64,000 nucleotides of DNA from Fischerella sp. PCC 9431 (GTDB lineage: Bacteria; Cyanobacteriota; Cyanobacteriia; Cyanobacteriales; Nostocaceae), in NCBI RefSeq assembly GCF_000447295.1, contig NZ_KE650771.1, forward strand, positions 3,669,964 to 3,733,963, written 5' to 3'. Position numbers and translations under genes: made by a program. This document shows, one piece after another, positions 1 to 64,000 of the stretch. The notes below the pieces were generated by a model. It saw only the letters and a list, made by a program, of their open reading frames with translations. It had not been told where the DNA came from and searched no databases. Positions within the stretch are counted from its first letter, which is position 1. Every line of letters begins with the position of its first letter.

Positions 1-1218
1 GCAACCCAAGCAGGATTAAATGTCGAAATCGCAAATGCTGGACTATTAGCACTTGCGTCTGAAGCGAATGGACACATGCAGGTTGCGGAATCAGGAGATA
101 TTGTTTATCTTTTTCCGCGCAATTTTCGAGATATCTTACGCAACAAATACTTGCGGCTACAGTTGCAGGAGTGGTGGAAAAAAGTTTGGAGTGTTCTGTT
201 TTATATAATTCGGATTTCTTTTGGTGTTTTACTGATAGCTTCTATTGCCTTAATTTACATCACTATTCTTGTGATTATTATCTCTGCTAACTCAGATCGT
301 GATAGTGGCGATCGCGGTGGTGATTTTGGCGTAGGTTTTTTCTATTTTCCTGATTTATTTTGGTATTTCAGTCCTAACTACAATACTTATAACCAAGAAC
401 GACACCGGGAACGTAGACAAAGCGATCTGAACTTTTTGGAAGCAGTATTTTCGTTTTTGTTTGGTGATGGAAACCCTAACACTAATTTAGAAAAACGTCG
501 CTGGAAGGGAATTGCAGCGATAATTCGCAAAAATAAAAATGCAGTGGTAGCTGAACAAATCGCTCCCTACCTTGATGATATTGGTGAGACATATCAACAA
601 GAGTATGAAGATTATATGCTGCCAGTTTTGACTCGCTTTAATGGTCGTCCAGAAGTCAGTCCAGAAGGACAAATCGTTTACTATTTCCCAGATTTACAAG
701 TCAGTGCTACAAAAAAACGCGATCGCTCAATTTCAGCTTATCTCGAAGAATTTCCCTGGCGTTTTAGTGCAGCTTCATCGGGACAAATTCTCCTTAGTGC
801 TGGATTAGGTGTAGTTAATATTGTTGGTGCTTTAATTCTTGGAAGTTTGTTAAGAGATGGTACAGCAGCAGCTGTCTTAGGTGGATTAGTAGCATTTGCT
901 CAAGGGATTTACTGGCTGCTATTAGCTTATGGTATCGGTTTCTTGGGAATACCTTTGGTGCGTTATTTCTGGATTCAATGGCGTAATCGTAAAATAGCCG
1001 AACGCAACCGCACCAGACAAGCACGAGCCAGAGTATTAGCAAGTGCAGATACTCAATTACAACAAAAAATTGACTATGCACAACAGTTTGCAGCCGAAAA
1101 AATTATTGGCAAAGAAGATTTAGTCTACTCCACCGAAACCGACTTGCTAGAACAAGAAGTTGAGGATAGTGATCAAATTGACGCAGAATGGCAAAGGCGT
1201 CTTGAGGAAGGAAGTTAG
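1..1218 (+). CDS. Conserved cyanobacterial membrane protein, 5' end outside the window
   Basis: The reading frame is already open at base 1 and runs to the TAG at 1216-1218, so about 405 C-terminal residues are visible and the true start lies upstream; the ATG at 76 is internal. The first 35 residues look like the end of a small winged-helix-like domain (alternating A/L/G pattern ending in IVYLFP). A hydrophobic segment follows (about residues 65-95), then a soluble Asp/Arg/Tyr-rich stretch, then two closely spaced hydrophobic segments (about residues 260-320), and a charged C-terminal tail with coiled-coil character (QQKIDYAQQFAAEK). I recognise it only as a family of unknown function that is widespread in cyanobacteria; no catalytic motif is visible. 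It is likely an inner or thylakoid membrane protein. Direction and frame are certain; function is not known. Confidence 0.8.
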   Translation, partial: ATQAGLNVEIANAGLLALASEANGHMQVAESGDIVYLFPRNFRDILRNKYLRLQLQEWWKKVWSVLFYIIRISFGVLLIASIALIYITILVIIISANSDRDSGDRGGDFGVGFFYFPDLFWYFSPNYNTYNQERHRERRQSDLNFLEAVFSFLFGDGNPNTNLEKRRWKGIAAIIRKNKNAVVAEQIAPYLDDIGETYQQEYEDYMLPVLTRFNGRPEVSPEGQIVYYFPDLQVSATKKRDRSISAYLEEFPWRFSAASSGQILLSAGLGVVNIVGALILGSLLRDGTAAAVLGGLVAFAQGIYWLLLAYGIGFLGIPLVRYFWIQWRNRKIAERNRTRQARARVLASADTQLQQKIDYAQQFAAEKIIGKEDLVYSTETDLLEQEVEDSDQIDAEWQRRLEEGS

Positions 1219-1315
1219 CAGTTATCAGTTATCAGTTATCAGTTATCAGTTATCAAATTCCACTAGTCACTGTTAACTGTCCACTGTTCACTGTTCACTG
1301 TTCACTGTCCACTGT
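1219..1315. repeat. Short tandem heptamer repeats (CAGTTAT and CACTGTT types)
   Basis: Five perfect copies of CAGTTAT occupy 1219-1253. From 1268 to 1315 a second array of CACTGTT/CACTGTC-type heptamers follows. These are the short tandemly repeated repetitive sequences typical of filamentous cyanobacteria. The second array overlaps the 3' end of the minus-strand CYTH gene and supplies its last ten or so codons and stop. Further arrays of the same kind occur at about 31249, 54858 and 60146. Confidence 0.9.
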
Positions 1316-1770
1316 GAAAAGGGGTTATTGACTAAATTACTGTTGAAATATTTGGGATCTTCTGAAACTTCTTCACCGACCCAAGGCGGTAATTCTATTT
1401 GTTGTGTTTCGTCGCTGAGTTCGACTTCTGCTAAGATTAGCCCTTTGTTAACACCTTCAAACTCGTCTATTTCCCAAATTAAGCCATCATACTCAATTTT
1501 GTATCTAGTTTTTTCGATGATGGGGCGATCGCACAACTTATCTAGCATTTCCTGAGCATCTTCCATAGGAATTGGGTACTCAAACTCAGATCTAGAATAT
1601 TTCATACTAGGGCCTTTTATTGTTAAATAACCTTGATTGCCTACTATACGAACACGTACAGTAGCTTCTTTTTGTGTAGCTATGTATCCCTGACGATATA
1701 CATTACCCTTAGCTATTTTTTTCCAAGTATCTCCTTTTACTAAAAACTTACGCTCTATTTCTTCCGCCAT
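1288..1770 (-). CDS. CYTH domain protein (triphosphate tunnel metalloenzyme)
   Basis: A 160-residue protein starting at the ATG at 1770. The N-terminus carries the CYTH signature ExExK (EIERKF, residues 4-9), followed by alternating charged beta-strands of the triphosphate tunnel (VRVRI, LTIKGP, RSEFEYPIP, YKIEYDG, WEIDEFEG, LAEVEL). Family members are inorganic triphosphatases or, less often, adenylate cyclases or thiamine triphosphatases; cyanobacterial short-form CYTH proteins act mainly on tripolyphosphate with a divalent metal. It is probably cytosolic, since no signal or membrane segment is seen. The last residues (about FSQWTVNSEQ) are encoded by the heptamer repeat array, so the natural C-terminus seems to have been replaced or extended by repeat DNA. 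It is convergent with the upstream membrane protein gene. Identification is firm; the substrate is inferred from the family. Confidence 0.9.
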   Translation of the reverse strand: MAEEIERKFLVKGDTWKKIAKGNVYRQGYIATQKEATVRVRIVGNQGYLTIKGPSMKYSRSEFEYPIPMEDAQEMLDKLCDRPIIEKTRYKIEYDGLIWEIDEFEGVNKGLILAEVELSDETQQIELPPWVGEEVSEDPKYFNSNLVNNPFSQWTVNSEQ

Positions 1771-1940
1771 TGTTACCCCTTGATTTAGTTGATATTGGCT
1801 TAAATACTATAGGATTCTATTGTATTTTTGTTGGTGTAAGGGACTTGCGGATAAATAAAATACCAGGCATTCTAGAAGATTAGGAAGGGCAGATATACCC
1901 GCGCCTGCTCGAAATTTTGAGAATTGGAATTGCTTTATTC

Positions 1941-2411
1941 ATGCTTACCGACACCATCAAATCTACATTCAAAGATGCAGCGAAGAAACTCACCGGCAAC
2001 CGCAAACGAGACTTTATGGCAAAAGTAACTGAAGATTACTTCGAGAGTTCAGCACGTAAAGCCGAAACCGTTTTGGGATGGAATCGCCATAGTGTGGAAC
2101 TTGGCTTGCATGAAAGGCGGGCGGGGATAGTCTGTGTAGATAATTATCAGGCAAGAGGAAGACATAGTAGCGTTGAGATTCTGCCCAATTTAGAATCGGA
2201 TATGCGTTTACTGATAGATGCTCAAGCCCAAGCTGATCCAAAATTTCAATCTCCATTTTTATATGCCCGCGTCAGCGCTAGAGCAGTACGAGAAGCATTG
2301 GTGAGTGAAAAAGGCTACGACGAAAACGAATTGCCGACTCGTCAAACTTGCGGGGAGATTCTTAATCGCTTGGGATATCGCCTAAAAAAACACAAAAAAC
2401 GAAACCCTTGA
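1941..2411 (+). CDS. ISAzo13-family transposase, N-terminal part (ORF A)
   Basis: The ATG at 1941 gives MLTDTIKST, which matches the usual N-terminus of this transposase group; an upstream in-frame TTG at 1917 is less likely. The 156 residues form the DNA-binding part, including a segment that begins HSVELGLHE and continues into GIVCVDNYQARGR, and a helix-turn-helix-like stretch (ARVSARAVREALVSEKGY followed by LPTRQT). The frame ends at TGA 2409-2411, overlapping the start of the second frame. The expected continuation (KKTQKTKPLKKIP) is found in the -1 frame right after an A7 run, so the two frames together encode one DDE transposase. Either programmed -1 frameshifting or a single-base indel could explain the split; the slippery site favours the former. 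Confidence 0.85.
   Translation: MLTDTIKSTFKDAAKKLTGNRKRDFMAKVTEDYFESSARKAETVLGWNRHSVELGLHERRAGIVCVDNYQARGRHSSVEILPNLESDMRLLIDAQAQADPKFQSPFLYARVSARAVREALVSEKGYDENELPTRQTCGEILNRLGYRLKKHKKRNP
2384..2390 (+). promoter_or_regulatory. Putative -1 ribosomal frameshift site (A AAA AAA)
   Basis: Seven adenines lie exactly in the X XXY YYZ phase of the upstream transposase frame: codons AAA at 2385-2387 and 2388-2390, preceded by A at 2384. A one-base backward slip enters the second frame, which is open from 2366, and gives the protein junction KKTQKTKPLKKIP. A second run of six A lies at 2394-2399. No experimental support is available. Confidence 0.6.
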
Positions 2412-3136
2412 AAAAGATTCCTCAAACTGATGCCATTTTCGAGAATGTGTTCCGCGAGAATCAAGCATCAGATGAAAATCCCAAATCGTTGCGACTGTCC
2501 ATTGATAGCAAAGCAAAGGTCAAGATTGGCAACCTTTCCAGAGGTGGGAAGGCACGTACTCTAAAGCCAAAAGAGGCGGATGACCACGATACACAGTGGC
2601 AAACAATCTTAGTTCCGTTTGGTATTCTCAACACTCACAGCGATCAGTTATCGATTTACTTTGGTCACTCAGCTGAGACTAGTGATTTTATCGTCGATTG
2701 TTTAACTGCTTGGTGGAACGAGAATCAACACGATTACCACGATCTCGATGAATTGCTGATTGACCTTGATGGCGGTGCCGCAATCCGTAGCGATCGCACG
2801 CAATTTATCAAACGTATGGTTGAATTATCTCAAGCCATTGGTTTAAAAATCCGACTAATTTATTACCCCCCGTACCATAGCAAGTACAACCCGATAGAAC
2901 GATGTTGGGCTGCGTTAGAAAACTATTGGAACGGCGCGATTCTAGACTCCGTTGAAGCTGCTCTACACTGGACTGCCAATATGACTTGGAAAGGGATTAC
3001 ACCCATTGTACATTGGGTCGAAACCACCTATGAAAAAGGAATTAAGGTTCTCTCACAAGAGTTAGAACAGTACCAACTTTTCTGGCAGCGTTCTGAAACA
3101 TTACCCAAATGGGATATCACCATTGTCCCAGTTTGA
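2408..3136 (+). CDS. ISAzo13-family transposase, catalytic C-terminal part (ORF B)
   Basis: The frame is open from 2366. A TTG at 2408 overlaps the TGA of the first frame, but translation more likely enters by a -1 shift at 2384-2390. The product contains the RNase H-fold catalytic core of the family: the ADDHDTQW region, ELLIDLDGGAA carrying an acidic catalytic residue, then YYPPYHSKYNPIERCW with the terminal catalytic Glu, followed by a basic/aromatic tail ending WDITIVPV just before the right inverted repeat. No internal stops are seen, so a full-length fused transposase of about 398 residues can be made. Confidence 0.85.
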   Translation: MKKIPQTDAIFENVFRENQASDENPKSLRLSIDSKAKVKIGNLSRGGKARTLKPKEADDHDTQWQTILVPFGILNTHSDQLSIYFGHSAETSDFIVDCLTAWWNENQHDYHDLDELLIDLDGGAAIRSDRTQFIKRMVELSQAIGLKIRLIYYPPYHSKYNPIERCWAALENYWNGAILDSVEAALHWTANMTWKGITPIVHWVETTYEKGIKVLSQELEQYQLFWQRSETLPKWDITIVPV

Positions 3137-3166
3137 CTGGTATCTTATTTTCTTGCAAGTCCCTAA

Positions 3167-3488
3167 CCTGCATTATGTGCTTAAATTCACTACACTTTCT
3201 GTTCTCTATTCTCTACTCTTCATTTTCATAAGTAAGTTCATCAATTAATTTCACATTTGTTTACATATTGGATTCTTTTCTGGAATTATATTTTTCCATC
3301 TAGTATTCATATATAAGCTTAAATTTTTTTGAGGATTGCTTAGGTCTTACTTGAAAAGTGCATAAATTAATTTAGCTGCACCTAATCATCCTTTAGAAAT
3401 TTTTGAGAAAAGTTGAAGTGTTCTCAAACCTTGACATTGGCAAGAAAAAAGTGTCCTACAAAACCCTACTTTGTAAAGGAGAAATTGT
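3167..3488. other. Intergenic region downstream of the IS element
   Basis: This AT-rich stretch contains no reading frame I can support. Near its right end there is a TTGACA (3431-3436) with a poor -10 region about 17-18 bases downstream (around 3454-3460). A clear ribosome-binding site AAAGGAG precedes the ATG at 3489. It probably holds the promoter of the next gene. Confidence 0.4.
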
Positions 3489-3767
3489 ATGTCGAATAAT
3501 ATGGAGGATGTATTTGTAGATGTTGTAGAGAATAAACCTAAATCAGTAGTTCAGAAATATCTACAAAATCCCTTTTCGATTGCATGGTCAAAACTAGCTA
3601 CATTAACGCAACCTGTCCATAGGCGCACAACAGAAACACAGGAAGACGAGCAATCCGAAGAAGATAGACCAGATTTTACCCCAGATCGAGGTTTGTACCG
3701 TCCCTTCACTGACCGCATCGATCCATCACTTTACTATGCCATCTTCTTTCCGCACCAACGCTTATAA
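3489..3767 (+). CDS. Small hypothetical protein, 92 residues
   Basis: The ATG at 3489 is preceded by a strong Shine-Dalgarno sequence (AAAGGAG, 9 bases upstream), which supports real translation. The protein has an acidic N-terminus (MEDVFVDVVENK), a middle with several aromatic and hydrophobic residues (LQNPFSIAWSKLATL), an acidic linker (ETQEDEQSEEDRPDF) and a C-terminal segment rich in aromatic residues (LYRPFTDRIDPSLYYAIFFP). No signal peptide or membrane helix is evident. I do not recognise the family. A hairpin repeat at 3797-3829 follows and may terminate the transcript. Function unknown. Confidence 0.65.
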   Translation: MSNNMEDVFVDVVENKPKSVVQKYLQNPFSIAWSKLATLTQPVHRRTTETQEDEQSEEDRPDFTPDRGLYRPFTDRIDPSLYYAIFFPHQRL

Positions 3768-3796
3768 GTAGAACAGCGTAAATGATTAAAGGTTTG

Positions 3797-3829
3797 TAGT
3801 AAGCGCTTGACCGAAGACAGCGCTTACTA
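3797..3829. repeat. Hairpin repeat (TAGTAAGCGCT inverted)
   Basis: A perfect 11-bp inverted repeat, TAGTAAGCGCT at 3797-3807 and its complement at 3819-3829, with an 11-base loop. It lies 30 bases after the stop of the small upstream gene. It resembles the GTAGTGAGCGCTTTAGC hairpins at 17857-17902, so it probably belongs to a dispersed cyanobacterial palindrome family and may also act as a transcription stop. Confidence 0.6.
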
Positions 3830-3888
3830 AGATCTAATTTTCAAGTTTTATTTCTATTCACATAGTTTGGTTTATTCTCGTGTCTACA

Positions 3889-4047
3889 CTACTGTTGTGT
3901 TGTTGGTGAAGTAACTGGAACAGAAGGAGTGCGATCGCTACGGTAGTTTAGAAATCCCAAGTAGCCTAAAAATACGACTAACCCAATGAGAGTAGCAATC
4001 TGAATAGATTTTTCGATAGAAATAAAGCTGCGTAAAAACTTGTCCAT
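3889..4047 (-). CDS. Small single-pass membrane protein (uncertain)
   Basis: From the ATG at 4047 the product is 52 residues: a basic/amphipathic start (MDKFLRSFISIEKS), one clear transmembrane helix (IQIATLIGLVVFLGYLGFL), and a short Ser/Thr/Pro-rich tail. The frame also opens upstream at an ATG at 4152, which would overlap the end of the DUF1778 antitoxin gene by 14 bases; the extra 35 residues do not look like a natural N-terminus, although a 14-base overlap would fit translational coupling. No strong ribosome-binding site is seen before 4047. It occupies the position where a GNAT toxin would be expected next to a DUF1778 antitoxin, but it has no GNAT features. Function unknown; moderate doubt that it is a gene. 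Confidence 0.45.
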   Translation of the reverse strand: MDKFLRSFISIEKSIQIATLIGLVVFLGYLGFLNYRSDRTPSVPVTSPTTQQ

Positions 4048-4138
4048 AAAACATCTGAAACTAGAATTTGCTTTTATTCTAGACGTTGATTTGTCTGTCA
4101 AGTATCCATAAACAGGCAAAAATACATCACTAACACTA

Positions 4139-4438
4139 TCAAGCAGAACCATTTAACTCCATCACTTGCTCATAGCGCACAGTAGCGGCTTTGAGTGCAT
4201 CATTAGGTTGTGGAGAATTCAGGAGCGCATCCACTAAAGCTTCACTATCTTCAATACTCAGTTTGAGTGTTTGATGTTGTTCGATGACTCGACAAGCTGC
4301 TGCTTGAACACTTGCGATCACAAAATCAGTCAGGGTACGTCCCTCTAAGTCAGCAGCTTTTTGCCAAAGAGCCTTAATTTCTGGGGTAACACGAGCTTCT
4401 AATCGTGCTGTTGATTTTTGATTATTTGTAGTAGCCAT
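4139..4438 (-). CDS. DUF1778 family antitoxin (TacA-like), apparently without its toxin
   Basis: A 99-residue protein starting at the ATG at 4438. The N-terminal part fits the ribbon-helix-helix DUF1778 pattern (TARLEARVTPEIKALWQKAA, then LEGRTLTDFVIASVQ), followed by a helical toxin-binding tail (IEQHQTLKLSIEDSEALVDALL). In the usual TacA-TacT arrangement a GNAT acetyltransferase toxin follows immediately and is neutralised by this protein, which also represses the operon. Here the overlapping downstream frame encodes a small membrane protein and no GNAT fold is seen. A perfect palindrome (4473-4487) just upstream is a plausible autoregulatory operator. Family assignment is confident; whether it pairs with a toxin elsewhere is unknown. 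Confidence 0.85.
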   Translation of the reverse strand: MATTNNQKSTARLEARVTPEIKALWQKAADLEGRTLTDFVIASVQAAACRVIEQHQTLKLSIEDSEALVDALLNSPQPNDALKAATVRYEQVMELNGSA

Positions 4439-4472
4439 GTCAATAAAGATGGACTTTGACTATTTCTATTAC

Positions 4473-4487
4473 ACGGCAAAATGCCGT
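4473..4487. promoter_or_regulatory. Palindromic operator candidate upstream of the DUF1778 gene
   Basis: ACGGCA-AAA-TGCCGT is a perfect 6-bp inverted repeat 35 bases upstream of the antitoxin start codon. Ribbon-helix-helix antitoxins of this type bind palindromes that overlap their own promoter, so self-repression is the likely role. This is inferred from position and symmetry only. Confidence 0.5.
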
Positions 4488-4637
4488 ATAAAAATCCTGA
4501 GCGTGGAAATTTGTGTCTATTCTCGTCCGAAAATTTTGCTATTTAACGACTGTGTATAAACTAAAAAATAAAACTAAGTACTCTCAACATATACAATTTT
4601 GTAGAGATAGTATAAAGCAGTTGTATTTTAAAAGCTA

Positions 4638-5231
4638 TTGCACAATGTCATCGCTATTTACCCCGCCAATAATTTTTACGAATTCTATGTCACACCTAAC
4701 GGACATAAGTATTACAGGGAATTAAAGCAACGCTCTGGTCAATCAGTAGAACGCACGGAAAGTTATGTGAAAAACTTCCTAAATGCAGAGCAATTTCGGA
4801 AAAATTACCCTCAAGCCTATGAAAAATGGCTACAAGCTGAAGAAAACCTTTGGGTGGAAGACTGGGAAACCCAACTGACAAAGATTGGTCATGACTGCCG
4901 AGAGGCAATTCAGAAATTTGCAGAAACTCTGATCAATCGCTATCAGCTCCAACATAAATACCCAGATCAAAATAAGGACATAGGACGTATCAAAGCTGTC
5001 ATTGAGCAGCGTAAAGAAAAACTCAGTCAAAAGGAGAAGAAATTTCTAGATAGCCTTTTAGAATACCTAGATAGCCTTTTAGAATACTGGAAAGCCTTAA
5101 GTGGCTTAGTCCAAAGACAAGAGCATGGTATCCAAGATGTTAATGAATCACTGACTTGGGAGGATGGACGCAGGGTTGTGTTTCAAACTGCAATTGTCAT
5201 GTTTGAAGTTGACAGAAGTCTTTCTCGTTGA
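4638..5231 (+). CDS. Hypothetical protein, possibly 5'-truncated
   Basis: About 197 residues, strongly helical and charged, with no signal or membrane segment. The frame has no ATG before its last residues; the first usable codon is TTG at 4638 and no convincing ribosome-binding site precedes it, so the gene may have lost its 5' end. Recognisable stretches are PNGHKYYRELKQRSGQS, a central coiled-coil-like part (QRKEKLSQKEKKFLDSLLEY) and a conserved-looking C-terminus (LTWEDGRRVVFQTAIVMFEV). An exact 21-bp tandem duplication (5046-5087) adds a second LDSLLEY. I do not recognise the family and do not assign a function. Confidence 0.55.
   Translation: MHNVIAIYPANNFYEFYVTPNGHKYYRELKQRSGQSVERTESYVKNFLNAEQFRKNYPQAYEKWLQAEENLWVEDWETQLTKIGHDCREAIQKFAETLINRYQLQHKYPDQNKDIGRIKAVIEQRKEKLSQKEKKFLDSLLEYLDSLLEYWKALSGLVQRQEHGIQDVNESLTWEDGRRVVFQTAIVMFEVDRSLSR
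5046..5087 (+). repeat. Perfect 21-bp in-frame tandem duplication
   Basis: The 21 bases beginning CTAGATAGCC at 5046-5066 are repeated without a mismatch at 5067-5087, duplicating seven residues (LDSLLEY) inside the hypothetical protein. Perfect identity implies a recent event or selection for extending the helix by two turns. Confidence 0.9.
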
Positions 5232-5401
5232 TGTGATGTAAAAATAACGATAGATTTATACCCATGTGTTGAATCGAGGCGATCAAAGAATTTATAGTCC
5301 ACTTGCTCTATGATACGATCGCACCCCTACCCATCATTAACTGTGCGATCGCTATTAACCCAAATCTTCCTCGGTTTAATAATGTCTGTAGTATAGGAAA
5401 C

Positions 5402-6628
5402 TCAACTTTCCCTATTGACTTGCTTCGATTTTTGATCAAGGCGAATAGCTTGCTCTAAAGCTAATTTCTCTTTCGATCTACGAGCATAGGGTTGTAGCTT
5501 ACTTAAATTCCAACCAGTAATGAGACTCATCTGCTCTAAATTCATTCCCTTCATCAGCATTTCTACGCACCACGTTTGTTGAGCTTGCTCAATTACTGGC
5601 TGTTGTCCTTCTGGTGTCAGCAATTCTTCAGTTAATATCTGCCAAATTCTTTGTATTTCTTCCTCAGATATTGGCATTCCTACGTCGTTGAGAAATAGCG
5701 CCGCATGTTCATCCTTACGGCTTTTGAGCCATTGAGTTAATGGATTGCGAGTATAAGAGCCATAGCTTTTACCCATAATCCATTGATTGACAGGCACTTG
5801 TCGAGGAGTAGTTTGAGTGATTTGTAATAAATGCTGATTGGGATTGTTAATTTGATGCATTCGCTCTAAAGTGACAATTTCTGATACCGATAAACCTGCT
5901 GCAAACAAGACATACATTAACGCATAATCTCGCAGTCCTGATTTTTTGGCTCTCTGCAAAATCAAGTGAACTAAATTTGCTGGTAAATCTATCACCTTTT
6001 CTGTAGAAATTGATTCTCCTAAAGTTGCAGAGTTTGTTGCTCCTTTTAAAAACAGCACTACCAAATTTTCTAAAAACTCGTCTCGATCCAACCAAAGCTC
6101 GTGAAATTCACTGGTAAATTCAATCACAGCATATCCCACTAACATACTATTGAGTAAGCTTGCTAGCTTCTCGCTAGGTAAATAGGTATGTAATTCTTCC
6201 CGTTCCATAACTGTTGCTAAATATTCGGCAACATAGTGATTAGCTTGGGTTAAGCTGCGTCCTAAAGCCTGACGATTTTCTAAGGGATAATTTCCGGCTT
6301 CACCGACTACAGAACGCACCAAATCTGGGATTTTTTCTAAAGCCAGTAGGCGATCTTCACAATAGTTTTTCAAAGCTTGATGAACACTGGCTGGTTGACT
6401 AGCTTGAATTTTTAAAGACTCATCCAGTTCTTGAAATACTGGTGATTCGGAAATTACTGCCAAAAGTAACCCGTGCTTATTGCCAAAATGGCGAAACAAC
6501 GTCACTTCATTAACTTCTGCTAGTTCTGCAACTTGCTTTGTTGTAGTCTCGGTGACTCCTTGCGCTGCAAATAATGACCTTGCTGCATTAATTAATCGCT
6601 GTCGAGTAGAAATTACTTGGTTGGGCAT
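5402..6628 (-). CDS. TetR-type regulator fused to a degenerate tyrosine-recombinase-like domain
   Basis: A 408-residue protein from the ATG at 6628, about twice the size of an ordinary TetR regulator. Residues 8-55 form a classic TetR helix-turn-helix (RQRLINAARSLFAAQGV, then TTKQVAELAEVNEVTLFRHF). Residues about 60-205 resemble the TetR ligand-binding half. The remaining 200 residues look like a phage-integrase catalytic domain: LRDYALMYVLFAAGLSVSEI corresponds to the box that normally reads GLRxSEL, and QQTWCVEMLMKGMNLEQMS followed by LITGW and YARRSKEK corresponds to the HxxR/GH/Tyr boxes. The first catalytic Arg is Ser and the HxxR motif is lost, so recombination is unlikely and the domain probably binds DNA or mediates assembly. 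The gene is divergent from a desaturase, with two palindromes between them. The TetR part is certain; the integrase likeness is my reading. Confidence 0.85.
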   Translation of the reverse strand: MPNQVISTRQRLINAARSLFAAQGVTETTTKQVAELAEVNEVTLFRHFGNKHGLLLAVISESPVFQELDESLKIQASQPASVHQALKNYCEDRLLALEKIPDLVRSVVGEAGNYPLENRQALGRSLTQANHYVAEYLATVMEREELHTYLPSEKLASLLNSMLVGYAVIEFTSEFHELWLDRDEFLENLVVLFLKGATNSATLGESISTEKVIDLPANLVHLILQRAKKSGLRDYALMYVLFAAGLSVSEIVTLERMHQINNPNQHLLQITQTTPRQVPVNQWIMGKSYGSYTRNPLTQWLKSRKDEHAALFLNDVGMPISEEEIQRIWQILTEELLTPEGQQPVIEQAQQTWCVEMLMKGMNLEQMSLITGWNLSKLQPYARRSKEKLALEQAIRLDQKSKQVNRES

Positions 6629-6638
6629 AAGCTAAAAA

Positions 6639-6655
6639 TGCAAGTGACACTTGCA
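6639..6655. promoter_or_regulatory. Operator 1 between the TetR-like regulator and desC
   Basis: TGCAAGTG-A-CACTTGCA is a perfect 17-bp palindrome with a single central base. It lies 10 bases upstream of the regulator's start codon, in the divergent intergenic region. Its size and symmetry are typical of a TetR-dimer site, and its position suggests that the regulator represses its own gene. Confidence 0.75.
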
Positions 6656-6685
6656 ATTAAATTTGATCCTTGTTAGACTTAGCCA

Positions 6686-6702
6686 TGTAAGTAGCACTTG
6701 CA
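6686..6702. promoter_or_regulatory. Operator 2 between the TetR-like regulator and desC
   Basis: TGTAAGTAGCACTTGCA is a near-copy of operator 1: the right half CACTTGCA is identical and the left half differs at two positions around the centre. The centres of the two sites are 47 bp apart. This copy is nearer the desaturase and probably controls that promoter. Two copies of one motif between divergent genes make a regulator-target link likely. Confidence 0.65.
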
Positions 6703-6796
6703 TATTCTATTCTTAGTTTAGCTGTCTTCGTGATAACCAGTACATGCTCGGCACTGGTTGATTTACAGTATTCAATTCACGTCAAAGGAAAAAATT

Positions 6797-7651
6797 ATGA
6801 CTACACGCTCAATAGCGGCTGTTGACAAACAACCGTTGACTCTGAGTTGGACTAGCGTCGTATTTTTTGGCGCATTCCACGCCCTAGCACTGTTCGCTCC
6901 TTGGTGTTTTTCCTGGCCTGCTTTGGGAATAACCATATTTTTGCATTGGTTGTTTGGCAGTATTGGTATTTGTTTAGGGTATCACCGACTCTTAACTCAC
7001 CGAAGTTTGCATGTACCAAAGTGGTTAGAGTATGCGATCGCAACTGTGGGCGCTCTTGCTTTACAGGGAGGGCCTATCTTTTGGGTAGCTGGACACAGAT
7101 TGCATCATCTTCATACCGAAGATACAGAGAAAGACCCCTATTCCTCCCGGCGTGGTTTTTGGTGGAGTCACATGTTGTGGCTTTTTTATCCACGTGCAGA
7201 GTTTTTTAACTATGAAAAATACAAAAAATTTGCTCCTGACTTAGATCGTGAGCCATTCTATCGTTGGCTAAATCGCTATTTCTTGCTATTACAAATTCCT
7301 GTTGCTGTCCTATTGTATGCTTTGGGAGGATGGTCTTTTATTATCTACGGTGTGTTTCTACGAGCAGTATTACTTTGGCATAGTACTTGGCTAATTAACT
7401 CTGCAAGTCATCTGCGTGGTTATCGTCATTTCAAAGTCAATGATAACTCTCGTAATCTTTGGTGGGCAGCACTTTTAACCTATGGAGAAGGTTGGCATAA
7501 TAACCACCATGCTTATCCAAATGTCGCAAAAGCTGGATTGCAATGGTGGGAAGTAGATATGACTTGGTGGGCAATTAAAATATTACAAACTCTTGGTTTA
7601 GCTAAAAAAGTTGTGATGTTTCCAAAGCCAAATGTTGATATTAGTGGTTAG
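6797..7651 (+). CDS. desC: Fatty-acid desaturase, delta-9 DesC type
   Basis: Membrane di-iron desaturase of 284 residues that introduces the first double bond into acyl chains of membrane lipids; ferredoxin is the expected electron donor in cyanobacteria. The three histidine boxes are present in order: HRLLTH near residue 60, HRLHHLH near 95 and HNNHH near 235, with hydrophobic membrane segments between them. The ATG at 6797 (MTTRSIAAV) is chosen because AAAGGA precedes it; a TTG at 6758 would add 13 residues without homology value. The gene is divergent from the TetR-like regulator and shares the two TGCAAGTG-type palindromes, so transcription is probably repressed or tuned by that protein. 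The DesC subfamily (sn-1 or sn-2 specificity) cannot be fixed by eye. Confidence 0.92.
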   Translation: MTTRSIAAVDKQPLTLSWTSVVFFGAFHALALFAPWCFSWPALGITIFLHWLFGSIGICLGYHRLLTHRSLHVPKWLEYAIATVGALALQGGPIFWVAGHRLHHLHTEDTEKDPYSSRRGFWWSHMLWLFYPRAEFFNYEKYKKFAPDLDREPFYRWLNRYFLLLQIPVAVLLYALGGWSFIIYGVFLRAVLLWHSTWLINSASHLRGYRHFKVNDNSRNLWWAALLTYGEGWHNNHHAYPNVAKAGLQWWEVDMTWWAIKILQTLGLAKKVVMFPKPNVDISG

Positions 7652-7678
7652 TTGTTCTTGCAAATGACAAATGACGCC

Positions 7679-9016
7679 TTATTTTCCTAATTTATTGGGA
7701 ATACCTTCGCAACCACCAGGAATTGTACTTCTGGTGTTTTCGCCACCCCAAGCACAGCAGTAATATCGGTTAGCTTCAGACAGACGCTGGACTTCACTCA
7801 AGTTTGCATTTTCCACTACAGCGCCTGTGTATTCACCAGTTTCGTAGTTTGGTAATTTATTACGACTACGAGGTGATGCAGTCTCTGGGGAACCATAAAA
7901 TAAACAAGTACCGTTGAGGTCTGCCTGAGTGAGGTCGGCTTCATATAAAATACAGCGAGAGAGGTTAGCTTTAACCAAATCACACTCACGGAGATTAGCA
8001 TGGACTAGATTAGCTTCGCTTAAGTCAGTCCAGCGCAGATCAGTACTAGATAAATCTGCACCTGCTAGCATTACTCCTAAATCAATCACACGTACACCAT
8101 AAATACGATCTTCCGCATAACCGCCTGTACCATCAAGAATAGCTCGACCAAGCAGGCGATCGCGTTTTAGAGGTGTGAGTAATTTAGAACGAGATAAAAA
8201 CCGCAGAATTTTTGCTTTCCCACTGCCGTCTACACTACTAAGAATAGCCGCAGTGCGTCCTTCTGCTAATAACCTTTCTTGAGGCCAATCTTCTAATAAT
8301 CCCTCTTCATCTAATACTAAATCGGAAATACCCTGAAAATAAGAATCAATTGTCTGCTGCTGAGTAATAATATTTTGCTGGACGGTAAGCAAGTTTTGCT
8401 GAATAGTTAGGTCTTTAGAAATGATGTACTGTCGCCAAGCAATGTAAACAGCGATGATTGCAATCAGAATTTGTCCTAATGCACCAAACCATTCCGCTAG
8501 TGTCCCGGAAGCTTCCCAATTAATTTTGCGTCCGACAGCAACTAGGTAATTACTCAAACCACTGTATTTAACCAAACCAGCGATCGCGACTATTATTCCC
8601 AATAATCCAAGTACTAATGCTTGTTCCTGGGCTGAGAACCACTCTTTTTGCAGTTCTTGCAACCAAGGCCAAATAATAGCTAAAGATAATAATAAAGTGA
8701 TAACGGTTCCTAAAATACCAAGAATTTGGCTATTGATGGCAAGTCCAATGATTGTAGTGGCGATCGCCGCTAAAATTAACAGTAAAGCTCTTGGTTTAAC
8801 GCTAATAGCCTGACTAGCAAGTGGTTTGACTGTGGAACGTGCTTTTAGTAAGACTGCTGTATTTTGAGGAGACTGTAGTGAGGAAATAGCAGCTAAGGCT
8901 TGCTGAGTAGTCAAATCATTGGGAATTAAATCAATATTAGATGAATTGTCAAAATCACTTGGTTGCAAGTTTTGTTCTGAATTTGGGGGTTGGGATGAGT
9001 TGGAATCAATGGACAT
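7679..9016 (-). CDS. Membrane-anchored pentapeptide-repeat protein
   Basis: 445 residues from the ATG at 9016. The N-terminal 70 residues are polar (Ser/Asn/Gln-rich). They are followed by about four hydrophobic segments between residues 75 and 200 (for example LLLILAAIATTIIGLAI and ALVLGLLGIIVAIAGLV), a coiled-coil-like Gln-rich linker (TIQQNLLTVQQNIITQQQT) and a pentapeptide-repeat block of A(D/N)Lxx units around residues 315-375 (ADLSSTDLRWTDLSEANL and onward). Pentapeptide repeats form a right-handed quadrilateral beta-helix, usually a protein-interaction surface. The C-terminus (after about 380) has two Cys near the end. No enzymatic motif is visible. It is convergent with desC, 27 bases apart. 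Function unknown. Confidence 0.85.
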   Translation of the reverse strand: MSIDSNSSQPPNSEQNLQPSDFDNSSNIDLIPNDLTTQQALAAISSLQSPQNTAVLLKARSTVKPLASQAISVKPRALLLILAAIATTIIGLAINSQILGILGTVITLLLSLAIIWPWLQELQKEWFSAQEQALVLGLLGIIVAIAGLVKYSGLSNYLVAVGRKINWEASGTLAEWFGALGQILIAIIAVYIAWRQYIISKDLTIQQNLLTVQQNIITQQQTIDSYFQGISDLVLDEEGLLEDWPQERLLAEGRTAAILSSVDGSGKAKILRFLSRSKLLTPLKRDRLLGRAILDGTGGYAEDRIYGVRVIDLGVMLAGADLSSTDLRWTDLSEANLVHANLRECDLVKANLSRCILYEADLTQADLNGTCLFYGSPETASPRSRNKLPNYETGEYTGAVVENANLSEVQRLSEANRYYCCAWGGENTRSTIPGGCEGIPNKLGK

Positions 9017-9541
9017 GATGATATTTTGACACCAGCATTCTCAGTTCAACAGCTGTTTTAGGTTAACTGTACTGAAAAATGCAAGTTTGGAAGCATGTAA
9101 TGAGTAAGGGACAGATCAACTAGACTGTCCCTTATATTGCCATATAAATTCCTGAAGTTGCGATCATTCAAATTGCACAGACTTCTGATGTTTGCGCTTG
9201 CGTAACTAGAAGATTTGAAACCAACCGTATCTATTTTTACTTTTTTGTCAATACATCAACCCTAAAAATTTTAAATGTACATAACAATGGCTAAAAGCAT
9301 CAAGTTAATAACATCCTGAAAAATTATGACTCATATTTTGTATTTAAATTTGTCTCCAAAAAATAAGAAAAAAATTATGGTATGTTATATCTGTGGTTGT
9401 TTTGAGGTTGGTAAATATAGACCATAAAAACCAATTTTTGGCTATTTTTATCCAAAAAATCAAGTATGAGGGTGTAGACGTGCCTTTAAAATCTTGTAAA
9501 CAAAAAACTGTTGATCTATTAAGTAGTGAGATTTGTAAAAG
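9017..9541. other. Intergenic region between divergent genes
   Basis: 525 bases with no supportable reading frame. It contains a perfect 10-bp inverted repeat (9105-9114 and 9125-9134) and directly after it a small palindrome TTATAT-TGCC-ATATAA (9132-9147). The rest is AT-rich and presumably carries promoters for the pentapeptide protein (leftward) and the TPR lipoprotein (rightward). I see no convincing -10/-35 pair. Confidence 0.4.
9105..9134. repeat. Perfect inverted repeat TAAGGGACAG / CTGTCCCTTA
   Basis: Ten paired bases around a 10-base loop, about 90 bases upstream of the pentapeptide-protein gene. It could be a terminator-like hairpin or a scar of a small element; there is no T-tract on either side, so a stop of transcription is not strongly indicated. 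Confidence 0.5.
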
Positions 9542-10285
9542 ATGGTTTGTTGGCGTTGCTTTGTAGCCTCTGGATTCATAACTTTATCTATTTTAGGCTG
9601 TAGCGATTTGGCAAATTCAGCAGGAAAAAATAGTAAACAAGTTGTCCAAGAAACTAATGTAGCTCAGTTGCTTTCTGAGGCCAAAACAAATCAAAAAGCA
9701 GAAGTTTTTTTTCAGCAAGGTAATAATTTATTACACTCCCAACGCTACAAAGAGGCGATCGCAGCATTTGATCAAGCTGTTAACATAAAACCTGGATTTA
9801 CTGAAGCTTGGATTAATCGAGGAAATGCCTTAACAATATTAGAGCGTCATCAAGAAGCATTAGAATCTTATAATCAAGCGATCGGCATCCAACCAGACAG
9901 AGATGAGGCATGGTACAACAAAGGTAACACCCTCAATACACTGCAACGTTATCAAGAAGCAATCGTATCCTATGATCGAGCGATCGCAATCAAATCAGAT
10001 AAATATGAAGCTTGGATAAATAGAGGAATCGCTCTCACAAAATTGCATCGCTACCAAGAAGCACTAGCATCCTATGATCGAGCGATCAAAATCAAACCTG
10101 ACAAAGATTTAGCTTACTACAATAAAGCATGTACTTACGCTTTACAAAACAATGCGGAACTAGCAGTTGAAAACTTACAAAAAGCTATGAAGCTTGTTCC
10201 TGGTAAGTATGAAAAGTTAGCAAAAACCGACTCTGATTTTAACAAGGTACGTAATAGTAGTCGCTTTCAAGATTTATTACAGTAA
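9542..10285 (+). CDS. TPR-repeat lipoprotein
   Basis: 247 residues. A signal peptide ends in a lipobox (SILGC, Cys at about residue 20), so the protein is probably lipidated and membrane-attached. After a short Gln/Ala-rich linker come at least four tetratricopeptide repeats from about residue 55 (AEVFFQQGNNLLHSQRYKEA, then AWINRGNALTILERHQEAL, then AWYNKGNTLNTLQRYQEAI, then AWINRGIALTKLHRYQEAL and one more degenerate unit). TPRs bind partner proteins. The C-terminal part (AVENLQKAMKLVPGKYEKLAK) looks like a final TPR-like helix pair, common in cyanobacterial TPR proteins. The start ATG at 9542 has only a weak ribosome-binding site, but the lipobox fixes it closely. Role unknown. Confidence 0.88.
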   Translation: MVCWRCFVASGFITLSILGCSDLANSAGKNSKQVVQETNVAQLLSEAKTNQKAEVFFQQGNNLLHSQRYKEAIAAFDQAVNIKPGFTEAWINRGNALTILERHQEALESYNQAIGIQPDRDEAWYNKGNTLNTLQRYQEAIVSYDRAIAIKSDKYEAWINRGIALTKLHRYQEALASYDRAIKIKPDKDLAYYNKACTYALQNNAELAVENLQKAMKLVPGKYEKLAKTDSDFNKVRNSSRFQDLLQ

Positions 10286-10291
10286 CCACAA

Positions 10292-11446
10292 TTACACTTT
10301 AATAAACCACCGTCGCCGATACATGACATAGGCAACTAGCAACCATAATAAAACAGTTGCGATCGCCAAAAATAGTGAACCATTGTATGCACCAGCCCAA
10401 GATGCAAACAAATTTTGATAAATCCAATCGTAGGTGCTAGGAGCATTTTCTCCTATACCAACAGTAGTTTTTACTAATATCTTAATTAACAACACAGAAG
10501 CCACGAAAATAGATATGGGGTTAAGTCCCATCATTTCCAAAGGTTTTCCCCAACCTCGCATTCGCCTAACATCAATTAATTCAGAACAAAAGCTAAGTAA
10601 CAATAATGCCCAGCCTGTAGAAAAAACTACGTAAGAACTTGTCCACAATTTTTTATTAATCGGGAATGCTAAATCCCAAATCCCACCGATAACCAAGCAA
10701 CTCAAACCAAACAAAACTAAATCCATGCTAGTTTGCGAATTAATCTCTTTTTTGGTGCGTATCCACTGTCCAGCAAAATAACCAGCCAGAACACTGACAA
10801 TAGCGGGAATAGTACTGAAAAGTCCTTCTGGATCTCCCAGAAAATTGTAATTATCGCCTTTGTAGAGATGTGCTTGGGGAATAATCAAGCGATCAATATA
10901 AGCGCCGAAATTACCGTCTCGCGTCAACACACCAGCACCATAACCAGGTACGGGTACATACATCATTGCTAACCAGTAACCAACAAGTAAGACTCCCGCC
11001 AAGATCCATTGACCTTTACGCGGTAGATTGAGAACTACCAAGCTAGCTAATAAGTAAGTTAAGCTGATGCGTTGCAATACCCCCATGATGCGAATGCTAT
11101 TGAAATCAAAAGTCCCAACACCCTGATTCCAAAAACCATTGAGAAATAATCCTAAAGCAAAAAGGATAGCAGCACGGCGAAATATACGCCAGTAAAGCGA
11201 AGGTAGAGTTGTAGAAACACTCTCTGCATTTAATTTGCTATCGGTGTATTTAGCAAAAGAAAAACTCATTGCGACACCGACAATAAACAGAAAAAAGGGA
11301 AATACTAAATCAGTCGGTGTACAACCGTTCCATTCAGCATGAAGTAACGGTGAGTAGACATTTGGTTCAGCGATACTGGCCATGTTGACAAGGATCATAC
11401 CAGCGATCGTTATCCCACGAAAAACATCAAGAGAAGTTAGGCGCAT
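10292..11446 (-). CDS. COG4299-type multipass acyltransferase (HGSNAT-like, DUF5009)
   Basis: About 384 residues with roughly ten hydrophobic membrane segments. The beginning RLTSLDVFRGITIAGMILVN is the typical start of the YeiB/HGSNAT-like group; it is followed by the conserved PTDLVFPFFLFIVGVAMSFSF segment, and RIMGVLQRISLTYLLAS fits the family too. In animals the homologous lysosomal protein transfers acetyl groups from acetyl-CoA across a membrane to glucosamine ends. In bacteria the substrate is not known, but a cell-envelope sugar is a reasonable guess. An ATG three codons upstream (11455) is also possible; 11446 gives the family's usual start. It converges with the TPR lipoprotein (6 bases apart). 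Family confident, substrate inferred. Confidence 0.85.
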   Translation of the reverse strand: MRLTSLDVFRGITIAGMILVNMASIAEPNVYSPLLHAEWNGCTPTDLVFPFFLFIVGVAMSFSFAKYTDSKLNAESVSTTLPSLYWRIFRRAAILFALGLFLNGFWNQGVGTFDFNSIRIMGVLQRISLTYLLASLVVLNLPRKGQWILAGVLLVGYWLAMMYVPVPGYGAGVLTRDGNFGAYIDRLIIPQAHLYKGDNYNFLGDPEGLFSTIPAIVSVLAGYFAGQWIRTKKEINSQTSMDLVLFGLSCLVIGGIWDLAFPINKKLWTSSYVVFSTGWALLLLSFCSELIDVRRMRGWGKPLEMMGLNPISIFVASVLLIKILVKTTVGIGENAPSTYDWIYQNLFASWAGAYNGSLFLAIATVLLWLLVAYVMYRRRWFIKV

Positions 11447-11528
11447 AGATATCATTTTTTGAATGACCTATAACTTACTTCCCTCGATGCCGATAATCAA
11501 GAGGTCTCACCAATCACCAATGACTATT

Positions 11529-11589
11529 GTACAGACGCGTAGACGCTCGTAAGAGCGGCTTCAAGGTAAGAGTATAATCGCGTCTGTAC
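11529..11589. repeat. Dispersed hairpin repeat with 11-bp ends (GTACAGACGCG)
   Basis: GTACAGACGCG at 11529-11539 pairs with its exact complement at 11579-11589. The interior contains TAGACGCTCG/AGAGCGGCTTCAAGG, a sequence style I recognise from repeated intergenic elements of filamentous cyanobacteria. About 60 bp long, it is best regarded as a non-coding miniature repeat between two minus-strand genes. Confidence 0.6.
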
Positions 11590-11624
11590 CAATGACCAAT
11601 GTAATTTTCAGTATCCCGACCAAC

Positions 11625-12026
11625 TTAACCCATTAAAATGACTGTATCAATAACGTGAATGACACCATTATCAGCTTCAATATCTGCGGCTAGAACAGTA
11701 GCATTTTTGACTTCAAATCCCTCAGAACAGTCAATTTTAATTGTTGAACCTTCCACAGAAGTCACAATCCCAGCTTGAGCTAAATCTGCTTGCTTGAGCT
11801 TTCCTGGTACAACATGATACTTTAAAATACGTGTTAGTTGGGGAATATTCTGCACGAGGGTTTGTATAGTCCCTGGCGGTAACTTGGCAAAAGCATCATC
11901 ATTAGGCGCAAAAACAGTAAATGGGCCAGGACTTTTTAATACATCTACTAAACCTGCGGCTTGTACAGCAGTTACTAGAGTTGAAAAAGAACCTGCACCA
12001 ACAGCAATATCAACTATATCAGCCAT
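11625..12026 (-). CDS. Fasciclin (FAS1) domain protein
   Basis: 133 residues from the ATG at 12026; the whole protein is one FAS1 domain. Characteristic blocks are present: [17 protein letters not shown] (H1 region), [36 protein letters not shown] (YH motif) and [14 protein letters not shown] at the end (H2 region). FAS1 domains mediate adhesion between proteins or to polysaccharides. No signal peptide is visible, so export is uncertain, as is common for the short cyanobacterial FAS1 proteins. It lies alone, with the preceding acyltransferase gene in the same direction 170 bases downstream, separated by a repeat. Identification is firm, role inferred. Confidence 0.92.
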
Positions 12027-12391
12027 TTATGTCACCATTACCCTAAAAATACTCTAAAAAAGATTTTAAATCAGAGTAAATTATTATTCCTTTTAATTAA
12101 GTAATGATACATATTAAGAAATATGCTGTGTTGCGAGTAATGCTTGAGGTTGGCTTTTTGAAACATTTGAGATGCTCCACTTCAGCTACCTTAGCGACTA
12201 TTTTCAATCCTACCTTTTGATAGAGATAAATGAAATGTATTTAAGTTGAATGGAAAGTATGACAACGCTTTCTAGCTACATACACCCCATACCGATCCAA
12301 AAATTTATTCTGACTCAAAAATCGGTTGAAATATTATTTCTGCAAGTAGCTGAGATCAAGCGAAAAATTGCACAAATTAGGGGGTAAGAAT
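12027..12391. other. Intergenic region between FAS1 and DUF4383 genes
   Basis: About 365 bases upstream of two divergent genes; AT-rich, with no reading frame or hairpin I can support. A ribosome-binding site (GGGGGTAAG) lies just before the ATG at 12392. Promoters in both directions are expected but not identified. Confidence 0.35.
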
Positions 12392-12871
12392 ATGGAAAAC
12401 ATTAACGCAGCAAAAAATACAGAGCGTTACTGTGCTTTAACTATTGGTGTTCTATTTCTCATTCTAGGTTTGGCTGGATTCATACCAGCTTTTGTTTCAT
12501 TACCAGGAACAACAGCATCTTATGTTCCTCCTGCTGTAGCTCATGATGCATATTCTGTAGGATTTGGCTACATATTTGGGCTTTTTCCCACTAATTTCTT
12601 ACATAATATCGTGCGCTGTGCGGTAGGTTTGTTAGGAATTGCTTGCTATACCAGTGCTAGCAGTGCGCGACTTTTTAATGCTACTTTTGCTGTAGCTTAT
12701 ATCATCATAGCCATCATGGGATTGCTACCTTTTGGTAAAACAATGTTTGGCTTAATGCCTCTGTTTGGTAACAATGTTTGGTTGAATGCTCTAAGTGCGA
12801 TCGCTGCTGGCTACTATGGTTTGATTATCCCTAACAAAATAGCAGGAACTAGTGCTTCGCATAACGTTTAA
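12392..12871 (+). CDS. DUF4383 family membrane protein
   Basis: The ATG at 12392 (MENINAAKN) is preceded by GGGGGTAAG, so it is preferred over an earlier in-frame start at 12368. The 159-residue product has four hydrophobic segments: CALTIGVLFLILGLAGFIPAF, then VGFGYIFGLFPTNFLHNIV, then ATFAVAYIIIAIMGLLPFG, and VWLNALSAIAAGYYGLIIP. The central FGLFPTNFLHNIVRCAVGLLGI motif with conserved His is the family hallmark (quoted in two overlapping pieces: FGLFPTNFLH and NIVRCAVGLLGI). Members are small four-helix proteins of unknown function, common in cyanobacteria and actinobacteria, sometimes stress-induced. It is monocistronic by appearance. Confidence 0.88.
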   Translation: MENINAAKNTERYCALTIGVLFLILGLAGFIPAFVSLPGTTASYVPPAVAHDAYSVGFGYIFGLFPTNFLHNIVRCAVGLLGIACYTSASSARLFNATFAVAYIIIAIMGLLPFGKTMFGLMPLFGNNVWLNALSAIAAGYYGLIIPNKIAGTSASHNV

Positions 12872-13003
12872 TGTACATTACCGTTGTCTCAAAAAGATGA
12901 TTTTTTGAGCAAACTACAAATCAAATTGCTCGCCATTTGGATTCAGATGTTGAATTTCTGACTGAATCCAGAATCAACCTGCCAAATGGCGATATTTAGA
13001 CTT

Positions 13004-13279
13004 TCAGCCACCAGCTACAGCCGGAACAATACTCACTTCATCGCCATCTTTCAAAGATGTTTTTGTTCCTTCTAAAAAGCGAATATCTTCGCTATTGACG
13101 TATAAATTCAAAAACCGTCGTGGCTCTCCTCCTTCATCACACAAGCGTGATTTAATACCAGGGAAAGCTTGCTCTAGAGATTCAAAAAGTTCCGCTATTG
13201 TATTAGCGTTGCAATCTAAAGTAGCTTGATTTTCAGTAAATTTTTGCAGAGCAGTAGGAACTAATACTTTTACAGACAT
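13004..13279 (-). CDS. MoaD/ThiS-type sulfur-carrier protein
   Basis: 91 residues with the ubiquitin-like beta-grasp fold pattern and the diagnostic C-terminal Gly-Gly ([10 protein letters not shown]), which is adenylated and converted to a thiocarboxylate in working members. Blocks [43 protein letters not shown] and [16 protein letters not shown] fit MoaD/CysO. It lies directly downstream of threonine synthase on the same strand (91 bases apart). A MoaD-like gene beside a PLP-dependent threonine-synthase/cysteine-synthase type enzyme recalls the CysO-CysM pair of actinobacteria, in which a carrier protein delivers sulfur to a PLP enzyme. In cyanobacteria this partner role is not established. 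The small size excludes fusion. Confidence 0.88.
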
Positions 13280-13289
13280 TTTGAATTGT

Positions 13290-13363
13290 TTGTTGTTTGT
13301 TGTTGGTTATTGGATGTTAGTTTGTTAGTTGTTAGTTGTAGGTTATTAACCACTAACAACTAA
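13290..13363. repeat. Short tandem repeats (GTTAGTT/TTGTTTG type) with hairpin
   Basis: The space between the MoaD-like gene and threonine synthase consists of degenerate heptamers such as GTTAGTT and GTTTGTT. Its right part folds back on itself: TTAGTTGTTAGT near 13331 pairs with a complementary run ending at about 13362. It may stop or slow transcription between the two genes. Confidence 0.6.
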
Positions 13364-13369
13364 TTTTTC

Positions 13370-14668
13370 TTAAACAAGAACTTGTTGCCATTCTAAACGT
13401 TCAAGTGTACGAGAACGCTCAAGAGCTTGTTCAAAACTATCAAGCTTCGCTTCTATTGTCAGAGGTTCACCAATGTAGCCCTGCACTGCTTCTTGGGTTT
13501 TTAAACCATTTCCAGTGATGTAGACCACGGTAGTTTCATCTGGATCAATTTTGCCAGCTTCTACTAATTTTTTGAGTACAGCAACGGTTGTACCGCCGGC
13601 GGTTTCGGTAAAAATACCTTCAGTTTCCGCTAGTAACTTGATGCCTTCTATAATCTCAGCATCAGTTACAGATTCAATGCTACCACCTGTTTTCTTGGTA
13701 ATTTCGACAGCGTAAATACCATCTGCTGGATTGCCGATCGCGATCGATTTAGCAATTGTATTTGGTTTCACTGGCTGAATAAAATCCCGGTCTTCTCTAA
13801 AAGCTTGAGCAATCGGTGAACAACCCTCAGCTTGCGCGCCACTGAATTTAACTGGCTTACCTTCAACCAAACCAACCTCGACAAATTCGTTGAAGCCCTT
13901 ATAGATTTTTGTAAATAGGGAACCTGAAGCTAGAGGTGCAACGATGTGATCAGGTAGTTCCCATCCTAGTTGTTCTGCAACTTCAAAGCCTAGAGTTTTG
14001 GAACCTTCGGAGTAGTAGGGACGCAAATTAATATTGACAAAACCCCAACCGTGTGTGTTAGCAACTTCCGAGCAGAGACGGTTGACTTGGTCATAATTAC
14101 CCTTAACAGCCATTAAAGTCGGGCTGTAAATGAGGCTACCCAAAACCTTACCAGCTTCTAAGTCAGAAGGAATGAAGACACAACAATCTAAACCAGCATG
14201 AGCTGCGATCGCAGCTGTAGAATTTGCCAAATTACCAGTACTAGCACAAGACACGGTTGTAAAACCCAACTCTCGCGCTCGTGTCAAAGCAACTGATACC
14301 ACCCTATCTTTGAAACTGAGGGTAGGCATATTCACAGCATCATTTTTAATGTAAAGCTTATTCAAACCTAAGCGACGTGCCAAGCGTTGAGAACGCACCA
14401 AGGGAGTCATACCAGTTCCGACATCAATCGGATTTTCGCTAGCCACAGGCAAAAACTTGCGATAGCGCCACATTGAATTTGGCCCCGCTTGGATTGATTC
14501 GCGGGTGACAATTTGACGAAGGGTGCTGTAATCGTAACCTACTTCTAAAGGCCCAAAGCAGAACTCACACACATGACTGGCTTTGAGTTCGTATTCCGCA
14601 CCACATTCTTTACATTTCAAAGCTTTGAAAGCAGTGGTTACTTTTTGGGTGTCAATTGCCTGAGTCAT
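13370..14668 (-). CDS. thrC: Threonine synthase
   Basis: PLP-dependent enzyme that converts O-phospho-L-homoserine to L-threonine, the last step of threonine synthesis. 432 residues from the ATG at 14668. The N-terminal zinc-ribbon-like part has two Cys pairs (CKECG and CEFCFG, residues 18-38), typical of the longer thrC form. The PLP-binding Lys lies in SFKDRVV near residue 120, followed by the SCASTGNLANS segment that contacts the cofactor phosphate and a late ETAGGTT motif. It ends LEWQQVLV. The gene is followed by a MoaD/ThiS-type gene. A perfect palindrome (14742-14760) lies about 75 bases upstream of the start. Function is confident. Confidence 0.95.
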   Translation of the reverse strand: MTQAIDTQKVTTAFKALKCKECGAEYELKASHVCEFCFGPLEVGYDYSTLRQIVTRESIQAGPNSMWRYRKFLPVASENPIDVGTGMTPLVRSQRLARRLGLNKLYIKNDAVNMPTLSFKDRVVSVALTRARELGFTTVSCASTGNLANSTAAIAAHAGLDCCVFIPSDLEAGKVLGSLIYSPTLMAVKGNYDQVNRLCSEVANTHGWGFVNINLRPYYSEGSKTLGFEVAEQLGWELPDHIVAPLASGSLFTKIYKGFNEFVEVGLVEGKPVKFSGAQAEGCSPIAQAFREDRDFIQPVKPNTIAKSIAIGNPADGIYAVEITKKTGGSIESVTDAEIIEGIKLLAETEGIFTETAGGTTVAVLKKLVEAGKIDPDETTVVYITGNGLKTQEAVQGYIGEPLTIEAKLDSFEQALERSRTLERLEWQQVLV

Positions 14669-14741
14669 AAACTAGCTTCTCCCTGGATCTCCCTCAACTG
14701 TCGCTTGATGCTATCACGAGTAAAAATACCAGTCAAACATA

Positions 14742-14760
14742 CCCGATAATTTTTATCGGG
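14742..14760. promoter_or_regulatory. Palindrome CCCGATAA-TTT-TTATCGGG upstream of thrC
   Basis: A perfect 8-bp inverted repeat with a 3-base spacer, 74-92 bases upstream of the thrC start. It could be an operator for thrC or a short hairpin in its leader. No known binding-site consensus was recognised. Confidence 0.45.
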
Positions 14761-15297
14761 ATTAATAAAAAATGAAAATACTGTGGTAAAGCACTAATTT
14801 GGATACAAATCTACGTCAAAAACACTATTACTTTGTATAAATTATTATTGTGAAAAATGTAATTATTTGTGGAAAATACTGAATAAAACGTTTTCAATAA
14901 TGGAGTTATGGGAAAATCAAATCTCATTATTTTTACTGTTGGTACAATTTTGTGTCAAAAGCTACTGTGTTTAACATGACTTCAACCTGCCAATGATCTC
15001 TCGTGAGATAGATTACTGGAGAAAAATTTGGTCATTAAAAATCTCTAGTCAAGCAATACTTGAATTACGAGGTGCATATAAGACAAGATATAAACACTTA
15101 AAACTAGGAATTAATTGGTAATTTTTTTGGCAAATCATTTTTCGTTTCTGAAGTCTCACAAAGTCTACCTTTCGTATTTTCTTGTATTGTTTAATATCAA
15201 AAAACGAAGTAGTTTATAGACTTTTGTGTTGAGCTGAACCTGAATTATCAATTTAATTTGCGCGCATTTTACTCAACGATAGGAAATTTTGGAAAAA

Positions 15298-15319
15298 ATC
15301 CTGTGTAAAAACACAGGAT
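15298..15319 (+). promoter_or_regulatory. Leader hairpin with T-rich tail before the DUF11 gene
   Basis: ATCCTGTGT-AAAA-ACACAGGAT forms a perfect 9-bp stem with a 4-base loop. It is followed after three bases by a run of T and ends 33 bases before the ATG at 15352. It resembles a terminator placed in a leader, so it may act as an attenuator or as an mRNA-stability element. No alternative pairing partner was found by eye. Confidence 0.5.
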
Positions 15320-15351
15320 TGGTTTTTAATGTAAATTAAGCAGCATAAAAT

Positions 15352-17850
15352 ATGTCACAAATCAATCATTTTGTCAAGAAAGCACCAAGAGTATATCGTT
15401 CTTTGGTAGTAACGGCATTGCTTGCCAACGGTATTTTCCAATTTATTGCGCCTGTATTAGCAGAAGGCACAACAGCTGGTCAATCGATCAGTAACACGGC
15501 AACTGCAACCTACGAAGATCCCAATAATCCAGGTACAACAATTAATAGTACTTCCAATACAGTAACTGTGACTGTAGCAGAGGTCGCTGGTATAACTGTC
15601 ACAGCCTCTGGTATTACAGATAGTACATCAGCAACACCTGTTTCAGTGGGTGATACTCTGTACTACAACTACACAGTAACTAACGTTGGTAACGACCCCA
15701 CCAAATTCCGGGTTCCCAACTTGGCACGTGTAACAGGTCCCGCAACTGCGGGTAACTTGGAATACAGCACTAATGGCGGTACAACCTGGACAGCAATTAG
15801 TGGTAGTGAATACGTTACAAATTCCATCCCTGTTGGCGGTTCGATTTTGGTACGTGTGCCGGTAACTGTCCAACCTGGCGCTCAAACTAATGATGTGATT
15901 AACGTTACTCTTGGTGATACTCCTGGTGATGGTCAGAATCAACTGCGAGATCCCAATGGTGGTGACGTTTACACCGTAGATAATGCCGATGGATCAGTTA
16001 CAGGGGAAGTTGCTGGCGCACCTGTGAACGGTGTACGTGAGGCTAGCGCCACTCAAAAAGCAACCGTAAATTCTTCCCTGAAGAACTATGCTCTGGCTAC
16101 GATTCTCAAAACCCGCAGTGATTACAACAATGCTGGTACTCCAGTAATTACCGATGACACACTCAGCTACGACTTGAGTGTGAGAGTAGAGTTAAACGAC
16201 CCAACCGGTAATAATATTACTCCTGCACCACTTGTTGGTACAACAATTAATGGTTTGACTGGTCAGCGCATTTTAGTTTCTGATGGGATTCCTAATGGTA
16301 CAGAATTAGCAGCTATACCCACTCCACCACCTGGTTGGCAAGTAGTTTACACAATCGACCCAGTTAGTATTAATGCGAACAGTGCCACTTGGCAACCGCT
16401 AACAACTGCTACTAACCTTTCTACTGTCACCCGTGTCGGTTTTGTCAACGATCCAGCTGTAGTTACTTCCATTGCTCCCGGTAAAACAGTTAGCGGATTC
16501 TCAATCAAAGTAAAAGTTAAATCTACAGCAACTTCACCGTTAACAGTCAACAACATCGCTCAATTGTTTGGTCAAACTTCTGGCGGTACAACCCTAGTCT
16601 ACGACGAATCGGGTGATCAAAATCCCAGTAACTACGATGGTCGGACAATTCCTCCAGGTTCAACAGATACCAATAATGATGGTGTCCCTGATACAAATCC
16701 TACAGTGACTGACGGGTATATTAACGACGCCACCGATTTAGGTAACACTGGTACTGATCCTGGTAACAACAACAGTGGTACTGGTCTTGGTGGTGAAGCA
16801 AATACCTTCACAGTGCAAACGCCTGTTGCTTCTGATGTCCTGAACGGACCAGAACGACTTCCAGATGCTATTGGTCCGACTAGTAATAACGATGACTTCA
16901 CCAACAAATCTTCCTTTGTACCTCCAACTCAAGCCCCAGGTTCAAACCTCGATCCATCTGGTGTAGCTTTTACTAACACGGTTCGCAATAGCGGTACTAA
17001 TCCAAACAACATTTCCTTAGTTCCCACACCACCAACTAATGCTGCTGATTTACCCGCCAATACACTAGTAACCATTACTTACGGGGCTGAGTCAAAATCC
17101 TATGTGTGGACTGGTACGCAATTTGTATTTGATACAGACCGCAATCCCACCACAACCGGCGACCAATCACCAATTGATGCAATCTCTAAGTACATCACTA
17201 TTCCTAACGTTGCACCAGGTACAAACGTGAACTATGGTGTCGAGGTGAATCTACCTCCAGGTACTCCTCTGTCTACCGATATTGATAAAGGTTTCCCTGT
17301 TCCAATCACCGCCTTCGTTGATGATGCTACTCCTGGTATAGGTTCTGAACCAAAGAATACCACTATCGATCGCGTCTACACTGGCTTCTTGAAACTAGTC
17401 AAAGAATCACGTGTAATAGCAGGTACTGGTCCAGCTGTTCAAGGTAACGATGGTACTTTCAGTAGCACTCCGAAGAAACCTGCACCAGGAAACATTATTG
17501 AGTACCGGATTACCTACAAAAATATTTCTGAAGCCCAAGCCGGTACAGGTAACATACTTTTGAGAGCTGACAAAGTTGTAATTACTGAAGATGGTACAGC
17601 CGGTGGTAACAACTGGGCGTTAGACAATGATGTTAACGGTCAAATTGATACCAGTAACATCGTCGGATCAGCCAAAGATTCTGGTGCTGCAACCATCAAT
17701 TTCTACAACGGTAATCCAGCAACCAACTCTGGTATTGATCAAACTGGCACAACAGTAAACACCGACGTTACCAAATACGTGAATACCGTCACAGGTAATG
17801 TTGCACCAGGTGAATCTAGAACATTCATATTCCAACGCAAAGTGAATTAG
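15352..17850 (+). CDS. Large exported DUF11-type surface protein (832 residues)
   Basis: Residues 1-38 form a signal peptide (basic start, hydrophobic LVVTALLANGIFQFIAPVLA, then AEG). The mature part is Thr/Asn/Gly/Val-rich with repeated beta-sandwich pattern: the first domain around 45-180 contains DTLYYNYTVTNVGNDP, a DUF11-like signature, and similar pieces recur near residues 525-560 and 685-830 (PGNIIEYRITYKNISEA). A linker rich in Asp/Asn/Gly (DTNNDGVPDTNPTVTDGY) resembles calcium-binding surface linkers. There is no catalytic motif, Cys is rare, and no sorting signal is obvious. The protein ends with a beta-strand (SRTFIFQRKV). It is the first gene of a five-gene run of similar exported proteins. 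Likely role is cell-surface or sheath architecture; this is inferred. Confidence 0.85.
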   Translation: MSQINHFVKKAPRVYRSLVVTALLANGIFQFIAPVLAEGTTAGQSISNTATATYEDPNNPGTTINSTSNTVTVTVAEVAGITVTASGITDSTSATPVSVGDTLYYNYTVTNVGNDPTKFRVPNLARVTGPATAGNLEYSTNGGTTWTAISGSEYVTNSIPVGGSILVRVPVTVQPGAQTNDVINVTLGDTPGDGQNQLRDPNGGDVYTVDNADGSVTGEVAGAPVNGVREASATQKATVNSSLKNYALATILKTRSDYNNAGTPVITDDTLSYDLSVRVELNDPTGNNITPAPLVGTTINGLTGQRILVSDGIPNGTELAAIPTPPPGWQVVYTIDPVSINANSATWQPLTTATNLSTVTRVGFVNDPAVVTSIAPGKTVSGFSIKVKVKSTATSPLTVNNIAQLFGQTSGGTTLVYDESGDQNPSNYDGRTIPPGSTDTNNDGVPDTNPTVTDGYINDATDLGNTGTDPGNNNSGTGLGGEANTFTVQTPVASDVLNGPERLPDAIGPTSNNDDFTNKSSFVPPTQAPGSNLDPSGVAFTNTVRNSGTNPNNISLVPTPPTNAADLPANTLVTITYGAESKSYVWTGTQFVFDTDRNPTTTGDQSPIDAISKYITIPNVAPGTNVNYGVEVNLPPGTPLSTDIDKGFPVPITAFVDDATPGIGSEPKNTTIDRVYTGFLKLVKESRVIAGTGPAVQGNDGTFSSTPKKPAPGNIIEYRITYKNISEAQAGTGNILLRADKVVITEDGTAGGNNWALDNDVNGQIDTSNIVGSAKDSGAATINFYNGNPATNSGIDQTGTTVNTDVTKYVNTVTGNVAPGESRTFIFQRKVN

Positions 17851-17856
17851 TAGTTC

Positions 17857-17902
17857 GTAGTGAGTGCTTTAGCACTCAATTAAGCGCTAAAGCGCTCACT
17901 AC
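17857..17902. repeat. 46-bp hairpin repeat (GTAGTGAG...CTCACTAC)
   Basis: A 20-bp stem with two mismatches and a short loop: GTAGTGAGTGCTTTAGCACT against the complement of AGCGCTAAAGCGCTCACTAC. It lies immediately after the stop codon of the 832-residue protein. It belongs to a hairpin family often seen between genes of filamentous cyanobacteria. It could also attenuate read-through to the next gene. Confidence 0.75.
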
Positions 17903-17937
17903 AAACAAGCAAAAATTTTTTGAACAGGTTTATCAAT

Positions 17938-18510
17938 ATGAAACGTTTTGCAATTGCGAGTATGGGAGCAGTAGCACTGATTGTTACACTTCCATTTGTT
18001 AATCAAATTCCGATACTCACAAATATCTGGCGTTCTGATGCTGCTTTGGCTCAAAATCCCCAAGCTAAAAGCCAAGTAGAATTGCGTCTACAAGCAGAAA
18101 AGAAAATAGTAGTGCGGCAAGTGCAGGGTAAGCAAAAAGAAAGTTGGCAAGCATTGCAAGGTAAAGCGGTGGTGCAACCAGGAGATATACTGCGCTACAC
18201 AGTCGCTGGTGTTAATAATACCAATAAAGCAGTCAAAAATCTCCTAATTAATCAGCCGATTCCAAAAGGAATGGTGTATGTGCTGAATTCTGCCACTGTG
18301 AATGCTAACACTGGCGCCAAAATTACTTACAGCATTGATAACGGACGCAGCTTTGTAGAAAAGCCAACGGTACAAGTCAAGCTTCCTAATGGCAAAGTAG
18401 AAACTCGTCCTGCACCTGCAACTGTCTACACCCATATTCGTTGGAATTTTGGCACATCCGTTGCAGCCAAAGCACAAATCAAAGGAACTTATCAAGTGCA
18501 GGTGCGGTGA
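17938..18510 (+). CDS. Small exported DUF11-type protein (190 residues)
   Basis: The ATG at 17938 (MKRFAIASM) starts a clear signal peptide ending ALA-Q near residue 38; an upstream in-frame TTG at 17920 is not needed. The mature protein of about 150 residues is a single DUF11-like domain: VQPGDILRYTVAGVNNTNK followed by INQPIPKGMVYVLNSA, then SIDNGRSF, and a final strand YTHIRWNFG plus GTYQVQVR. The pattern is that of the conserved-repeat beta-sandwich found in bacterial and archaeal surface proteins. It is placed between two larger members of the same class, so it is probably a small component of the same surface structure. Function is inferred. Confidence 0.85.
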   Translation: MKRFAIASMGAVALIVTLPFVNQIPILTNIWRSDAALAQNPQAKSQVELRLQAEKKIVVRQVQGKQKESWQALQGKAVVQPGDILRYTVAGVNNTNKAVKNLLINQPIPKGMVYVLNSATVNANTGAKITYSIDNGRSFVEKPTVQVKLPNGKVETRPAPATVYTHIRWNFGTSVAAKAQIKGTYQVQVR

Positions 18511-18515
18511 GTTGG

Positions 18516-18572
18516 GGATCGGGGAAAGGGGATTGGGGAAAAGGGATCAGGGAAAGGGGATCGGGAATTGGT
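18516..18572. repeat. G-rich short tandem repeat (GGGGAT/GGGGAAA type)
   Basis: Degenerate units GGGGATC, GGGGAAA and GGGGATTG follow the stop codon of the small DUF11 gene. The opposite-strand relatives (CCCCGAT, CCCCAAT) occur at 58119-58213. It is non-coding and typical of cyanobacterial intergenic repeats. Confidence 0.7.
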
Positions 18573-18670
18573 TTTTTCTCCGCGTCTAGTGTGTCTCCCA
18601 ACTTCCTTGTCCCCCATGTCCCCTTACCCTTGTCTCTCTAGTTTCTAAAACTTTCACAGGAGAAAATTTA

Positions 18671-20206
18671 GTGCGCCGTCAAAGTTCGCGATGCCAGAAT
18701 CATGCTAAAAGTAGCTGGTTTAGGCGGATAGCGGCAACGTTTGTGGTGACAAGTGTATTGCAGAGTCCTATGTCTGCGATCGCTCAAGTTGAGAATAGCA
18801 AGCCGTTGACCAACTTTACAAATCAAGCTACTTATACTTATACAGATCCTAGTAATAATCTTAAATATCAAGGTATTTCCCGTCAGATTCAAGCTGCTCC
18901 CACGCCATTAGTTGACCCACTGGGGCGAATTTTAGGATGTGGTGGTAATGTTTTAGCTGATTACACAGGCTTTTCTGTTGCTGTTTATGAATCTGACCCT
19001 AGTGATCCTACAGGAACAGAATTAGGAAATTTGTTACCCCTGACTCGCACAGAATTACCTGATATTCCTAACAATAATATTTCTGGTGGATTAAGACCAA
19101 ATATTGAGAATAGTAACCCTTATTTCCTAACCAATACAGAACCACTGGGCGCTTATAATTTCCTATTTGATCCGAATTTAGGTCAAACAGACCCTGGTAG
19201 AACTTATATTTTTGTTGTCAATCCACCAGCCAATTCGATTTATAAACAGCGTCGGATCAAGATTCAAATCCTCCAAAGCACTGGTACAGAGAACAATGAT
19301 GTTGTCCGGTATGTTGCAACATCTTTAGATGGTCAACCAATTACACTCACAGGTCAAACCCAAACTGAGTCAACGGTTGTTTTAGTTGCCAATGCTGAAC
19401 TCCAAGGACTAGATTTACTAGCTTTTGAATTTACTACAAATATGTGTCAGCCAGAACAAGTGCAGATTGTCAAAACAGGCGATCGCGCTACGGCTGAACC
19501 AGGAGATACAGTTATCTATCGCCTCTCAGTCAGAAATTCTGCTGATGCTGGTTTGGATAGTGTGGTTGTTACTGATACTTTACCCTTGGGTTTTAACTTC
19601 TTACCTAAATCTGTTCGCGGTGAAATAGATGGTCAATCTGTCACCATCACAGCTGAACGCAGTGGTTCCAACGTGATTTTCCGAACAAATACTGTAGTTC
19701 CGTCACAAAAAGTATTAAATATTGCCTACGCAGTCCAACTTACTCCAGATTCAGTGCGAGGTTCGGGGCGCAACTTAGCCAGTGTCACTGCTCAAAGAGC
19801 AGATAACCGTTTCATTACTAAAGACGGACCAGCTACTCACCAGTTACAAATTAGACCCGGTATTGTGTCTGACTGCGGCACAATTATTGGTCGAGTGTTT
19901 GTAGACAAAAACTTTGATGGGGAACAGCAGCCAGGTGAACCAGGAGTTCCCAATGCAGTGATTTTCTTGGAAGATGGCAACCGTATTACTACTGATGCTA
20001 ATGGGTTATTTTCTCTAGCCAATGTCTTACCAGGCAATCACACAGGAGTTCTCGACCTCAGCAGTCTCCCTGATTACACCTTAGCACCCAATCTCAAATT
20101 TAAAGAACGTAACAGCCAATCCCGCTTAGTGCGTTTACAACCCGGTGGAATGGCACGTATGAACTTCGCACTCACCCCCACATCTGGTGAGGAGGTCAAG
20201 AAATGA
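18671..20206 (+). CDS. Exported DUF11 plus SdrD-B-like protein (511 residues)
   Basis: Translation starts at GTG 18671, because AGGAGA lies eight bases upstream and the product then begins with a basic region (MRRQSSRCQNH) and a signal peptide ending AIA-QVEN. The middle holds a DUF11 domain at about residues 270-400 (VQIVKTGDRATAEPGDTVIY, then VVVTDTLPLGFNFLPKS). The C-terminal 110 residues form an SdrD-B/Cna-B-like domain (GTIIGRVFVDKNFDGEQQPG, then VPNAVIFLEDG, then TTDANGLFSLANVLPG), a fold that often forms rigid stalks. The last codons overlap the start of the next gene (ATGA at 20203-20206), so the barrel protein is translationally coupled to it. This coupling suggests that the two proteins act together. 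Confidence 0.88.
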   Translation: MRRQSSRCQNHAKSSWFRRIAATFVVTSVLQSPMSAIAQVENSKPLTNFTNQATYTYTDPSNNLKYQGISRQIQAAPTPLVDPLGRILGCGGNVLADYTGFSVAVYESDPSDPTGTELGNLLPLTRTELPDIPNNNISGGLRPNIENSNPYFLTNTEPLGAYNFLFDPNLGQTDPGRTYIFVVNPPANSIYKQRRIKIQILQSTGTENNDVVRYVATSLDGQPITLTGQTQTESTVVLVANAELQGLDLLAFEFTTNMCQPEQVQIVKTGDRATAEPGDTVIYRLSVRNSADAGLDSVVVTDTLPLGFNFLPKSVRGEIDGQSVTITAERSGSNVIFRTNTVVPSQKVLNIAYAVQLTPDSVRGSGRNLASVTAQRADNRFITKDGPATHQLQIRPGIVSDCGTIIGRVFVDKNFDGEQQPGEPGVPNAVIFLEDGNRITTDANGLFSLANVLPGNHTGVLDLSSLPDYTLAPNLKFKERNSQSRLVRLQPGGMARMNFALTPTSGEEVKK

Positions 20207-23200
20207 ATCAAGGTAGAAGGGAGTTACTTCAGTCTCAACATTTGAATGCAAAGAGTTTGAGACTATTGGGGGTGATAGTAGGATCTGTGAGCATAATACT
20301 ATATCCCATCATAGCTAGGGCAGAACATACAAAAGTTGTCCAACAGGAAGAGCAAAAAAATGCAGAAACGCGAAAACTCAGTAACACGGAGAAGTTTCTT
20401 GAACTTAAACCAACTTTATCTGAAGATGCGATTGATTTATTTTTGGAGGACAAATTATCAGTCCTACCAAAAGATCTACAAAAACTAATACAAAATACAT
20501 CTTCTTCCCCCACCTCTGCATCTCCCAACCTTCCTATCAAAATCGTCACCCCCACCCCTGAGACTGTAGTCGATATACCAGCAACCACGGTCATATTGCA
20601 ATTTCCTGTAGGTGCAAGGGTGGAATTGCGTGTAAATGGAGATTTAGTAGATCCATCCTTGTTGGGACAGACAGAAAGTGATGCCAATACTAACTTAGTA
20701 ACGCAGACATGGTATGGTGTTTCCTTAAAAGAAGGAGCTAATACTATCACTACCCAAGTGGTAGATTCGAGTGAAGGGCCTGTGAGTGTGCAGGTGGTGG
20801 TAAGAGGCGCACCCACACAGTTAAAGTTGGAAACCGTCGAGACTCGAATTCCAGCAGATGGACGTTCCACAGCAACAGTGAAAGGGGAACTCCGAGATGA
20901 AAACGGGAATCGCTCCAACCGCGATGGAGTTGTGACTCTGATACCTACTGCTGGTGAGTTTGTTGGTAAAGATTTTAAACCTGATGAACCCGGATTCCAA
21001 GTAGAGGCAAAGAAAGGACAATTTAGCGCTACTCTCAAGTCAAATTTGAATGCTCAAACTGTCAGAATTCGAGCGATCGCCAATGATTTAGAAGCCTATA
21101 CACAACTACAATTTGAAACAGCTTTACGTCCGAGTTTGGTAACTGGGGTAGTAGATGTACGTTTGGGTGCGAGAGGTACAGATTACTACAGCAGTTTTCG
21201 TGATTTTCTTCCTCCTAGCAAAGACAATAGCACTCAATTAAATATACGTTCGTCAGTCTTTGCGACTGGGGCGATTGGAGAATGGTTATTTACTGGTGCT
21301 TACAACAGTTTTCGTAATCTGAATGAAGATTGTAACTGTGACAACAGGCTGTTTCGTAGTTTCCAATTCAATGACCAAAACTATCCTGTCTACGGTGACA
21401 GTTCTAAAACAGAAGTCATCACTCCTTCTACTGATAGCATCTACGCACGGTTAGAGCGATCGCCCAAAATAGCTGGTGCTGAACCCGATTATTTCATGTG
21501 GGGCGACTACACCACTCAGGAATTTGCCCGTTCATCCCAGCAATTTACCTCAGTCACACGTCAATTGCATGGCTTCAAAGCTAACTATAGCCTGGGAAAT
21601 TTACAATTTACTGGTTTGTATGCTAACGACGTTGAAGCCTTTCAACGCGATACTATTGCTCCTGATGGTACAAGTGGTTACTATTTCCTCTCGCGTAGAT
21701 TATTAGTTCCCGGTAGTGAAAATATCGCGATCGAGTTAGAAGAACTCAACCGTCCTGGTACTGTCTTAGAACGTAAACAACTTAATCGCGGCCCTGATTA
21801 TGAAATTGACTATGATCGCGGAACTATCTTATTCCGCGAACCGATTCAACGTACTGACCTAGATGAGAATGGACAGGTTTTAGTCCGGCGTATTGTCGTT
21901 ACTTACCAATACAAAAGTAGTGGTTCCGAAAGTAATATCTATGCTGGTCGCTTGCAATATAATTTTGACCGCACCCTGAATCAAGAAAGTTGGATCGGAA
22001 CAACTTACTTCCAACAAGATCAAGGGATGCGTGACTTTGAACTCTACGGTGCAGATGCACAGATTGCTTTGGGTTCAACAGGAAAATTGATCGCAGAATA
22101 CGCGCGTTCCACAAATAGTTCTGACATTTCAGGAAAGGTGAGTGGTTCAGCGTACCGGATTGAAGCTGAGGGAGATATTTTCCCTGGTTTACGAGGACGC
22201 ACTTACTATCGTTCCACAGATGCAGGTTTTGCTAACGATGCTACAACTAGCTTTGTTCCTGGTCAAACTCGCTACGGAGCGCAATTGACAGGAAAAATTT
22301 CACCTACAACTAATTTACGGTTCCAATACGACCACGAAGATAATTTTGGGACTGCACCCCAACCACTAGATACTTTTGATGAATTATTTGCACCCCGCAC
22401 AGAAGCTGTTCCTGGGAGCAAAGTTGATAATTCTTTGACGACAATTTCTGCGGGGATTCAACAGCGTTTTGGTAAAGCTACCTTAGATGTGGACTGGATA
22501 CATCGTGACAGAGAAGATCGGATCTCACCAGAAAGTCTGAGCAGTAATTCTGACCAATTGCGATCGCAACTTAAAATCCCAATTACCAACATTCTCAGTT
22601 TCCAAGCAATCAATGAACTGACTTTATCTTCAGAAACTGATGCTGTTTATCCAGACCGAACAGCTTTTGGTATAAATTGGGTTGTTTTACCTGGTGTGAA
22701 CATCAGCTTGGCGCAACAGTTTTTTACTCGCGGTCAATATGACAATAACTCCATCACCAGCTTGAGTGTCAATGGTCAACATAAACTTGGTGCAGATACG
22801 ACTATCACTGGTCGTTACACAATTTTTGGTGGAGCGAATGAACTGACTACCCAAGGAGCCATTGGATTAAATAACCGTTGGACTATCGCCCCTGGCTTAA
22901 AACTCAATCTTGCTTACGAACACATTTTTGGCAACTTTTTCGGACGTACTGCAACAGGACAACAATTTCCTCAACCCTTTGCTGTGGGTCAAAGTGGTTA
23001 CTCATTAGGGGTTGGTAGTGGTGATAGCTATAGTATCGGTTTGGAATACACTAATAGCCAGAAGTTCCAAGCCAGCGCCCGTTTCGAGCATCGCAGTTCT
23101 TCGAGTGGTGCCAACACCGTAATTACCGCAGGCGCGACAGGTAAAATATCACCTGCACTCACTGTCTTAGTACGTTATCAACAGGCAAATTCTTCCAATC

Positions 23201-23844
23201 AAAAACTAACAGGATTGGGAGATACAGCCAGTCTGAAATTAGGTTTAGCCTATCGCGACCCTAAAAACGATAAGTTTAACGCCTTGTTGCGGTATGAATA
23301 CCGCAAAAATCCCGCCGTGATTCCTGATACTGTTCTGTTGGGGAGTGGTACAGGTTCCGAAGACCATACCTTTGCTGTGGAAGCTATCTACGCTCCGAAT
23401 TGGCAATGGGAATTTTATGGTAAGTATGCTCTACGTAATAGTACTTCTTACTTAGCTGAAGATTTAGTTGGAACTAGTACAGTTAATTTAGGACAATTAC
23501 GGGCTACCTATCGTTTAGGATACAGCATGGATTTAGTGGGTGAAGCACGGTTGATTAGTCAAAGTAATTACACAGAAACAGGTTTTATGGTTGAAGCAGG
23601 TTACTATCTCACACCAAATTTACGCCTGTCTGCTGGTTATGCTTTTGGTAAAGTTGATGACCGTGATTTTTCAGGTACTCGTTCCGCAGGTGGGCTGTAT
23701 CTGGGTTTGACGATGAAGTTAAACGAATTATTTGATGGATTTGGATTGCAAAAAGTCCCGCCACGCCAGCAGCAAGAATCTACTAAGACTTTAGTGGAGA
23801 AATTGAAGAAGGCGAAAACGGGGGTGCAAAAGGGCGAGATATGA
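20203..23844 (+). CDS. Large predicted outer-membrane beta-barrel with N-terminal Ig-like domains (1213 residues)
   Basis: The start overlaps the upstream stop by four bases. A signal sequence occupies residues 18-42 (SLRLLGVIVGSVSIILYPII, then ARA). A polar region follows, then two Ig-like parts: about 110-205 (ATTVILQFPVGARVELRVNG) and about 208-305, where TRIPADGRSTATVKGELRDENG and VVTLIPTAGEF match invasin/Big-1 type domains (the first motif is TRIPADGRSTATV). From about residue 310 to 1180 there are many alternating amphipathic strands with aromatic ends (for example GKLIAEYARST and LRGRTYYRST), as in large outer-membrane barrels. The final strand is LYLGLTMKL, followed by a charged tail. 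No TonB box or plug domain was recognised. It may anchor or export the neighbouring DUF11 proteins; this is inference. Confidence 0.82.
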   Translation: MNQGRRELLQSQHLNAKSLRLLGVIVGSVSIILYPIIARAEHTKVVQQEEQKNAETRKLSNTEKFLELKPTLSEDAIDLFLEDKLSVLPKDLQKLIQNTSSSPTSASPNLPIKIVTPTPETVVDIPATTVILQFPVGARVELRVNGDLVDPSLLGQTESDANTNLVTQTWYGVSLKEGANTITTQVVDSSEGPVSVQVVVRGAPTQLKLETVETRIPADGRSTATVKGELRDENGNRSNRDGVVTLIPTAGEFVGKDFKPDEPGFQVEAKKGQFSATLKSNLNAQTVRIRAIANDLEAYTQLQFETALRPSLVTGVVDVRLGARGTDYYSSFRDFLPPSKDNSTQLNIRSSVFATGAIGEWLFTGAYNSFRNLNEDCNCDNRLFRSFQFNDQNYPVYGDSSKTEVITPSTDSIYARLERSPKIAGAEPDYFMWGDYTTQEFARSSQQFTSVTRQLHGFKANYSLGNLQFTGLYANDVEAFQRDTIAPDGTSGYYFLSRRLLVPGSENIAIELEELNRPGTVLERKQLNRGPDYEIDYDRGTILFREPIQRTDLDENGQVLVRRIVVTYQYKSSGSESNIYAGRLQYNFDRTLNQESWIGTTYFQQDQGMRDFELYGADAQIALGSTGKLIAEYARSTNSSDISGKVSGSAYRIEAEGDIFPGLRGRTYYRSTDAGFANDATTSFVPGQTRYGAQLTGKISPTTNLRFQYDHEDNFGTAPQPLDTFDELFAPRTEAVPGSKVDNSLTTISAGIQQRFGKATLDVDWIHRDREDRISPESLSSNSDQLRSQLKIPITNILSFQAINELTLSSETDAVYPDRTAFGINWVVLPGVNISLAQQFFTRGQYDNNSITSLSVNGQHKLGADTTITGRYTIFGGANELTTQGAIGLNNRWTIAPGLKLNLAYEHIFGNFFGRTATGQQFPQPFAVGQSGYSLGVGSGDSYSIGLEYTNSQKFQASARFEHRSSSSGANTVITAGATGKISPALTVLVRYQQANSSNQKLTGLGDTASLKLGLAYRDPKNDKFNALLRYEYRKNPAVIPDTVLLGSGTGSEDHTFAVEAIYAPNWQWEFYGKYALRNSTSYLAEDLVGTSTVNLGQLRATYRLGYSMDLVGEARLISQSNYTETGFMVEAGYYLTPNLRLSAGYAFGKVDDRDFSGTRSAGGLYLGLTMKLNELFDGFGLQKVPPRQQQESTKTLVEKLKKAKTGVQKGEI

Positions 23845-23855
23845 ATTTCCCATCA

Positions 23856-23890
23856 AATGTAGAGACGTAGCATTGCTACGTCTCTACATT
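23856..23890. repeat. Perfect 16-bp stem hairpin (GTAGAGACGTAGC type)
   Basis: The arm AATGTAGAGACGTAGC (23856-23871) pairs without mismatch with 23875-23890 around a 3-base loop, 11 bases after the stop of the barrel gene. This GTAGAGACGTAGC palindrome is a dispersed repeat in filamentous cyanobacteria. It may stop transcription before the next gene, although no T-tract follows. Confidence 0.75.
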
Positions 23891-23945
23891 AATTACGTAA
23901 TTTGACGTATATAAAAGTATAAATAATATATTTTTGAATCTAGCA

Positions 23946-26777
23946 ATGAAATATTTATCTAAGTATCTAAAAGCGATCGCTAATCCTAGCTGGAAAAGCC
24001 TTCCAAATGTAATTCCCCTATCTACTTCCTTACTAACCATTGGCGCTAGCGTTGGGATTGGTATTACTTTTAATCCTGAACGCAGTTGGGCAGGTGCTTG
24101 TGCGGGTGTGTATTCCACAAGAAACGGTGCGACTGGAAGTGGTCAAGGTTTCATTGGTTATTACAATCGACTCACTAATAGTTATCTAGACATCGTTACC
24201 TATACTGGTGGTGAGAATATTAATGCTGTAGCTACCCAACCCTCAACTGGTAATCTGTTTTTCGTGAATCGTGTTACAGGTAAGATAGTTGTTTATAACC
24301 CTAATACAGGTAGCTTAACTACCCTGACAGGAACTCTGCCCGGAACTACCACCAGTATCATTGGCGCCACTTTTAATGCTAGTGGTAGATTATACATTTA
24401 TTACGGTAATAATAAAACATTAATTGAAGTAAATCCCAGCACAGGAAGTCAGACAGGTTCTACTATAACGATTAATGGTATTCCAGGAAACAGTGGAGGT
24501 ACTACTAATGGGGATATTGCCATTGGCACTGATAGTACTCTTTACGCGATTGGTGATACTGGTGGTAGTGGTTCCTCCATCACTTCCCAGCTTTATTCGA
24601 TTACTATTTCTGGTACTACAGCTACAGCAACCCCAGTTAATGGAAATAACAATATTTCGGGAGTTAATGCTGTCAATGGTCTAGCGATAGATCCATCTAC
24701 AGGTAAGTTTTATATCAGTGCTAGTACTGGAACCTATGAGTTGAACACGGGTACAAAAGTTGCTACTCTACTTACTAGTGCTGTTGGAACGAACGACTTG
24801 GCTGCTTGTGGTTCTCCCGCACCGGATTTGCCCACAATTACTAAGACATTTAGCCCAAGCAATGTAACAGGTACACCTGCAAATAGTACTCTGACATTGA
24901 CTCTAGGTAATACAAACTCAGTTCCCATTTATCTCATACAAACATTAACCGACAATTTTCAATCTGGGTTGACAGTTAGCAACCCTAACGGATTAAGTGG
25001 TACTTGTACTACTATTTCCGGAAATACAATCACTGCAACCGCAGGAAGTAGTTCTCTCAGCCTAAATAATGGCTTCAAAATTCCAGCTGGTGGTTGTACT
25101 GTATCTGTGAATGTTACAGCTAGTAGTGCAGGTACTTATACAAATAGTATTGCAGCTGGAGCTTTGAAGACTTTCGTTGGTGATAATGCTAATGCTGCTA
25201 GTTCAACACTTACAGTGACTACCACCATCTCTGGTACTCTCTACGAAGATAGCAACGGCGATAATAATTTAGGTACAACAGAACCGAAACTACCAGCAAA
25301 TATTACTGTAAAACTACTCGATAGCAACAACAGCGTGATTAAAACAACCCTGACACAAAACGATGGTACTTACACTTTCACTGGTGTTGCTAACGGTAGT
25401 TACAAAATTCAAGTCGATACTACAGATACAGATATTCCTGCTGGTTATACTTTGGGAACACCTAACGACTTAGCTGTAACTGTGTCAGGTAGTGCAATCA
25501 CAAATCAAAACTTTGGCTTTGACCCACCAACCTACAGTGTTTCCGGTACACTCTACAAAGATAACAACAATAATAATACTAATGACAACGAACCTGCACT
25601 GGCAGCCAACGTCACAGTAAGCTTATACAAAGATAATAATAACAACAATATTATCGATGCTGGTGAACAAATCGGTAGTCCAGTCCTAACTAATACTAGT
25701 GGTCAATATAGCTTCAGCAACGTCCCAACAGGAACTTATAAAATCAAAGTTGATACCACAGATACCGATATTCCTGCTGGTTACACTTTGAGTACACCCA
25801 ATGATTTAACGGCCACTATCACCAACGCCAATATCACAGGTAAAGACTTTGGCTTCAACCCACCCACTTACAATATATCCGGTATTCTCTATGAAGATAC
25901 TGACGGTGAGAATGATTTAGACGCAACTGAACCCAGACTACCAGCAAATATTACTGTCAAATTACTAGATAGCAATAATAACCCCATCAAAACTACCACC
26001 ACCGATACAAATGGTGCTTACAGTTTCACTGGTGTTGTTAACGGTAATTACAAAATTCAGGTAGATATCACGGATACAGATATTCCTGCTGGTTACACCT
26101 TGGGAACACCTAATGACTTAGCTGTGACTGTCTCTGCTAGTTCTTTAACCAATCAAAACTTTGGCTTTGATAAATCTGTTTCTAGTAACCCGAATGTAAT
26201 GTTAGTCAAACGTATCACCGCGATTAATGGGTCATCTTTTACCAATCTCATCGACGGTGTAAATAATAGTAACTCTCCTAACTATGTACCAACGCCTCGT
26301 GATACCGATGATAACAACCCCAATTGGCAAAGTAATTACTTACAAGGCCGAATTAATGGTGGTATTGTTCTTCCTAATGATGAAATAGAATACACTATTT
26401 ACTTCCTTTCCGCAGGTGATGCAACTGCACCCAAAGTTTTGATGTGCGATCGCATCCCTAATAACGTCAACTTCATCCCCACCGCCTTTAATAGCTTCCC
26501 CACGAAAAACAGCACTGGCTTACAAAACGCTGATCGGGGAATTGTCTGGCAGTATAACGGTAATACCGAATCTCTGACCAATATCAAAGATAAAGATATT
26601 GCCCAATACTTCCCTCCTGGTGAAGATCCAACAGATGTTTATCCCAGTGTTAACTGTGGTGGTGTCAATACTAATGGTGCAGTAGTTGTAAACTTAGGAG
26701 ATTTACCTAATGCTACAGCTCCCGGTACACCCACTGATTCCTATGGCTTCATTCGCTTTCGGGGACGGGTGAAATAA
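23946..26777 (+). CDS. Exported beta-propeller plus triple SdrD-B repeat protein (943 residues)
   Basis: The ATG at 23946 (MKYLSKYLK) precedes a long signal region ending SWAGACAG. Residues about 55-290 form repeated NHL/propeller-like strands (GNLFFVNRVTGKIVVYNPN, GRLYIYYGN, STLYAIGD, GKFYISASTG). Residues about 295-430 are a DUF11-like domain with three Cys (SGTCTTIS, AGGCTVSV). Three SdrD-B/Cna-B-like units follow, starting near 433, 535 and 645 (SGTLYEDSNGDNN, SGTLYKDNNNNN, SGILYEDTDGEND), each ending NFGFD or similar, with the shared phrase DTDIPAGYTL. A last unique domain (about 755-943) ends in the strand GFIRFRGRVK. Stalk repeats plus a propeller tip suggest a surface adhesin or matrix protein. 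The DNA of the repeats is similar between units 1 and 3, indicating recent duplication. Confidence 0.85.
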   Translation: MKYLSKYLKAIANPSWKSLPNVIPLSTSLLTIGASVGIGITFNPERSWAGACAGVYSTRNGATGSGQGFIGYYNRLTNSYLDIVTYTGGENINAVATQPSTGNLFFVNRVTGKIVVYNPNTGSLTTLTGTLPGTTTSIIGATFNASGRLYIYYGNNKTLIEVNPSTGSQTGSTITINGIPGNSGGTTNGDIAIGTDSTLYAIGDTGGSGSSITSQLYSITISGTTATATPVNGNNNISGVNAVNGLAIDPSTGKFYISASTGTYELNTGTKVATLLTSAVGTNDLAACGSPAPDLPTITKTFSPSNVTGTPANSTLTLTLGNTNSVPIYLIQTLTDNFQSGLTVSNPNGLSGTCTTISGNTITATAGSSSLSLNNGFKIPAGGCTVSVNVTASSAGTYTNSIAAGALKTFVGDNANAASSTLTVTTTISGTLYEDSNGDNNLGTTEPKLPANITVKLLDSNNSVIKTTLTQNDGTYTFTGVANGSYKIQVDTTDTDIPAGYTLGTPNDLAVTVSGSAITNQNFGFDPPTYSVSGTLYKDNNNNNTNDNEPALAANVTVSLYKDNNNNNIIDAGEQIGSPVLTNTSGQYSFSNVPTGTYKIKVDTTDTDIPAGYTLSTPNDLTATITNANITGKDFGFNPPTYNISGILYEDTDGENDLDATEPRLPANITVKLLDSNNNPIKTTTTDTNGAYSFTGVVNGNYKIQVDITDTDIPAGYTLGTPNDLAVTVSASSLTNQNFGFDKSVSSNPNVMLVKRITAINGSSFTNLIDGVNNSNSPNYVPTPRDTDDNNPNWQSNYLQGRINGGIVLPNDEIEYTIYFLSAGDATAPKVLMCDRIPNNVNFIPTAFNSFPTKNSTGLQNADRGIVWQYNGNTESLTNIKDKDIAQYFPPGEDPTDVYPSVNCGGVNTNGAVVVNLGDLPNATAPGTPTDSYGFIRFRGRVK

Positions 26778-26778
26778 A

Positions 26779-26810
26779 CTTAAGGGGCGCACAAGCGTGT
26801 ACCCCTTAAG
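26779..26810. terminator. Hairpin terminator after the surface-protein cluster
   Basis: CTTAAGGGG (26779-26787) pairs with CCCCTTAAG (26802-26810); the inner bases extend the stem with one mismatch to a 4-base loop. It begins two bases after the TAA of the last surface gene. There is no long T-run, as is common for cyanobacterial terminators. Confidence 0.65.
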
Positions 26811-26869
26811 AAAACTTTGATCATGCAAGCAAAATATATGTTAGATTATTTTTTACCAGAATTATTGGG

Positions 26870-27110
26870 TTTAAAGCCCCGTGCTTGTAGCACGAATTTA
26901 AATATACAATAAGTCTATCCGCAACACAGGCAGAGTCTCGCCGTAAGGGAGGAACCTGTCTCGTAATGGGCAGTACAAAGCTTAAATGCCGTCGGGCAGA
27001 CGGTATATGCTTGCACAGGGTAAAGTATCTGGACATCTCGATTCGTCCGATTGTTTGGAACTCCCGTTGAAGCAAGAATCCTCGTACCAAGAGGCGCGAG
27101 GAGTGTCAAG
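26870..27110 (+). mobile_element. tnpB-less IS200/IS605-like remnant with omega-RNA-like region
   Basis: No protein is encoded here, but the sequence has the features of the 3' part of IS605-type elements. The right end reads GTTGAAGCAAGAATCC, then a hairpin TCCTCG...CGAGGA, then GAGTGTCAAG (27065-27110). Upstream lies a stretch with compact hairpins such as CCGTC-GGGCA-GACGG (26989-27003), as expected of an omega RNA. At the left, CCCCGTGCTTGTAGCACG (about 26877-26894) may be a left-end hairpin. This would be a non-autonomous, palindrome-associated derivative of about 240 bp. The assignment rests on remembered sequence style, and the borders are approximate. Confidence 0.45.
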
Positions 27111-27123
27111 AAGAAGAAAGAAT

Positions 27124-27173
27124 AAGGAGGAAGTAAAAACTAAGTGTAAAACCTTAGTCATATACACCTCCTT
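27124..27173 (+). terminator. Long bipartite hairpin next to the IS605-like remnant
   Basis: AAGGAGG (27124-27130) pairs with CCTCCTT (27167-27173), and an inner arm ACTAAG (27139-27144) pairs with CTTAGT (27153-27158). GGTTTTC follows, so it could end a rightward transcript from the omega-RNA-like region. It starts 14 bases after the presumed element end. Confidence 0.4.
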
Positions 27174-27444
27174 GGTTTTCAGGCTAACGCTCTTACTGTA
27201 TATCTCTTTTCATTTGTATACGCATCAATATAAAAAAAACACAGTGATTTTACTGAGTTTTTACTAAAGTTGATAGTGCAGCTCTATCCTACTTACAAGC
27301 CGAATACTTGCCTGATTTATAATGGTCTATCGACAATGGCGTTTTCATTGCTAGAGGCGAGCGCGGCGACACTTGCCCACCCTGACCCATCTTTTTGGCG
27401 TAGGGCTGTTTAACTACACAAAGACAAAAATTTTGTCAATATTT

Positions 27445-27490
27445 CAGTAGAGCGAAAAGTTCTGCGATCGCAGAACTTTTCGCTCTACTG
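27445..27490. repeat. Perfect 46-bp palindrome centred on HIP1
   Basis: The 23 bases starting CAGTAGAGCG at 27445 are followed directly by their exact complement to 27490; the centre is the HIP1 octamer GCGATCGC (27464-27471). There is no loop and no mismatch. It lies 40 bases downstream of the stop of the small minus-strand membrane protein at 27531-27701. A cruciform, a terminator-like hairpin or a protein-binding site are all possible. Confidence 0.9.
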
Positions 27491-27530
27491 TTTATACCTC
27501 ATTTACCTAGAATCTGTTGTATCCAATGGC

Positions 27531-27701
27531 TTAGGACGGAAAAGTAGCGACTTCTGTGCTGGTTTCTTGCATCTTTCTATCTGCTGGTGCTGATGAAGTG
27601 TGCTTAGTCTTTGTTGCCAACATTATAGACAAAAGCTTGGGAAAGACAATGCAAATCACAGTACTAATTAAAGTCAGGAATAAGCCATCTATTAAACCCA
27701 T
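27531..27701 (-). CDS. Small membrane protein, 56 residues, paralogue of the gene at 28256
   Basis: The ATG at 27701 is preceded by a good ribosome-binding site (AAGGAGAT, about 8 bases away on the minus strand). The product starts MGLIDGLFLTLISTVICIVF, a single membrane helix, continues PKLLSIM and ends in a polar tail of about 28 residues (KTKHTSSAPADRKMQETSTE). The first 27 residues match the start of the protein encoded at 28256-28501 at about two thirds of positions (compare LTLISTVICIVFPKLLSIM with LTLISTIVCLTFPRLLSII). Two related frames, each with its own ribosome-binding site, argue strongly for real genes despite the small size. Function unknown; a membrane-bound peptide, regulator or photosystem/NDH-type accessory are all open. 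Confidence 0.65.
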   Translation of the reverse strand: MGLIDGLFLTLISTVICIVFPKLLSIMLATKTKHTSSAPADRKMQETSTEVATFPS

Positions 27702-28255
27702 GTATAAATCTCCTTTTTAAAATTTGTATCTATGTACTCTATTTTTAAACTAAATTTTTCAAATTAATAGAGTACATTGTTTTGAATTTCTTTTGGTTAA
27801 TATAAGCTCTTTTTAACTTTAATTTTTATTGAGATTTCAACTCTATCTCAAGGTATTGTAAAAGGCGATAGAATAGTGTAAATTTGAAGCGGCCGTTATT
27901 TTTAGTATTCCACGAACTTAAAAAAAAAGCAACATTAGACTATAAATTTTAGTTAGGCATTAAAGCTAGATAGCATTCCTAAATCATTGCCTGAACAAAA
28001 AGTCCTCGATTTCTTATAGACACACATATGGTGGCTTTCCAGAGGCTAGAAGTTGGGGCTTCTGGTATCTCAATTTTTACAAATCAGACACGATTTCCAT
28101 AGATAAAATTAAATGCTTAACATAGATTTTATTGAAGATAATATTTAGAGTTATAAATATCATTTTTGAGAAATCAAGGCATAAAGACATACAGAAACAA
28201 ACTGTTAGCTGTTATTGCTGTTGATTTCAAACATAATTATTAGGAATATATCACT
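27702..28255. other. Intergenic region between the two small membrane-protein genes
   Basis: 554 AT-rich bases with no further reading frame supported. It should contain the promoter of the 56-residue gene. A hairpin CCAGAGGC...GCTTCTGG (28039-28065, one wobble) lies 190 bases beyond the end of the second small gene and may be its terminator or an unrelated repeat. Confidence 0.35.
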
Positions 28256-28501
28256 TCAGTTTGGAGAACATCTAGCACAGAAACGAGGACTAAATTTACA
28301 CGATGGACCACCTGTTATGGCATAAGATGTACAAAAAGGAAAGCTAGTAAGTTTCTGTGGAGTTTTGATTGAATTAGAAGCTTTCTGCAATAGTCTAGTA
28401 GGTTTGATTTTTGGAGCGGTAATGATACTTAAAAGCCGGGGAAATGTTAGGCAGACAATGGTGCTAATGAGAGTCAGCAATATAGCATCTATGCGAGCCA
28501 T
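28256..28501 (-). CDS. Small membrane protein, 81 residues, paralogue of the gene at 27531
   Basis: The ATG at 28501 is preceded by AAGAGGTG on the minus strand. The N-terminus MARIDAILLTLISTIVCLTF followed by PRLLSII is a single hydrophobic helix that aligns with the 56-residue protein at 27531-27701 without gaps. The polar tail then begins TAPKIKPTRLLQKAS and keeps partial similarity up to SFP; the last 25 residues contain four Cys (FCTS, SCKF, FCARC) and are unique, perhaps because the original stop was lost. Position and conservation suggest a tandem duplication. No known family was recognised. Confidence that the N-terminal part is coding is fair; the tail is less sure. Confidence 0.6.
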   Translation of the reverse strand: MARIDAILLTLISTIVCLTFPRLLSIITAPKIKPTRLLQKASNSIKTPQKLTSFPFCTSYAITGGPSCKFSPRFCARCSPN

Positions 28502-28774
28502 AGGTAATCACCTCTTCCTTTTTGATGGGGTTGGATAATAGGCGTCTATTGTTTTTAGTTAGTAAAAAAACTTATTTAAACCAACTAAAAACTAAAGTTG
28601 GCATTGCTTTTTGTTTATCTTATTTCATTCTACTATAGATTTTTTTATATATCTACATCAAATCCTCAAAAATTTTTCAGACAGAATAAATTGTGTCTAT
28701 TCAGATTTGGCAGTTTACGCTGATTGCGGCATAAGCTGGAAAAATAAACAATTAATTACTTAACCTATAGTGTG

Positions 28775-30754
28775 ATGTCAAAAACTTTTGTGGAAAATGC
28801 TTTTCTTGCCAATATCACTGCACAAGAACGCCAAGCAATTAAGGATTTGCCAGATTATTCTGGCGTGGAGTCACTACCAGAAATTTGGCCTTTAGCGGCA
28901 CAAAGATTTGGTAATATTGTTGCCCTTCGTGATCCTCATGCCAAACCAGAATTAGTGTTCACATATACTCAACTCAATCAGCAAATTCAACAATTTGCAG
29001 CTGGATTACAGGCGTTAGGGGTACAAGCAGGCGATCGCATTTCTCTGATTGCTGATAATAGTCCCCGTTGGTTTATTGCTGATCAGGGAATTATGGCAGC
29101 TGGGGCGGCGGATGCAGTGCGGAGTTCCCAAGCCGAAAAAGAAGAATTACTCTTCATTTTGACTAATAGCGGCAGCACAGCGCTCGTAGTCGAAGATGTA
29201 AAAACACTTAACAAACTACGCGATCGGCTGCATGATTTGCCGATTCAATTTGTGATTGTACTTAGCAACGAAACATTACCAGCAGCCGAAACCCCCAAAC
29301 TGTATACATTCAACCAATTGATGGAAATTGGTGCGAAGCACTCCTTGCAACCAGTCAAACGCCACCCTAATGATTTGGCTACCCTGATTTATACCTCTGG
29401 AACGACGGGTAAACCAAAGGGTGTGATGCTGACTCATCGTAACTTGATGCATCAAATTGTAGCTATCCCAGCAGTGGTGCAACCCGAACCCGGAGATACA
29501 GTTTTGAGTATTCTCCCCACTTGGCACAGCTATGAACGTAGTTGTGAATATTTTCTACTTTCGGTTGGTTGTACTCAGGTTTATACCAACCTCCGCTCCA
29601 TCAAGCGAGATTTGCAAGAATATAAACCTCATTATATGGTAGCTGTACCGCGTCTTTTAGAATCTATTTATGAAGGAGCGCAAAAACAGTTCCGTGAACA
29701 ACCAGCTTCTCGACAACGCTTGATTAACTTCTTTTTTGGCATAGGCGAGAAATATGTTAAAGCGCGGCGGACTTTAACGGGATTGAATTTACAGAATCTT
29801 AATCCTGGCATTGGCGATCGCTTAACAGCTAGTTTACAAGTTGCCGCTTTATCGCCTCTGTATAGCTTGGGAGAAAAACTAGTTTATCGCAAAGTCAGAG
29901 AAGCAACCGGCGGACGAGTCAAACAGATGATTAGCGGTGGCGGTGCGCTTCCCAAACATGTTGATGACTTTTTTGAAATTCTTGGTGTTGAGATTTTGGT
30001 GGGCTATGGTTTGACAGAAACTTCCCCTGTCACCCATGCACGGCGTTACTGGCGGAATTTACGCGGTGCAGCTGGTCAAGCCATACCAGGTACAGAAACA
30101 AAAATAGTTGATCCAGAGACTAAAAAAGAACTACCAACAGGAGAACAGGGGTTAGTGTTATTGCGGGGGCCACAAATTATGCAAGGTTATTACCAAAATC
30201 CCGAAGCCACAGCCAAAGCAATTAATCCAGAAGGTTGGTTTGATAGCGGTGATTTAGGTTGGTTAACACCAGAAAATGACTTGGTTCTGACCGGACGAGC
30301 AAAAGATACGATTGTATTAACGAATGGGGAAAACATCGAACCGCTACCGATAGAGGATGCTTGTTTGCGATCGCCCTACATCGATCAGATTATGCTGGTT
30401 GGACAAGATCGTAAATCTCTGGGTGCTTTAATTGTTCCTAATTTGGAAGCTTTAGAAAAATGGGCAATTTCTCAGAACCTTCAACTAGATATAAAGGATG
30501 AAAATGTTACTTCGCCTACCAGTCAAAAAATTAACCTGGAGAGTAAAATAATCCAGGATTTATTTCGGCAAGAACTAAATCGGGAAGTGCAGAACCGTCC
30601 TGGTTACAGACCAGACGATCGCATCGGCCCGTTTAAGCTGATTCTTGAGCCATTTTCGATGGAAAATGGCATGATGACCCAAACTCTGAAAATCAAGCGG
30701 CATGTCGTGATGCAGCATTATCACGATATTATTAACGGAATGTTTGCCTCATAA
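28775..30754 (+). CDS. aas: Acyl-ACP synthetase / long-chain fatty acid-CoA ligase family
   Basis: 659 residues from the ATG at 28775; a GTG one codon earlier is also possible. The AMP-binding core motif YTSGTTGKPKGVMLTH lies near residue 208, later GYGLTETSPVT near 410, and WFDSGDLGWL plus TGRAKDTIVLTNGENIEP near 490-520, which are the conserved adenylation boxes. Length and sequence fit the single acyl-ACP synthetase of cyanobacteria, which reactivates free fatty acids released from membrane lipids and attaches them to acyl carrier protein. It is a peripheral membrane enzyme. A ylqD-like gene follows after 36 bases on the same strand and may be cotranscribed. Confidence 0.93.
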   Translation: MSKTFVENAFLANITAQERQAIKDLPDYSGVESLPEIWPLAAQRFGNIVALRDPHAKPELVFTYTQLNQQIQQFAAGLQALGVQAGDRISLIADNSPRWFIADQGIMAAGAADAVRSSQAEKEELLFILTNSGSTALVVEDVKTLNKLRDRLHDLPIQFVIVLSNETLPAAETPKLYTFNQLMEIGAKHSLQPVKRHPNDLATLIYTSGTTGKPKGVMLTHRNLMHQIVAIPAVVQPEPGDTVLSILPTWHSYERSCEYFLLSVGCTQVYTNLRSIKRDLQEYKPHYMVAVPRLLESIYEGAQKQFREQPASRQRLINFFFGIGEKYVKARRTLTGLNLQNLNPGIGDRLTASLQVAALSPLYSLGEKLVYRKVREATGGRVKQMISGGGALPKHVDDFFEILGVEILVGYGLTETSPVTHARRYWRNLRGAAGQAIPGTETKIVDPETKKELPTGEQGLVLLRGPQIMQGYYQNPEATAKAINPEGWFDSGDLGWLTPENDLVLTGRAKDTIVLTNGENIEPLPIEDACLRSPYIDQIMLVGQDRKSLGALIVPNLEALEKWAISQNLQLDIKDENVTSPTSQKINLESKIIQDLFRQELNREVQNRPGYRPDDRIGPFKLILEPFSMENGMMTQTLKIKRHVVMQHYHDIINGMFAS

Positions 30755-30790
30755 GTCCATTGCAAACTATCAAAAAACGTGAACTCTTTT

Positions 30791-31240
30791 ATGGATGTCT
30801 CCAAACCTCAACTGCTTTTAAAGCGCGTCGTCAACATTAAAGCCATTGTCACTCCCTTGTGGAAAGAGGAAGTGCAACAGCAACTGCAAGCGCAAATTAA
30901 TCAAATTGACCAGCAATTGCAACAGTTGGACATCCAAGGGCAACGGGCAGTGTCAGAAGTCCAAAAGCAAAATTTGCAACCGCCCGGTCCCCAAGCCCTC
31001 CAACAAATTGAGAGCATTCAATACCAGGTCAATCAAAAGAAAAGCGAACTGCTAGAGCAAAAAAACCAAAGTCTACAAAATCTCCAGCAAGTGCAGCTTT
31101 TAGATTTAGACCAAGAAGTCAATCAATTTCAGATGGAAGGCTTTTTCCGTGTGGAACCAGGGGATAACTTGATTAGCAAAATGCAGGTCGAAGTTGTGCT
31201 ACGCGATGGTGTTGTAGAAGAAATTCGTGGCGACGTCTAA
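30791..31240 (+). CDS. YlqD-like coiled-coil protein
   Basis: 149 residues from ATG 30791 (MDVSKPQLLLKRVVNIKAIV); a GTG at 30779 lies in frame upstream. The N-terminal VNIKAIVTPLWKEE matches the start of the YlqD family, followed by a Gln-rich coiled coil (residues 25-110: QQQLQAQINQIDQQLQQL) and a C-terminal beta-part FRVEPGDNLISKMQ, then VVLRDGVVEEIRGD. The family is found in Gram-positive bacteria and cyanobacteria and its function is not established. It follows the acyl-ACP synthetase in the same direction, so the pair may form a small operon. The downstream region begins with heptamer repeats. Family assignment fairly confident. Confidence 0.85.
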   Translation: MDVSKPQLLLKRVVNIKAIVTPLWKEEVQQQLQAQINQIDQQLQQLDIQGQRAVSEVQKQNLQPPGPQALQQIESIQYQVNQKKSELLEQKNQSLQNLQQVQLLDLDQEVNQFQMEGFFRVEPGDNLISKMQVEVVLRDGVVEEIRGDV

Positions 31241-31248
31241 ACTCAGTT

Positions 31249-31324
31249 AACAGTGAACAGTGAACAGTGAACAGCAAGCAAACAAACCTGATAACTGATA
31301 ACTGATAACTGGTAACTGATAACT
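31249..31324. repeat. Short tandem heptamer repeats (AACAGTG and TAACTGA types)
   Basis: Three copies of AACAGTG from about 31249 are followed, after a short spacer, by several TAACTGA units up to about 31324. They are the complementary forms of the CACTGTT and CAGTTAT arrays near 1219-1315. They fill most of the gap between the ylqD-like gene and the convergent hypothetical gene. Confidence 0.85.
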
Positions 31325-31392
31325 CCTTCCACCACACTTGGTTGCTCCTCACTGCTTACTCCTGTGCGATCGCTGCTGTTGTGTAAGCGTAT

Positions 31393-31917
31393 CTACTGGC
31401 AAATCACCTTGACCAAATGTTGTTCATCCTGGTTTGAGAAACATTTCTCTTGGGAACCAGCCCAAACAATTTGCCACAGAGGAGGAGAACTAGCCAATAG
31501 CGATCGCCCAAAACTGCTCAATTCAACCCGGTACTTGACAGTGCTGATTTCTGTGTCACCAGAATCATCAGTTTGCACAATTGTTACCAACGCCTGGTTC
31601 GGTTGCGGGTAATATACCTCCACCTTCCGCCTTCCTTGTTCTGCTCTACTGTTATCAAAAGCATCAAGAGCCAGAGCAGCCGGATCAGTACCTTGAAGAA
31701 CAGATTTAATACTGTCTAAAGGTATAGTTTTGTACTTAGCTCGCTCAGGATTAGTAATAATCTCCTGAGCCGCAGCTACGGCGGCAGAATGCTGCTGTGG
31801 TTTAGTGCTATTGGTGAGCAGTACATTTTGCTGGCGACTGTTTAGATACACTCCAGCAATCGCAGTGGCGAAGATACTTAGTATCAAAATTACCAAAATC
31901 TTCAACTTTGCCGACAT
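31393..31917 (-). CDS. Secreted or membrane-anchored hypothetical protein
   Basis: The ATG at 31917 (MSAKLKILVILILSIFATAI) begins a signal anchor; a TTG at 31941 would add eight residues. About 174 residues. After the hydrophobic segment comes a Ser/Gln/Ala-rich helix region, then a compact alpha/beta part: VEVYYPQPNQALVTIVQTDD, then EISTVKYRVEL, then WQIVWAGSQEKCF and a final Cys near the C-terminus (HLVKVICQ). Two Cys residues near the end could form a disulfide in an exported domain. The sequence looks like a conserved cyanobacterial protein of unknown function. It converges with the ylqD-like gene across repeats. No function is assigned. Confidence 0.78.
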   Translation of the reverse strand: MSAKLKILVILILSIFATAIAGVYLNSRQQNVLLTNSTKPQQHSAAVAAAQEIITNPERAKYKTIPLDSIKSVLQGTDPAALALDAFDNSRAEQGRRKVEVYYPQPNQALVTIVQTDDSGDTEISTVKYRVELSSFGRSLLASSPPLWQIVWAGSQEKCFSNQDEQHLVKVICQ

Positions 31918-32106
31918 AAAAAAGTTAAAAAGAACTTTCAAACAGTTGATCTATCACTTTTGCATTTTAGATTGAACGATTACTCTATTTCCTCTCACTT
32001 TTGAGTAATTATTCTGATGTAAGCAGCCGTGATAAGAAATACAAATTAATAGACTCGCAGGTAATAGAATAGTTCCTCACGTCGGTCGTCAAGATACAAT
32101 TCGATC

Positions 32107-32134
32107 TGGCATTAATTTTGTTAAAGTCTATAAT
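32107..32134 (+). promoter_or_regulatory. Probable promoter of the E2 gene
   Basis: A perfect -10 hexamer TATAAT (32129-32134) lies 24 bases before the ATG at 32158. Sixteen bases upstream of it is TGGCAT (32107-32112), a weak -35 element. The arrangement fits a housekeeping sigma promoter with a very short leader. Confidence 0.4.
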
Positions 32135-32157
32135 TTATCGATTTGCCAAACCCCATT

Positions 32158-33471
32158 ATGAGCATTTACGAAGTATTCATGCCCGCGCTTAGTTCCACAA
32201 TGACCGAAGGAAAAATTGTTTCCTGGGTCAAATCTCCGGGTGACAAAGTGGAAAAAGGCGAAACAGTGGTGGTTGTCGAGTCGGATAAGGCAGATATGGA
32301 TGTGGAATCCTTCTATGAAGGATATCTAGCCAATATCATTGTGCAAGCTGGTGAAACTGCACCAGTAGGAGCTGCGATCGCCCTGTTAGCAGAAACTGAA
32401 GCCGAAATTGAAACAGCCAAGTCTCAAGCCCAAGGCGGCGGCACTGCAAAACCTGAAATGACTGCTACTACAGCTCCCACAAAAACCGCAGATCCAGCCG
32501 CTTCCTTCACACCTGTCTTGGCGACTCAAAACGGCTCCAACCATCGCTCTGGGCGGGCCGTAGCTTCACCCCGCGCCCGCAAATTGGCTAAAGAACTCAA
32601 AGTTGATTTGAATAATATTTCTGGTAGCGGCCCCCACGGTCGTATTGTTGCTGAAGATGTAGAAGCAGTAGTTGGTAAAGCCAGCCCCCAACCTGCTACG
32701 GCGGCTCCCATCACCCCACCAGCAGTTGTGACACCAGTAGTAACCGCACCAACTACAAAACCAACAGCAGTTCCGACGCCAGCAGTTGCCGCAATTCCGG
32801 GTCAAGTAGTGCCTTTGACTACCTTACAAAGTGCCGTGGCACGCAATATGGTTGCTAGCTTATCAGTGCCAGTTATCCATGTAGGTTACACAATCACTAC
32901 TGATGCCCTCGACAAGTTATATAAACAAATTAAATCAAAGGGTGTAACCATGACTGCACTGCTGGCAAAAGCCGTAGCAGTGACACTGCAAAAACACCCA
33001 TTAATCAATGCCAATCACTCAGACCAAGGTATTGTCCATCCTGCTAGTATCAATGTAGCTGTCGCCGTAGCTATGGATGATGGCGGATTGATCACACCAG
33101 TGTTGCAAAACGCTGATCAGATGGATATTTATTCTTTATCCCGTACCTGGAAGTCTTTGGTAGAAAGAGCAAGAGTCAAAAAGCTGCAACCAGAAGAATA
33201 CAGCACTGGTACATTTACATTGTCAAATTTAGGGATGTTTGGCGTCGATAGATTTGATGCGATTTTACCACCCGGACAAGGTTCAATATTGGCAATTGGT
33301 GCATCTCGTCCGCAAGTCGTGGCTACAGCAGATGGTATGTTTGGGGTGAAACAACAAATGCAAGTAAATATGACTAGTGATCACCGTATGATTTACGGCG
33401 CTCATGCTGCGGCGTTCTTACAGGATTTAGCGAAGTTGATTGAGACTAATCCGCAATCGTTGACTATGTAA
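32158..33471 (+). CDS. pdhC: Dihydrolipoamide acetyltransferase (E2 of pyruvate dehydrogenase)
   Basis: 437 residues from ATG 32158 (MSIYEVFMPALSSTM). The E2 subunit transfers the acetyl group from lipoamide to CoA in the pyruvate dehydrogenase complex. Residues 1-75 are a lipoyl domain with the modified Lys in ESDKADMDVES near residue 45. A Thr/Pro/Ala-rich linker follows. Residues about 130-170 are the peripheral subunit-binding domain (SPRARKLAKELKVDL, then GSGPHGRIVAEDV). A second Pro/Thr/Ala linker leads to the catalytic domain from about 220, containing TFTLSNLGMFGVD and the active-site DHRMIYGAHAAAF. Only one lipoyl domain is present, as usual in cyanobacteria. The gene stands alone and ends at a strong terminator. 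Confidence 0.95.
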   Translation: MSIYEVFMPALSSTMTEGKIVSWVKSPGDKVEKGETVVVVESDKADMDVESFYEGYLANIIVQAGETAPVGAAIALLAETEAEIETAKSQAQGGGTAKPEMTATTAPTKTADPAASFTPVLATQNGSNHRSGRAVASPRARKLAKELKVDLNNISGSGPHGRIVAEDVEAVVGKASPQPATAAPITPPAVVTPVVTAPTTKPTAVPTPAVAAIPGQVVPLTTLQSAVARNMVASLSVPVIHVGYTITTDALDKLYKQIKSKGVTMTALLAKAVAVTLQKHPLINANHSDQGIVHPASINVAVAVAMDDGGLITPVLQNADQMDIYSLSRTWKSLVERARVKKLQPEEYSTGTFTLSNLGMFGVDRFDAILPPGQGSILAIGASRPQVVATADGMFGVKQQMQVNMTSDHRMIYGAHAAAFLQDLAKLIETNPQSLTM

Positions 33472-33510
33472 GGAAAATTGAGGTGAAAATCCTGTTTTAA
33501 CAGCAAAATA

Positions 33511-33544
33511 AAGACTTGGGGTTTTGACTCTCCAAGTCTTTTTG
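33511..33544. terminator. Rho-independent terminator after pdhC
   Basis: AAGACTTGG (33511-33519) pairs perfectly with CCAAGTCTT (33532-33540) and runs into TTTT. An A-rich tract on the left means it could also serve leftward transcripts, although the next gene (33577) is transcribed leftward and ends at 33577, so it is likely bidirectional. Confidence 0.85.
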
Positions 33545-33576
33545 ATTGTGAAGTTGGAAATCGAAACTGGACTAAT

Positions 33577-35868
33577 TCATAAATGCGATCGCGTTTCCAC
33601 GAAATTTTTCACATATTCTTGCACAGCACTTTTTGGCGGTTGCTCTTCTTCTAGAAAGTAGTACCTATGGGGTTCATTCTTAGCAATAACTCCATTGACT
33701 ACTTGCCCCAAGACATTCTGACCAGACTTTTCTAAAATTTCTATAGCAGTAGTAGCATTAGCAAAATCTGCTATCCCTGGTCGAACTACCAACAAAACAC
33801 CGTCACTCATTTGACCCAAAATAGTAGCGTCAGCAGCAACTGTTAATGAAGGAGCATCAATAATTACAAAGTCATAATTAGCAGCAAAACTGTCAATTAA
33901 CCCAGCCATTTTTTGAGAGTCAAGCAAGGAAACTGAAGAGGAAGACAATATCCCAGCAGTCATAACATCCAAATCATTCATGACGGTTTTGACTGCTGTC
34001 TTAGATTCCACCTGTCCACAAATTACATCACTGAGACCTTCATTATTTGTCAGTTTCCAGATTTGATGCTGAATTGGATGCTCTAAATCTCCATCCACCA
34101 GTAATACTTTACGCTCCATCTGAGCCATTGCCATTGCTAAATTAGCAGCAACTGTTGATTTACCCTCTCTTGGTACGGAACTGGTAACAACAATAACTTT
34201 TAATTCTTTATTGGCACTCATAAATTGTAAATTTGCTCGCAGCATTCGGTAAGCTTCATTAATTGGAGAGCGAGTCAAACTTGGAATCAAAAGCCTTGGC
34301 TCATAACACTCTGTTGTTTTTTGTGCATTTATCGTTTTTTTTAACTTACTAGAAGTAGGAATAACTCCTAATGTAGTTAATCCTAATAATTCTTTTGCTT
34401 CATCGACAGTTTTAATTGATTTATCTGTTGCTTCCAAAAAATAAATATTTGCCATAGCTGCTAAACTAGCCACTACAACTGCACTCAGAAATATAATTGC
34501 AGGAGAAGTCACAGGTTCTTCTGGAACTATGGCTTCGGAAATGACGCTTGCATTTCCAACATTTTGATTTTCTGCGATTTGACTTTCTTGCAACTTTTGT
34601 AGGAGAAGTGAGTAGGTAGATTGTGCTGCTTCGACTTTACGTTCTAATTGACGCTGTTGTTGTTCTAATCTGGGCAGATTATTTAATCTTTGCTTATATT
34701 CAGCTTGCAAGTTAGATAAAGCTGTCGCTTGATTTACTAAACCTAGACGGGTTGACTCTAATTCTAGAAGCCTTGCCGAAATTTGCTGTTGCAACTGTCC
34801 TAACTGCAAATTATTATTTGAGTTGGGATAAATTTTTCCTGCTACTTTTTTAATTCGTTGTTGCAGGATGCCTTTTAAAGAAGTTAATTTATCTTCTAAG
34901 TTGACAATTTCTGGATGGTTGTTCTGTAAAATATTGCGTCTAGCTGCTAATTGTGATTCTAGCTGTTGAATTTCTTTGAGGATATCTTGCACACCCGAAT
35001 TTTGACTAAGGGAAGTCATGACTACCGCTTGTTGAGAATTCATATCTAATTGCTTGCGGATTTCTTGGGACTGTGCCTCGACCTCAGCAATTTTAGATTG
35101 AGTTTGACTAATTTCTTTTTGTAAATCTGTAATAATTTCTACACCCTTGGTTGCTTCTTCATTTAAAGAAACAATTTTGTACTTTTCCTTAAAATTTGCT
35201 AGTTCAGCTTCTGCTTGACGAACAATTGATTCAGCTTTTGGTAATTGCTTGCTGATAAATTTGCGAGCCGCAGTAGCTTGACTTCTGTGAGCAAATATAT
35301 TGTTTTCTAAATAGATATTGATGAGAGTGTTGACCACTTTTGCAGTTGTTTCTGGATTAGTATCCTTGTATGAAATTTGTATAACGTCGGCTCCTCGAAT
35401 ATCTGACACATTAAGTTTTTTCAGAAAATCTTTAATTTTTAATGGTTTACCTTTATTATCTGTTAGATTTAGTTGCTTGATAATTTTTTGCACAATTGGT
35501 ACAGAACGTATCACCTCTGCCTCAGTATTAAGAGGACTAGTTTTATTATCCTGCACTACTGGTTCTAATGTACCTATTTCGCTTCCTAAAGTTGTAAGAG
35601 TTGAAGTAGCATTTGTTCTTTGAAACTTGAGCTTTCCTTCTGCAACATAGGAAGGCTTTTTCAAAGATGCTATAAGCAGTGAAATTATAAATACAGTGAG
35701 AAAAACTATTAAGCTAGGCGACCAGCGTCGCTTCATTACTTGCCAATATTTTACAAAATATAAGTTGGATTCTTGGTATTCCATAATTTTCTGATGATAC
35801 TGACAAAACTGGGGGAAGAAACCTAGATAGGGCAAATATTGTGGTTGGTGAATAACTGCAATCTTCAT
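33577..35868 (-). CDS. Polysaccharide co-polymerase / BY-kinase (Wzc-like)
   Basis: Membrane tyrosine autokinase that controls chain length in Wzx/Wzy-dependent polysaccharide export. Counting from the typical start at 35784: a Wzz domain with the first membrane helix (LIVFLTVFIISLLIASL) near residue 25, a long periplasmic coiled coil (about 160-400), a second membrane helix near 430 (SPAIIFLSAVVVASLAAMA) and a cytosolic kinase with Walker A PREGKST near 535, A' VLLVDGDLEHP and Walker B FVIIDAPS near 640. The C-terminus has several Tyr (HRYYF, EYVKNF) that may be phosphorylated. The start is uncertain: ATG 35784 has no ribosome-binding site, while ATG 35868 lies 8 bases beyond the preceding stop and adds 28 WbqC-like residues; ATG 35889 is also possible. 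Confidence 0.9.
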   Translation of the reverse strand: MKIAVIHQPQYLPYLGFFPQFCQYHQKIMEYQESNLYFVKYWQVMKRRWSPSLIVFLTVFIISLLIASLKKPSYVAEGKLKFQRTNATSTLTTLGSEIGTLEPVVQDNKTSPLNTEAEVIRSVPIVQKIIKQLNLTDNKGKPLKIKDFLKKLNVSDIRGADVIQISYKDTNPETTAKVVNTLINIYLENNIFAHRSQATAARKFISKQLPKAESIVRQAEAELANFKEKYKIVSLNEEATKGVEIITDLQKEISQTQSKIAEVEAQSQEIRKQLDMNSQQAVVMTSLSQNSGVQDILKEIQQLESQLAARRNILQNNHPEIVNLEDKLTSLKGILQQRIKKVAGKIYPNSNNNLQLGQLQQQISARLLELESTRLGLVNQATALSNLQAEYKQRLNNLPRLEQQQRQLERKVEAAQSTYSLLLQKLQESQIAENQNVGNASVISEAIVPEEPVTSPAIIFLSAVVVASLAAMANIYFLEATDKSIKTVDEAKELLGLTTLGVIPTSSKLKKTINAQKTTECYEPRLLIPSLTRSPINEAYRMLRANLQFMSANKELKVIVVTSSVPREGKSTVAANLAMAMAQMERKVLLVDGDLEHPIQHQIWKLTNNEGLSDVICGQVESKTAVKTVMNDLDVMTAGILSSSSVSLLDSQKMAGLIDSFAANYDFVIIDAPSLTVAADATILGQMSDGVLLVVRPGIADFANATTAIEILEKSGQNVLGQVVNGVIAKNEPHRYYFLEEEQPPKSAVQEYVKNFVETRSHL
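35785..35868 (-). pseudogene. WbqC-family N-terminal fossil fused in frame to the wzc-like gene
   Basis: Between the stop of the sugar-transferase gene and the natural start of the Wzc-like protein the frame encodes MKIAVIHQPQYLPYLGFF followed by ten unrelated residues. This is the typical beginning of WbqC-like proteins (the HQPQYLPxLG motif), which are encoded in polysaccharide clusters. The rest of a WbqC protein is absent. A deletion that joined the start of a wbqC gene to wzc explains it best. Identification rests on this one motif. Confidence 0.55.
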
Positions 35869-35875
35869 AAAGTCT

Positions 35876-36529
35876 CTATCTTTGTTCATAGATACCTTCT
35901 TTGCGAAGAACTACTGGAATTGTTCGCAAAAGAATGACTATATCTAACCAAAAATTCCAGTTGTCTATATACCAAACATCTAGGTTAAGCCGTTTATCTA
36001 AATTATTTGTCAAACCTCCATTGACTGCTTCCCAGGCTGTCAGACCAGGTGGCATTAACAAACGTCGTTTTTGGCGATTACTATAGGTTAATAAAGTCGA
36101 AGTTAATAGGGGTCTGGGCCCGACCAAACTCATATCACCACGGAGAACATTGAAAAGTTGAGGTAATTCATCAAGGTGATATTCGCGTAAGAATTTACCA
36201 ATGGGTGTAATGCGAGGATCGCCTTTGAATGTATTTAGACCAGTACCAATGTGGATAGCTCCATCAACCATTGTGCGAAATTTATAGATTACAAACGGCT
36301 CTCCCAACATTCCTAAACGTTCTTGACAAAAGAGAATTGCTCCAGGAGAACTCAGCTTTACTGCCAAAGCAATCAGAAACAAGACAGGTAAAAAGAGTAA
36401 GATTGCGATACTGGCGATGCTTATATCTAACAAGCGTTTGCACACTAGTTGTATTTTTCTGCCCTTATATTCTGTTAGATAAGCTTGCTTAACTTCTTGC
36501 CACTTTTTGGCTGTCCAATTTTCAGTCAT
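35876..36529 (-). CDS. Initiating sugar-phosphate transferase (polyprenol-phosphate type)
   Basis: 217 residues from ATG 36529. Bacterial sugar transferases of this type load the first sugar phosphate onto undecaprenyl phosphate to start a repeat unit. The membrane helix is at residues about 33-58 (ISIASIAILLFLPVLFLIAL). The catalytic core shows QERLGMLGEPFVIYKFRTM, then PRITPIGKFLREYHLDELPQ and VGPRPLL, all family hallmarks. It is the short form (one helix), lacking the extended N-terminal membrane domain. It lies directly before the Wzc-like gene, with the downstream start only 8 bases after its stop, so the two are cotranscribed. Identification firm; which sugar is transferred is unknown. 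Confidence 0.93.
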   Translation of the reverse strand: MTENWTAKKWQEVKQAYLTEYKGRKIQLVCKRLLDISIASIAILLFLPVLFLIALAVKLSSPGAILFCQERLGMLGEPFVIYKFRTMVDGAIHIGTGLNTFKGDPRITPIGKFLREYHLDELPQLFNVLRGDMSLVGPRPLLTSTLLTYSNRQKRRLLMPPGLTAWEAVNGGLTNNLDKRLNLDVWYIDNWNFWLDIVILLRTIPVVLRKEGIYEQR

Positions 36530-36566
36530 CCGATTTTAGATTTTGGATTACTCTTTGAGAAACTAC

Positions 36567-36610
36567 CCATAGATACCTTGCGGCTTCCCGTTAGGGTAGG
36601 GCGTCTATGG
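36567..36610. repeat. Short hairpin repeat between polysaccharide genes
   Basis: CCATAGATACC (36567-36577) and GGCGTCTATGG (36600-36610) pair with two mismatches; the loop contains TTGCGGCTTCCCGTTAGGG. ATTTTGGATT flanks it directly on both sides (36540-36549 and 36611-36620). The next minus-strand gene ends inside the repeat, so its last residues are repeat-encoded. Confidence 0.5.
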
Positions 36611-37795
36611 ATTTTGGATTGCTAGATCAAAGCTTGATAACACAATTCCTAACTTTCGATAGAATTCGGAGAGTCGTTGGAATATGAATCGTTCGTCGTA
36701 TTGATTTTCAACCCGTCGTCTCCCAGCTTGTCCGTAAGCTGTTCGCTGGTCTGGATTTGATAGTAATATCTCCAAAGCTGCTGCTAATTTTTCGCTATCG
36801 TGTGAAGGTACAATTAGACCTGTTTTTCCATGCACTACTGCTTCTCGACATCCGCGAATATCTGTAGTGACAACAGGTAGAGCCATTGCCATCGCTTCAA
36901 GAATCGAACGAGGGAGTCCTTCATTGTGAAAAGTAGGTAGTACGAAGATATCTAAAAGACCTAGTAATTCTGGGATATCGGTACGTTGACCTGTGAGAGT
37001 TACGTGTTGTTCAATTCCTAAAGTGTGAATTCTCTCTATTAACTCAGTTTGGAAAGGGTAAGGATCGCCGGTGAGTTGACTGCCGATCACCAAAACATGT
37101 AGGTTAGGAAACTTAGGCAATAACCATGCAGCTGCTTCAACTAAATATCCACTTCCTTTTTTACGAGTTAAACGCCCAACTGTGCCAACTATCAAATTAG
37201 CATTTGTAGGGATACCTAGAGATTCCCTTAATTGTGTTTGATTGCTTTTTGAGAGGCGATCGCGCTGGAAGCGATTAATATCTACACCACCACCCAGATA
37301 AACAATTTTTTCGGGTGGACAAAGACCCTTTTTACGGGCTGTGCAGATATCTTCGTAATTTTGGGTAAAGATAAGGTCAGTCAACAAAGCGGCTATTTTT
37401 TCAACACTAAAATAAAACCAATATTGCAGGAAAGAAGATTGCTCATAGAAGGGGAAACCATGAGCAGTATAGACAATTCGTTTGACTCCGACTAATTTGG
37501 CAGCAATACGACCTAGAACAGCAGCAATTGGAGTATGAACGTGAACAAGGTCATACTGATTCTGTCGCATCAATTGGGCAAGTTGGTAAATAGTTCTAAT
37601 GTTTAGCAGTGGAGAAATTTGGCGATCAATTTGAATGGGATGGACAACATAACCTTCTTGTTGCAGCCGTTCCACCTCAATTCCTGAAGAGCAGGCAATT
37701 TCCACTAACAAATTACGAGATAAGAAGTAATCAATCTGAGGTTTTAAAATGGTTTCAACAGTTGCTCCGATGGCGCAAATATGTAGAATTTTCAT
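36605..37795 (-). CDS. Glycosyltransferase family 4 (exopolysaccharide)
   Basis: 396 residues from ATG 37795. GT-B fold glycosyltransferase adding one sugar to the lipid-linked repeat unit on the cytosolic side. The N-terminal acceptor domain begins MKILHICAIGATVETIL and contains VHVHTPIAAVLGRIAAKLVG and YTAHGFPFYE. The donor domain has VGTVGRLTRKKGSGYLVEAA near 210 and the terminal EX7E motif region with FHNEGLPRSILEAMAMALPV near 300. The C-terminal SFDLAIQNP derives from a repeated intergenic sequence. It lies 75 bases before the sugar transferase in the same direction. Donor and acceptor are unknown. Confidence 0.9.
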   Translation of the reverse strand: MKILHICAIGATVETILKPQIDYFLSRNLLVEIACSSGIEVERLQQEGYVVHPIQIDRQISPLLNIRTIYQLAQLMRQNQYDLVHVHTPIAAVLGRIAAKLVGVKRIVYTAHGFPFYEQSSFLQYWFYFSVEKIAALLTDLIFTQNYEDICTARKKGLCPPEKIVYLGGGVDINRFQRDRLSKSNQTQLRESLGIPTNANLIVGTVGRLTRKKGSGYLVEAAAWLLPKFPNLHVLVIGSQLTGDPYPFQTELIERIHTLGIEQHVTLTGQRTDIPELLGLLDIFVLPTFHNEGLPRSILEAMAMALPVVTTDIRGCREAVVHGKTGLIVPSHDSEKLAAALEILLSNPDQRTAYGQAGRRRVENQYDERFIFQRLSEFYRKLGIVLSSFDLAIQNP

Positions 37796-37849
37796 TTCAT
37801 CACTTATTTTTCTTGAAATAACTTTTAAGGAATGAAAATGTGTTTATGT

Positions 37850-39091
37850 TTAATAGGGTCTGTTTTCTAGTTGCTCTAGTGCTTGCCAATACTCTTGTTT
37901 TTGTTCATTCAGCCATACCTGCGTTGTTTCTCGGATGTAGGAGTAGAACTCAATTCGCCGTTCGCGCAATTGTTCATCTGTGTAGTGTTTAGCCTTCTGC
38001 AAGTTACGAACTGACATGCGAGTCATGCGCTCTGGATCAGTTACCACCTCGCGAATTTTACGTGCTAAAGCAACTACGTCTCCTGGTGGCACTAAATCTT
38101 CACACAGAAGCAATTCAGGAATACCCCCTACTCTAGATCCGATGCAGGGAAGTCCTCTCGCCATTGCTTCAAGCATTGCTCTTGGTAAGCCTTCTTGATG
38201 GGATGGTAGGACAAAAAGATCTGCTCTATCTAGCTGAGTACGTACAGCATTACCAGCAGGTAACCAACCCAGAAAATTAACGTATTCTCTCACACCCAAA
38301 ACCGCAGCTTTTTCCTGCAATTCTGTCCGATACTTGCCATCCCCAATCAAGACCAACTTTAAGTTTAGTCCCTCCCGTATGCATCTAGCAACAGCTTGAA
38401 TGAGTACGTCAGGAGCCTTATAAAGTTGATCCATTGTGCCTACATAAATTAGGCTCACAAAATCTTTTGCTGGTGTCGGAATGCGAGGTAAACAGACAAA
38501 AGCAGAATGAGGCAAATCAACATCTGAAAAATAAGTCGAAAAAGTCTTTATTCCTGGTTGATACCGATGTTGTAATGCAGATTCGGTAACATAAGCTGCT
38601 GCACAGGCTCCATTACAAAGTCGCCGTAACTGACGGGGGAACAACCAACGGAAAAAAGGTCTAAAAATATGCCTAACTGAACCAGGAGCAAAGACATCAT
38701 AGGGATCAGCAATAACTTCCACTCCATAAGGATAGTGATTTCTACGTAATATCGGTAAAAAATGATTAGCAATATGTGAGGAAACACGCAGAATGACAGC
38801 ATCGTTGAGAGTCAAAGCATTAGCGATCGCCTGCTGAACTTTTCGTATCCGCAATAGATACTTCACTGGACCGACATAATAAGGCACAGCTACAAATGAG
38901 ACTCCTTTGCCATCAGCGCGCTTCCATCCAGTCGGAACCGATGAAACTTCGCGTATACGGGCTACCACACGCACGTGTTCAAAAACTTCTAAATAACGTA
39001 TCCAGAATGAATGTGGAAACATAGTAAGTGTCCACACCTTGCCGTCTGGTGTTCTCTCAAAACGATGCTCAAGTGCTACCAGCAGATTCAT
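37850..39091 (-). CDS. Glycosyltransferase family 4 (exopolysaccharide)
   Basis: 413 residues from ATG 39091; a TTG one codon earlier is not preferred. GT-B glycosyltransferase: the donor-binding half carries SLIYVGTMDQLYKAPDVLIQA near 220, LVLIGDGKYRTELQEKA near 255 and HQEGLPRAMLEAMARGLPC near 315 with the catalytic Glu pair. The N-terminal half is less typical and includes AYYTESAL-like YVTESALQHRY near 175. It ends with a charged helix (RIEFYSYIRETTQVWLNEQK). The gene is part of the leftward polysaccharide cluster, 54 bases before the next glycosyltransferase. Specificity unknown. Confidence 0.88.
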   Translation of the reverse strand: MNLLVALEHRFERTPDGKVWTLTMFPHSFWIRYLEVFEHVRVVARIREVSSVPTGWKRADGKGVSFVAVPYYVGPVKYLLRIRKVQQAIANALTLNDAVILRVSSHIANHFLPILRRNHYPYGVEVIADPYDVFAPGSVRHIFRPFFRWLFPRQLRRLCNGACAAAYVTESALQHRYQPGIKTFSTYFSDVDLPHSAFVCLPRIPTPAKDFVSLIYVGTMDQLYKAPDVLIQAVARCIREGLNLKLVLIGDGKYRTELQEKAAVLGVREYVNFLGWLPAGNAVRTQLDRADLFVLPSHQEGLPRAMLEAMARGLPCIGSRVGGIPELLLCEDLVPPGDVVALARKIREVVTDPERMTRMSVRNLQKAKHYTDEQLRERRIEFYSYIRETTQVWLNEQKQEYWQALEQLENRPY

Positions 39092-39140
39092 CAATCAATA
39101 GCCTCCAACTGCTTGGTAATTAATAAAGCTGAATATTTGT

Positions 39141-40787
39141 CTAATCTGAAACTATAAAGTTTGTATTTTTAGCATTTCTAAAAATGGGAAATTTTGCACC
39201 ACTTTTTACCTGCAATTTATTCCCAGAGGCTTCACAGATATTTAGACATTTAGCTGAAGAAATAATGCCTCCCTTTAGGGTATTATGTCGCTGATTATCA
39301 AGCAGTAAATTTTTTTTGACCTTAACATTATCAAAAACCCCATCAACTATCATCGCTGCTCGATAATCGTCATGAAAATGACCGTTACTTTGTCCTGGAT
39401 TTACAATCATATTATTAGATATCTCACCTGTTTTAATCGGCATGAAGATATAAATTCCGCCTGCCAAAGAATTTTGGATTTTGTTACCTAAAATGCGAAT
39501 ATTTTCACTTTCTACATTCGGAGCGGCATCTCTCCATAATCTGATGCCATTAGCAATATTGTCATTAACACGACCACCTCCCGAAAATTTGGCAACGGAG
39601 ATATTATTATTCACAATATCCAAGTTTTTTATGGGAGCATCTGAGTCTGGTTCTAATACAATACCTACACTGGCACTATCTCCCCATAACCTGCGCCAAT
39701 CATCAACATTCAGACGAATTTGATTTTTCCGAACAACACAATTACTAATTGCAGGATACTTAGTATTTCCATAGCTAAAAAAAGACCAGAACATGATGCC
39801 CCAATATGCATCATTAATGATATTATCGGTTACAATCAGATGATTTGAACTGCTTGCATAACCTGTGATATATATCCCATTAGCAAATCCATGAATTTTA
39901 TTCTCCTTAACAATTTGTTCGTCTCCATGTATTTCAATTGCGGTTCTTGCTCCATTAGTTCCTGCTCCATTTCTGGATGAAAAATAATTGTTAGCTATTT
40001 CAATACGCTTACCATGAGTGTAAATTGTTGAATGGTCATAATCTACTTTGCCTCCACCAATCAATTCAAAGATATTATTTTTAATTAAAACATCTGTAAC
40101 TGATACTTTAAATGGAGCAACATAGCCATTAACGGTAATCACGTTTCTACTATTTAAATTCCGAAATCTACATTTCTCTATATTGATTCTGGAACCAACA
40201 TAAACTCGAACAGCATATCTCATTCTTGTTGTAGGTGTTGGTTTTGTTGGATCTGGATCTGGTTCAGCTGGATTGGTGGTGCTATTACCATCAATAGCCA
40301 AGTCATACATAGCAAAATCTGACAAATCCGAGTCTGGTCTTTCTCCAGCTAAAATAGAACTATAATTACCTTGTTTAGCGGCTAATTTGATCACACTTGT
40401 TTTATTTGAAGCTCCTCTGAGTGTGACTTTAGAACGAATTGTGATCGCGTGTGATTTAGAATGATTTATCTTGACTATATAAGTGCCATTGGGAAAAAAT
40501 ACAGTTCCTCCCCCAGCTTTATCAACAGTATCAATTGCTTTTTGAATAGCGCTTGTATCATCTTTGATATTATTACCAACTGCTCCAAAGTCTTTAACAG
40601 AAACAATTAAGTTTTCTTTATTTATCTGCTGAAATTCTGGGAATATTTGGTTGCTCTGTAAATTGGTAGACTGTAGTATTTTGGGAGTAAATGTTGAGCA
40701 TCCTTGAACTAATAATATAATATAAATTAAGCATAATTTAGTCAATGTTATATGAAACGCAAAAGGTGGTTTGGTGTGAATTTTCAT
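39141..40787 (-). CDS. Secreted parallel beta-helix lipoprotein (pectate-lyase-like)
   Basis: 548 residues from ATG 40787. The N-terminus has a signal peptide (LTKLCLIYIILLVQGC) whose lipobox LVQGC indicates lipidation at about residue 30. After a linker the family start motif appears: VKDFGAVGNNIKDDTSAIQKA and GGTVFFPNGTYIV, as in pectate-lyase-superfamily beta-helix proteins. Many Asn-ladder repeats follow (VTDNIINDAYWGI, VRKNQIRLN, ILGNKIQNSLAGG, VKKNLLLDN). Such proteins in polysaccharide clusters are lyases, epimerases or glycan-binding proteins acting on the exported polymer. Catalytic residues could not be assigned. It sits between a glycosyltransferase and the Wzy polymerase. Confidence 0.87.
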   Translation of the reverse strand: MKIHTKPPFAFHITLTKLCLIYIILLVQGCSTFTPKILQSTNLQSNQIFPEFQQINKENLIVSVKDFGAVGNNIKDDTSAIQKAIDTVDKAGGGTVFFPNGTYIVKINHSKSHAITIRSKVTLRGASNKTSVIKLAAKQGNYSSILAGERPDSDLSDFAMYDLAIDGNSTTNPAEPDPDPTKPTPTTRMRYAVRVYVGSRINIEKCRFRNLNSRNVITVNGYVAPFKVSVTDVLIKNNIFELIGGGKVDYDHSTIYTHGKRIEIANNYFSSRNGAGTNGARTAIEIHGDEQIVKENKIHGFANGIYITGYASSSNHLIVTDNIINDAYWGIMFWSFFSYGNTKYPAISNCVVRKNQIRLNVDDWRRLWGDSASVGIVLEPDSDAPIKNLDIVNNNISVAKFSGGGRVNDNIANGIRLWRDAAPNVESENIRILGNKIQNSLAGGIYIFMPIKTGEISNNMIVNPGQSNGHFHDDYRAAMIVDGVFDNVKVKKNLLLDNQRHNTLKGGIISSAKCLNICEASGNKLQVKSGAKFPIFRNAKNTNFIVSD

Positions 40788-40855
40788 GATATTAAGTCTA
40801 TGATATTGAAAATTTTATTTTGAGTAATTTCCCAGAAAATTATGTTTACCAAAGC

Positions 40856-42349
40856 TTATTTTGTGAATTTTATAAATGAAGATTGACCGAGAAAAATAAC
40901 ACCTAGATAGGGAATAAGTGAGTACCACACTAAGGGACGAATCACCATCGCAGACTCAGCACGAGCATAGAATAGAAAAAATGAAATAAAGCTAGCAACC
41001 ATCGCCATTTTTGCTGGATCACGATATTTTTCTGCCCATAACGTTAGCTTTGTGAAAAGAAAACCAATCACTCCTAAAGCAATGGGTGCTCCAATCCAAC
41101 CAAAGTTAAGATAAGCCTCAGCAATAAAAGAGAATCCATAACTACCACCTACGGAAGCAAAATATGGATTTAATTGCTCAGTCAACCAATGATTAGGAAT
41201 ACCGCGAGCAATGGTAGGGTGAAGTTTTCCAAAAACGTTGGGAACAAGGGTAAATAAAGCATAGAGATATTCAGCTCCCATTTGGAAATCTCTATCACTT
41301 GGAACTATTTGGATAGTGTAGGCAACTGTTAGCATAGAACCTCCCATCTCGGATATAGAAGCTATCACAGGATTATCTATAGATGAAAAAGCTTCTAATA
41401 GAAAATTGAGAGATAAACGTTCTTGACCAGCAGTATTTCTAGTAATTGCAACCAGAGGGAAAATAACAAATATTAATAGCAAACCTATAGTGAATAAAAT
41501 GGTTTTGGGAATTGGGCGAATTAAATTATGCCACAGCCATGCTAAAGCAATTAATGGCATCACAGCTTGATTTCTTTCACCCAAAAAAAACCTCATAATT
41601 GCATATATTACTATAACGCTGACAGAGATAAATTTGCCTTTAGATCTGCTCTGACTTCCAGCCAGTAAAAAGAGACATGCAGGAATGATAAAATCAGCTA
41701 ATATTTTGGGAGTAGCACTAAAACTTGTTGCAGATTCTTGTAAATAAATTGAATTGTAGCCAGAAGCCATTACACCCAAAACAGTATTTTTGAGAACAAA
41801 AATAGCTGGAATCAAAGATATACAGAGTAGATACCAACCAAGCCTATAGCAATGATTACTATTCAAAAATAAATCTGTTTTTTGGAAATTAGATATGGAT
41901 GATTTCAATTTTAATCTAGCAAGACTAATCAATGCTCCCAAGTGAAATGCTCCCAAACCAATAATAACTAAAAAAAGTGTGTTCAGGATATTATCTTGAG
42001 ATAAAGGTGGTGTCTCAAATATTATGTCCCAAGTTCCTATCCCATCTTCGTTAAGATGAAAAACCTCTAGTAATGCCTGTCCACCATTAAAGAGAAAAGC
42101 AGAGAGAAAAAATAACAGATAAGGATTAAACAGGCTTTTTGTTAGTAAATACCATGACCAGAAAGACCAAATAGTCAGTCCACACAATAAACAACAGAAA
42201 GGATAAATCAGCGATTCTGGTTTATAAGTAAACGGCTCATAGATAAACCGAAAGAGAATCAAAGTTAGGAGAAAAACACATTGAATTCTGATAATAATTA
42301 CCAGAGTGGTTTTATTTGGGTTGATAATTTTTTTAGCATTTATCAACAT
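40856..42349 (-). CDS. Repeat-unit polymerase (Wzy)
   Basis: About 497 residues from ATG 42349, which overlaps the upstream glycosyltransferase stop by 17 bases; a GTG at 42415 would add 22 residues with no clear value. The protein has about 11-12 hydrophobic segments and the large periplasmic loop typical of O-antigen/EPS polymerases. It includes the conserved-looking stretch AGQERLSLNFLLEAFSSID, SEMGGSMLTVAYTIQ, and SFIAEAYLNFGWIGAPIALG, which fits the O-antigen polymerase Wzy family. It joins lipid-linked repeat units on the outer face of the membrane. The pairing with a flippase three genes along supports a Wzx/Wzy pathway. Confidence 0.85.
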   Translation of the reverse strand: MLINAKKIINPNKTTLVIIIRIQCVFLLTLILFRFIYEPFTYKPESLIYPFCCLLCGLTIWSFWSWYLLTKSLFNPYLLFFLSAFLFNGGQALLEVFHLNEDGIGTWDIIFETPPLSQDNILNTLFLVIIGLGAFHLGALISLARLKLKSSISNFQKTDLFLNSNHCYRLGWYLLCISLIPAIFVLKNTVLGVMASGYNSIYLQESATSFSATPKILADFIIPACLFLLAGSQSRSKGKFISVSVIVIYAIMRFFLGERNQAVMPLIALAWLWHNLIRPIPKTILFTIGLLLIFVIFPLVAITRNTAGQERLSLNFLLEAFSSIDNPVIASISEMGGSMLTVAYTIQIVPSDRDFQMGAEYLYALFTLVPNVFGKLHPTIARGIPNHWLTEQLNPYFASVGGSYGFSFIAEAYLNFGWIGAPIALGVIGFLFTKLTLWAEKYRDPAKMAMVASFISFFLFYARAESAMVIRPLVWYSLIPYLGVIFLGQSSFIKFTK

Positions 42350-43490
42350 AAATCTTTGTGAGTGTTTTGATATTGTAAGAAATATTAAATTCGCTGTTTT
42401 CCAAGACAGCCACACTGTCTGTTTGAGTGATTCTCGCTTTGAAGTTTCTAGCTGCTAAAACTGCATCGGTCCATACTTGAATTGGTTGTGACAGGCTAAT
42501 TTTTTGGATTAGAGGTTTGATTTTATGAACTTCGTCAGTAATGACATCGGACAAAATTAGGGGTAGCCCAGCAGCTTGAGCTTCTATGCCTACCATTGGT
42601 AATCCTTCACTCAGCGATGGTAAGAGAAACACATCCATAGCGCTGATCATCAGCTGAGGAACATCAAACCGTCTACCTACAAAGATGACTTGTTTCCCAA
42701 GCCCTAATTGCATGACTTGCTGCTCAATTGTTGGTCGCAGGAAGCCTTCACCCACTAACAAGAGATATGCCTGTGGTTCTCGCTTGACAACTTCTGCAAA
42801 AATTTCTATGAGAAATTGATGATTTTTTTGTTTGTGAAAGCGACCAACGTGACCAATAACAAATGCGTCGGCAGGAATTCCGAATTTGACACGAACATCA
42901 ACGACATCAATAGATGTTTTAGATGCTTGAAAGGGAGTCAGATCAATGCCGTAGTAAAGGAGTTGCCAACGAGGATCACTTTTCCAGGCAGAACCAAATA
43001 AGTCTACTATGGCAACCTGGCTACATCCTAGACCGAGGGTGGCATGGTGAGCAATCAAACTTTTCATTAAAGTCAGATACAAGCGGCGATACCAAATCGC
43101 TTGAGCTTCAAGTGCGGAAGAATCGATATGACTATGGGCAATGCGGACAGGTACACCAGCTTGTTGTGCTAGACGAAGTACATAACCACTGAAGTGATGA
43201 ACATGGCTGTGAACAATATCATAGGAACCATATTTGTTAAGTATGCGTTTGAAGTTGTGAGCGTATAACCAGGGTCGTGACGGATGCAAGCATGGAATAA
43301 TCTGGCTACCGAGGGAGCGAATCTCATCATCGTAAGCACAAGATTGAGTTGTATGAACCAGAAAGTCTATGTGAAAGCGATCGCGATCAATATGTCGCAA
43401 AATGTGCATCAGCCAGGTTTCGATACCACCTTGATTCATTCCACCGACAACATGGAGAATACGTATTGGATACTGCTTAGTAAATTGCAT
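42333..43490 (-). CDS. Glycosyltransferase family 1 (EpsF-like)
   Basis: 386 residues from ATG 43490 (MQFTKQYPIRILHVVGGMNQGG); a farther ATG at 43529 is possible but adds no homology. GT-B enzyme of the EPS-type: HVVGGMNQGGIETWLMHIL at the start, IVHSHVHHFSGYVLRLA near 100, VIGHVGRFHKQKNHQFLIEI near 220 and LLPSLSEGLPMVGIEAQAAG near 305 with the catalytic Glu pattern. The last codons overlap the polymerase start by about 17 bases, and its own start overlaps the flippase stop by about 14 bases, so translation is coupled through the three genes. Substrate unknown. Confidence 0.92.
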   Translation of the reverse strand: MQFTKQYPIRILHVVGGMNQGGIETWLMHILRHIDRDRFHIDFLVHTTQSCAYDDEIRSLGSQIIPCLHPSRPWLYAHNFKRILNKYGSYDIVHSHVHHFSGYVLRLAQQAGVPVRIAHSHIDSSALEAQAIWYRRLYLTLMKSLIAHHATLGLGCSQVAIVDLFGSAWKSDPRWQLLYYGIDLTPFQASKTSIDVVDVRVKFGIPADAFVIGHVGRFHKQKNHQFLIEIFAEVVKREPQAYLLLVGEGFLRPTIEQQVMQLGLGKQVIFVGRRFDVPQLMISAMDVFLLPSLSEGLPMVGIEAQAAGLPLILSDVITDEVHKIKPLIQKISLSQPIQVWTDAVLAARNFKARITQTDSVAVLENSEFNISYNIKTLTKIYVDKC

Positions 43491-44745
43491 GGTTGTTTTC
43501 AGAGTTGTTCTTGAGTCTATGTAATGCATAAATTACTATTGCTAAACTCAGTCCAAGTTGGACAACAGCTGAAATATTGAGTGCGATCGCAGCGCCCAGC
43601 AATCCTTGTTTTGGCACAAACCAGAAACAAGTTATGGCTGAGATACTTGTCACGACAACAAACAAAGGTATTTGGATGCGAAAGTATCTAGCTGCGGTTA
43701 TTCCATAGCCTAAAAAGGAAGATATGTAGCGAATTCCAGCAGCAATCATCAGCCATACAAATAAATTTGTCTGCTCGGCATACTCAGGTCGATATACAAG
43801 AGTCAGGATCTGCCTACCAGCAACAATAGCTATGAGTACACCTGTTAGACCTAGTATGGCAGCGATTCCTAGCAGCTTGAAAAGCAACTGCCAAAACGCC
43901 ATAGTATCTCCCACTGCGTAATATTTGGCTAACCTGGGACTAGCTGACTCTCCTAATGCATTCACTACCATGCTTCCTACTACCATCAGATAGGATAAGG
44001 CTGCAAAAATTCCTAGTTCTCGTTCGCCCAAAGATCGCTCAATGAAGTAGCGAGGAATGTTGATATTCAGTGAAATTAGCATCATCACAAACCCCAGAGG
44101 TATAGAGAGCGAAACCAGTTTTCTTTGTGTTCCCAGATGCCATTGAGCTTGTGGGGTCTGATTGAGTATCAAGGTCCCGCTACCAATATCATAGATAAAC
44201 AGAACTATACCCCAGGCAACAACCAACCCTACTACTCCCCACAGCAAGTTTCCCGATATATATACTCCAAGACCTAGCAGTAGTAGCGACAAAGAGCCTT
44301 TAATCATTAGTGATATGGCAATACGATCCATCCGTTCGTACTGCTGAATTAATCCATAAAACACATCACTAATAGACTCAAATGCTTTAGCCAGACCAAT
44401 CAGCAAGATCACTAACGATGTTTGCCAAAGGTATCCTGCTGACAAAGTAATGAATGCAATCATCAAAAGTGCCAAACCTGTAGAGATCAGCCTCAGACCC
44501 AGATAGTCCCCAAATACATATTGGTGTCTAGCATCTGTAGCTTGAACACTTCGCAAATGGAGATTTGTCAACAACATCACGGGTGCTGTGATTGCTAGCG
44601 CCAAGGTAAACTGTCCTAACATCTCTGGACTACCAAGTTTAGCCATTACTACCAGCATCCCCCACTGACAAGCTGCATAGACAGCATTACCAATAAATGT
44701 CCAGGAAAAGTTGCGACGTAATGTTAGTGGCTTTAGCTCTTGCAT
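43477..44745 (-). CDS. Oligosaccharide flippase (Wzx/MATE-like)
   Basis: 422 residues from ATG 44745 (MQELKPLTLRRNFSWTFIGN), preceded by AGAAGG; a TTG at 44754 is less likely. Twelve or more membrane helices, with the flippase-type start RRNFSWTFIGNAVYAACQWGM and LLTNLHLRSVQATDAR, match the polysaccharide export (MOP) superfamily. It moves the completed lipid-linked repeat unit from the inner to the outer face of the plasma membrane, where Wzy polymerises it. It ends at 43477, overlapping the next gene. The family is clear; substrate is whatever the cluster's glycosyltransferases build. Confidence 0.9.
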   Translation of the reverse strand: MQELKPLTLRRNFSWTFIGNAVYAACQWGMLVVMAKLGSPEMLGQFTLALAITAPVMLLTNLHLRSVQATDARHQYVFGDYLGLRLISTGLALLMIAFITLSAGYLWQTSLVILLIGLAKAFESISDVFYGLIQQYERMDRIAISLMIKGSLSLLLLGLGVYISGNLLWGVVGLVVAWGIVLFIYDIGSGTLILNQTPQAQWHLGTQRKLVSLSIPLGFVMMLISLNINIPRYFIERSLGERELGIFAALSYLMVVGSMVVNALGESASPRLAKYYAVGDTMAFWQLLFKLLGIAAILGLTGVLIAIVAGRQILTLVYRPEYAEQTNLFVWLMIAAGIRYISSFLGYGITAARYFRIQIPLFVVVTSISAITCFWFVPKQGLLGAAIALNISAVVQLGLSLAIVIYALHRLKNNSENNHAIY

Positions 44746-44764
44746 GGCTGACAACCTTCTAACT

Positions 44765-45757
44765 TTAGTTAGCTCCCTTATAAAGTTTGATTAATTCTTG
44801 ATCTGTAAGAATTTGCTTGCTTTTCTTACCCATAAAGTAAAATGCTGAAGCTGCATCAAGAGTACCAAATTGATTAATCAAGAAGTAATCGAAATACTTG
44901 AATGGGAATGCTGTTATTCTGACAAAAAATGTAATTATCTTTCTCCAAAACTTTGACTTTGTAAAACTCAAAAGGAAATAATAATAAGACCAAGCTAATG
45001 CCATTCCTGAACCACATACTGCTCCACTATCAATTTCCTCAAACTTTCTAAACAAACGACGATGTCCTAAATAAGTAAACCTAGTAAAGTCATAGCAACC
45101 TCCATGTACTTGTTGCATAAATGGAGTTTCAGCATAGACTAAACCATCGTCTTTTAGTACTCTATGAATTTCTTCTACACATTGCCACGGATCAACAACA
45201 TGCTCTAATACAGCTTGTACTATTACGCCATCAAATGAATTGTTTGCAAATGGAATGCTATGAGCATCACAAATTATAATTGTGCGAGATCCAAAGGAAA
45301 TATCAGTTTCAACTAACTCTATTTTGGGATTATCTACTATAGTTTCTGTTCCTTGACCCAAGATGCTACCACCAATTACTAAAACTTTAGGATGAGTAGA
45401 AAGAGAAAGCAATATTTCAGCGAAATGGTTGTAGTTTTTTCTAGATTTGATATTTAAGCTAATTTCAGGTATCAAGCTTTTTAAAGCTTCCAAAAACGGA
45501 TTTTTGGGAGATAAATCAAAAAATGTGTTACGTTCATTGAGAAAATCTTCAATAGAAAATATACTTGATTTTTCATCAATCAAAATTGGGATGCCGTTTT
45601 TAATGGGAAAATTAGTTTTACATTCAGGGTTTTGACATTGATAATCTTCGCGATACAGTTCTAACTTGCTATGACATAAGGGACAGCACAGCATTAATTG
45701 TACTTTTTTTGAAAGCTTAAGTTGAGGTTGTATATCTTGCTGAATTTGGAACTGCAT
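44765..45757 (-). CDS. Class I SAM-dependent methyltransferase with N-terminal zinc-ribbon
   Basis: 330 residues from ATG 45757; a TTG at 45775 would add six residues. Residues about 15-60 form a Trm112-like Cys4 ribbon (CCPLCHSKLELY, then CQNPECKTNF) followed by PIKNGIPILIDE. The methyltransferase core begins near 120 (KVLVIGGSILGQGTE) and shows IICDAHSIPFANNSFDGVIVQ, then LEHVVDPWQCVEEIHRVLK, the classical SAM-binding and motif II-III region. Such proteins in polysaccharide clusters methylate sugars or end groups. It is 20 bases before the flippase gene in the same direction and part of the cluster. Target inferred only from context. Confidence 0.88.
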   Translation of the reverse strand: MQFQIQQDIQPQLKLSKKVQLMLCCPLCHSKLELYREDYQCQNPECKTNFPIKNGIPILIDEKSSIFSIEDFLNERNTFFDLSPKNPFLEALKSLIPEISLNIKSRKNYNHFAEILLSLSTHPKVLVIGGSILGQGTETIVDNPKIELVETDISFGSRTIIICDAHSIPFANNSFDGVIVQAVLEHVVDPWQCVEEIHRVLKDDGLVYAETPFMQQVHGGCYDFTRFTYLGHRRLFRKFEEIDSGAVCGSGMALAWSYYYFLLSFTKSKFWRKIITFFVRITAFPFKYFDYFLINQFGTLDAASAFYFMGKKSKQILTDQELIKLYKGAN

Positions 45758-45812
45758 AAATTTGCTTATTTTCAAGAATTATAAATTGATAGTACTAGCT
45801 GAAATCAAATTA

Positions 45813-47855
45813 TCATGAGATTTCTGGCTTGATTATTGACCAAAGATTTCCATTTGAATTTGCCATAATATCACTATCAGTTGATGTATTGGAGAGGTAT
45901 TTTTCTAAGAGTTTAGGCTTATATCCTGGTACTATTCGCTGAAGCAAAAATATGATAGAGTAAACATCATTTTTTACTGATGCTTGACACAAAGCTTCTA
46001 CTGTGGTGTCTAAATTTTCTGGAACAATCTGACTAGCATTCTTCACAATCAATAATTTCTCATGTTCGGTTGGTTCATATTCTTCTCCTGTAACTAACAA
46101 TTCCTCAAATAACTTTTCTCCTGGTCGTAGTCCTGTGTATACGATTTCAATATCTTTATGAACTTCGTATCCCGAAAGACGAATTAATTCCTTTGCTAAG
46201 TCAACGATTTTGATTGGTTGACCCATGTTGAGCATCAAGACTTCACCAGTGTTACCAAGAACAGCAGCTTGCAATACAAGTTGAACAGCTTCTGGGATCG
46301 TCATGAAATAACGACGAATTTCAGGGTGAGTAACGGTTACTGGTCCACCTGCGGCAATTTGTTTTTTGAAGGTGGGAACCACACTTCCACGACTACCCAA
46401 AACATTGCCAAAACGTACGGCTACATAATGCTTACTGCTTTTTTTACCAGCTTGTAATACCAACATTTCAGCCACTCTTTTACTAGCTCCCATAATATTG
46501 GTAGGATTAACAGCCTTATCTGTGGAAATCATCACAAAATGTTTGACATCGTATTGCAGAGCGAGATCTAATAAGTTTTTTGTTCCTAATACGTTATTAG
46601 TGATTGCTTCTGGAGAGTTTAATTCCATAAGGGGGACATGCTTATGGGCCGCAGCATGAAAAATTACGTCTGCTGAGAATCGCTCAAAAGCATGTTGTAA
46701 TCGATGGCGAAAGCGGATATCTGCAATAAAACAGGAAATATGAGGGATATTTTCTAGGGGTTCTCCATCATTTTTGAGGCTTTGAGCAAGTTGATCTAGT
46801 TCTTGTTGGATATTAAATACGGAATTTTCACCATGTCCCACAAGCATGATTTCAGTAGGACGACACTTAAAAATTTGACGGCAAAGTTCGCTACCAATTG
46901 ACCCACCTGCACCAGTAATCAATACTTTCTTGCCATACAAAAATTTGGCAACGCGTTCAATATCTGTTTGCACAGGTTCGCGTCTGAGCAAATCTTCTAT
47001 TCGGACATCCCGAATGCTATCTACACGTACACGACCATTCAAGATTTCATGTATACCTGGTAAAGTGCAGGTTTGAATTCCTTTGCTGTTGCAAATATTG
47101 ACTATTTCCCGAATGACATTTCCTGCAACCGTAGGCATGGCAATGATAACTTTGTGGATGTGTAGAGACTTTACAGCATCAGGAATTTCGTGGCGATCGC
47201 CAACTACAGGGATACCACGAATGTGTGCGTGTAGTTTACTTGGATCATCGTCAATAAAAGCAACAGGATAAAAACTGAGTTGGGGGTTCCTTTGCATTTC
47301 TTGCACTAGGGAAACTCCTGCATTCCCAGCACCAATTATCAATACTCGTTCCTGTGAGTTAAATAATCTACGTCCTTGCCATATCCTCTCTACAACTCTG
47401 ATACTAAAGCGTACAGTACCAATGAAAATGCATGAAAGTAATCCATCAATAAATGGTAGCGATTGTGGAAGTTTTTTGAGTGCAATATACGGTATATAGT
47501 AAATAATATGAAATGAAAAAGTTTGGATGACAACTATAGCTATTACTAGCACAGCTATATATGTTAGCTCTTCAATACTGGCATAACGCCAATAACGCCT
47601 ATAAAAACCAAAATACCAAAAAATACTCAGTTTTACTACTAAAAAAAATATTATAGCGTTTACTATATCTGGTGTGTATACTTCTAAAATCAGTTGACCA
47701 TCTAAACGCAAACAAAGAGCTAATAATGGTGTAATTAAAAAAATAATAATATCAAAAATCAAAAAATGTCGATTTCTCAGCCTCAGAAATTTACGCACTA
47801 AAATATTTAATAATTTCTGTATTAAATAGTGAGAAACTAGGAATAAAAAATTCAT
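45813..47855 (-). CDS. Nucleotide-sugar epimerase/dehydratase, CapD/WbpM family
   Basis: About 680 residues from ATG 47855 (MNFLFLVSHYLIQ); a TTG at 47960 would extend the frame by 35 residues that look unrelated. Four to five membrane helices fill the first 165 residues (FLIFDIIIFLITPLLALCL and others). A first Rossmann motif VLIIGAGNAGVSL lies near 175 and the catalytic one KVLITGAGGSIGSELC near 320, with HAAAHKHVPLM near 400 and ISTDKAVNPTNIMGASKRVAE near 450 (Met replaces Tyr of the SDR YxxxK? a Lys in ASKR is kept). This family makes 4-keto or epimerised UDP-sugars for capsule. It is the first gene of the leftward polysaccharide run. Confidence 0.9.
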   Translation of the reverse strand: MNFLFLVSHYLIQKLLNILVRKFLRLRNRHFLIFDIIIFLITPLLALCLRLDGQLILEVYTPDIVNAIIFFLVVKLSIFWYFGFYRRYWRYASIEELTYIAVLVIAIVVIQTFSFHIIYYIPYIALKKLPQSLPFIDGLLSCIFIGTVRFSIRVVERIWQGRRLFNSQERVLIIGAGNAGVSLVQEMQRNPQLSFYPVAFIDDDPSKLHAHIRGIPVVGDRHEIPDAVKSLHIHKVIIAMPTVAGNVIREIVNICNSKGIQTCTLPGIHEILNGRVRVDSIRDVRIEDLLRREPVQTDIERVAKFLYGKKVLITGAGGSIGSELCRQIFKCRPTEIMLVGHGENSVFNIQQELDQLAQSLKNDGEPLENIPHISCFIADIRFRHRLQHAFERFSADVIFHAAAHKHVPLMELNSPEAITNNVLGTKNLLDLALQYDVKHFVMISTDKAVNPTNIMGASKRVAEMLVLQAGKKSSKHYVAVRFGNVLGSRGSVVPTFKKQIAAGGPVTVTHPEIRRYFMTIPEAVQLVLQAAVLGNTGEVLMLNMGQPIKIVDLAKELIRLSGYEVHKDIEIVYTGLRPGEKLFEELLVTGEEYEPTEHEKLLIVKNASQIVPENLDTTVEALCQASVKNDVYSIIFLLQRIVPGYKPKLLEKYLSNTSTDSDIMANSNGNLWSIIKPEIS

Positions 47856-50628
47856 ACCTTTAAAAACCTCTGGCACACTCCGAACAATTATCTGGGCTGG
47901 ATATTCAACAATGTTTGGATTTTGGATTGCTCCTGCAAATGAATCTAGGGGCTTGTACAATCAATATTGCCAATGTATTAAGCAAAAATACAGATTACAT
48001 AAATTCACATAATTTCGATACAGTAAAATAAATAATAATATTGCTTGAAATTGAATAATAGAAAAAATAATTTAACGGACTATTTTTATTTTGAATATAC
48101 AAAAAATATAGTATTCCAAAGGTTTATCTTAGTAATAAATGTCTAAGCAAGCTTCAGAAATGTTATTTAATTAAATTTGATCTTTTGGATAAGACAAGGA
48201 GAAGCAAAAATGTTTTATTTGCTTAGATACATCATTGGTTGTCAAAAAGAATGATTGCTCAATAAGATTTAACCCCATCAAAACTGGAGTAAATGCTAAC
48301 TTTAATAATTGAAATCAGCAGATTCCGAGAATAGACAGTCGAAACTATTTTGTAAAAAAGAGAAAATTTTTCAGTCTTTTATTTATTGCTCTATCAGCAA
48401 AAATAATTTATCAACACTTTTCAAGACTATCATAAAAATCTTTAGCTGTTTATAGAAGGTACCATTTTTTTTATCAACGTGTTTTTCACTAAACAGCTTG
48501 TATTCTTTTTTATCCAAAAAGAAAACCAGATTTGTTTGAAATCTCTACTTTGCTTACAGAAAAATATATATGCAAAGGCTTTTCATCAATTGCAAGAACA
48601 AAGTTCTATTTAATATAAGCGATCGCACGTAAAATATTTTTTATATTATTGACTAAATTTTTGTCTGAACTATTTAAAATTATTTCTCTAAGTAAGAGCT
48701 TCTATAAAATTTTAAGAGTGTTTTTTTATACGATTTATTCTTAACTAAATTATAGTTATGACAAGGAATTCAGCAAAATTAGTAAGTATTTAAAATATCA
48801 ATACCAGTTATTTTAGTCAATCATCTTGTAAAGATTACTGATAAATTTCACATAGTCTATATGATTTTTTTATATAAAATAGAAACTGAATAAAACAATA
48901 AAAATAAGCTGTTTTAAGCTAATACTTTATTTATTTATAAGTTTATCTATTTTCTTTAACTAAACAGCAATATAAATTTGTTTAATGAAACGCAAATATT
49001 ATGATTTTGATGACTAATTTTTAGATTACCCTTCATTTTGCAACTACATAAAGAGAGATTTTTATTCAGAATATCCTATGTAAATCATATGAAATAGTTA
49101 GATTTATTTTTGTGAATTCCACTTGAAATATTTAAATTAATGTGCTTCTATTTTATTGCTTCATATACTTAAATGGATAAGCATATTATATTCTAAATAA
49201 CAAGTTATATGCAATTTTTATGCAACTCTATGCAACATTTGATGTGATAGATATCTAGTGCATAAAGACAGGAAGAATGTTGCTGAACTCATATAGGTTT
49301 TGAATTTTTCTCTTATCAAGTTAGATTGTTACACATATTATACTATTGAGATGCTTAAATGCAACTCCTGTGCAACATTTGGCTATCGCTTGAGAGCATA
49401 AAGCACCTGAGAGACGACTTGTGCTATAAAGCTACGGCTTCAAACCCTTAGCGAGATGTTGAAAAATTGGGATGCTACCTCTTGGATTTAGACGTCAAAT
49501 CAGCAACGTTGAAAATTTTGATATTTTTCACATCTTGTCTGATCAAATTTTATTTTTAATTATATTATGCTATTAAGATACTTAAATGGAACTTAAATGC
49601 AACTTTTTTTGAAAAATCCTTGGATAACATTAAAACTAATGATGAAAAAGACAAAGATAATATTATTTTTTTTATAAATTAAGGAGAATGAAATGATCAC
49701 TCTGTAAGCTTGTCAAAAATCTCGCTATATGATTTTAGCAATATTGAGTATTTATGATAATTTTAGAGATTGACAATTTTTGGGAGATATTTTTATAGGT
49801 AATTGCTGAAGTTCGATTAATTTTTGGCTATAAACTGGTAAATCAGTAGTTATAAATAGTAATTGCCGTTCCAATTAAATTTTAATATGCAAAATATTAC
49901 GTTCAAGTTTTTACAAAACTCTGAGCGAGCATCTTTATAATTTGTAGTATTCTTTCAAACATACATCAAATCTCTGGTTGACTGTGTTTGTATTTTTATA
50001 TATTTCTATACATTAATATTAGTTGGACAAATACTTGGCACATTATCTTACATCTGTAGTGAGAATTTTAGTCCTGGCAATAATGGCTAAAAACCTTAGT
50101 ACAAATCAAAAATGGGAATTGTATTGACACCTGTATCAGTCTTATTTAGCTTGATGGATTTACAAATAAATACCACACTGCCATACATCAAAAAGTATTT
50201 GACCGATAGATAATATTTGACAGATCTTTTGTGATGCCTGTAGTATCATTCATAATCCAAATCTATAGAAATCAAAAATCAGTACAAGTACTGATTTATC
50301 AATCTGAGTGATTCTATTAACATTTATCTACGAATAAAATTTGAATTTAATATCTAAGTGATAAAAATAACAATATTTGTTCTAAGTTTTATTAACGCCA
50401 ATTAAAGTATGTAAACTCTAGGAATCCGGTTTGATTTATGAACTTACTAGTTGAGCTAGGAAACGGGGAACGAAGAAACAAGAACGGGAACTATAAGCAT
50501 AAACTGTATTGAGTTCTGTAAGTGCAGAGCGCAGCTACACCAACAAAAACTACATAGGAATCCTCTATATGTAACTAATAAATTTAATTGTTTAGCTGGC
50601 TTTTAAGATAAATCAAGGAGAATCCAAG
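47856..50628. other. Long AT-rich intergenic region upstream of the polysaccharide cluster
   Basis: About 2.7 kb without any reading frame over 60 codons that looks coding, and strikingly AT-rich compared with the neighbours. It holds a set of diverged direct repeats between 49165 and 49603, built from ATRCTTAAATG and TGCAAC motifs (listed separately). The left end must contain the promoter of the polysaccharide run. I saw no tRNA, terminator hairpin or CRISPR array. Old decayed genes, long regulatory leaders or noncoding RNA are possible but unproven. Confidence 0.6.
49165..49603. repeat. Diverged direct repeats with TGCAAC and ATRCTTAAATG motifs
   Basis: A 31-base segment at 49335-49365 (ATATTATACTATTGAG onward) recurs at 49562-49592 with four differences. 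A second pair, ATGCAACTC then TGCAACATTTG, occurs at 49220-49241 and at 49359-49381. ATACTTAAATGGA is also at 49165-49177. The repeats are direct, interspersed by 100-230 bases, and occur in the middle of the AT-rich intergenic region. Confidence 0.65.
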
Positions 50629-50904
50629 ATGAACAAGATTCAATTAGCTTTGGTTATTAGTTACCTCTTGATGACCTGCTACTTTTTAGTGAACTGGTTA
50701 AGATTTCATTTTCGTCATCCTGCTAATTCCCCCGAAGATACGTTTTTATCTTTAGTAATGTTGGCGATCGCTACAATCTCCTGGCCACTGGTTATTCCTA
50801 TGCACTGTTTACAAACTTTCAAAACCAGACAACTTGAATTTAGTACTGCGGTTCCTGTGCTGGTTGCGATCTCTGCATTTGGATTAGTGTTTTATATGAT
50901 CTAG
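50629..50904 (+). CDS. Small three-helix membrane protein, hypothetical
   Basis: 91 residues from ATG 50629, preceded by CAAGGAGAAT, a good ribosome-binding site. Three hydrophobic segments are visible: IQLALVISYLLMTCYFLVNWL, LSLVMLAIATISWPLVIPM and STAVPVLVAISAFGLVFYM. The loop between the first two contains a charged stretch RHPANSPEDTF. The protein looks like a conserved cyanobacterial membrane protein, but I recognise no family and no functional residue. It lies at the end of the AT-rich intergenic region, followed by a terminator shared with the convergent HtrA gene. Function unknown. Confidence 0.75.
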   Translation: MNKIQLALVISYLLMTCYFLVNWLRFHFRHPANSPEDTFLSLVMLAIATISWPLVIPMHCLQTFKTRQLEFSTAVPVLVAISAFGLVFYMI

Positions 50905-50984
50905 CACCGCTACGTTGGAAGTCATTAGTGGTTAAAAGTATAAATAAGTTGGCACAAAACGTAGTTACAACAAAAAAACAAAAA

Positions 50985-51036
50985 AAGGCACACAAGGAAC
51001 TCTATGACTCACACAATATAGTTCCAAGTGTACCTT
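50985..51036 (-). terminator. Terminator after the HtrA-type protease (bidirectional)
   Basis: A stem of about 17 bp with three mismatches: AAGGCACACAAGGAACT (50985-51001) against the complement of AGTTCCAAGTGTACCTT (51020-51036). Read on the minus strand it is followed by long T-runs (the A-rich tract 50972-50986), so it is a good rho-independent terminator for the protease gene ending at 51052. Confidence 0.85.
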
Positions 51037-51051
51037 GTGTCGTTAATTTAT

Positions 51052-52317
51052 TTAATTCATCGCAGTGGGAAATGCACCTGGTTGTACGGCTAAATTGATG
51101 GTTTGACCTTGACGGCGCAATTCTATGCGTAAGTTTCCACCGATTTGACTATTATCTACTGCTTTTTGGATGCTGCTAGCATCTTTGACAGTTTCACCGT
51201 TGAGTTTTTGAATTACATCACCAGCACGTAAACCTGCTCTTGCAGCTGGTGAATTAGGCATAACTTTCACAACTAAGACGCCTTGATCTTCATTGACGCT
51301 TAAATTACTGTTGGGGTCTGAGTTGATATTCTGCTTTAACTCTGGTGTCAATCCGATCATTTGAATGCCTAAATAAGGATGTTGAGCTTTCCCTGTAGAA
51401 ATGATTTGATCGGCTATGCGTTGCGCTGTGTTGATGGGAATGGCAAATCCGATTCCTTGCGCCCCTTGAATAATAGCTGTATTCATACCAATCACTTGAC
51501 CACGATCATTTAATAGTGGTCCACCAGAATTCCCAGGGTTAATTGCTGCGTCTGTTTGGATATAGTCTACTCGCTTATCACTAGCACCAATTAAACTACT
51601 GTTACGTCCGGTAGCACTGATGATTCCTGTGGTGACTGTATTATCTAATCCCAAGGGATTACCGATCGCGATCGCTAATTGTCCGGGTTGTAATTGCTCA
51701 GAATTGCCCGTTGTTAAGGTTGGCAGATTATTTGCCTGAATTTTAACAACTGCTACATCGGTCAACTCGTCTTTACCCAATACTTTTCCGTCAAAGCTAC
51801 GTCCATCTTTGAGTGTCACTTTTACCGTATCTGCACCATCAACGACGTGAGCATTAGTGAGGATGCGACCATCACCACTAATAATAAAACCTGAACCAGT
51901 ACCACGTTCTACTCGTTGTTGTGGTGATGATGGTAGTTGTCCGCCAAAAAAGCGCTGGAAGAAGGGATCGTCAAATTCCTCTGGTATGCGAGTTTTTACG
52001 GTTCTAGAAGAATCAATTCGTACAACTGCCGGACCAACTTTCTTGACAACATTTGTCACAAAGTTGGGGTCGTTGCTTACTGGTAAGGGTAGAGCAGCAT
52101 TAGCTGGAGTTACCGCCAAATTACTTGCATCTTTGGACATCTGTTGGTGATTATTAGCAATATATCCGCCAGCAAGTGTCATTCCAGAACCGAGCAATAC
52201 TAGCGATAAATTCACAGCTGCTCTGCGCCAGGGTGTGATTCGACGCGGTTTTTCTGTGGATGAATACGAGGAAAAGTTGTTTGATAAATTGTCGCGATCG
52301 CGTGGTTTTTGTAACAT
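51052..52317 (-). CDS. HtrA/Deg-type serine protease with PDZ domain
   Basis: 421 residues from ATG 52317. Periplasmic or thylakoid-lumen quality-control protease. The N-terminus has a cytosolic polar part and one membrane anchor (AAVNLSLVLLGSGMTLAGGYI). The trypsin-like domain shows the triad: His in LTNAHVVDGAD near 155, Asp in DELTDVAVVKI near 185 and Ser in GNSGGPLLND near 265, with an oxyanion region. One PDZ domain follows near residues 310-415 (PYLGIQMIGL, GVLVVKVMPNSPAARAGLRAGDVI). This is the HhoA/HhoB/HtrA layout of cyanobacteria; which paralogue cannot be told. It is monocistronic with its own terminator. Confidence 0.94.
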   Translation of the reverse strand: MLQKPRDRDNLSNNFSSYSSTEKPRRITPWRRAAVNLSLVLLGSGMTLAGGYIANNHQQMSKDASNLAVTPANAALPLPVSNDPNFVTNVVKKVGPAVVRIDSSRTVKTRIPEEFDDPFFQRFFGGQLPSSPQQRVERGTGSGFIISGDGRILTNAHVVDGADTVKVTLKDGRSFDGKVLGKDELTDVAVVKIQANNLPTLTTGNSEQLQPGQLAIAIGNPLGLDNTVTTGIISATGRNSSLIGASDKRVDYIQTDAAINPGNSGGPLLNDRGQVIGMNTAIIQGAQGIGFAIPINTAQRIADQIISTGKAQHPYLGIQMIGLTPELKQNINSDPNSNLSVNEDQGVLVVKVMPNSPAARAGLRAGDVIQKLNGETVKDASSIQKAVDNSQIGGNLRIELRRQGQTINLAVQPGAFPTAMN

Positions 52318-52821
52318 TTTTTGTACGAAGTATCTCTAAAGTTACTTCTAATCTAGATACTAATTGTGAAGTTTTTGTTGCACAAATATGGCGCTGATGT
52401 GAAACTTATTTGAACTATGCCAACTTCAATAAATGCCAACTACTCTCCTTCTTCGACAGGAGGTAAATAAATATCTTTTGCGAAAACCTTAATAGCTTTG
52501 TTAATAATAGCAGCAATATTTAGATCTTTTGCACAAATATTTTTTAACCTGCACTATCCATGCGTTAAAAATTCCCTCGCCCCCGTATAAAATTTAATTT
52601 TCACCAAAGCTTCCCCTAAGCCAGATAAATATGCTTAAATTAACTTAAGGCGATCTAGATTTTATGCTTAAGCACATTCGTTTATTCGGCGATGTGACTA
52701 CAGGATTTTTTTGTTATACTCCCAGTAACAGGATTTATTTTCGGTTGAGAATTTCGTTTTGATTTTTAGAAGCGTCTCTCCGAATCTAACTCTCTACAGC
52801 AAGTGATTTGGGAGATGCCCT
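52318..52821. other. Intergenic region between htrA-type gene and rbp
   Basis: 504 bases. It contains the probable rbp promoter (52693-52720). On the minus strand at about 52440-52547 a short frame without a start reads like the C-terminus of a protein (KDLNIAAIINKAIKVF, then AKDIYLPPVEEGE and TAG), probably a gene scrap. The remainder shows nothing I can support. Confidence 0.35.
52693..52720 (+). promoter_or_regulatory. Probable promoter of rbp
   Basis: TGTGAC (52693-52698) and TATACT (52715-52720) are spaced by 16 bases and would give a leader of roughly 95 bases before the ATG at 52822. A long 5' leader fits cold-regulated RNA-binding protein genes of cyanobacteria. Confidence 0.4.
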
Positions 52822-53142
52822 ATGTCTATTTATATCGGTAACTTATCCTATCAAGTTAGGGAAGAAGACTTGCGGGAAGTTTTTGCTGAATATGGTACTG
52901 TCAAGAAAGTTCAGCTACCTACAGATCGTGAAACCGGACGTCTGCGTGGTTTTGCTTTTGTGGAAATGGAATCAGATGAAGAAGAAGAACGTGCGATTGA
53001 AGCATTAGATGGTGCTGAATGGATGGGAAGAGATTTAAAAGTTAACAAAGCTAGACCTCGTCCAGAAAGAAGCAGTTCCAGAAGTTACTCTTCTGGTGGT
53101 GGAAATTGGGGTAACAGCGGCCGCAACAATCGCCGCTACTAA
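52822..53142 (+). CDS. rbp: RNA-binding protein with one RRM (Rbp)
   Basis: 106 residues, ATG 52822 preceded by GGGAGATG. One RNA-recognition motif fills residues 1-82: RNP2 is IYIGNL at residues 3-8 and RNP1 is RGFAFVEM near 42-49. A Ser/Gly/Arg-rich tail follows (RPRPERSSSRSYSSGGG). This is the cold-inducible glycine-rich Rbp type of cyanobacteria, thought to act on mRNA at low temperature and in mRNA localisation. The rpsU gene follows 121 bases downstream, an arrangement known from Anabaena rbpA. A terminator-like hairpin separates the two genes. Confidence 0.95.
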   Translation: MSIYIGNLSYQVREEDLREVFAEYGTVKKVQLPTDRETGRLRGFAFVEMESDEEEERAIEALDGAEWMGRDLKVNKARPRPERSSSRSYSSGGGNWGNSGRNNRRY

Positions 53143-53175
53143 AATATTTATATAAAAAATTTTAATTTTAGAGTC

Positions 53176-53225
53176 TCCAGCAGATCAAAAAAATGACTCA
53201 ACTCTGCTGGAATGTTTTTTCTTTT
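53176..53225 (+). terminator. Terminator or attenuator between rbp and rpsU
   Basis: TCCAGCAGA (53176-53184) pairs with TCTGCTGGA (53203-53211), followed by ATGTTTTTTCTTTTTT, a typical rho-independent signal. Because rpsU starts only about 50 bases later with no clear promoter, partial read-through is likely and would make S21 levels dependent on rbp transcription. Confidence 0.85.
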
Positions 53226-53263
53226 TTGATGCAAAGTATCCACCTATACCAGGAGTAATCAGA

Positions 53264-53458
53264 ATGACGCAAGTAGTATTGGGAGAAAATGAAGGGATTG
53301 AATCAGCCTTGCGACGATTCAAGCGCCAAGTTTCCAGAGCTGGTATATTCCAAGATATGAGGAAAAAGCGTCACTTTGAGACTCCCTTAGAAAAAGAAAA
53401 GCGCAAAGCTGTTGCAAGACACAAACAACGCCGTAATGGTGGTTCTCGTCATAGGTAA
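53264..53458 (+). CDS. rpsU: 30S ribosomal protein S21
   Basis: 64 residues, ATG 53264 with AGGAGTAAT upstream. The sequence shows the S21 pattern: a short acidic start [19 protein letters not shown], an SRAG motif and a strongly basic end ([20 protein letters not shown] then [11 protein letters not shown]). S21 binds the 30S platform and helps initiation. The length is normal for cyanobacteria. It lies downstream of rbp, from which it may be expressed through the leaky terminator at 53176-53225. Confidence 0.96.
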
Positions 53459-53474
53459 AATTTTTTAGCTGATT

Positions 53475-53528
53475 CGGGCATTCATCCCGGCACTGCAATC
53501 TTTGATTCAGTGACGGGATGAATGCCCG
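53475..53528. repeat. Long hairpin repeat after rpsU
   Basis: CGGGCATTCATCCCG (53475-53489) pairs exactly with the complement run ending at 53528, and the inner bases CACTG/CAGTG extend the stem by five after one mismatch. The loop is about 12 bases. It begins 17 bases after the rpsU stop. It may be its terminator, but the lack of T's and the palindromic style suggest a dispersed repeat. Confidence 0.75.
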
Positions 53529-53589
53529 GACAAAAACGAAACGCCCCTTGACTAAATTAAACCGCAGTATAGGATTGCTATATAGGCTT

Positions 53590-54825
53590 TTATTGGGGAA
53601 TCTGTCGAGAAAGTTTTTGGATTTGTCCAGAAAAGTAATCTTCCTCGTATTTTAATTGTTGTGCTACCTCCAGTCCTTTTTGAAAAGCCTGTAGTGCTTG
53701 AGGATAGTCTTTACGTTCCAAGTGCATTTTGCCGATTTGATCGTAGGCATTCATTAAACCATAAAAATTGGAAGCTAATTGTTGAGTCTGTACAAGAATT
53801 TCACTAGCTTGCAATGCTTCTTGTATTTGTCCTTGGGAACGGTAGAGTGCAATTAATTTTTGCAAAGCTTCACCAGCACGTACGTACTGCTGTGATTGCC
53901 AAGCCATTGTGTAAGCTTGTTGATAGTTATTAAAAGCTTCCTGGAGAAGATTTGGATTTTTCTTGGCGAGAGATTCATAATCTGAACCGATCGCTAACTT
54001 TAAAGCTGGTAGTTGAGTCGGATTATTCTGTTGTTGATATATTTGTGCGAGTCGGTTTTGTATTTCTATTGCTTGCTGGGGTTGTTTTCCTTGTTCGTAA
54101 ACGTAAGCTAATCTTTGTAGATATGCTAACTCGTTGACACTATCACCCCTAGCAGTAGCTAGTTTTAACAACTCCTGATAGGTATCTGCTGCTTTGCTGT
54201 AATCAAACCAACTCAGATGCACTTCGGCGATCGCTTGCAAAATTTCTACTTCTTTGGCTGGATTTTGCTGCTGTCGCACCGCAGTTAAAACTTGCTGATA
54301 CGCTTCCACAGAATTTTCAGGCGATCGCACTTGTTGATAAGCTTGTCCTAGTGCTTGTAATAAGTTTAAATTTGGGGTTTTTTGGGATTGTGCTTGTTTT
54401 TGAATCGCTTGCAATCGCTGAGTAATGTATTGTACCTCTGGACGATTGCTTTTTTGATAGGCTACAGCACCCACTCTTCCTAGTGCTTGCACCTCTTTGA
54501 TATAACCCAAATACCGACGCAACCGCAGTTCTCGGTTCCAGATCTCAAATGCTCCCAACTCATCACCCGCTTGCAGTTTGGCGGTAGCTTGTTGATTCAA
54601 CTTATCCAACTCCGTCTCCAACCGTAGCTGTTCAATCACAGATAACGGTTGTTTGTCTTTGCCGGGATTACGTGGCAACAGTGGATCAGGTGTGGTAATT
54701 TCTAAGGGTGATGGCGGAAACTCATCTGGTGGTTGAGGCTTTTTAGTAGCAGCCATAGTCAAGGAAGCAGCCAGTAACCAGAAAGCAGTAGTAGCAGTAA
54801 TTGTCACACTTAAGCGTTTAAACAT
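53590..54825 (-). CDS. Exported TPR-repeat protein
   Basis: 411 residues from ATG 54825. A signal peptide with cleavage after MAA (FWLLAASLTMAATKK) precedes a Pro-rich linker (PQPPDEFPPSPLEITTP). From about residue 65 to the end the protein is helical with tetratricopeptide-like pairs: AKLQAGDELGAFEIWNREL, then LNLLQALGQAYQQVRSPENS, AYQQVLTAVRQQQ, YQELLKLATARGDSVNELAY and ending with MHLERKDYPQALQAFQKGLE near 380. It is likely a periplasmic or outer-membrane scaffold. Cyanobacterial proteins with this arrangement are uncharacterised. It converges with rpsU across a hairpin repeat. Confidence 0.88.
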   Translation of the reverse strand: MFKRLSVTITATTAFWLLAASLTMAATKKPQPPDEFPPSPLEITTPDPLLPRNPGKDKQPLSVIEQLRLETELDKLNQQATAKLQAGDELGAFEIWNRELRLRRYLGYIKEVQALGRVGAVAYQKSNRPEVQYITQRLQAIQKQAQSQKTPNLNLLQALGQAYQQVRSPENSVEAYQQVLTAVRQQQNPAKEVEILQAIAEVHLSWFDYSKAADTYQELLKLATARGDSVNELAYLQRLAYVYEQGKQPQQAIEIQNRLAQIYQQQNNPTQLPALKLAIGSDYESLAKKNPNLLQEAFNNYQQAYTMAWQSQQYVRAGEALQKLIALYRSQGQIQEALQASEILVQTQQLASNFYGLMNAYDQIGKMHLERKDYPQALQAFQKGLEVAQQLKYEEDYFSGQIQKLSRQIPQ

Positions 54826-54857
54826 AATTGTTGGTCAATTGTCAATGGTCATTAACT

Positions 54858-54991
54858 CAGTTATCAGTTATCAGTTATCAGTTATCAGTTATCAAATTAA
54901 ACTGTTAACTGATAAGTCCTCCTCTTCCCGTGTCCTCCTTGTCCCCCTTGTCCTCCGTGTCCTCCGTGTCCTCCTTGTCTCCGGTGTCCCC
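54858..54991. repeat. CAGTTAT heptamers followed by 9-bp GTCCTCCTT-type tandem repeats
   Basis: Five perfect CAGTTAT units occupy 54858-54892. From 54932 to 54991 a different, 9-bp tandem array of GTCCTCCTT/GTCCTCCGT units (about 6.7 copies) follows. Both are non-coding and lie between two divergent genes. Confidence 0.9.
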
Positions 54992-55003
54992 ATAAGTTCA
55001 AAG

Positions 55004-55031
55004 TTGACAAATTAGGTATACTGACGATAGT
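55004..55031 (+). promoter_or_regulatory. Probable promoter of the SDR gene
   Basis: TTGACA (55004-55009) is followed after 16 bases by GATAGT (55026-55031), about 100 bases before the ATG at 55131. A good -35 with an acceptable -10; TATACT at 55017-55022 is nearby but too close to pair with it. Confidence 0.4.
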
Positions 55032-55130
55032 CATTCAAAAATTCTCCTGCAAATTCAACAACTTTGCTTTTTTTGAAAAACCATAGACTGACTTTAGCCA
55101 AAAAGCATTTGTTCTGCGAGGGTGAACATC

Positions 55131-55880
55131 ATGACAGGTAAATTAGAAGGCAAAGTTGCAATTGTTACCGGGGCTTCTGCTGGTATTGGTGAAGCAACTG
55201 CGATCGCTCTTGCATTAGAAGGTGCAAAAGTGGTGTTGGCTGCTCGACGTGGCGATCGCTTAGAGGCGCTAGCACAACGTATTGCTGATAGTGGTGGTCA
55301 AGCACTACCCATAATTACTGATGTGACAGACGAAAACCAAGTTCAAAATCTTGTTCAAAAAACCAATGCAGAATTCGGTCGGATCGATATCCTCGTCAAC
55401 AATGCAGGTGTCGCCTTTGTGGGGCCGATTGATGGTGCTAACACTTCAGATTGGCGGCGCATGATTGATATCAATATTGTGGGATTGTTGTACGCAACTC
55501 ACGCGGTGTTACCAATCCTCAAAACTCAGAGTACAGGGCATATTGTCAATATTTCATCCGTCGCAGGTCGGACAGCCAGAGAAGATATTGCTGTATATAA
55601 TGCGACCAAGTGGGCTGTGAATGGTTTTTCAGAAGCTTTACGCAAAGAAGTCTACAAAGATAATATCCGTGTAACTATTATTGAGCCTGGTTTAGTAAAT
55701 ACAGAAATAAATCAAAACGTCAGTGATCCTGCTGTCAAAAAACGCAGTCAAGAACGCCGTCAATCAGTTACACCTCTAGAAAGCGAAGACATCGCAGCAG
55801 CTATTGTTTACGCAGTGACACAACCGCAGCGCGTCAATGTTAACGAAATTTTGATTCGACCTACACAGCAAGGGTGGTAG
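55131..55880 (+). CDS. Short-chain dehydrogenase/reductase (YdfG-like SDR)
   Basis: 249 residues from ATG 55131; a GTG at 55122 would add three. NAD(P)-dependent oxidoreductase. The cofactor motif TGASAGIGEA is at residues 13-22, NNAG near 90, and the catalytic Ser/Tyr/Lys in ISSVAGRTA and YNATKWAV (YxxxK near 160). The sequence after the cofactor site (AARRGDRLEAL, Arg at 40s) fits an NADP-preferring classical SDR of the serine/3-hydroxy acid dehydrogenase type (YdfG). The end (NEILIRPTQQGW) is also typical of that group. Substrate is not determined. It stands alone, with its probable promoter at 55004-55031. Confidence 0.93.
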   Translation: MTGKLEGKVAIVTGASAGIGEATAIALALEGAKVVLAARRGDRLEALAQRIADSGGQALPIITDVTDENQVQNLVQKTNAEFGRIDILVNNAGVAFVGPIDGANTSDWRRMIDINIVGLLYATHAVLPILKTQSTGHIVNISSVAGRTAREDIAVYNATKWAVNGFSEALRKEVYKDNIRVTIIEPGLVNTEINQNVSDPAVKKRSQERRQSVTPLESEDIAAAIVYAVTQPQRVNVNEILIRPTQQGW

Positions 55881-55923
55881 TGCGATCGCATGATAATAAG
55901 CACGATTAGGCAACTTGATAAAC

Positions 55924-56028
55924 TTACTCATCTTCCAGCTTCTCCTGCTGTTGCTTCTCCTCTACCTCTTTTATAGCTTGTTGCACATCCTTTTCTTGAT
56001 AGGGTTTAGCGTCCGAAGTTACAATCAC
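55924..56028 (-). pseudogene. Possible scrap of a degraded coding sequence
   Basis: On the minus strand a 34-codon stretch reads VIVTSDAKPYQEKDVQQAIK, then EVEEKQQQEKLEDE and TAA, with the biased Glu/Lys/Gln composition of a genuine coiled-coil tail. It has no ATG (GTG at 56028 is possible) and no ribosome-binding site is evident. It could be the end of a lost gene. Low certainty. Confidence 0.25.
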
Positions 56029-56097
56029 TAGAAATAAAAATCTTAGAGCTATAAGTATTATCAGTAACGTCACTCAAGCATTTTCTAAGTATTAACG

Positions 56098-56123
56098 GAT
56101 ATTCTCATAATAATGAGAGTATC
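56098..56123. promoter_or_regulatory. Inverted repeat upstream of the CoiA-like gene
   Basis: GATATTCTCAT (56098-56108) and ATGAGAGTATC (56113-56123) pair with one mismatch around AATA, ending 18 bases before the ATG at 56142. It overlaps the place where a promoter would be and may be a repressor site. Confidence 0.45.
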
Positions 56124-56141
56124 ACTAATATCTAATTGAAT

Positions 56142-57467
56142 ATGGATTTTGCAATCTCAATGTATAAAGGTGGGATCAAAGTTTATGCAGATGAATGTGA
56201 TTTTTATTCCTATTCAAAACTAGGTTTAATTTGTCCTTTCTGTAGAAAAGAAGTTTATTTAAGGAAAGGGAATGTTAGAAAACCTTATTTTGCTCATTTT
56301 CATGCTACCAGTTCTAAGCAAGTAGAGAAATGTGAACTGAGAGCATCAGTTTATGGTAATAGTACAGAAACTAGTAATTTTATTGAAGATAGAGGTCAAA
56401 GGCTAAAAATATTTCACGAGCATTTCTTAAGCATCATTTATATAGGAGAACACAAGATTATTAATGACATAAAATTTAATGATTGGCATCATTCAATAAA
56501 ATTTTATAATAATCAAGCTATTAATAATATTACTAAATATTGTCTTGACTATTTCCTAATCCATCGACAAATAATTGAAAATAAGTTTATTCTTCATCTA
56601 GCCTTAATCAAAGATAAGCAAATTATGCTTCAACAGGAAATAGCTTTAGAAGCAATGGTTTACTTATGTGACAAATATAGATTGCATTTGTTAGAGTATC
56701 TACTGCATTACAGCATTTACCAATTATATAAATATGAACAATTTAAGTTATTTAGACAAGAGATTACAACAAAAGATATAGAAAATATTTGTCAATACGT
56801 AGGCGAACTCATTATGGGGAATCCTTGGATAAACGCATTACATACCGCTAAAGAGCTTGAACGGAAGAAAAAGGCTTGCACTAGCAGTGATAACAGTAAT
56901 TCTCATAAAATTAAGGTGTTACCATCACAAGCTTATAATGTAGTTACTGGTAAATCTAGGCTGCATCGTAGTGGAGGTTACTATGATTCGCATCTTAATG
57001 CTACAAAAAATAAACGTAGCACTGGAGTTAAACTAAGTACTACTATTCAAAAGAATATAGATACATGTAAACTATCAAAACCATTCGTTATACCCGGTTT
57101 TAAAGCACCATTACAACTTCAAATTAGTAATACAGGAAACATTATACTGAATGAATTTAATCAGTCAGGTTATCGCACTATAGCAACAATAGCTAAGATA
57201 TGTGATTATCACTTTCAGCAAACTGGGGATACCAATAATCTGGTGTTTGATTGGACATACTATAAAAACATACCTACTAATCTTCAGAATGAGATCATTA
57301 GTAAACAGATTGATCGTATGTTAACCAAATCAACTAATGAAGCTATTAACATAATAATTGATAATAAAGATAGTAAACAAGAACAACCTAAGAAGTTAAG
57401 TAGGAATGCACGTAATAAATTACGTCGTAAGATGGCTAATACAATTGATTTAACAAACAAAAAGTGA
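56142..57467 (+). CDS. CoiA-like zinc-ribbon protein, hypothetical
   Basis: 441 residues from ATG 56142 (MDFAISMYKGGIKVYADEC); an upstream TTG at 56136 is not preferred. The N-terminal 75 residues resemble the competence CoiA N-terminal region: a Cys-x2-Cys pair in LICPFCRKEVYLR followed by VRKPYFAHFHA with the conserved aromatic-His pair. In CoiA a nuclease domain follows, but here no clear D/E-x-K catalytic set is visible. The middle is Ile/Asn/Tyr-rich and the end is basic (SRNARNKLRRKMAN), suggestive of nucleic-acid binding. Codon use is AT-richer than the neighbouring genes, which suggests transfer from elsewhere. It may be a defence or DNA-uptake factor; that is speculation. Confidence 0.7.
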   Translation: MDFAISMYKGGIKVYADECDFYSYSKLGLICPFCRKEVYLRKGNVRKPYFAHFHATSSKQVEKCELRASVYGNSTETSNFIEDRGQRLKIFHEHFLSIIYIGEHKIINDIKFNDWHHSIKFYNNQAINNITKYCLDYFLIHRQIIENKFILHLALIKDKQIMLQQEIALEAMVYLCDKYRLHLLEYLLHYSIYQLYKYEQFKLFRQEITTKDIENICQYVGELIMGNPWINALHTAKELERKKKACTSSDNSNSHKIKVLPSQAYNVVTGKSRLHRSGGYYDSHLNATKNKRSTGVKLSTTIQKNIDTCKLSKPFVIPGFKAPLQLQISNTGNIILNEFNQSGYRTIATIAKICDYHFQQTGDTNNLVFDWTYYKNIPTNLQNEIISKQIDRMLTKSTNEAINIIIDNKDSKQEQPKKLSRNARNKLRRKMANTIDLTNKK

Positions 57468-57741
57468 TTTAACTAAAGTTGCTAAATAAGGACAGATGCC
57501 ATAACGTTGAAACCTCGATATTGTTCTGAGTAACTTTCCATCAGAGATAAAAGACGCTTAAAACTGAAAATAGAGGGATTAAAAGCAGCCATGCCACGGT
57601 TTTTTATCTACATTGTGATTGAATCCACAGAAGTAATCTGTTGTGGAACTTCTATACAACTAGATTGACGTAAAGCAACACTGTTACAGTGCAGCCAAGT
57701 TTATGCAACTTGTGTAAATGTAGAGCAATTGATAAAACAAA

Positions 57742-57813
57742 AGCCCGTGGCGAGGATTGAACTCGCGACCTCACCCTTACCAAGGGTGTGCTCTACCACT
57801 GAGCTACACGGGC
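57742..57813 (-). tRNA. trnT: tRNA-Thr (GGT anticodon)
   Basis: A 72-nt cloverleaf on the minus strand: acceptor GCCCGTG pairs with CACGGGC, discriminator T; D-arm AGCTCAGTGGTAGAGC; anticodon stem CACCC/GGGTG with loop TTGGTAA giving anticodon GGT; T-arm GAGTTCAATCC. No encoded CCA. It is the downstream partner of the tRNA-Tyr gene. Confidence 0.95.
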
Positions 57814-57891
57814 AAAATAACGCATTCATAAAATTAAAAATGTAAAACTAAAACTCTACAATTTTAATCTTACATTTTTAACCTTAGCAGG

Positions 57892-57974
57892 TGGGCCGGG
57901 CTGGATTTGAACCAGCGTAGGCGCTAGCCAACGGATTTACAGTCCGTCTCCATTAACCACTCGGACACCGACCC
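57892..57974 (-). tRNA. trnY: tRNA-Tyr (GTA anticodon)
   Basis: An 83-nt class II tRNA on the minus strand with a long variable arm: acceptor GGGTCGG (with a G-G or G-T mismatch pair) against CCGGCCC, anticodon stem ACGGA/TCCGT, loop CTGTAAA giving GTA, variable arm GGCTAGCGCC, T-arm GGTTCAAATCC. trnY followed by trnT is a conserved cyanobacterial order. Confidence 0.95.
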
Positions 57975-58118
57975 GTGAGACCCACGATTAAGAATAGTAG
58001 CACAAGGTTTTAAAATTTCCAACCTTTTTTTCAAAAAAAATATTTAGGGAACAGGGAAAGAGGACAAGGAGGAGAAGGAAGCAGGGTGCGGGGAGCAGGG
58101 AGCGGAGGAGAATAACCA

Positions 58119-58213
58119 ATGCCCAATGCCCAATTCCCGATCCCCGATGCCCAATGCCCAATTCCCGATCCCCGATCCCCGATCCCCAATCCCCAATCCC
58201 CAATCCCCAATCC
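58119..58213. repeat. C-rich heptamer array (CCCCAAT / CCCCGAT / GCCCAAT)
   Basis: About thirteen degenerate heptamers in tandem end immediately at the stop codon of the minus-strand ABC transporter. The plus-strand form is GCCCAAT, TCCCGAT, CCCCGAT and CCCCAAT. G-rich relatives precede it at about 58058-58110 and occur also at 18516-18572. Confidence 0.9.
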
Positions 58214-60031
58214 CTAACTCAGTAATTCACCAGTTTCTTGCAGTGCGTGCAAGCGATGGTAAATACCGCCATGACGCAGGAGTTGTTCGTGATTACCGAC
58301 TTCTATGATTTTGCCTTGGTCTAGAACCACAATCTGATCTGCTTCTCTGACTGTACTCAGGCGGTGAGCAATGACAATTGTGGTACGAGTTCCTTGGAGC
58401 GATCGCATGGCTAATTGAATCGAACGCTCAGACTCATAATCTAAGCTAGAGGTCGCTTCGTCAAAAATCAGCACATCTGGTTCTACTAATAACGCCCTAG
58501 CAATTCCCAGACGCTGTCTTTGTCCACCAGACAACCTCACACCCCTTTCTCCTACTACTGTGTTATAACCTTGGGGTAAATTCTGAATCACTTCATCAAG
58601 CCTGGCGATTCTACAAGCTTCTGCAACTTGGTCAAAGCTGACATCTGATCGACCATACTTGAGATTATCCAAGACAGTTCCGTTAAAAACATCTACTTCT
58701 TGGTGAACTATTGCCAGTCTGCGGCGATAATTTCCCACATTTAAAGTGCGAATATCTTGACCATCAATCAGAATTTGACCTTCATTTGGTTCAAAATAGC
58801 GCAATAGTAATTTTACCAAAGTGGATTTACCAGAACCCGATCGCCCGACCAATGCCACTGTTTGATATGGTTCAATCAAGAGATTGATATCCTGCAAAAC
58901 TGGGCGCTGAGGTTCGTAGCCAAAGCTCACGTGGGAAAACTCTACTTTTCCTGTAAACTGATAAGCTGAATCTGGTTGCGGTTTCTCCAAAAGACCAATC
59001 GAATCAACTCCAGATGGTTCTTTGAGAAATTCGTTAAACCGCACCATAGAACTATAGCGACGAGCAAAAATCTCCGCCAGTACGCTAATTGGTTCCAACT
59101 CCGCATAAGCCATACTGGAAAGAGTTAAGGTCATGATAAAGTGACCAAGAGAAATCCTACCAGCGACTGTTTCGACTAGCGTCAAACCTAAAATCGCAAA
59201 CACGCAAAACTGAATGATAGTTCTTTGCTTGGTATTTAGCTTGACGTAACCTCTGTGGATACGATAATCCACCACAGTGAATTCACGTTCTAAACGGACT
59301 TTTTGCCGTTCTAGTTCTTTGGCTTCTGTCGCGAATGCTTTTACTGTTTTAATGTTGCTGATAATTTCTGAAGTCCGGCTTTCTGTCCCTTCTCCATATT
59401 TATCCAAGCGGTTATCATGCCAAACTAGGCGCTTTAACTTTTTCAAGGTAAAGCCAAGAATCACCACAAAGGAAATTAAGTACAAAACCGCGATCCGCCA
59501 TTCCACAAACCAGATAAATACAAAAATCCCCAACACCCGAAACAGCTTCGGAATCATCTGTCCTGCGATTTCGGGATAAGTCCAAGTGTGGTTGGCGACA
59601 CCTCTTGCTACTCGCCCTGCAATGCGTCCGGGGTTATTTTCGTCATAAAATTCTAGGGGTAAGGTGAGAATCTTTTCAATCGCTTTTTGATGTTGATCTC
59701 GACGCGACCTTAAGGCAATATCCCAATGAAACCAACTAGTTAACCAAGGTTGTGTCGGCGCTCTCACCACAGTCACAAGAAAAATTAAACCCAGCAATAC
59801 ACCTAAAGATAGAAGCTGATTAACTGGGTAATTGATAAGGTTTGCAATTGTGGCGATCGCTGCCGTCAATGGCTGATCTAATGGTTGATTAGACAATACA
59901 TTCAAAATCTGCCCGATCACATACGGTACGACCAAATCGATAATCTCGTAAACACTGGTAGCTGCAATACTGAAAATACTCAGCTTCCAGTAGGGACGAA
60001 AGTAATTGAGAATATCTCTAAAGTTTGCCAT
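58214..60031 (-). CDS. ABC exporter, fused permease and ATPase (MsbA-like)
   Basis: 605 residues from ATG 60031 ([16 protein letters not shown]); a GTG at 60040 is possible. The transmembrane half (residues 1-330) has six helices and [20 protein letters not shown] as the usual loop. The ATPase half has Walker [11 protein letters not shown] near 385, Q-loop VHQEVDVF, signature [14 protein letters not shown] near 485 and Walker [13 protein letters not shown]. Such homodimeric exporters move lipids, peptides or drugs across the inner membrane. No substrate clue is present. The stop codon lies at the edge of a heptamer repeat array. A second exporter of this type starts at 62400, but on the other strand. 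Confidence 0.95.
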
Positions 60032-60145
60032 GATGCACACTGTCCAGAAGCATGAGTCTGTAGCTCTGGAAGTTATATACTACATTTATATTACATTGTA
60101 GTCAAGAGGCAGATCGATAAATTAGCCTTTGGGAAGAGATGAACG

Positions 60146-60185
60146 CTTATCAGTTATCAGTTATCAGTGAACAGTTATCAGTTAC
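60146..60185. repeat. Short CAGTTAT heptamer array
   Basis: Degenerate CAGTTAT/CAGTGAA units between about 60146 and 60185, upstream of the 63-bp tandem repeats. Same family as at 1219 and 54858. Confidence 0.8.
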
Positions 60186-60275
60186 TTGATCACTCAACAT
60201 CAAGATATTTGCGACAGTACATTTCACTGATGAGCGATCGCATTCTGACAAGCCACTATACATATATGAACTTAT

Positions 60276-60452
60276 ATTGTCCGATCTATAAGAAAGGTCG
60301 TAACATTTGGGTCAATCGTTACGACGTTACTCACTAACATTGTCCCATCTATAGAAAAGGTCGTAACATTTGGGTCAATCGTTACGACGTTACTTATTAA
60401 CATTGTCCCATCTATAAGAAAGGTCGTAACATTTGGGTCAATCGTTACGATG
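60276..60452. repeat. 63-bp tandem repeat, nearly three copies, each with a hairpin
   Basis: Units start at 60276, 60339 and 60402. The first two are full length and the third stops after about 50 bases; identity between copies is over 90 percent by eye. Each unit contains GTCGTAAC...GTTACGAC, an 8-bp inverted repeat (60297-60304 with 60318-60325 in the first unit; the third copy has one change). The array lies between the divergent ABC exporter and DUF2243 genes, so it could be a regulatory array (iteron-like). Confidence 0.9.
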
Positions 60453-60600
60453 TATTCTATGAATGAGACAACATTTGCCACAATTGCAAAAGCAAATCGC
60501 CAATAAAGCCCCATTTTTCATAACTACTAATCTCCAGGCAGAAGATAGCGCTTCAAAAAAGTCTTATCCTGTGGGAAAAGCGTGTCTCATGAGGTCGGTA

Positions 60601-61089
60601 ATGGAGACAAGTAACCAGACGAGTAATCATCGCACTCCCCTAATTGCTGCTGGGATTTTTTTAGGTGTGGGACTAGGAGGATTTGTTGACGGGATTTTGC
60701 TGCATCAAATTTTGCAGTGGCATCATATGTTAAGCAGCATTCAACCGTTAATTAATAAATCTAACATAGATTTAAACATGGTTTGGGACGGTTTGTTTGA
60801 TGCGTTTGACTGGGTAATGACCGTGATCGGGGTACTGTTGCTGTGGCGTGCAGGCGGACGCGATGATGTTCCTTGGTCATCAAATACCTTTTTTGGATCT
60901 ATACTCATCGGTGCTGGGTTGTTTAACTTAGTTGAAGGATTAATAGACCATCAAATTCTTGGTATTCATCATGTTAAACCAGGAGTACATCAGCTAGCTT
61001 GGGATTTGGGATTTTTAGCTAGTGGTGTGCTGCTAATTGTAGTTGGGTGGTTAATTTTACAAACCTTGCCAAAAACGATTGAGAAATAA
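60601..61089 (+). CDS. DUF2243 membrane protein
   Basis: 162 residues from ATG 60601 (METSNQTSNHRTPL), supported by GAGGTCGG upstream; earlier in-frame ATGs at 60463 and 60589 would add unrelated residues derived partly from the repeat region. Four membrane helices: LIAAGIFLGVGLGGFVDGIL, FDWVMTVIGVLLLWRAG, FGSILIGAGLFNLVEGLID and LGFLASGVLLIVVGWLIL. Conserved-looking His residues lie at helix ends (LLHQILQWHHML, DHQILGIHHV), which suggests metal or heme binding. The family is of unknown function and often sits near heme-copper oxidase or caa3-type genes in other bacteria. Function inferred at best. Confidence 0.87.
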   Translation: METSNQTSNHRTPLIAAGIFLGVGLGGFVDGILLHQILQWHHMLSSIQPLINKSNIDLNMVWDGLFDAFDWVMTVIGVLLLWRAGGRDDVPWSSNTFFGSILIGAGLFNLVEGLIDHQILGIHHVKPGVHQLAWDLGFLASGVLLIVVGWLILQTLPKTIEK

Positions 61090-61137
61090 TACGGTTTTGG
61101 TAACAAGGGTGCAGGGTGCAGAAATGTAAAAATGTAG

Positions 61138-61165
61138 GGTGTGTTGTCGCGTAGCGCAACGCACC
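61138..61165. repeat. Hairpin repeat GGTGTGTTG...CAACGCACC
   Basis: A stem built from GGTG/CACC, GTTG/CAAC and CGC/GCG with one bulge and one mismatch around a GTA loop. The style (a GTGCGTTGCGC-type palindrome) is familiar from cyanobacterial intergenic repeats. It lies between the DUF2243 gene and the convergent acetyltransferase. Confidence 0.5.
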
Positions 61166-61251
61166 TTCAAGACTCAAAGCTGCGTGATTCCTACAGCATA
61201 ACGCAACAGCAATCAAGCGGGAGGAACAACACGTGAATTACGTGCGATCGC

Positions 61252-61770
61252 TTATTTTCTATTACCTCTCGTAGGATCATAAATCTCGTAATAAAGCAAG
61301 GGTCTTTCGTTAACTATGTCTCTTTTTATTCGAGACATGCCTATTTTATTCAAGACGCGAATTGAGCGATCGTTTGGCTCATCAACATCTGCAACTATAT
61401 ATTTAAGATCCAAGTTGGCAAATGCATAATCTAGTACAGCCAAAGTCGCTTCGGTTGCATAACCACGTCCCCAAAACTGGGGTCGGACACCAAAAATTAA
61501 ACTAGGTAATTCTTCACTAAATTGGAGTAAACCTGCAAACCCGGCTATCTGGTTGCTGTGATTCTCAAAAAATAACCAAATTCCATAACCCTGATTGCTA
61601 AAGCTAGTAATGCTGGCTTCAATAAAGCCTTGAGCTTCTTCACGGGAAATTTGGCGATCGTCAAAGAGAAATCGCCGAATGTCTGCATCACACCATAAAT
61701 TGTGTAGAGAGTCAAGATCTGCAATTTGACATGGGCGTAGGTATAGGCGATCGCTGTGTAGCAAGTTCAT
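61252..61770 (-). CDS. GNAT acetyltransferase (RimJ/RimL type)
   Basis: 172 residues from ATG 61770. The GNAT fold is shown by the start LHSDRLYLRPCQIADLDSLH, the central strand GYGIWLFFENHSNQIAGFAG and the acetyl-CoA loop RPQFWGRGYATEATLAVLDY near 95-115, followed by VDEPNDRSIRVLNKIGM. These are typical of N-alpha or side-chain acetyltransferases of ribosomal-protein type. Its start overlaps the stop of the second GNAT gene by four bases (ATGA-type coupling), so the two proteins are probably made together. Substrate unknown. Confidence 0.93.
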   Translation of the reverse strand: MNLLHSDRLYLRPCQIADLDSLHNLWCDADIRRFLFDDRQISREEAQGFIEASITSFSNQGYGIWLFFENHSNQIAGFAGLLQFSEELPSLIFGVRPQFWGRGYATEATLAVLDYAFANLDLKYIVADVDEPNDRSIRVLNKIGMSRIKRDIVNERPLLYYEIYDPTRGNRK

Positions 61771-62321
61771 GGAAATAGCAGAGTATAACTAGAATCGTCC
61801 GGTTGCCAAGCTGCTCGTGTCAGAGCATAATACACTACATTTAAATTATAAAAATAAGCTTCTTTTTCATACTTTAATCCGGCTTTTTCCATCACACGCC
61901 GGGAAGCAGTATGTTCTGGTGCAGTGATGGCAACAATTTTGTCTAATTTGACCTCTGCAAAACCATACCTCAAACTAGCTTTTGTGGCTTCTGTAGCGAT
62001 ACCTTGATTCCTATAAGCTTGATCCAAACGATAGAGAACTTCTACTTCTGGAGTGTTTGGTAAAAAATTTAATCCGCAATGACCTATTAACTTATTTGTA
62101 GCTTTGTCTACTACAACCCAAACTCCAAAGCCGTGCTGTTTCCAATGGTGCATAAAAAATTCTAAAATTTGTTGTGTGACATCTTTGACTTGATCTTTGG
62201 GAATAGGACCTCTGGGGGAGTATTTCATTACTTCGGGATTGCTTAAAATTACTGCTGTTTCATCGACATCATCAAGGGTGTATGGTCGGAGGTACAATCG
62301 CGTGGTTTCAATCTTTGGCAT
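61767..62321 (-). CDS. GNAT acetyltransferase (RimJ/RimL type), paralogue of the next gene
   Basis: 184 residues from ATG 62321 (MPKIETTRLYLRPY); a GTG at 62345 would add eight. It has the same order of motifs as its neighbour: TTRLYLRPYTLDDVDETAVI, GFGVWVVVDKATNKLIGHCG, RLDQAYRNQGIATEATKASL (acetyl-CoA loop with R-x2-G-I-A) and APEHTASRRVMEKAGLKYEKE. The pair shares about 30 percent of positions by eye, typical of an old tandem duplication. The stop overlaps the start of the downstream copy. It is divergent from the ABC exporter gene at 62400, only about 78 bases away, so promoters overlap. Confidence 0.92.
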   Translation of the reverse strand: MPKIETTRLYLRPYTLDDVDETAVILSNPEVMKYSPRGPIPKDQVKDVTQQILEFFMHHWKQHGFGVWVVVDKATNKLIGHCGLNFLPNTPEVEVLYRLDQAYRNQGIATEATKASLRYGFAEVKLDKIVAITAPEHTASRRVMEKAGLKYEKEAYFYNLNVVYYALTRAAWQPDDSSYTLLFP

Positions 62322-62399
62322 GATGATGAGTAGAGATGCGAACACTATATTAAAAAAATTTGCTTATAGTATTGTAAAAATTAATATAATTTTCCTATT

Positions 62400-64000
62400 A
62401 TGAGCATCTCTATACCTGGAAAAAAATCTCACTCCGAATACCGTCAACATGAAAATGACTGGCGGTTATTTTTGCGATTAGCACCCTATGGTCGTCGGCA
62501 TGTGCGATCGCTTGTATTATCAATACTATTACTCGTACCAGTAACTTTAGCTAATGCTGTCCAACCATTGTTGATCGGACAGGTTATTTCTCTGATTCGT
62601 AAAGAACCAAGTACCTATGAATTTCTACGCAATCTTCCCTTTTGGTCAGCTTTACACCTTTTGGAAGGATTTTTAATTGTCACGGTAATTATTCGATTGA
62701 TATTTACAGGTTTTCAGGGTTATTTAGTACAGAGGGTAGGACAACAAATCACTGCTGATATTCGCCAAGATTTATTTGGACATGTTACTTCTTTAGCAGT
62801 ACGCTTTTTTGATCGCACACCTGTTGGTAAATTAATTACTCGACTCACCAGCGATGTGGAAATATTAGGAGATGTCTTTGCAACCGGGGCAATTGGCATT
62901 GTATCTGATATGTTTTCCATGCTGGTGATTCTCGGTTTTATGTTTTCGCTTCAGTGGAAACTCGCTTTGATGCTGCTGTTGATGCTGATACCTGTATCAG
63001 CTTTAATCATTTATTTTCAACAACAGTACCGTAAAGCTAATTACAAATCTAGAGAAGAACTTTCAATCTTAAACTCCCAACTCCAAGAAAATATTGTTGG
63101 TATTAATGTTGTACAACTCTTCCGCCGAGAAAAATTTAATGCTGAGTTGTTTCGCAAAAGTAATAAACGTTATATCAAAGAGGTAGATAAAACTATCTTT
63201 CATGACACTGCTGTATCTGCAACCTTAGAATGGATTTCCTTGGTAGCGATCGCAGCTGTTTTGTGGGTTGGTGGTTATTTACTTTTACAACAAAGCTTGA
63301 CTTTTGGAATTTTATCTTCATTTGTATTGTATGCTGAAAGGCTATTCCAGCCTCTACAACAATTTGCGGAAAAGTTTACGGTGATTCAATCAGGTTTCAC
63401 TGCCATTGAACGCGTTACTGATATTTTGGATGAACCCATCGAAATCCGCGATCGCGCTAATCCCAGAGTATCAGTTTTGGATGCCCAATTTGGATATATT
63501 GACGAAATAGTTGACCATCTCGAATCTGAAACTGACCATCCCAAACCACAATTAGGAGAAATCAAATTTGAACACGTTTGGTTTGGTTATAAAGAAGATG
63601 ATTACGTAATTAAAGATTTAGATTTTACAATTCATCCCGGCGAGAAAATCGCCTTAGTCGGTCCCACTGGTGCTGGGAAAACAACTATCATTCGTCTTTT
63701 GTGTCGTCTCTACGAACCTAGTAAAGGACGCATTTTAGTTGATGGTATAGATATCCGAGAATTACCCCAAGCTGAACTACGCCGCTACATGGCAGTAATT
63801 TTACAAGAAGGTTTCTTATTTGCTGGCGATGTCAAAAGCAATATTACCTTGGCTGATGGTTATTCTTTTGAGGAAGTGCGACAAGCAGCAGAGAAAACCA
63901 ACATTGCCCAATTTATCGAAGAACTTCCCCAAGGATATGATACCCAACTGCGAGAAAGAGGTACAAACCTTTCTAGTGGTCAAAAGCAACTATTAGCCTT
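62400..64000 (+). CDS. ABC exporter, fused permease and ATPase, cut by the window end
   Basis: The frame begins with ATG at 62400 (MSISIPGKKSHSEYRQ) and remains open to base 64000, covering about 533 residues. Six membrane helices fill the first 330 (for example VLSILLLVPVTLANAVQ and MLVILGFMF). An unusual linker LDAQFGYIDEIVDHLESETDH lies between the two halves, followed by the ATPase domain with Walker A GPTGAGKTTIIRL, Q-loop VILQEGFLF and the start of the signature region NLSSGQKQL. Exporters of this DUF-like length with a long acidic linker are common in cyanobacteria and may act as heterodimers. The C-terminal Walker B is outside the window. Confidence 0.93.
   Translation, partial: MSISIPGKKSHSEYRQHENDWRLFLRLAPYGRRHVRSLVLSILLLVPVTLANAVQPLLIGQVISLIRKEPSTYEFLRNLPFWSALHLLEGFLIVTVIIRLIFTGFQGYLVQRVGQQITADIRQDLFGHVTSLAVRFFDRTPVGKLITRLTSDVEILGDVFATGAIGIVSDMFSMLVILGFMFSLQWKLALMLLLMLIPVSALIIYFQQQYRKANYKSREELSILNSQLQENIVGINVVQLFRREKFNAELFRKSNKRYIKEVDKTIFHDTAVSATLEWISLVAIAAVLWVGGYLLLQQSLTFGILSSFVLYAERLFQPLQQFAEKFTVIQSGFTAIERVTDILDEPIEIRDRANPRVSVLDAQFGYIDEIVDHLESETDHPKPQLGEIKFEHVWFGYKEDDYVIKDLDFTIHPGEKIALVGPTGAGKTTIIRLLCRLYEPSKGRILVDGIDIRELPQAELRRYMAVILQEGFLFAGDVKSNITLADGYSFEEVRQAAEKTNIAQFIEELPQGYDTQLRERGTNLSSGQKQLLA

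Follow-up and report, generated by a model that had tools for sequence, protein, structure and literature searches.

TetR-family repressors that respond to acyl-CoAs at desaturase promoters have been described as DesT, FabR and MadR (PMC8872791). The locus analysed here resembles these systems in that a TetR regulator lies beside its putative desaturase target, an adjacent desC gene with operators placed on the predicted promoter. However, the regulator (TetR-INT) also contains a recombinase-fold domain (INT), which is not mentioned for DesT, FabR or MadR in the relevant portions of PMC8872791. The likeness fails at the level of the protein family, as TetR-INT reaches 21.7 bits with the NCBIfam model for FabR, whose cut-off is 151.

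Recombinase domains that have lost most of their catalytic tetrad are kept in eukaryotic transcription regulators, namely the DUF3504/Crypton domains of KCTD1, ZMYM2-4 and WOC, for which parts of PMC3212892 propose DNA or protein binding and call specific functions hard to propose. TetR-INT looks like a bacterial counterpart of these domesticated domains. The Cryptons are, however, eukaryotic, joined to other partner domains and of Crypton origin, whereas TetR-INT is bacterial and apparently of Xer origin. DUF3504 is absent from the Pfam families listed to E 10 for both the whole protein and its C-terminal half, a list from which HMMER filters drop most weak matches. In 12 of its 27 matching places, a review of mobile-element genes recruited in prokaryotes (PMC8987985) holds no such case, and no description of the TetR-INT family was found in the literature searched, mostly papers readable outside subscription. 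The domain combination is real, conserved and widespread, and apparently undescribed: ordinary repressor logic in an unusual construction. For about half of the Cyanobacteriia sampled, it offers a candidate regulator of a second desC-type desaturase and so has a bearing on membrane-fluidity adjustment in cyanobacteria. Moreover, the system offers a defined target gene, an operator pair and a natural member lacking the domain, and the use of INT is therefore directly testable.

Table 1. Features of the TetR-INT/desC locus. Coordinates are positions in the window, i.e. the whole stretch of 64,000 nucleotides that was analysed.
Feature	Position	Strand	Basis or remark
TetR-INT fusion protein, 408 aa, ATG start	5402..6628	-	translation; Pfam TetR_N and Phage_integrase; full-length matches in relatives
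INT, tyrosine-recombinase catalytic fold without most catalytic residues, residues 212-400	5429..5995	-	Pfam, profile, Foldseek, dN/dS
EQAQQ at the place of HxLRH, residues 347-351	5576..5590	-	alignment with Xer controls
Family-specific insertion MGKSYGSYT, residues 285-293	5750..5776	-	gap in three Xer-type controls
Ser247 at the place of catalytic Arg I	5888..5890	-	S in 109/133, R in 3/133
Variable linker, residues 199-211	5996..6034	-	pLDDT <50 at 199-209; low pairwise identity
TetR ligand/dimerisation domain, residues 61-198	6035..6448	-	AlphaFold helices; boundaries by eye from model
TetR_N helix-turn-helix, residues 12-58	6455..6595	-	Pfam E 5.2e-13; VNEVTLFR invariant
Operator 1, perfect 17-bp palindrome	6639..6655		10 bp upstream of TetR-INT ATG; contains putative desC -35
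-35-like TTGCAA of desC, overlaps operator 1	6651..6656	+	conservation
Extended -10 (TGT TAGACT) of desC, 17 bp after -35	6671..6679	+	conservation
Operator 2, near-palindrome	6686..6702		at expected desC transcription start
desC-type fatty-acid desaturase, 284 aa	6797..7651	+	Pfam FA_desaturase E 1.6e-23

Architecture of the regulator

The original prediction of a TetR regulator fused to a degenerate tyrosine-recombinase-like domain was borne out. A TetR regulator joined to a tyrosine-recombinase fold is genuine: Pfam recognises both TetR_N (49 bits against a cut-off of 24, with positions 1-47 of the 47 in the profile covered) and Phage_integrase (residues 219-386, E 1.4e-9, with 38.5 bits where 27.1 is the cut-off), and the catalytic residues of the latter are mostly lost. 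Within the TetR_N domain, residues 39-46 are invariant in all 54 aligned members. The features typical of TetR/AcrR regulators, i.e. a helix-turn-helix, a helical ligand domain and a palindromic operator near the own or divergent gene, are all predicted for this locus. In the full-length AlphaFold model (mean pLDDT 83.1) the ligand domain is all-helical, with helices between residues 68 and 198, residues 199-209 are disordered, and 15 of the 20 ten-residue blocks from residue 211 on reach at least 90. The arrangement of the TetR and INT halves is uncertain in this model because of its pTM of 0.50. The linker region varies strongly among 33 orthologues (mean pairwise identity of 0.377 over residues 196-216).

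When compared with known structures by Foldseek, the full-length model matched TetR proteins of the FadR type (Bacillus/Clostridium/Thermus; 6azh, E 1.5e-6; 3whb, E 4.6e-6; also 5gpc and 3ang) as well as EthR, and the FadR match is not specific since EthR and other TetR proteins score about equally. XerA was also matched (E 3.2e-6), with an rmsd of 15.9 that indicates a poor joint fit. A structure prediction and fold search of the C-terminal half had been set beforehand as the check on its supposed recombinase fold, and they supported this fold. Modelled separately, at a lower confidence (pLDDT 72.8), this half found XerA as its best match (5hxy, E 2.1e-6, with query-normalised TM values of 0.56-0.61 over five chains), and all 14 matches at E<=0.001 were tyrosine recombinases, comprising XerA, XerH, Tn1549 Int, archaeal Xer and Cre. 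On the sequence level, a profile built from 25 C-terminal halves recovered the XerC-like 4a8e (E 2.3e-11), and the best recombinase families in NCBIfam were XerD (41.9 bits) and XerC (37.8 bits), both far under their cut-offs. INT shares its catalytic fold with Xer-type proteins (XerA/XerC/XerD/XerH), and no other proteins outside the family match it better in sequence or structure. It differs from the Xer-type proteins in the loss of most of the catalytic set, in a TetR part replacing the core-binding domain and in a family-specific insertion. Pfam lists no core-binding domain for TetR-INT, in which TetR precedes the catalytic fold.

Catalytic columns were set by aligning three free-standing Xer-type proteins (L228, L229, L230) with 133 family members, and the R/H/R/H/Y of these controls fall at residues 247/347/350/373/381. 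Two losses had been called in advance, a Ser in place of the first catalytic Arg and a missing HxxR box, and both hold in the verified columns (Table 1). Across the family, His at residue 347 is found in none of the 133 members, residue 350 is Q in 113 and R in 17, residue 373 is W in 58 and C in 57, and Tyr is kept at residue 381 in 123. The hairpin Lys (GKG in the controls) never occurs at the same position (0/133), with some hairpin Lys present in 13 of 133. Taken together, 126 of 133 members retain 0-2 of the five scored catalytic residues (none in four members, one in 66, two in 56), three are kept in five members, four in two, and all five in none, so that the family lacks the set R-K-H-R-H/W-Y of active tyrosine recombinases. 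Catalysis by INT therefore looks lost in the family, and for the window's protein both the recombinase fold and its inactivity are almost certain from sequence and model. The loss is uneven, since L026 and L143 retain four of the five scored positions (both arginines, Trp and Tyr), and for these two members recombinase activity is not formally excluded. The family-specific insertion is itself highly conserved, with Y289 in 132 and G290 in 133 of the 133 members. In one member, L224 (G068), the linker is long and INT is interrupted by a long insertion rich in lysine; in the stretch covered at this locus, only one operator-like site scores 12 or more of 14.

Operators and the desC promoter

Two 17-bp palindromes had been recognised between the divergent genes, and they stand as described, operator 1 being perfect and operator 2 a near-copy. 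Their match count within the 64-kb window is not significant by itself (four matches with up to three mismatches against 2.68 expected, a number reached by 30 of 100 shuffles). What argues against chance is conservation: the pair is kept at orthologues, near desC at 133 of 134 distinct loci, the INT-less L089 counted among them. These loci form an uneven sample, largely retrieved as best matches, with 15 distant ones picked by hand. The exception, L086, has one operator only. The pair lies within 400 bp of the regulator start at 128 loci and further upstream, toward desC, at L008, L028 and L090. At L081 and L083 the two genes share a strand, with the regulator gene first, and the pair is located between them. 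The operators remain with desC where gene order or intergenic length differs.

Control loci lacked this arrangement. No operator pair was present at the three desC orthologues in genomes without the fusion or at the 26 lower-identity desC copies fetched (34 exist), although for L195 and L199 the upstream region covered was only 158 and 317 bp; one of these 29 loci has a single weak operator site. A search of 21 whole genomes for the exact operator pattern returned it in 12 of the 13 genomes with the regulator, all listed places being at this locus, and neither in G313, which has the regulator, nor in the eight genomes without it; a reversed control pattern occurred once each in two genomes. 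In the window's own genome, four places match with at most one mismatch, two of them at this locus and the others at 5108307, which appears to lie inside a coding stretch, and at 715419. With two mismatches allowed, 53 places per strand were obtained versus 14 for the reversed control pattern, so weak operator sites elsewhere in this genome are possible.

The choice of desC as the target was well founded: a desC orthologue adjoins the regulator gene at all 134 distinct loci, divergently in 132, and the operators appear to bracket a conserved promoter. On the desC strand, 132 of 133 loci carry TTGCAN where operator 1 ends, followed after 17 bp by TAnnnT in 121 (118 with a preceding TGn) and after 18 bp in another 10, compared with 0-6 loci at the offsets 12-16 and 19-23. 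At 17 bp, 84 of 133 loci match TATAAT in at least 4 of 6 places, and the motif points toward desC in 131 of 133. In the window, the first base of operator 2 is the seventh one past the -10. The claim of a desC promoter rests on this conservation, because a generic sigma-70 scan reported no promoter in this stretch. A conserved promoter toward the regulator gene was also considered and rejected as unconvincing (best TAnnnT offset in 82 of 131 loci). As a side observation, scoring of either strand also picks up operator 1 as an intrinsic-terminator-like hairpin, probably because the palindrome lies beside T-rich DNA.

Operator spacing was compared at 131 loci and amounts to 42 bp (3 loci), 43 (2), 44 (2), 45 (1), 46 (37), 47 (70), 48 (7) and 49-58 (9), i.e. 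46 or 47 bp in 107 loci with a full range of 42-58 bp. Among the loci listed, the part that changes in length is the one separating operator 2 from the -10 box, downstream of the latter, so that promoter geometry would explain most of the constancy. On the other side, operator 1 ends 7-12 bp before the regulator ATG in 105 of 131 loci. As for the desaturase itself, its third histidine region (HSTWLINSASH) is closer to the DesC1/DesC2 pattern than to that of DesC3, as given in part of PMC4390868. The second desC copy in the window's genome is 53% identical.

Repression of desC and the role of INT

Taken together, these findings make it very probable that TetR-INT acts as a repressor dedicated to desC and to its own gene. 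Taken separately, repression of desC is highly likely and autoregulation of the regulator gene somewhat less so, though still likely. The TetR half would dimerise and recognise the two near-identical palindromes bracketing the desC promoter, with operator 1 covering the -35, close to the start codon of the regulator gene itself, and operator 2 lying over the expected desC start site. Two operators around a promoter make a repressor layout, and bound dimers would thus shut off desC and probably also their own gene. By analogy with FadR, DesT and MadR, release might be brought about by a lipid-linked signal such as acyl-CoA or acyl-ACP.

Recognition of the operators very probably falls to the TetR half, as one member keeps them without INT. 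In L089 (G081) a stop codon after 236 aa leaves the TetR half with a proline-rich tail, both operators are retained 47 bp apart, and the INT profile has no match anywhere in this genome, which is one contig rated 100% complete. We read L089 from its sequence as a natural loss of the recombinase domain, and INT is dispensable in G081 given that it is gone there while both operators remain. L225 (G264) was rejected as a second such species because its gene reaches the contig end before any stop codon; G264 has no INT profile match, but this genome is 85% complete.

Elsewhere the domain appears to be maintained. Among the five closest members (10 pairs) the median dN/dS of INT is 0.135, i.e. less constrained than the TetR ligand domain with 0.059. 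Between the window's protein and six further members (21 pairs) the medians are 0.131 for INT and 0.127 for the ligand domain, rough values since these members are ~77-81% identical to the window's protein and dS is near 1. By this measure (median dN/dS of 0.13) INT is under purifying selection although most of its catalytic residues are gone, which suggests that an old recombinase domain has been given a new, structural use within a gene switch. A Xer-type recombinase would have been joined early in cyanobacterial history and then largely stripped of catalysis, and INT might now serve as a self-association module that strengthens the occupancy of both operators via the flexible linker.

Recombinase catalytic domains act as interlocking multimers, and for this reason self-association is ranked first among the roles of INT. 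The same argument has been made for DUF3504 in part of PMC3212892. We put forward this role tentatively, as a conjecture akin to the original idea of multimerised operator-bound dimers with cooperative repression, and regard the explanation as a whole, a dedicated local repressor with INT most likely being a self-association module, as moderately probable. The more specific version is doubtful, namely that the INTs of two operator-bound TetR dimers would associate in a synapse-like manner and clamp the desC promoter without chemistry, following an ancient domestication near the cyanobacterial base. A rigid fixed-phase bridge between the operators is unlikely: strict dependence on spacing is disfavoured by the 42-58 bp range, by the promoter as the explanation for most of its constancy and by the operators of G081, which persist without INT. 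Helically phased bridging was likewise rejected, as the 131 spacings fit no one fixed phase.

Other roles of INT have to be weighed against self-association. As an auxiliary DNA-binding clamp, it would have kept the backbone-binding face and would add flanking or non-specific contacts or bending without any protein bridging. The domain is indeed mildly basic, its net charge averaging +2.5 over 133 members (from -4 to +7) while the TetR ligand domain averages -8.2, and it has conserved basic residues at 228, 256, 276, 302, 304, 305, 360, 384 and 388. The residues gripping the scissile phosphate are mostly absent, however, and Pfam does not find the core-binding domain that forms the other half of a recombinase clamp, which leaves this role unlikely. 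Equally unlikely, in our view, is a docking or sensing domain through which a partner protein or ligand would couple desC repression to another signal. The conserved insertion at 285-293, missing in the Xer controls, would suit such a role, and a solved complex of the XerD C-terminal domain with FtsK gamma exists (5dcf), but no candidate partner was identified in this analysis.

It is very improbable that the palindromes belong to another regulator and that the fusion protein acts elsewhere, as the operators accompany the gene at 133 of 134 loci, even where gene order has changed (L081, L083), and neither a pair at desC loci without the fusion nor an exact operator in the eight genomes lacking it was detected. 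In inversion switches two similar sites flank a promoter, as they do here, and Tyr381 is kept in 123 of 133 members with two members at four of five catalytic positions, but a live enzyme inverting or excising the promoter between the palindromes (phase switch) is ruled out for practical purposes by catalytic loss (Arg I kept in 3/133, His II in 0/133, Arg II in 17/133), by the constant promoter direction (131/133 toward desC) and by operators that persist in G081 without INT.

Spread and ancestry of the fusion

A search for the domain pair in other cyanobacteria had been proposed, and of the 291 Cyanobacteriia genomes sampled, 157 have a match at E<=1e-40, some matches spanning one half only. 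Full-length matches were obtained in 33 of 59 relatives, own genome counted, and the INT half had no further matches at E<=0.01 in these 59. In a phylum-wide draw of 292 genomes, with at most 11 candidates scored per genome, the INT profile matched 42 at E<=1e-6: 30 were strong, one was weak inside the class (G062) and 11 were outside Cyanobacteriia (E 4.9e-10 to 8.5e-7, open frames of 291-342 codons). Three of the twelve weak matches were opened (G062, G449, G510), and all three hold the Xer catalytic residues at each of the five positions scored. The family is present in G071 and G103, which we take to be Gloeobacter violaceus and G. kilaueensis; if this identification holds, the fusion arose close to the base of the cyanobacteria. 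Distances of the TetR and INT halves are correlated across 133 members (r 0.865, reached by none of 500 shuffles) and therefore consistent with a single fusion passed on as a unit.

The INT half probably descends from a Xer-type tyrosine recombinase, because XerD and XerC are its best families and the INT profile gives 32-39 bits to three free-standing Xer-type proteins, compared with about 20 bits or less for integrases encoded in the window's genome. A phage origin was rejected after an INT profile scan of viral contigs returned no relative. Among plasmids, 14 records match, one at full length and 13 across the TetR half only. Plasmid pP742403 of Gloeothece citriformis PCC 7424 encodes a member (L231) that is 61% identical and annotated as a TetR/AcrR family regulator, with both operators present 47 bp apart. 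On this plasmid, typed mobilizable, the regulator and desC are found (2067-8348) beside genes for an orange-carotenoid-protein N-terminal domain, an ssl1498-family light-harvesting-like protein, and one pentapeptide and one fasciclin protein. Pentapeptide-like (7679-9016) and fasciclin-like (11625-12026) genes, named by eye, also occur near desC in the window. Further, two ORFs with a 4-base overlap at 1917-3136 of the window look by eye like one frameshift-split transposase, possibly a programmed one.
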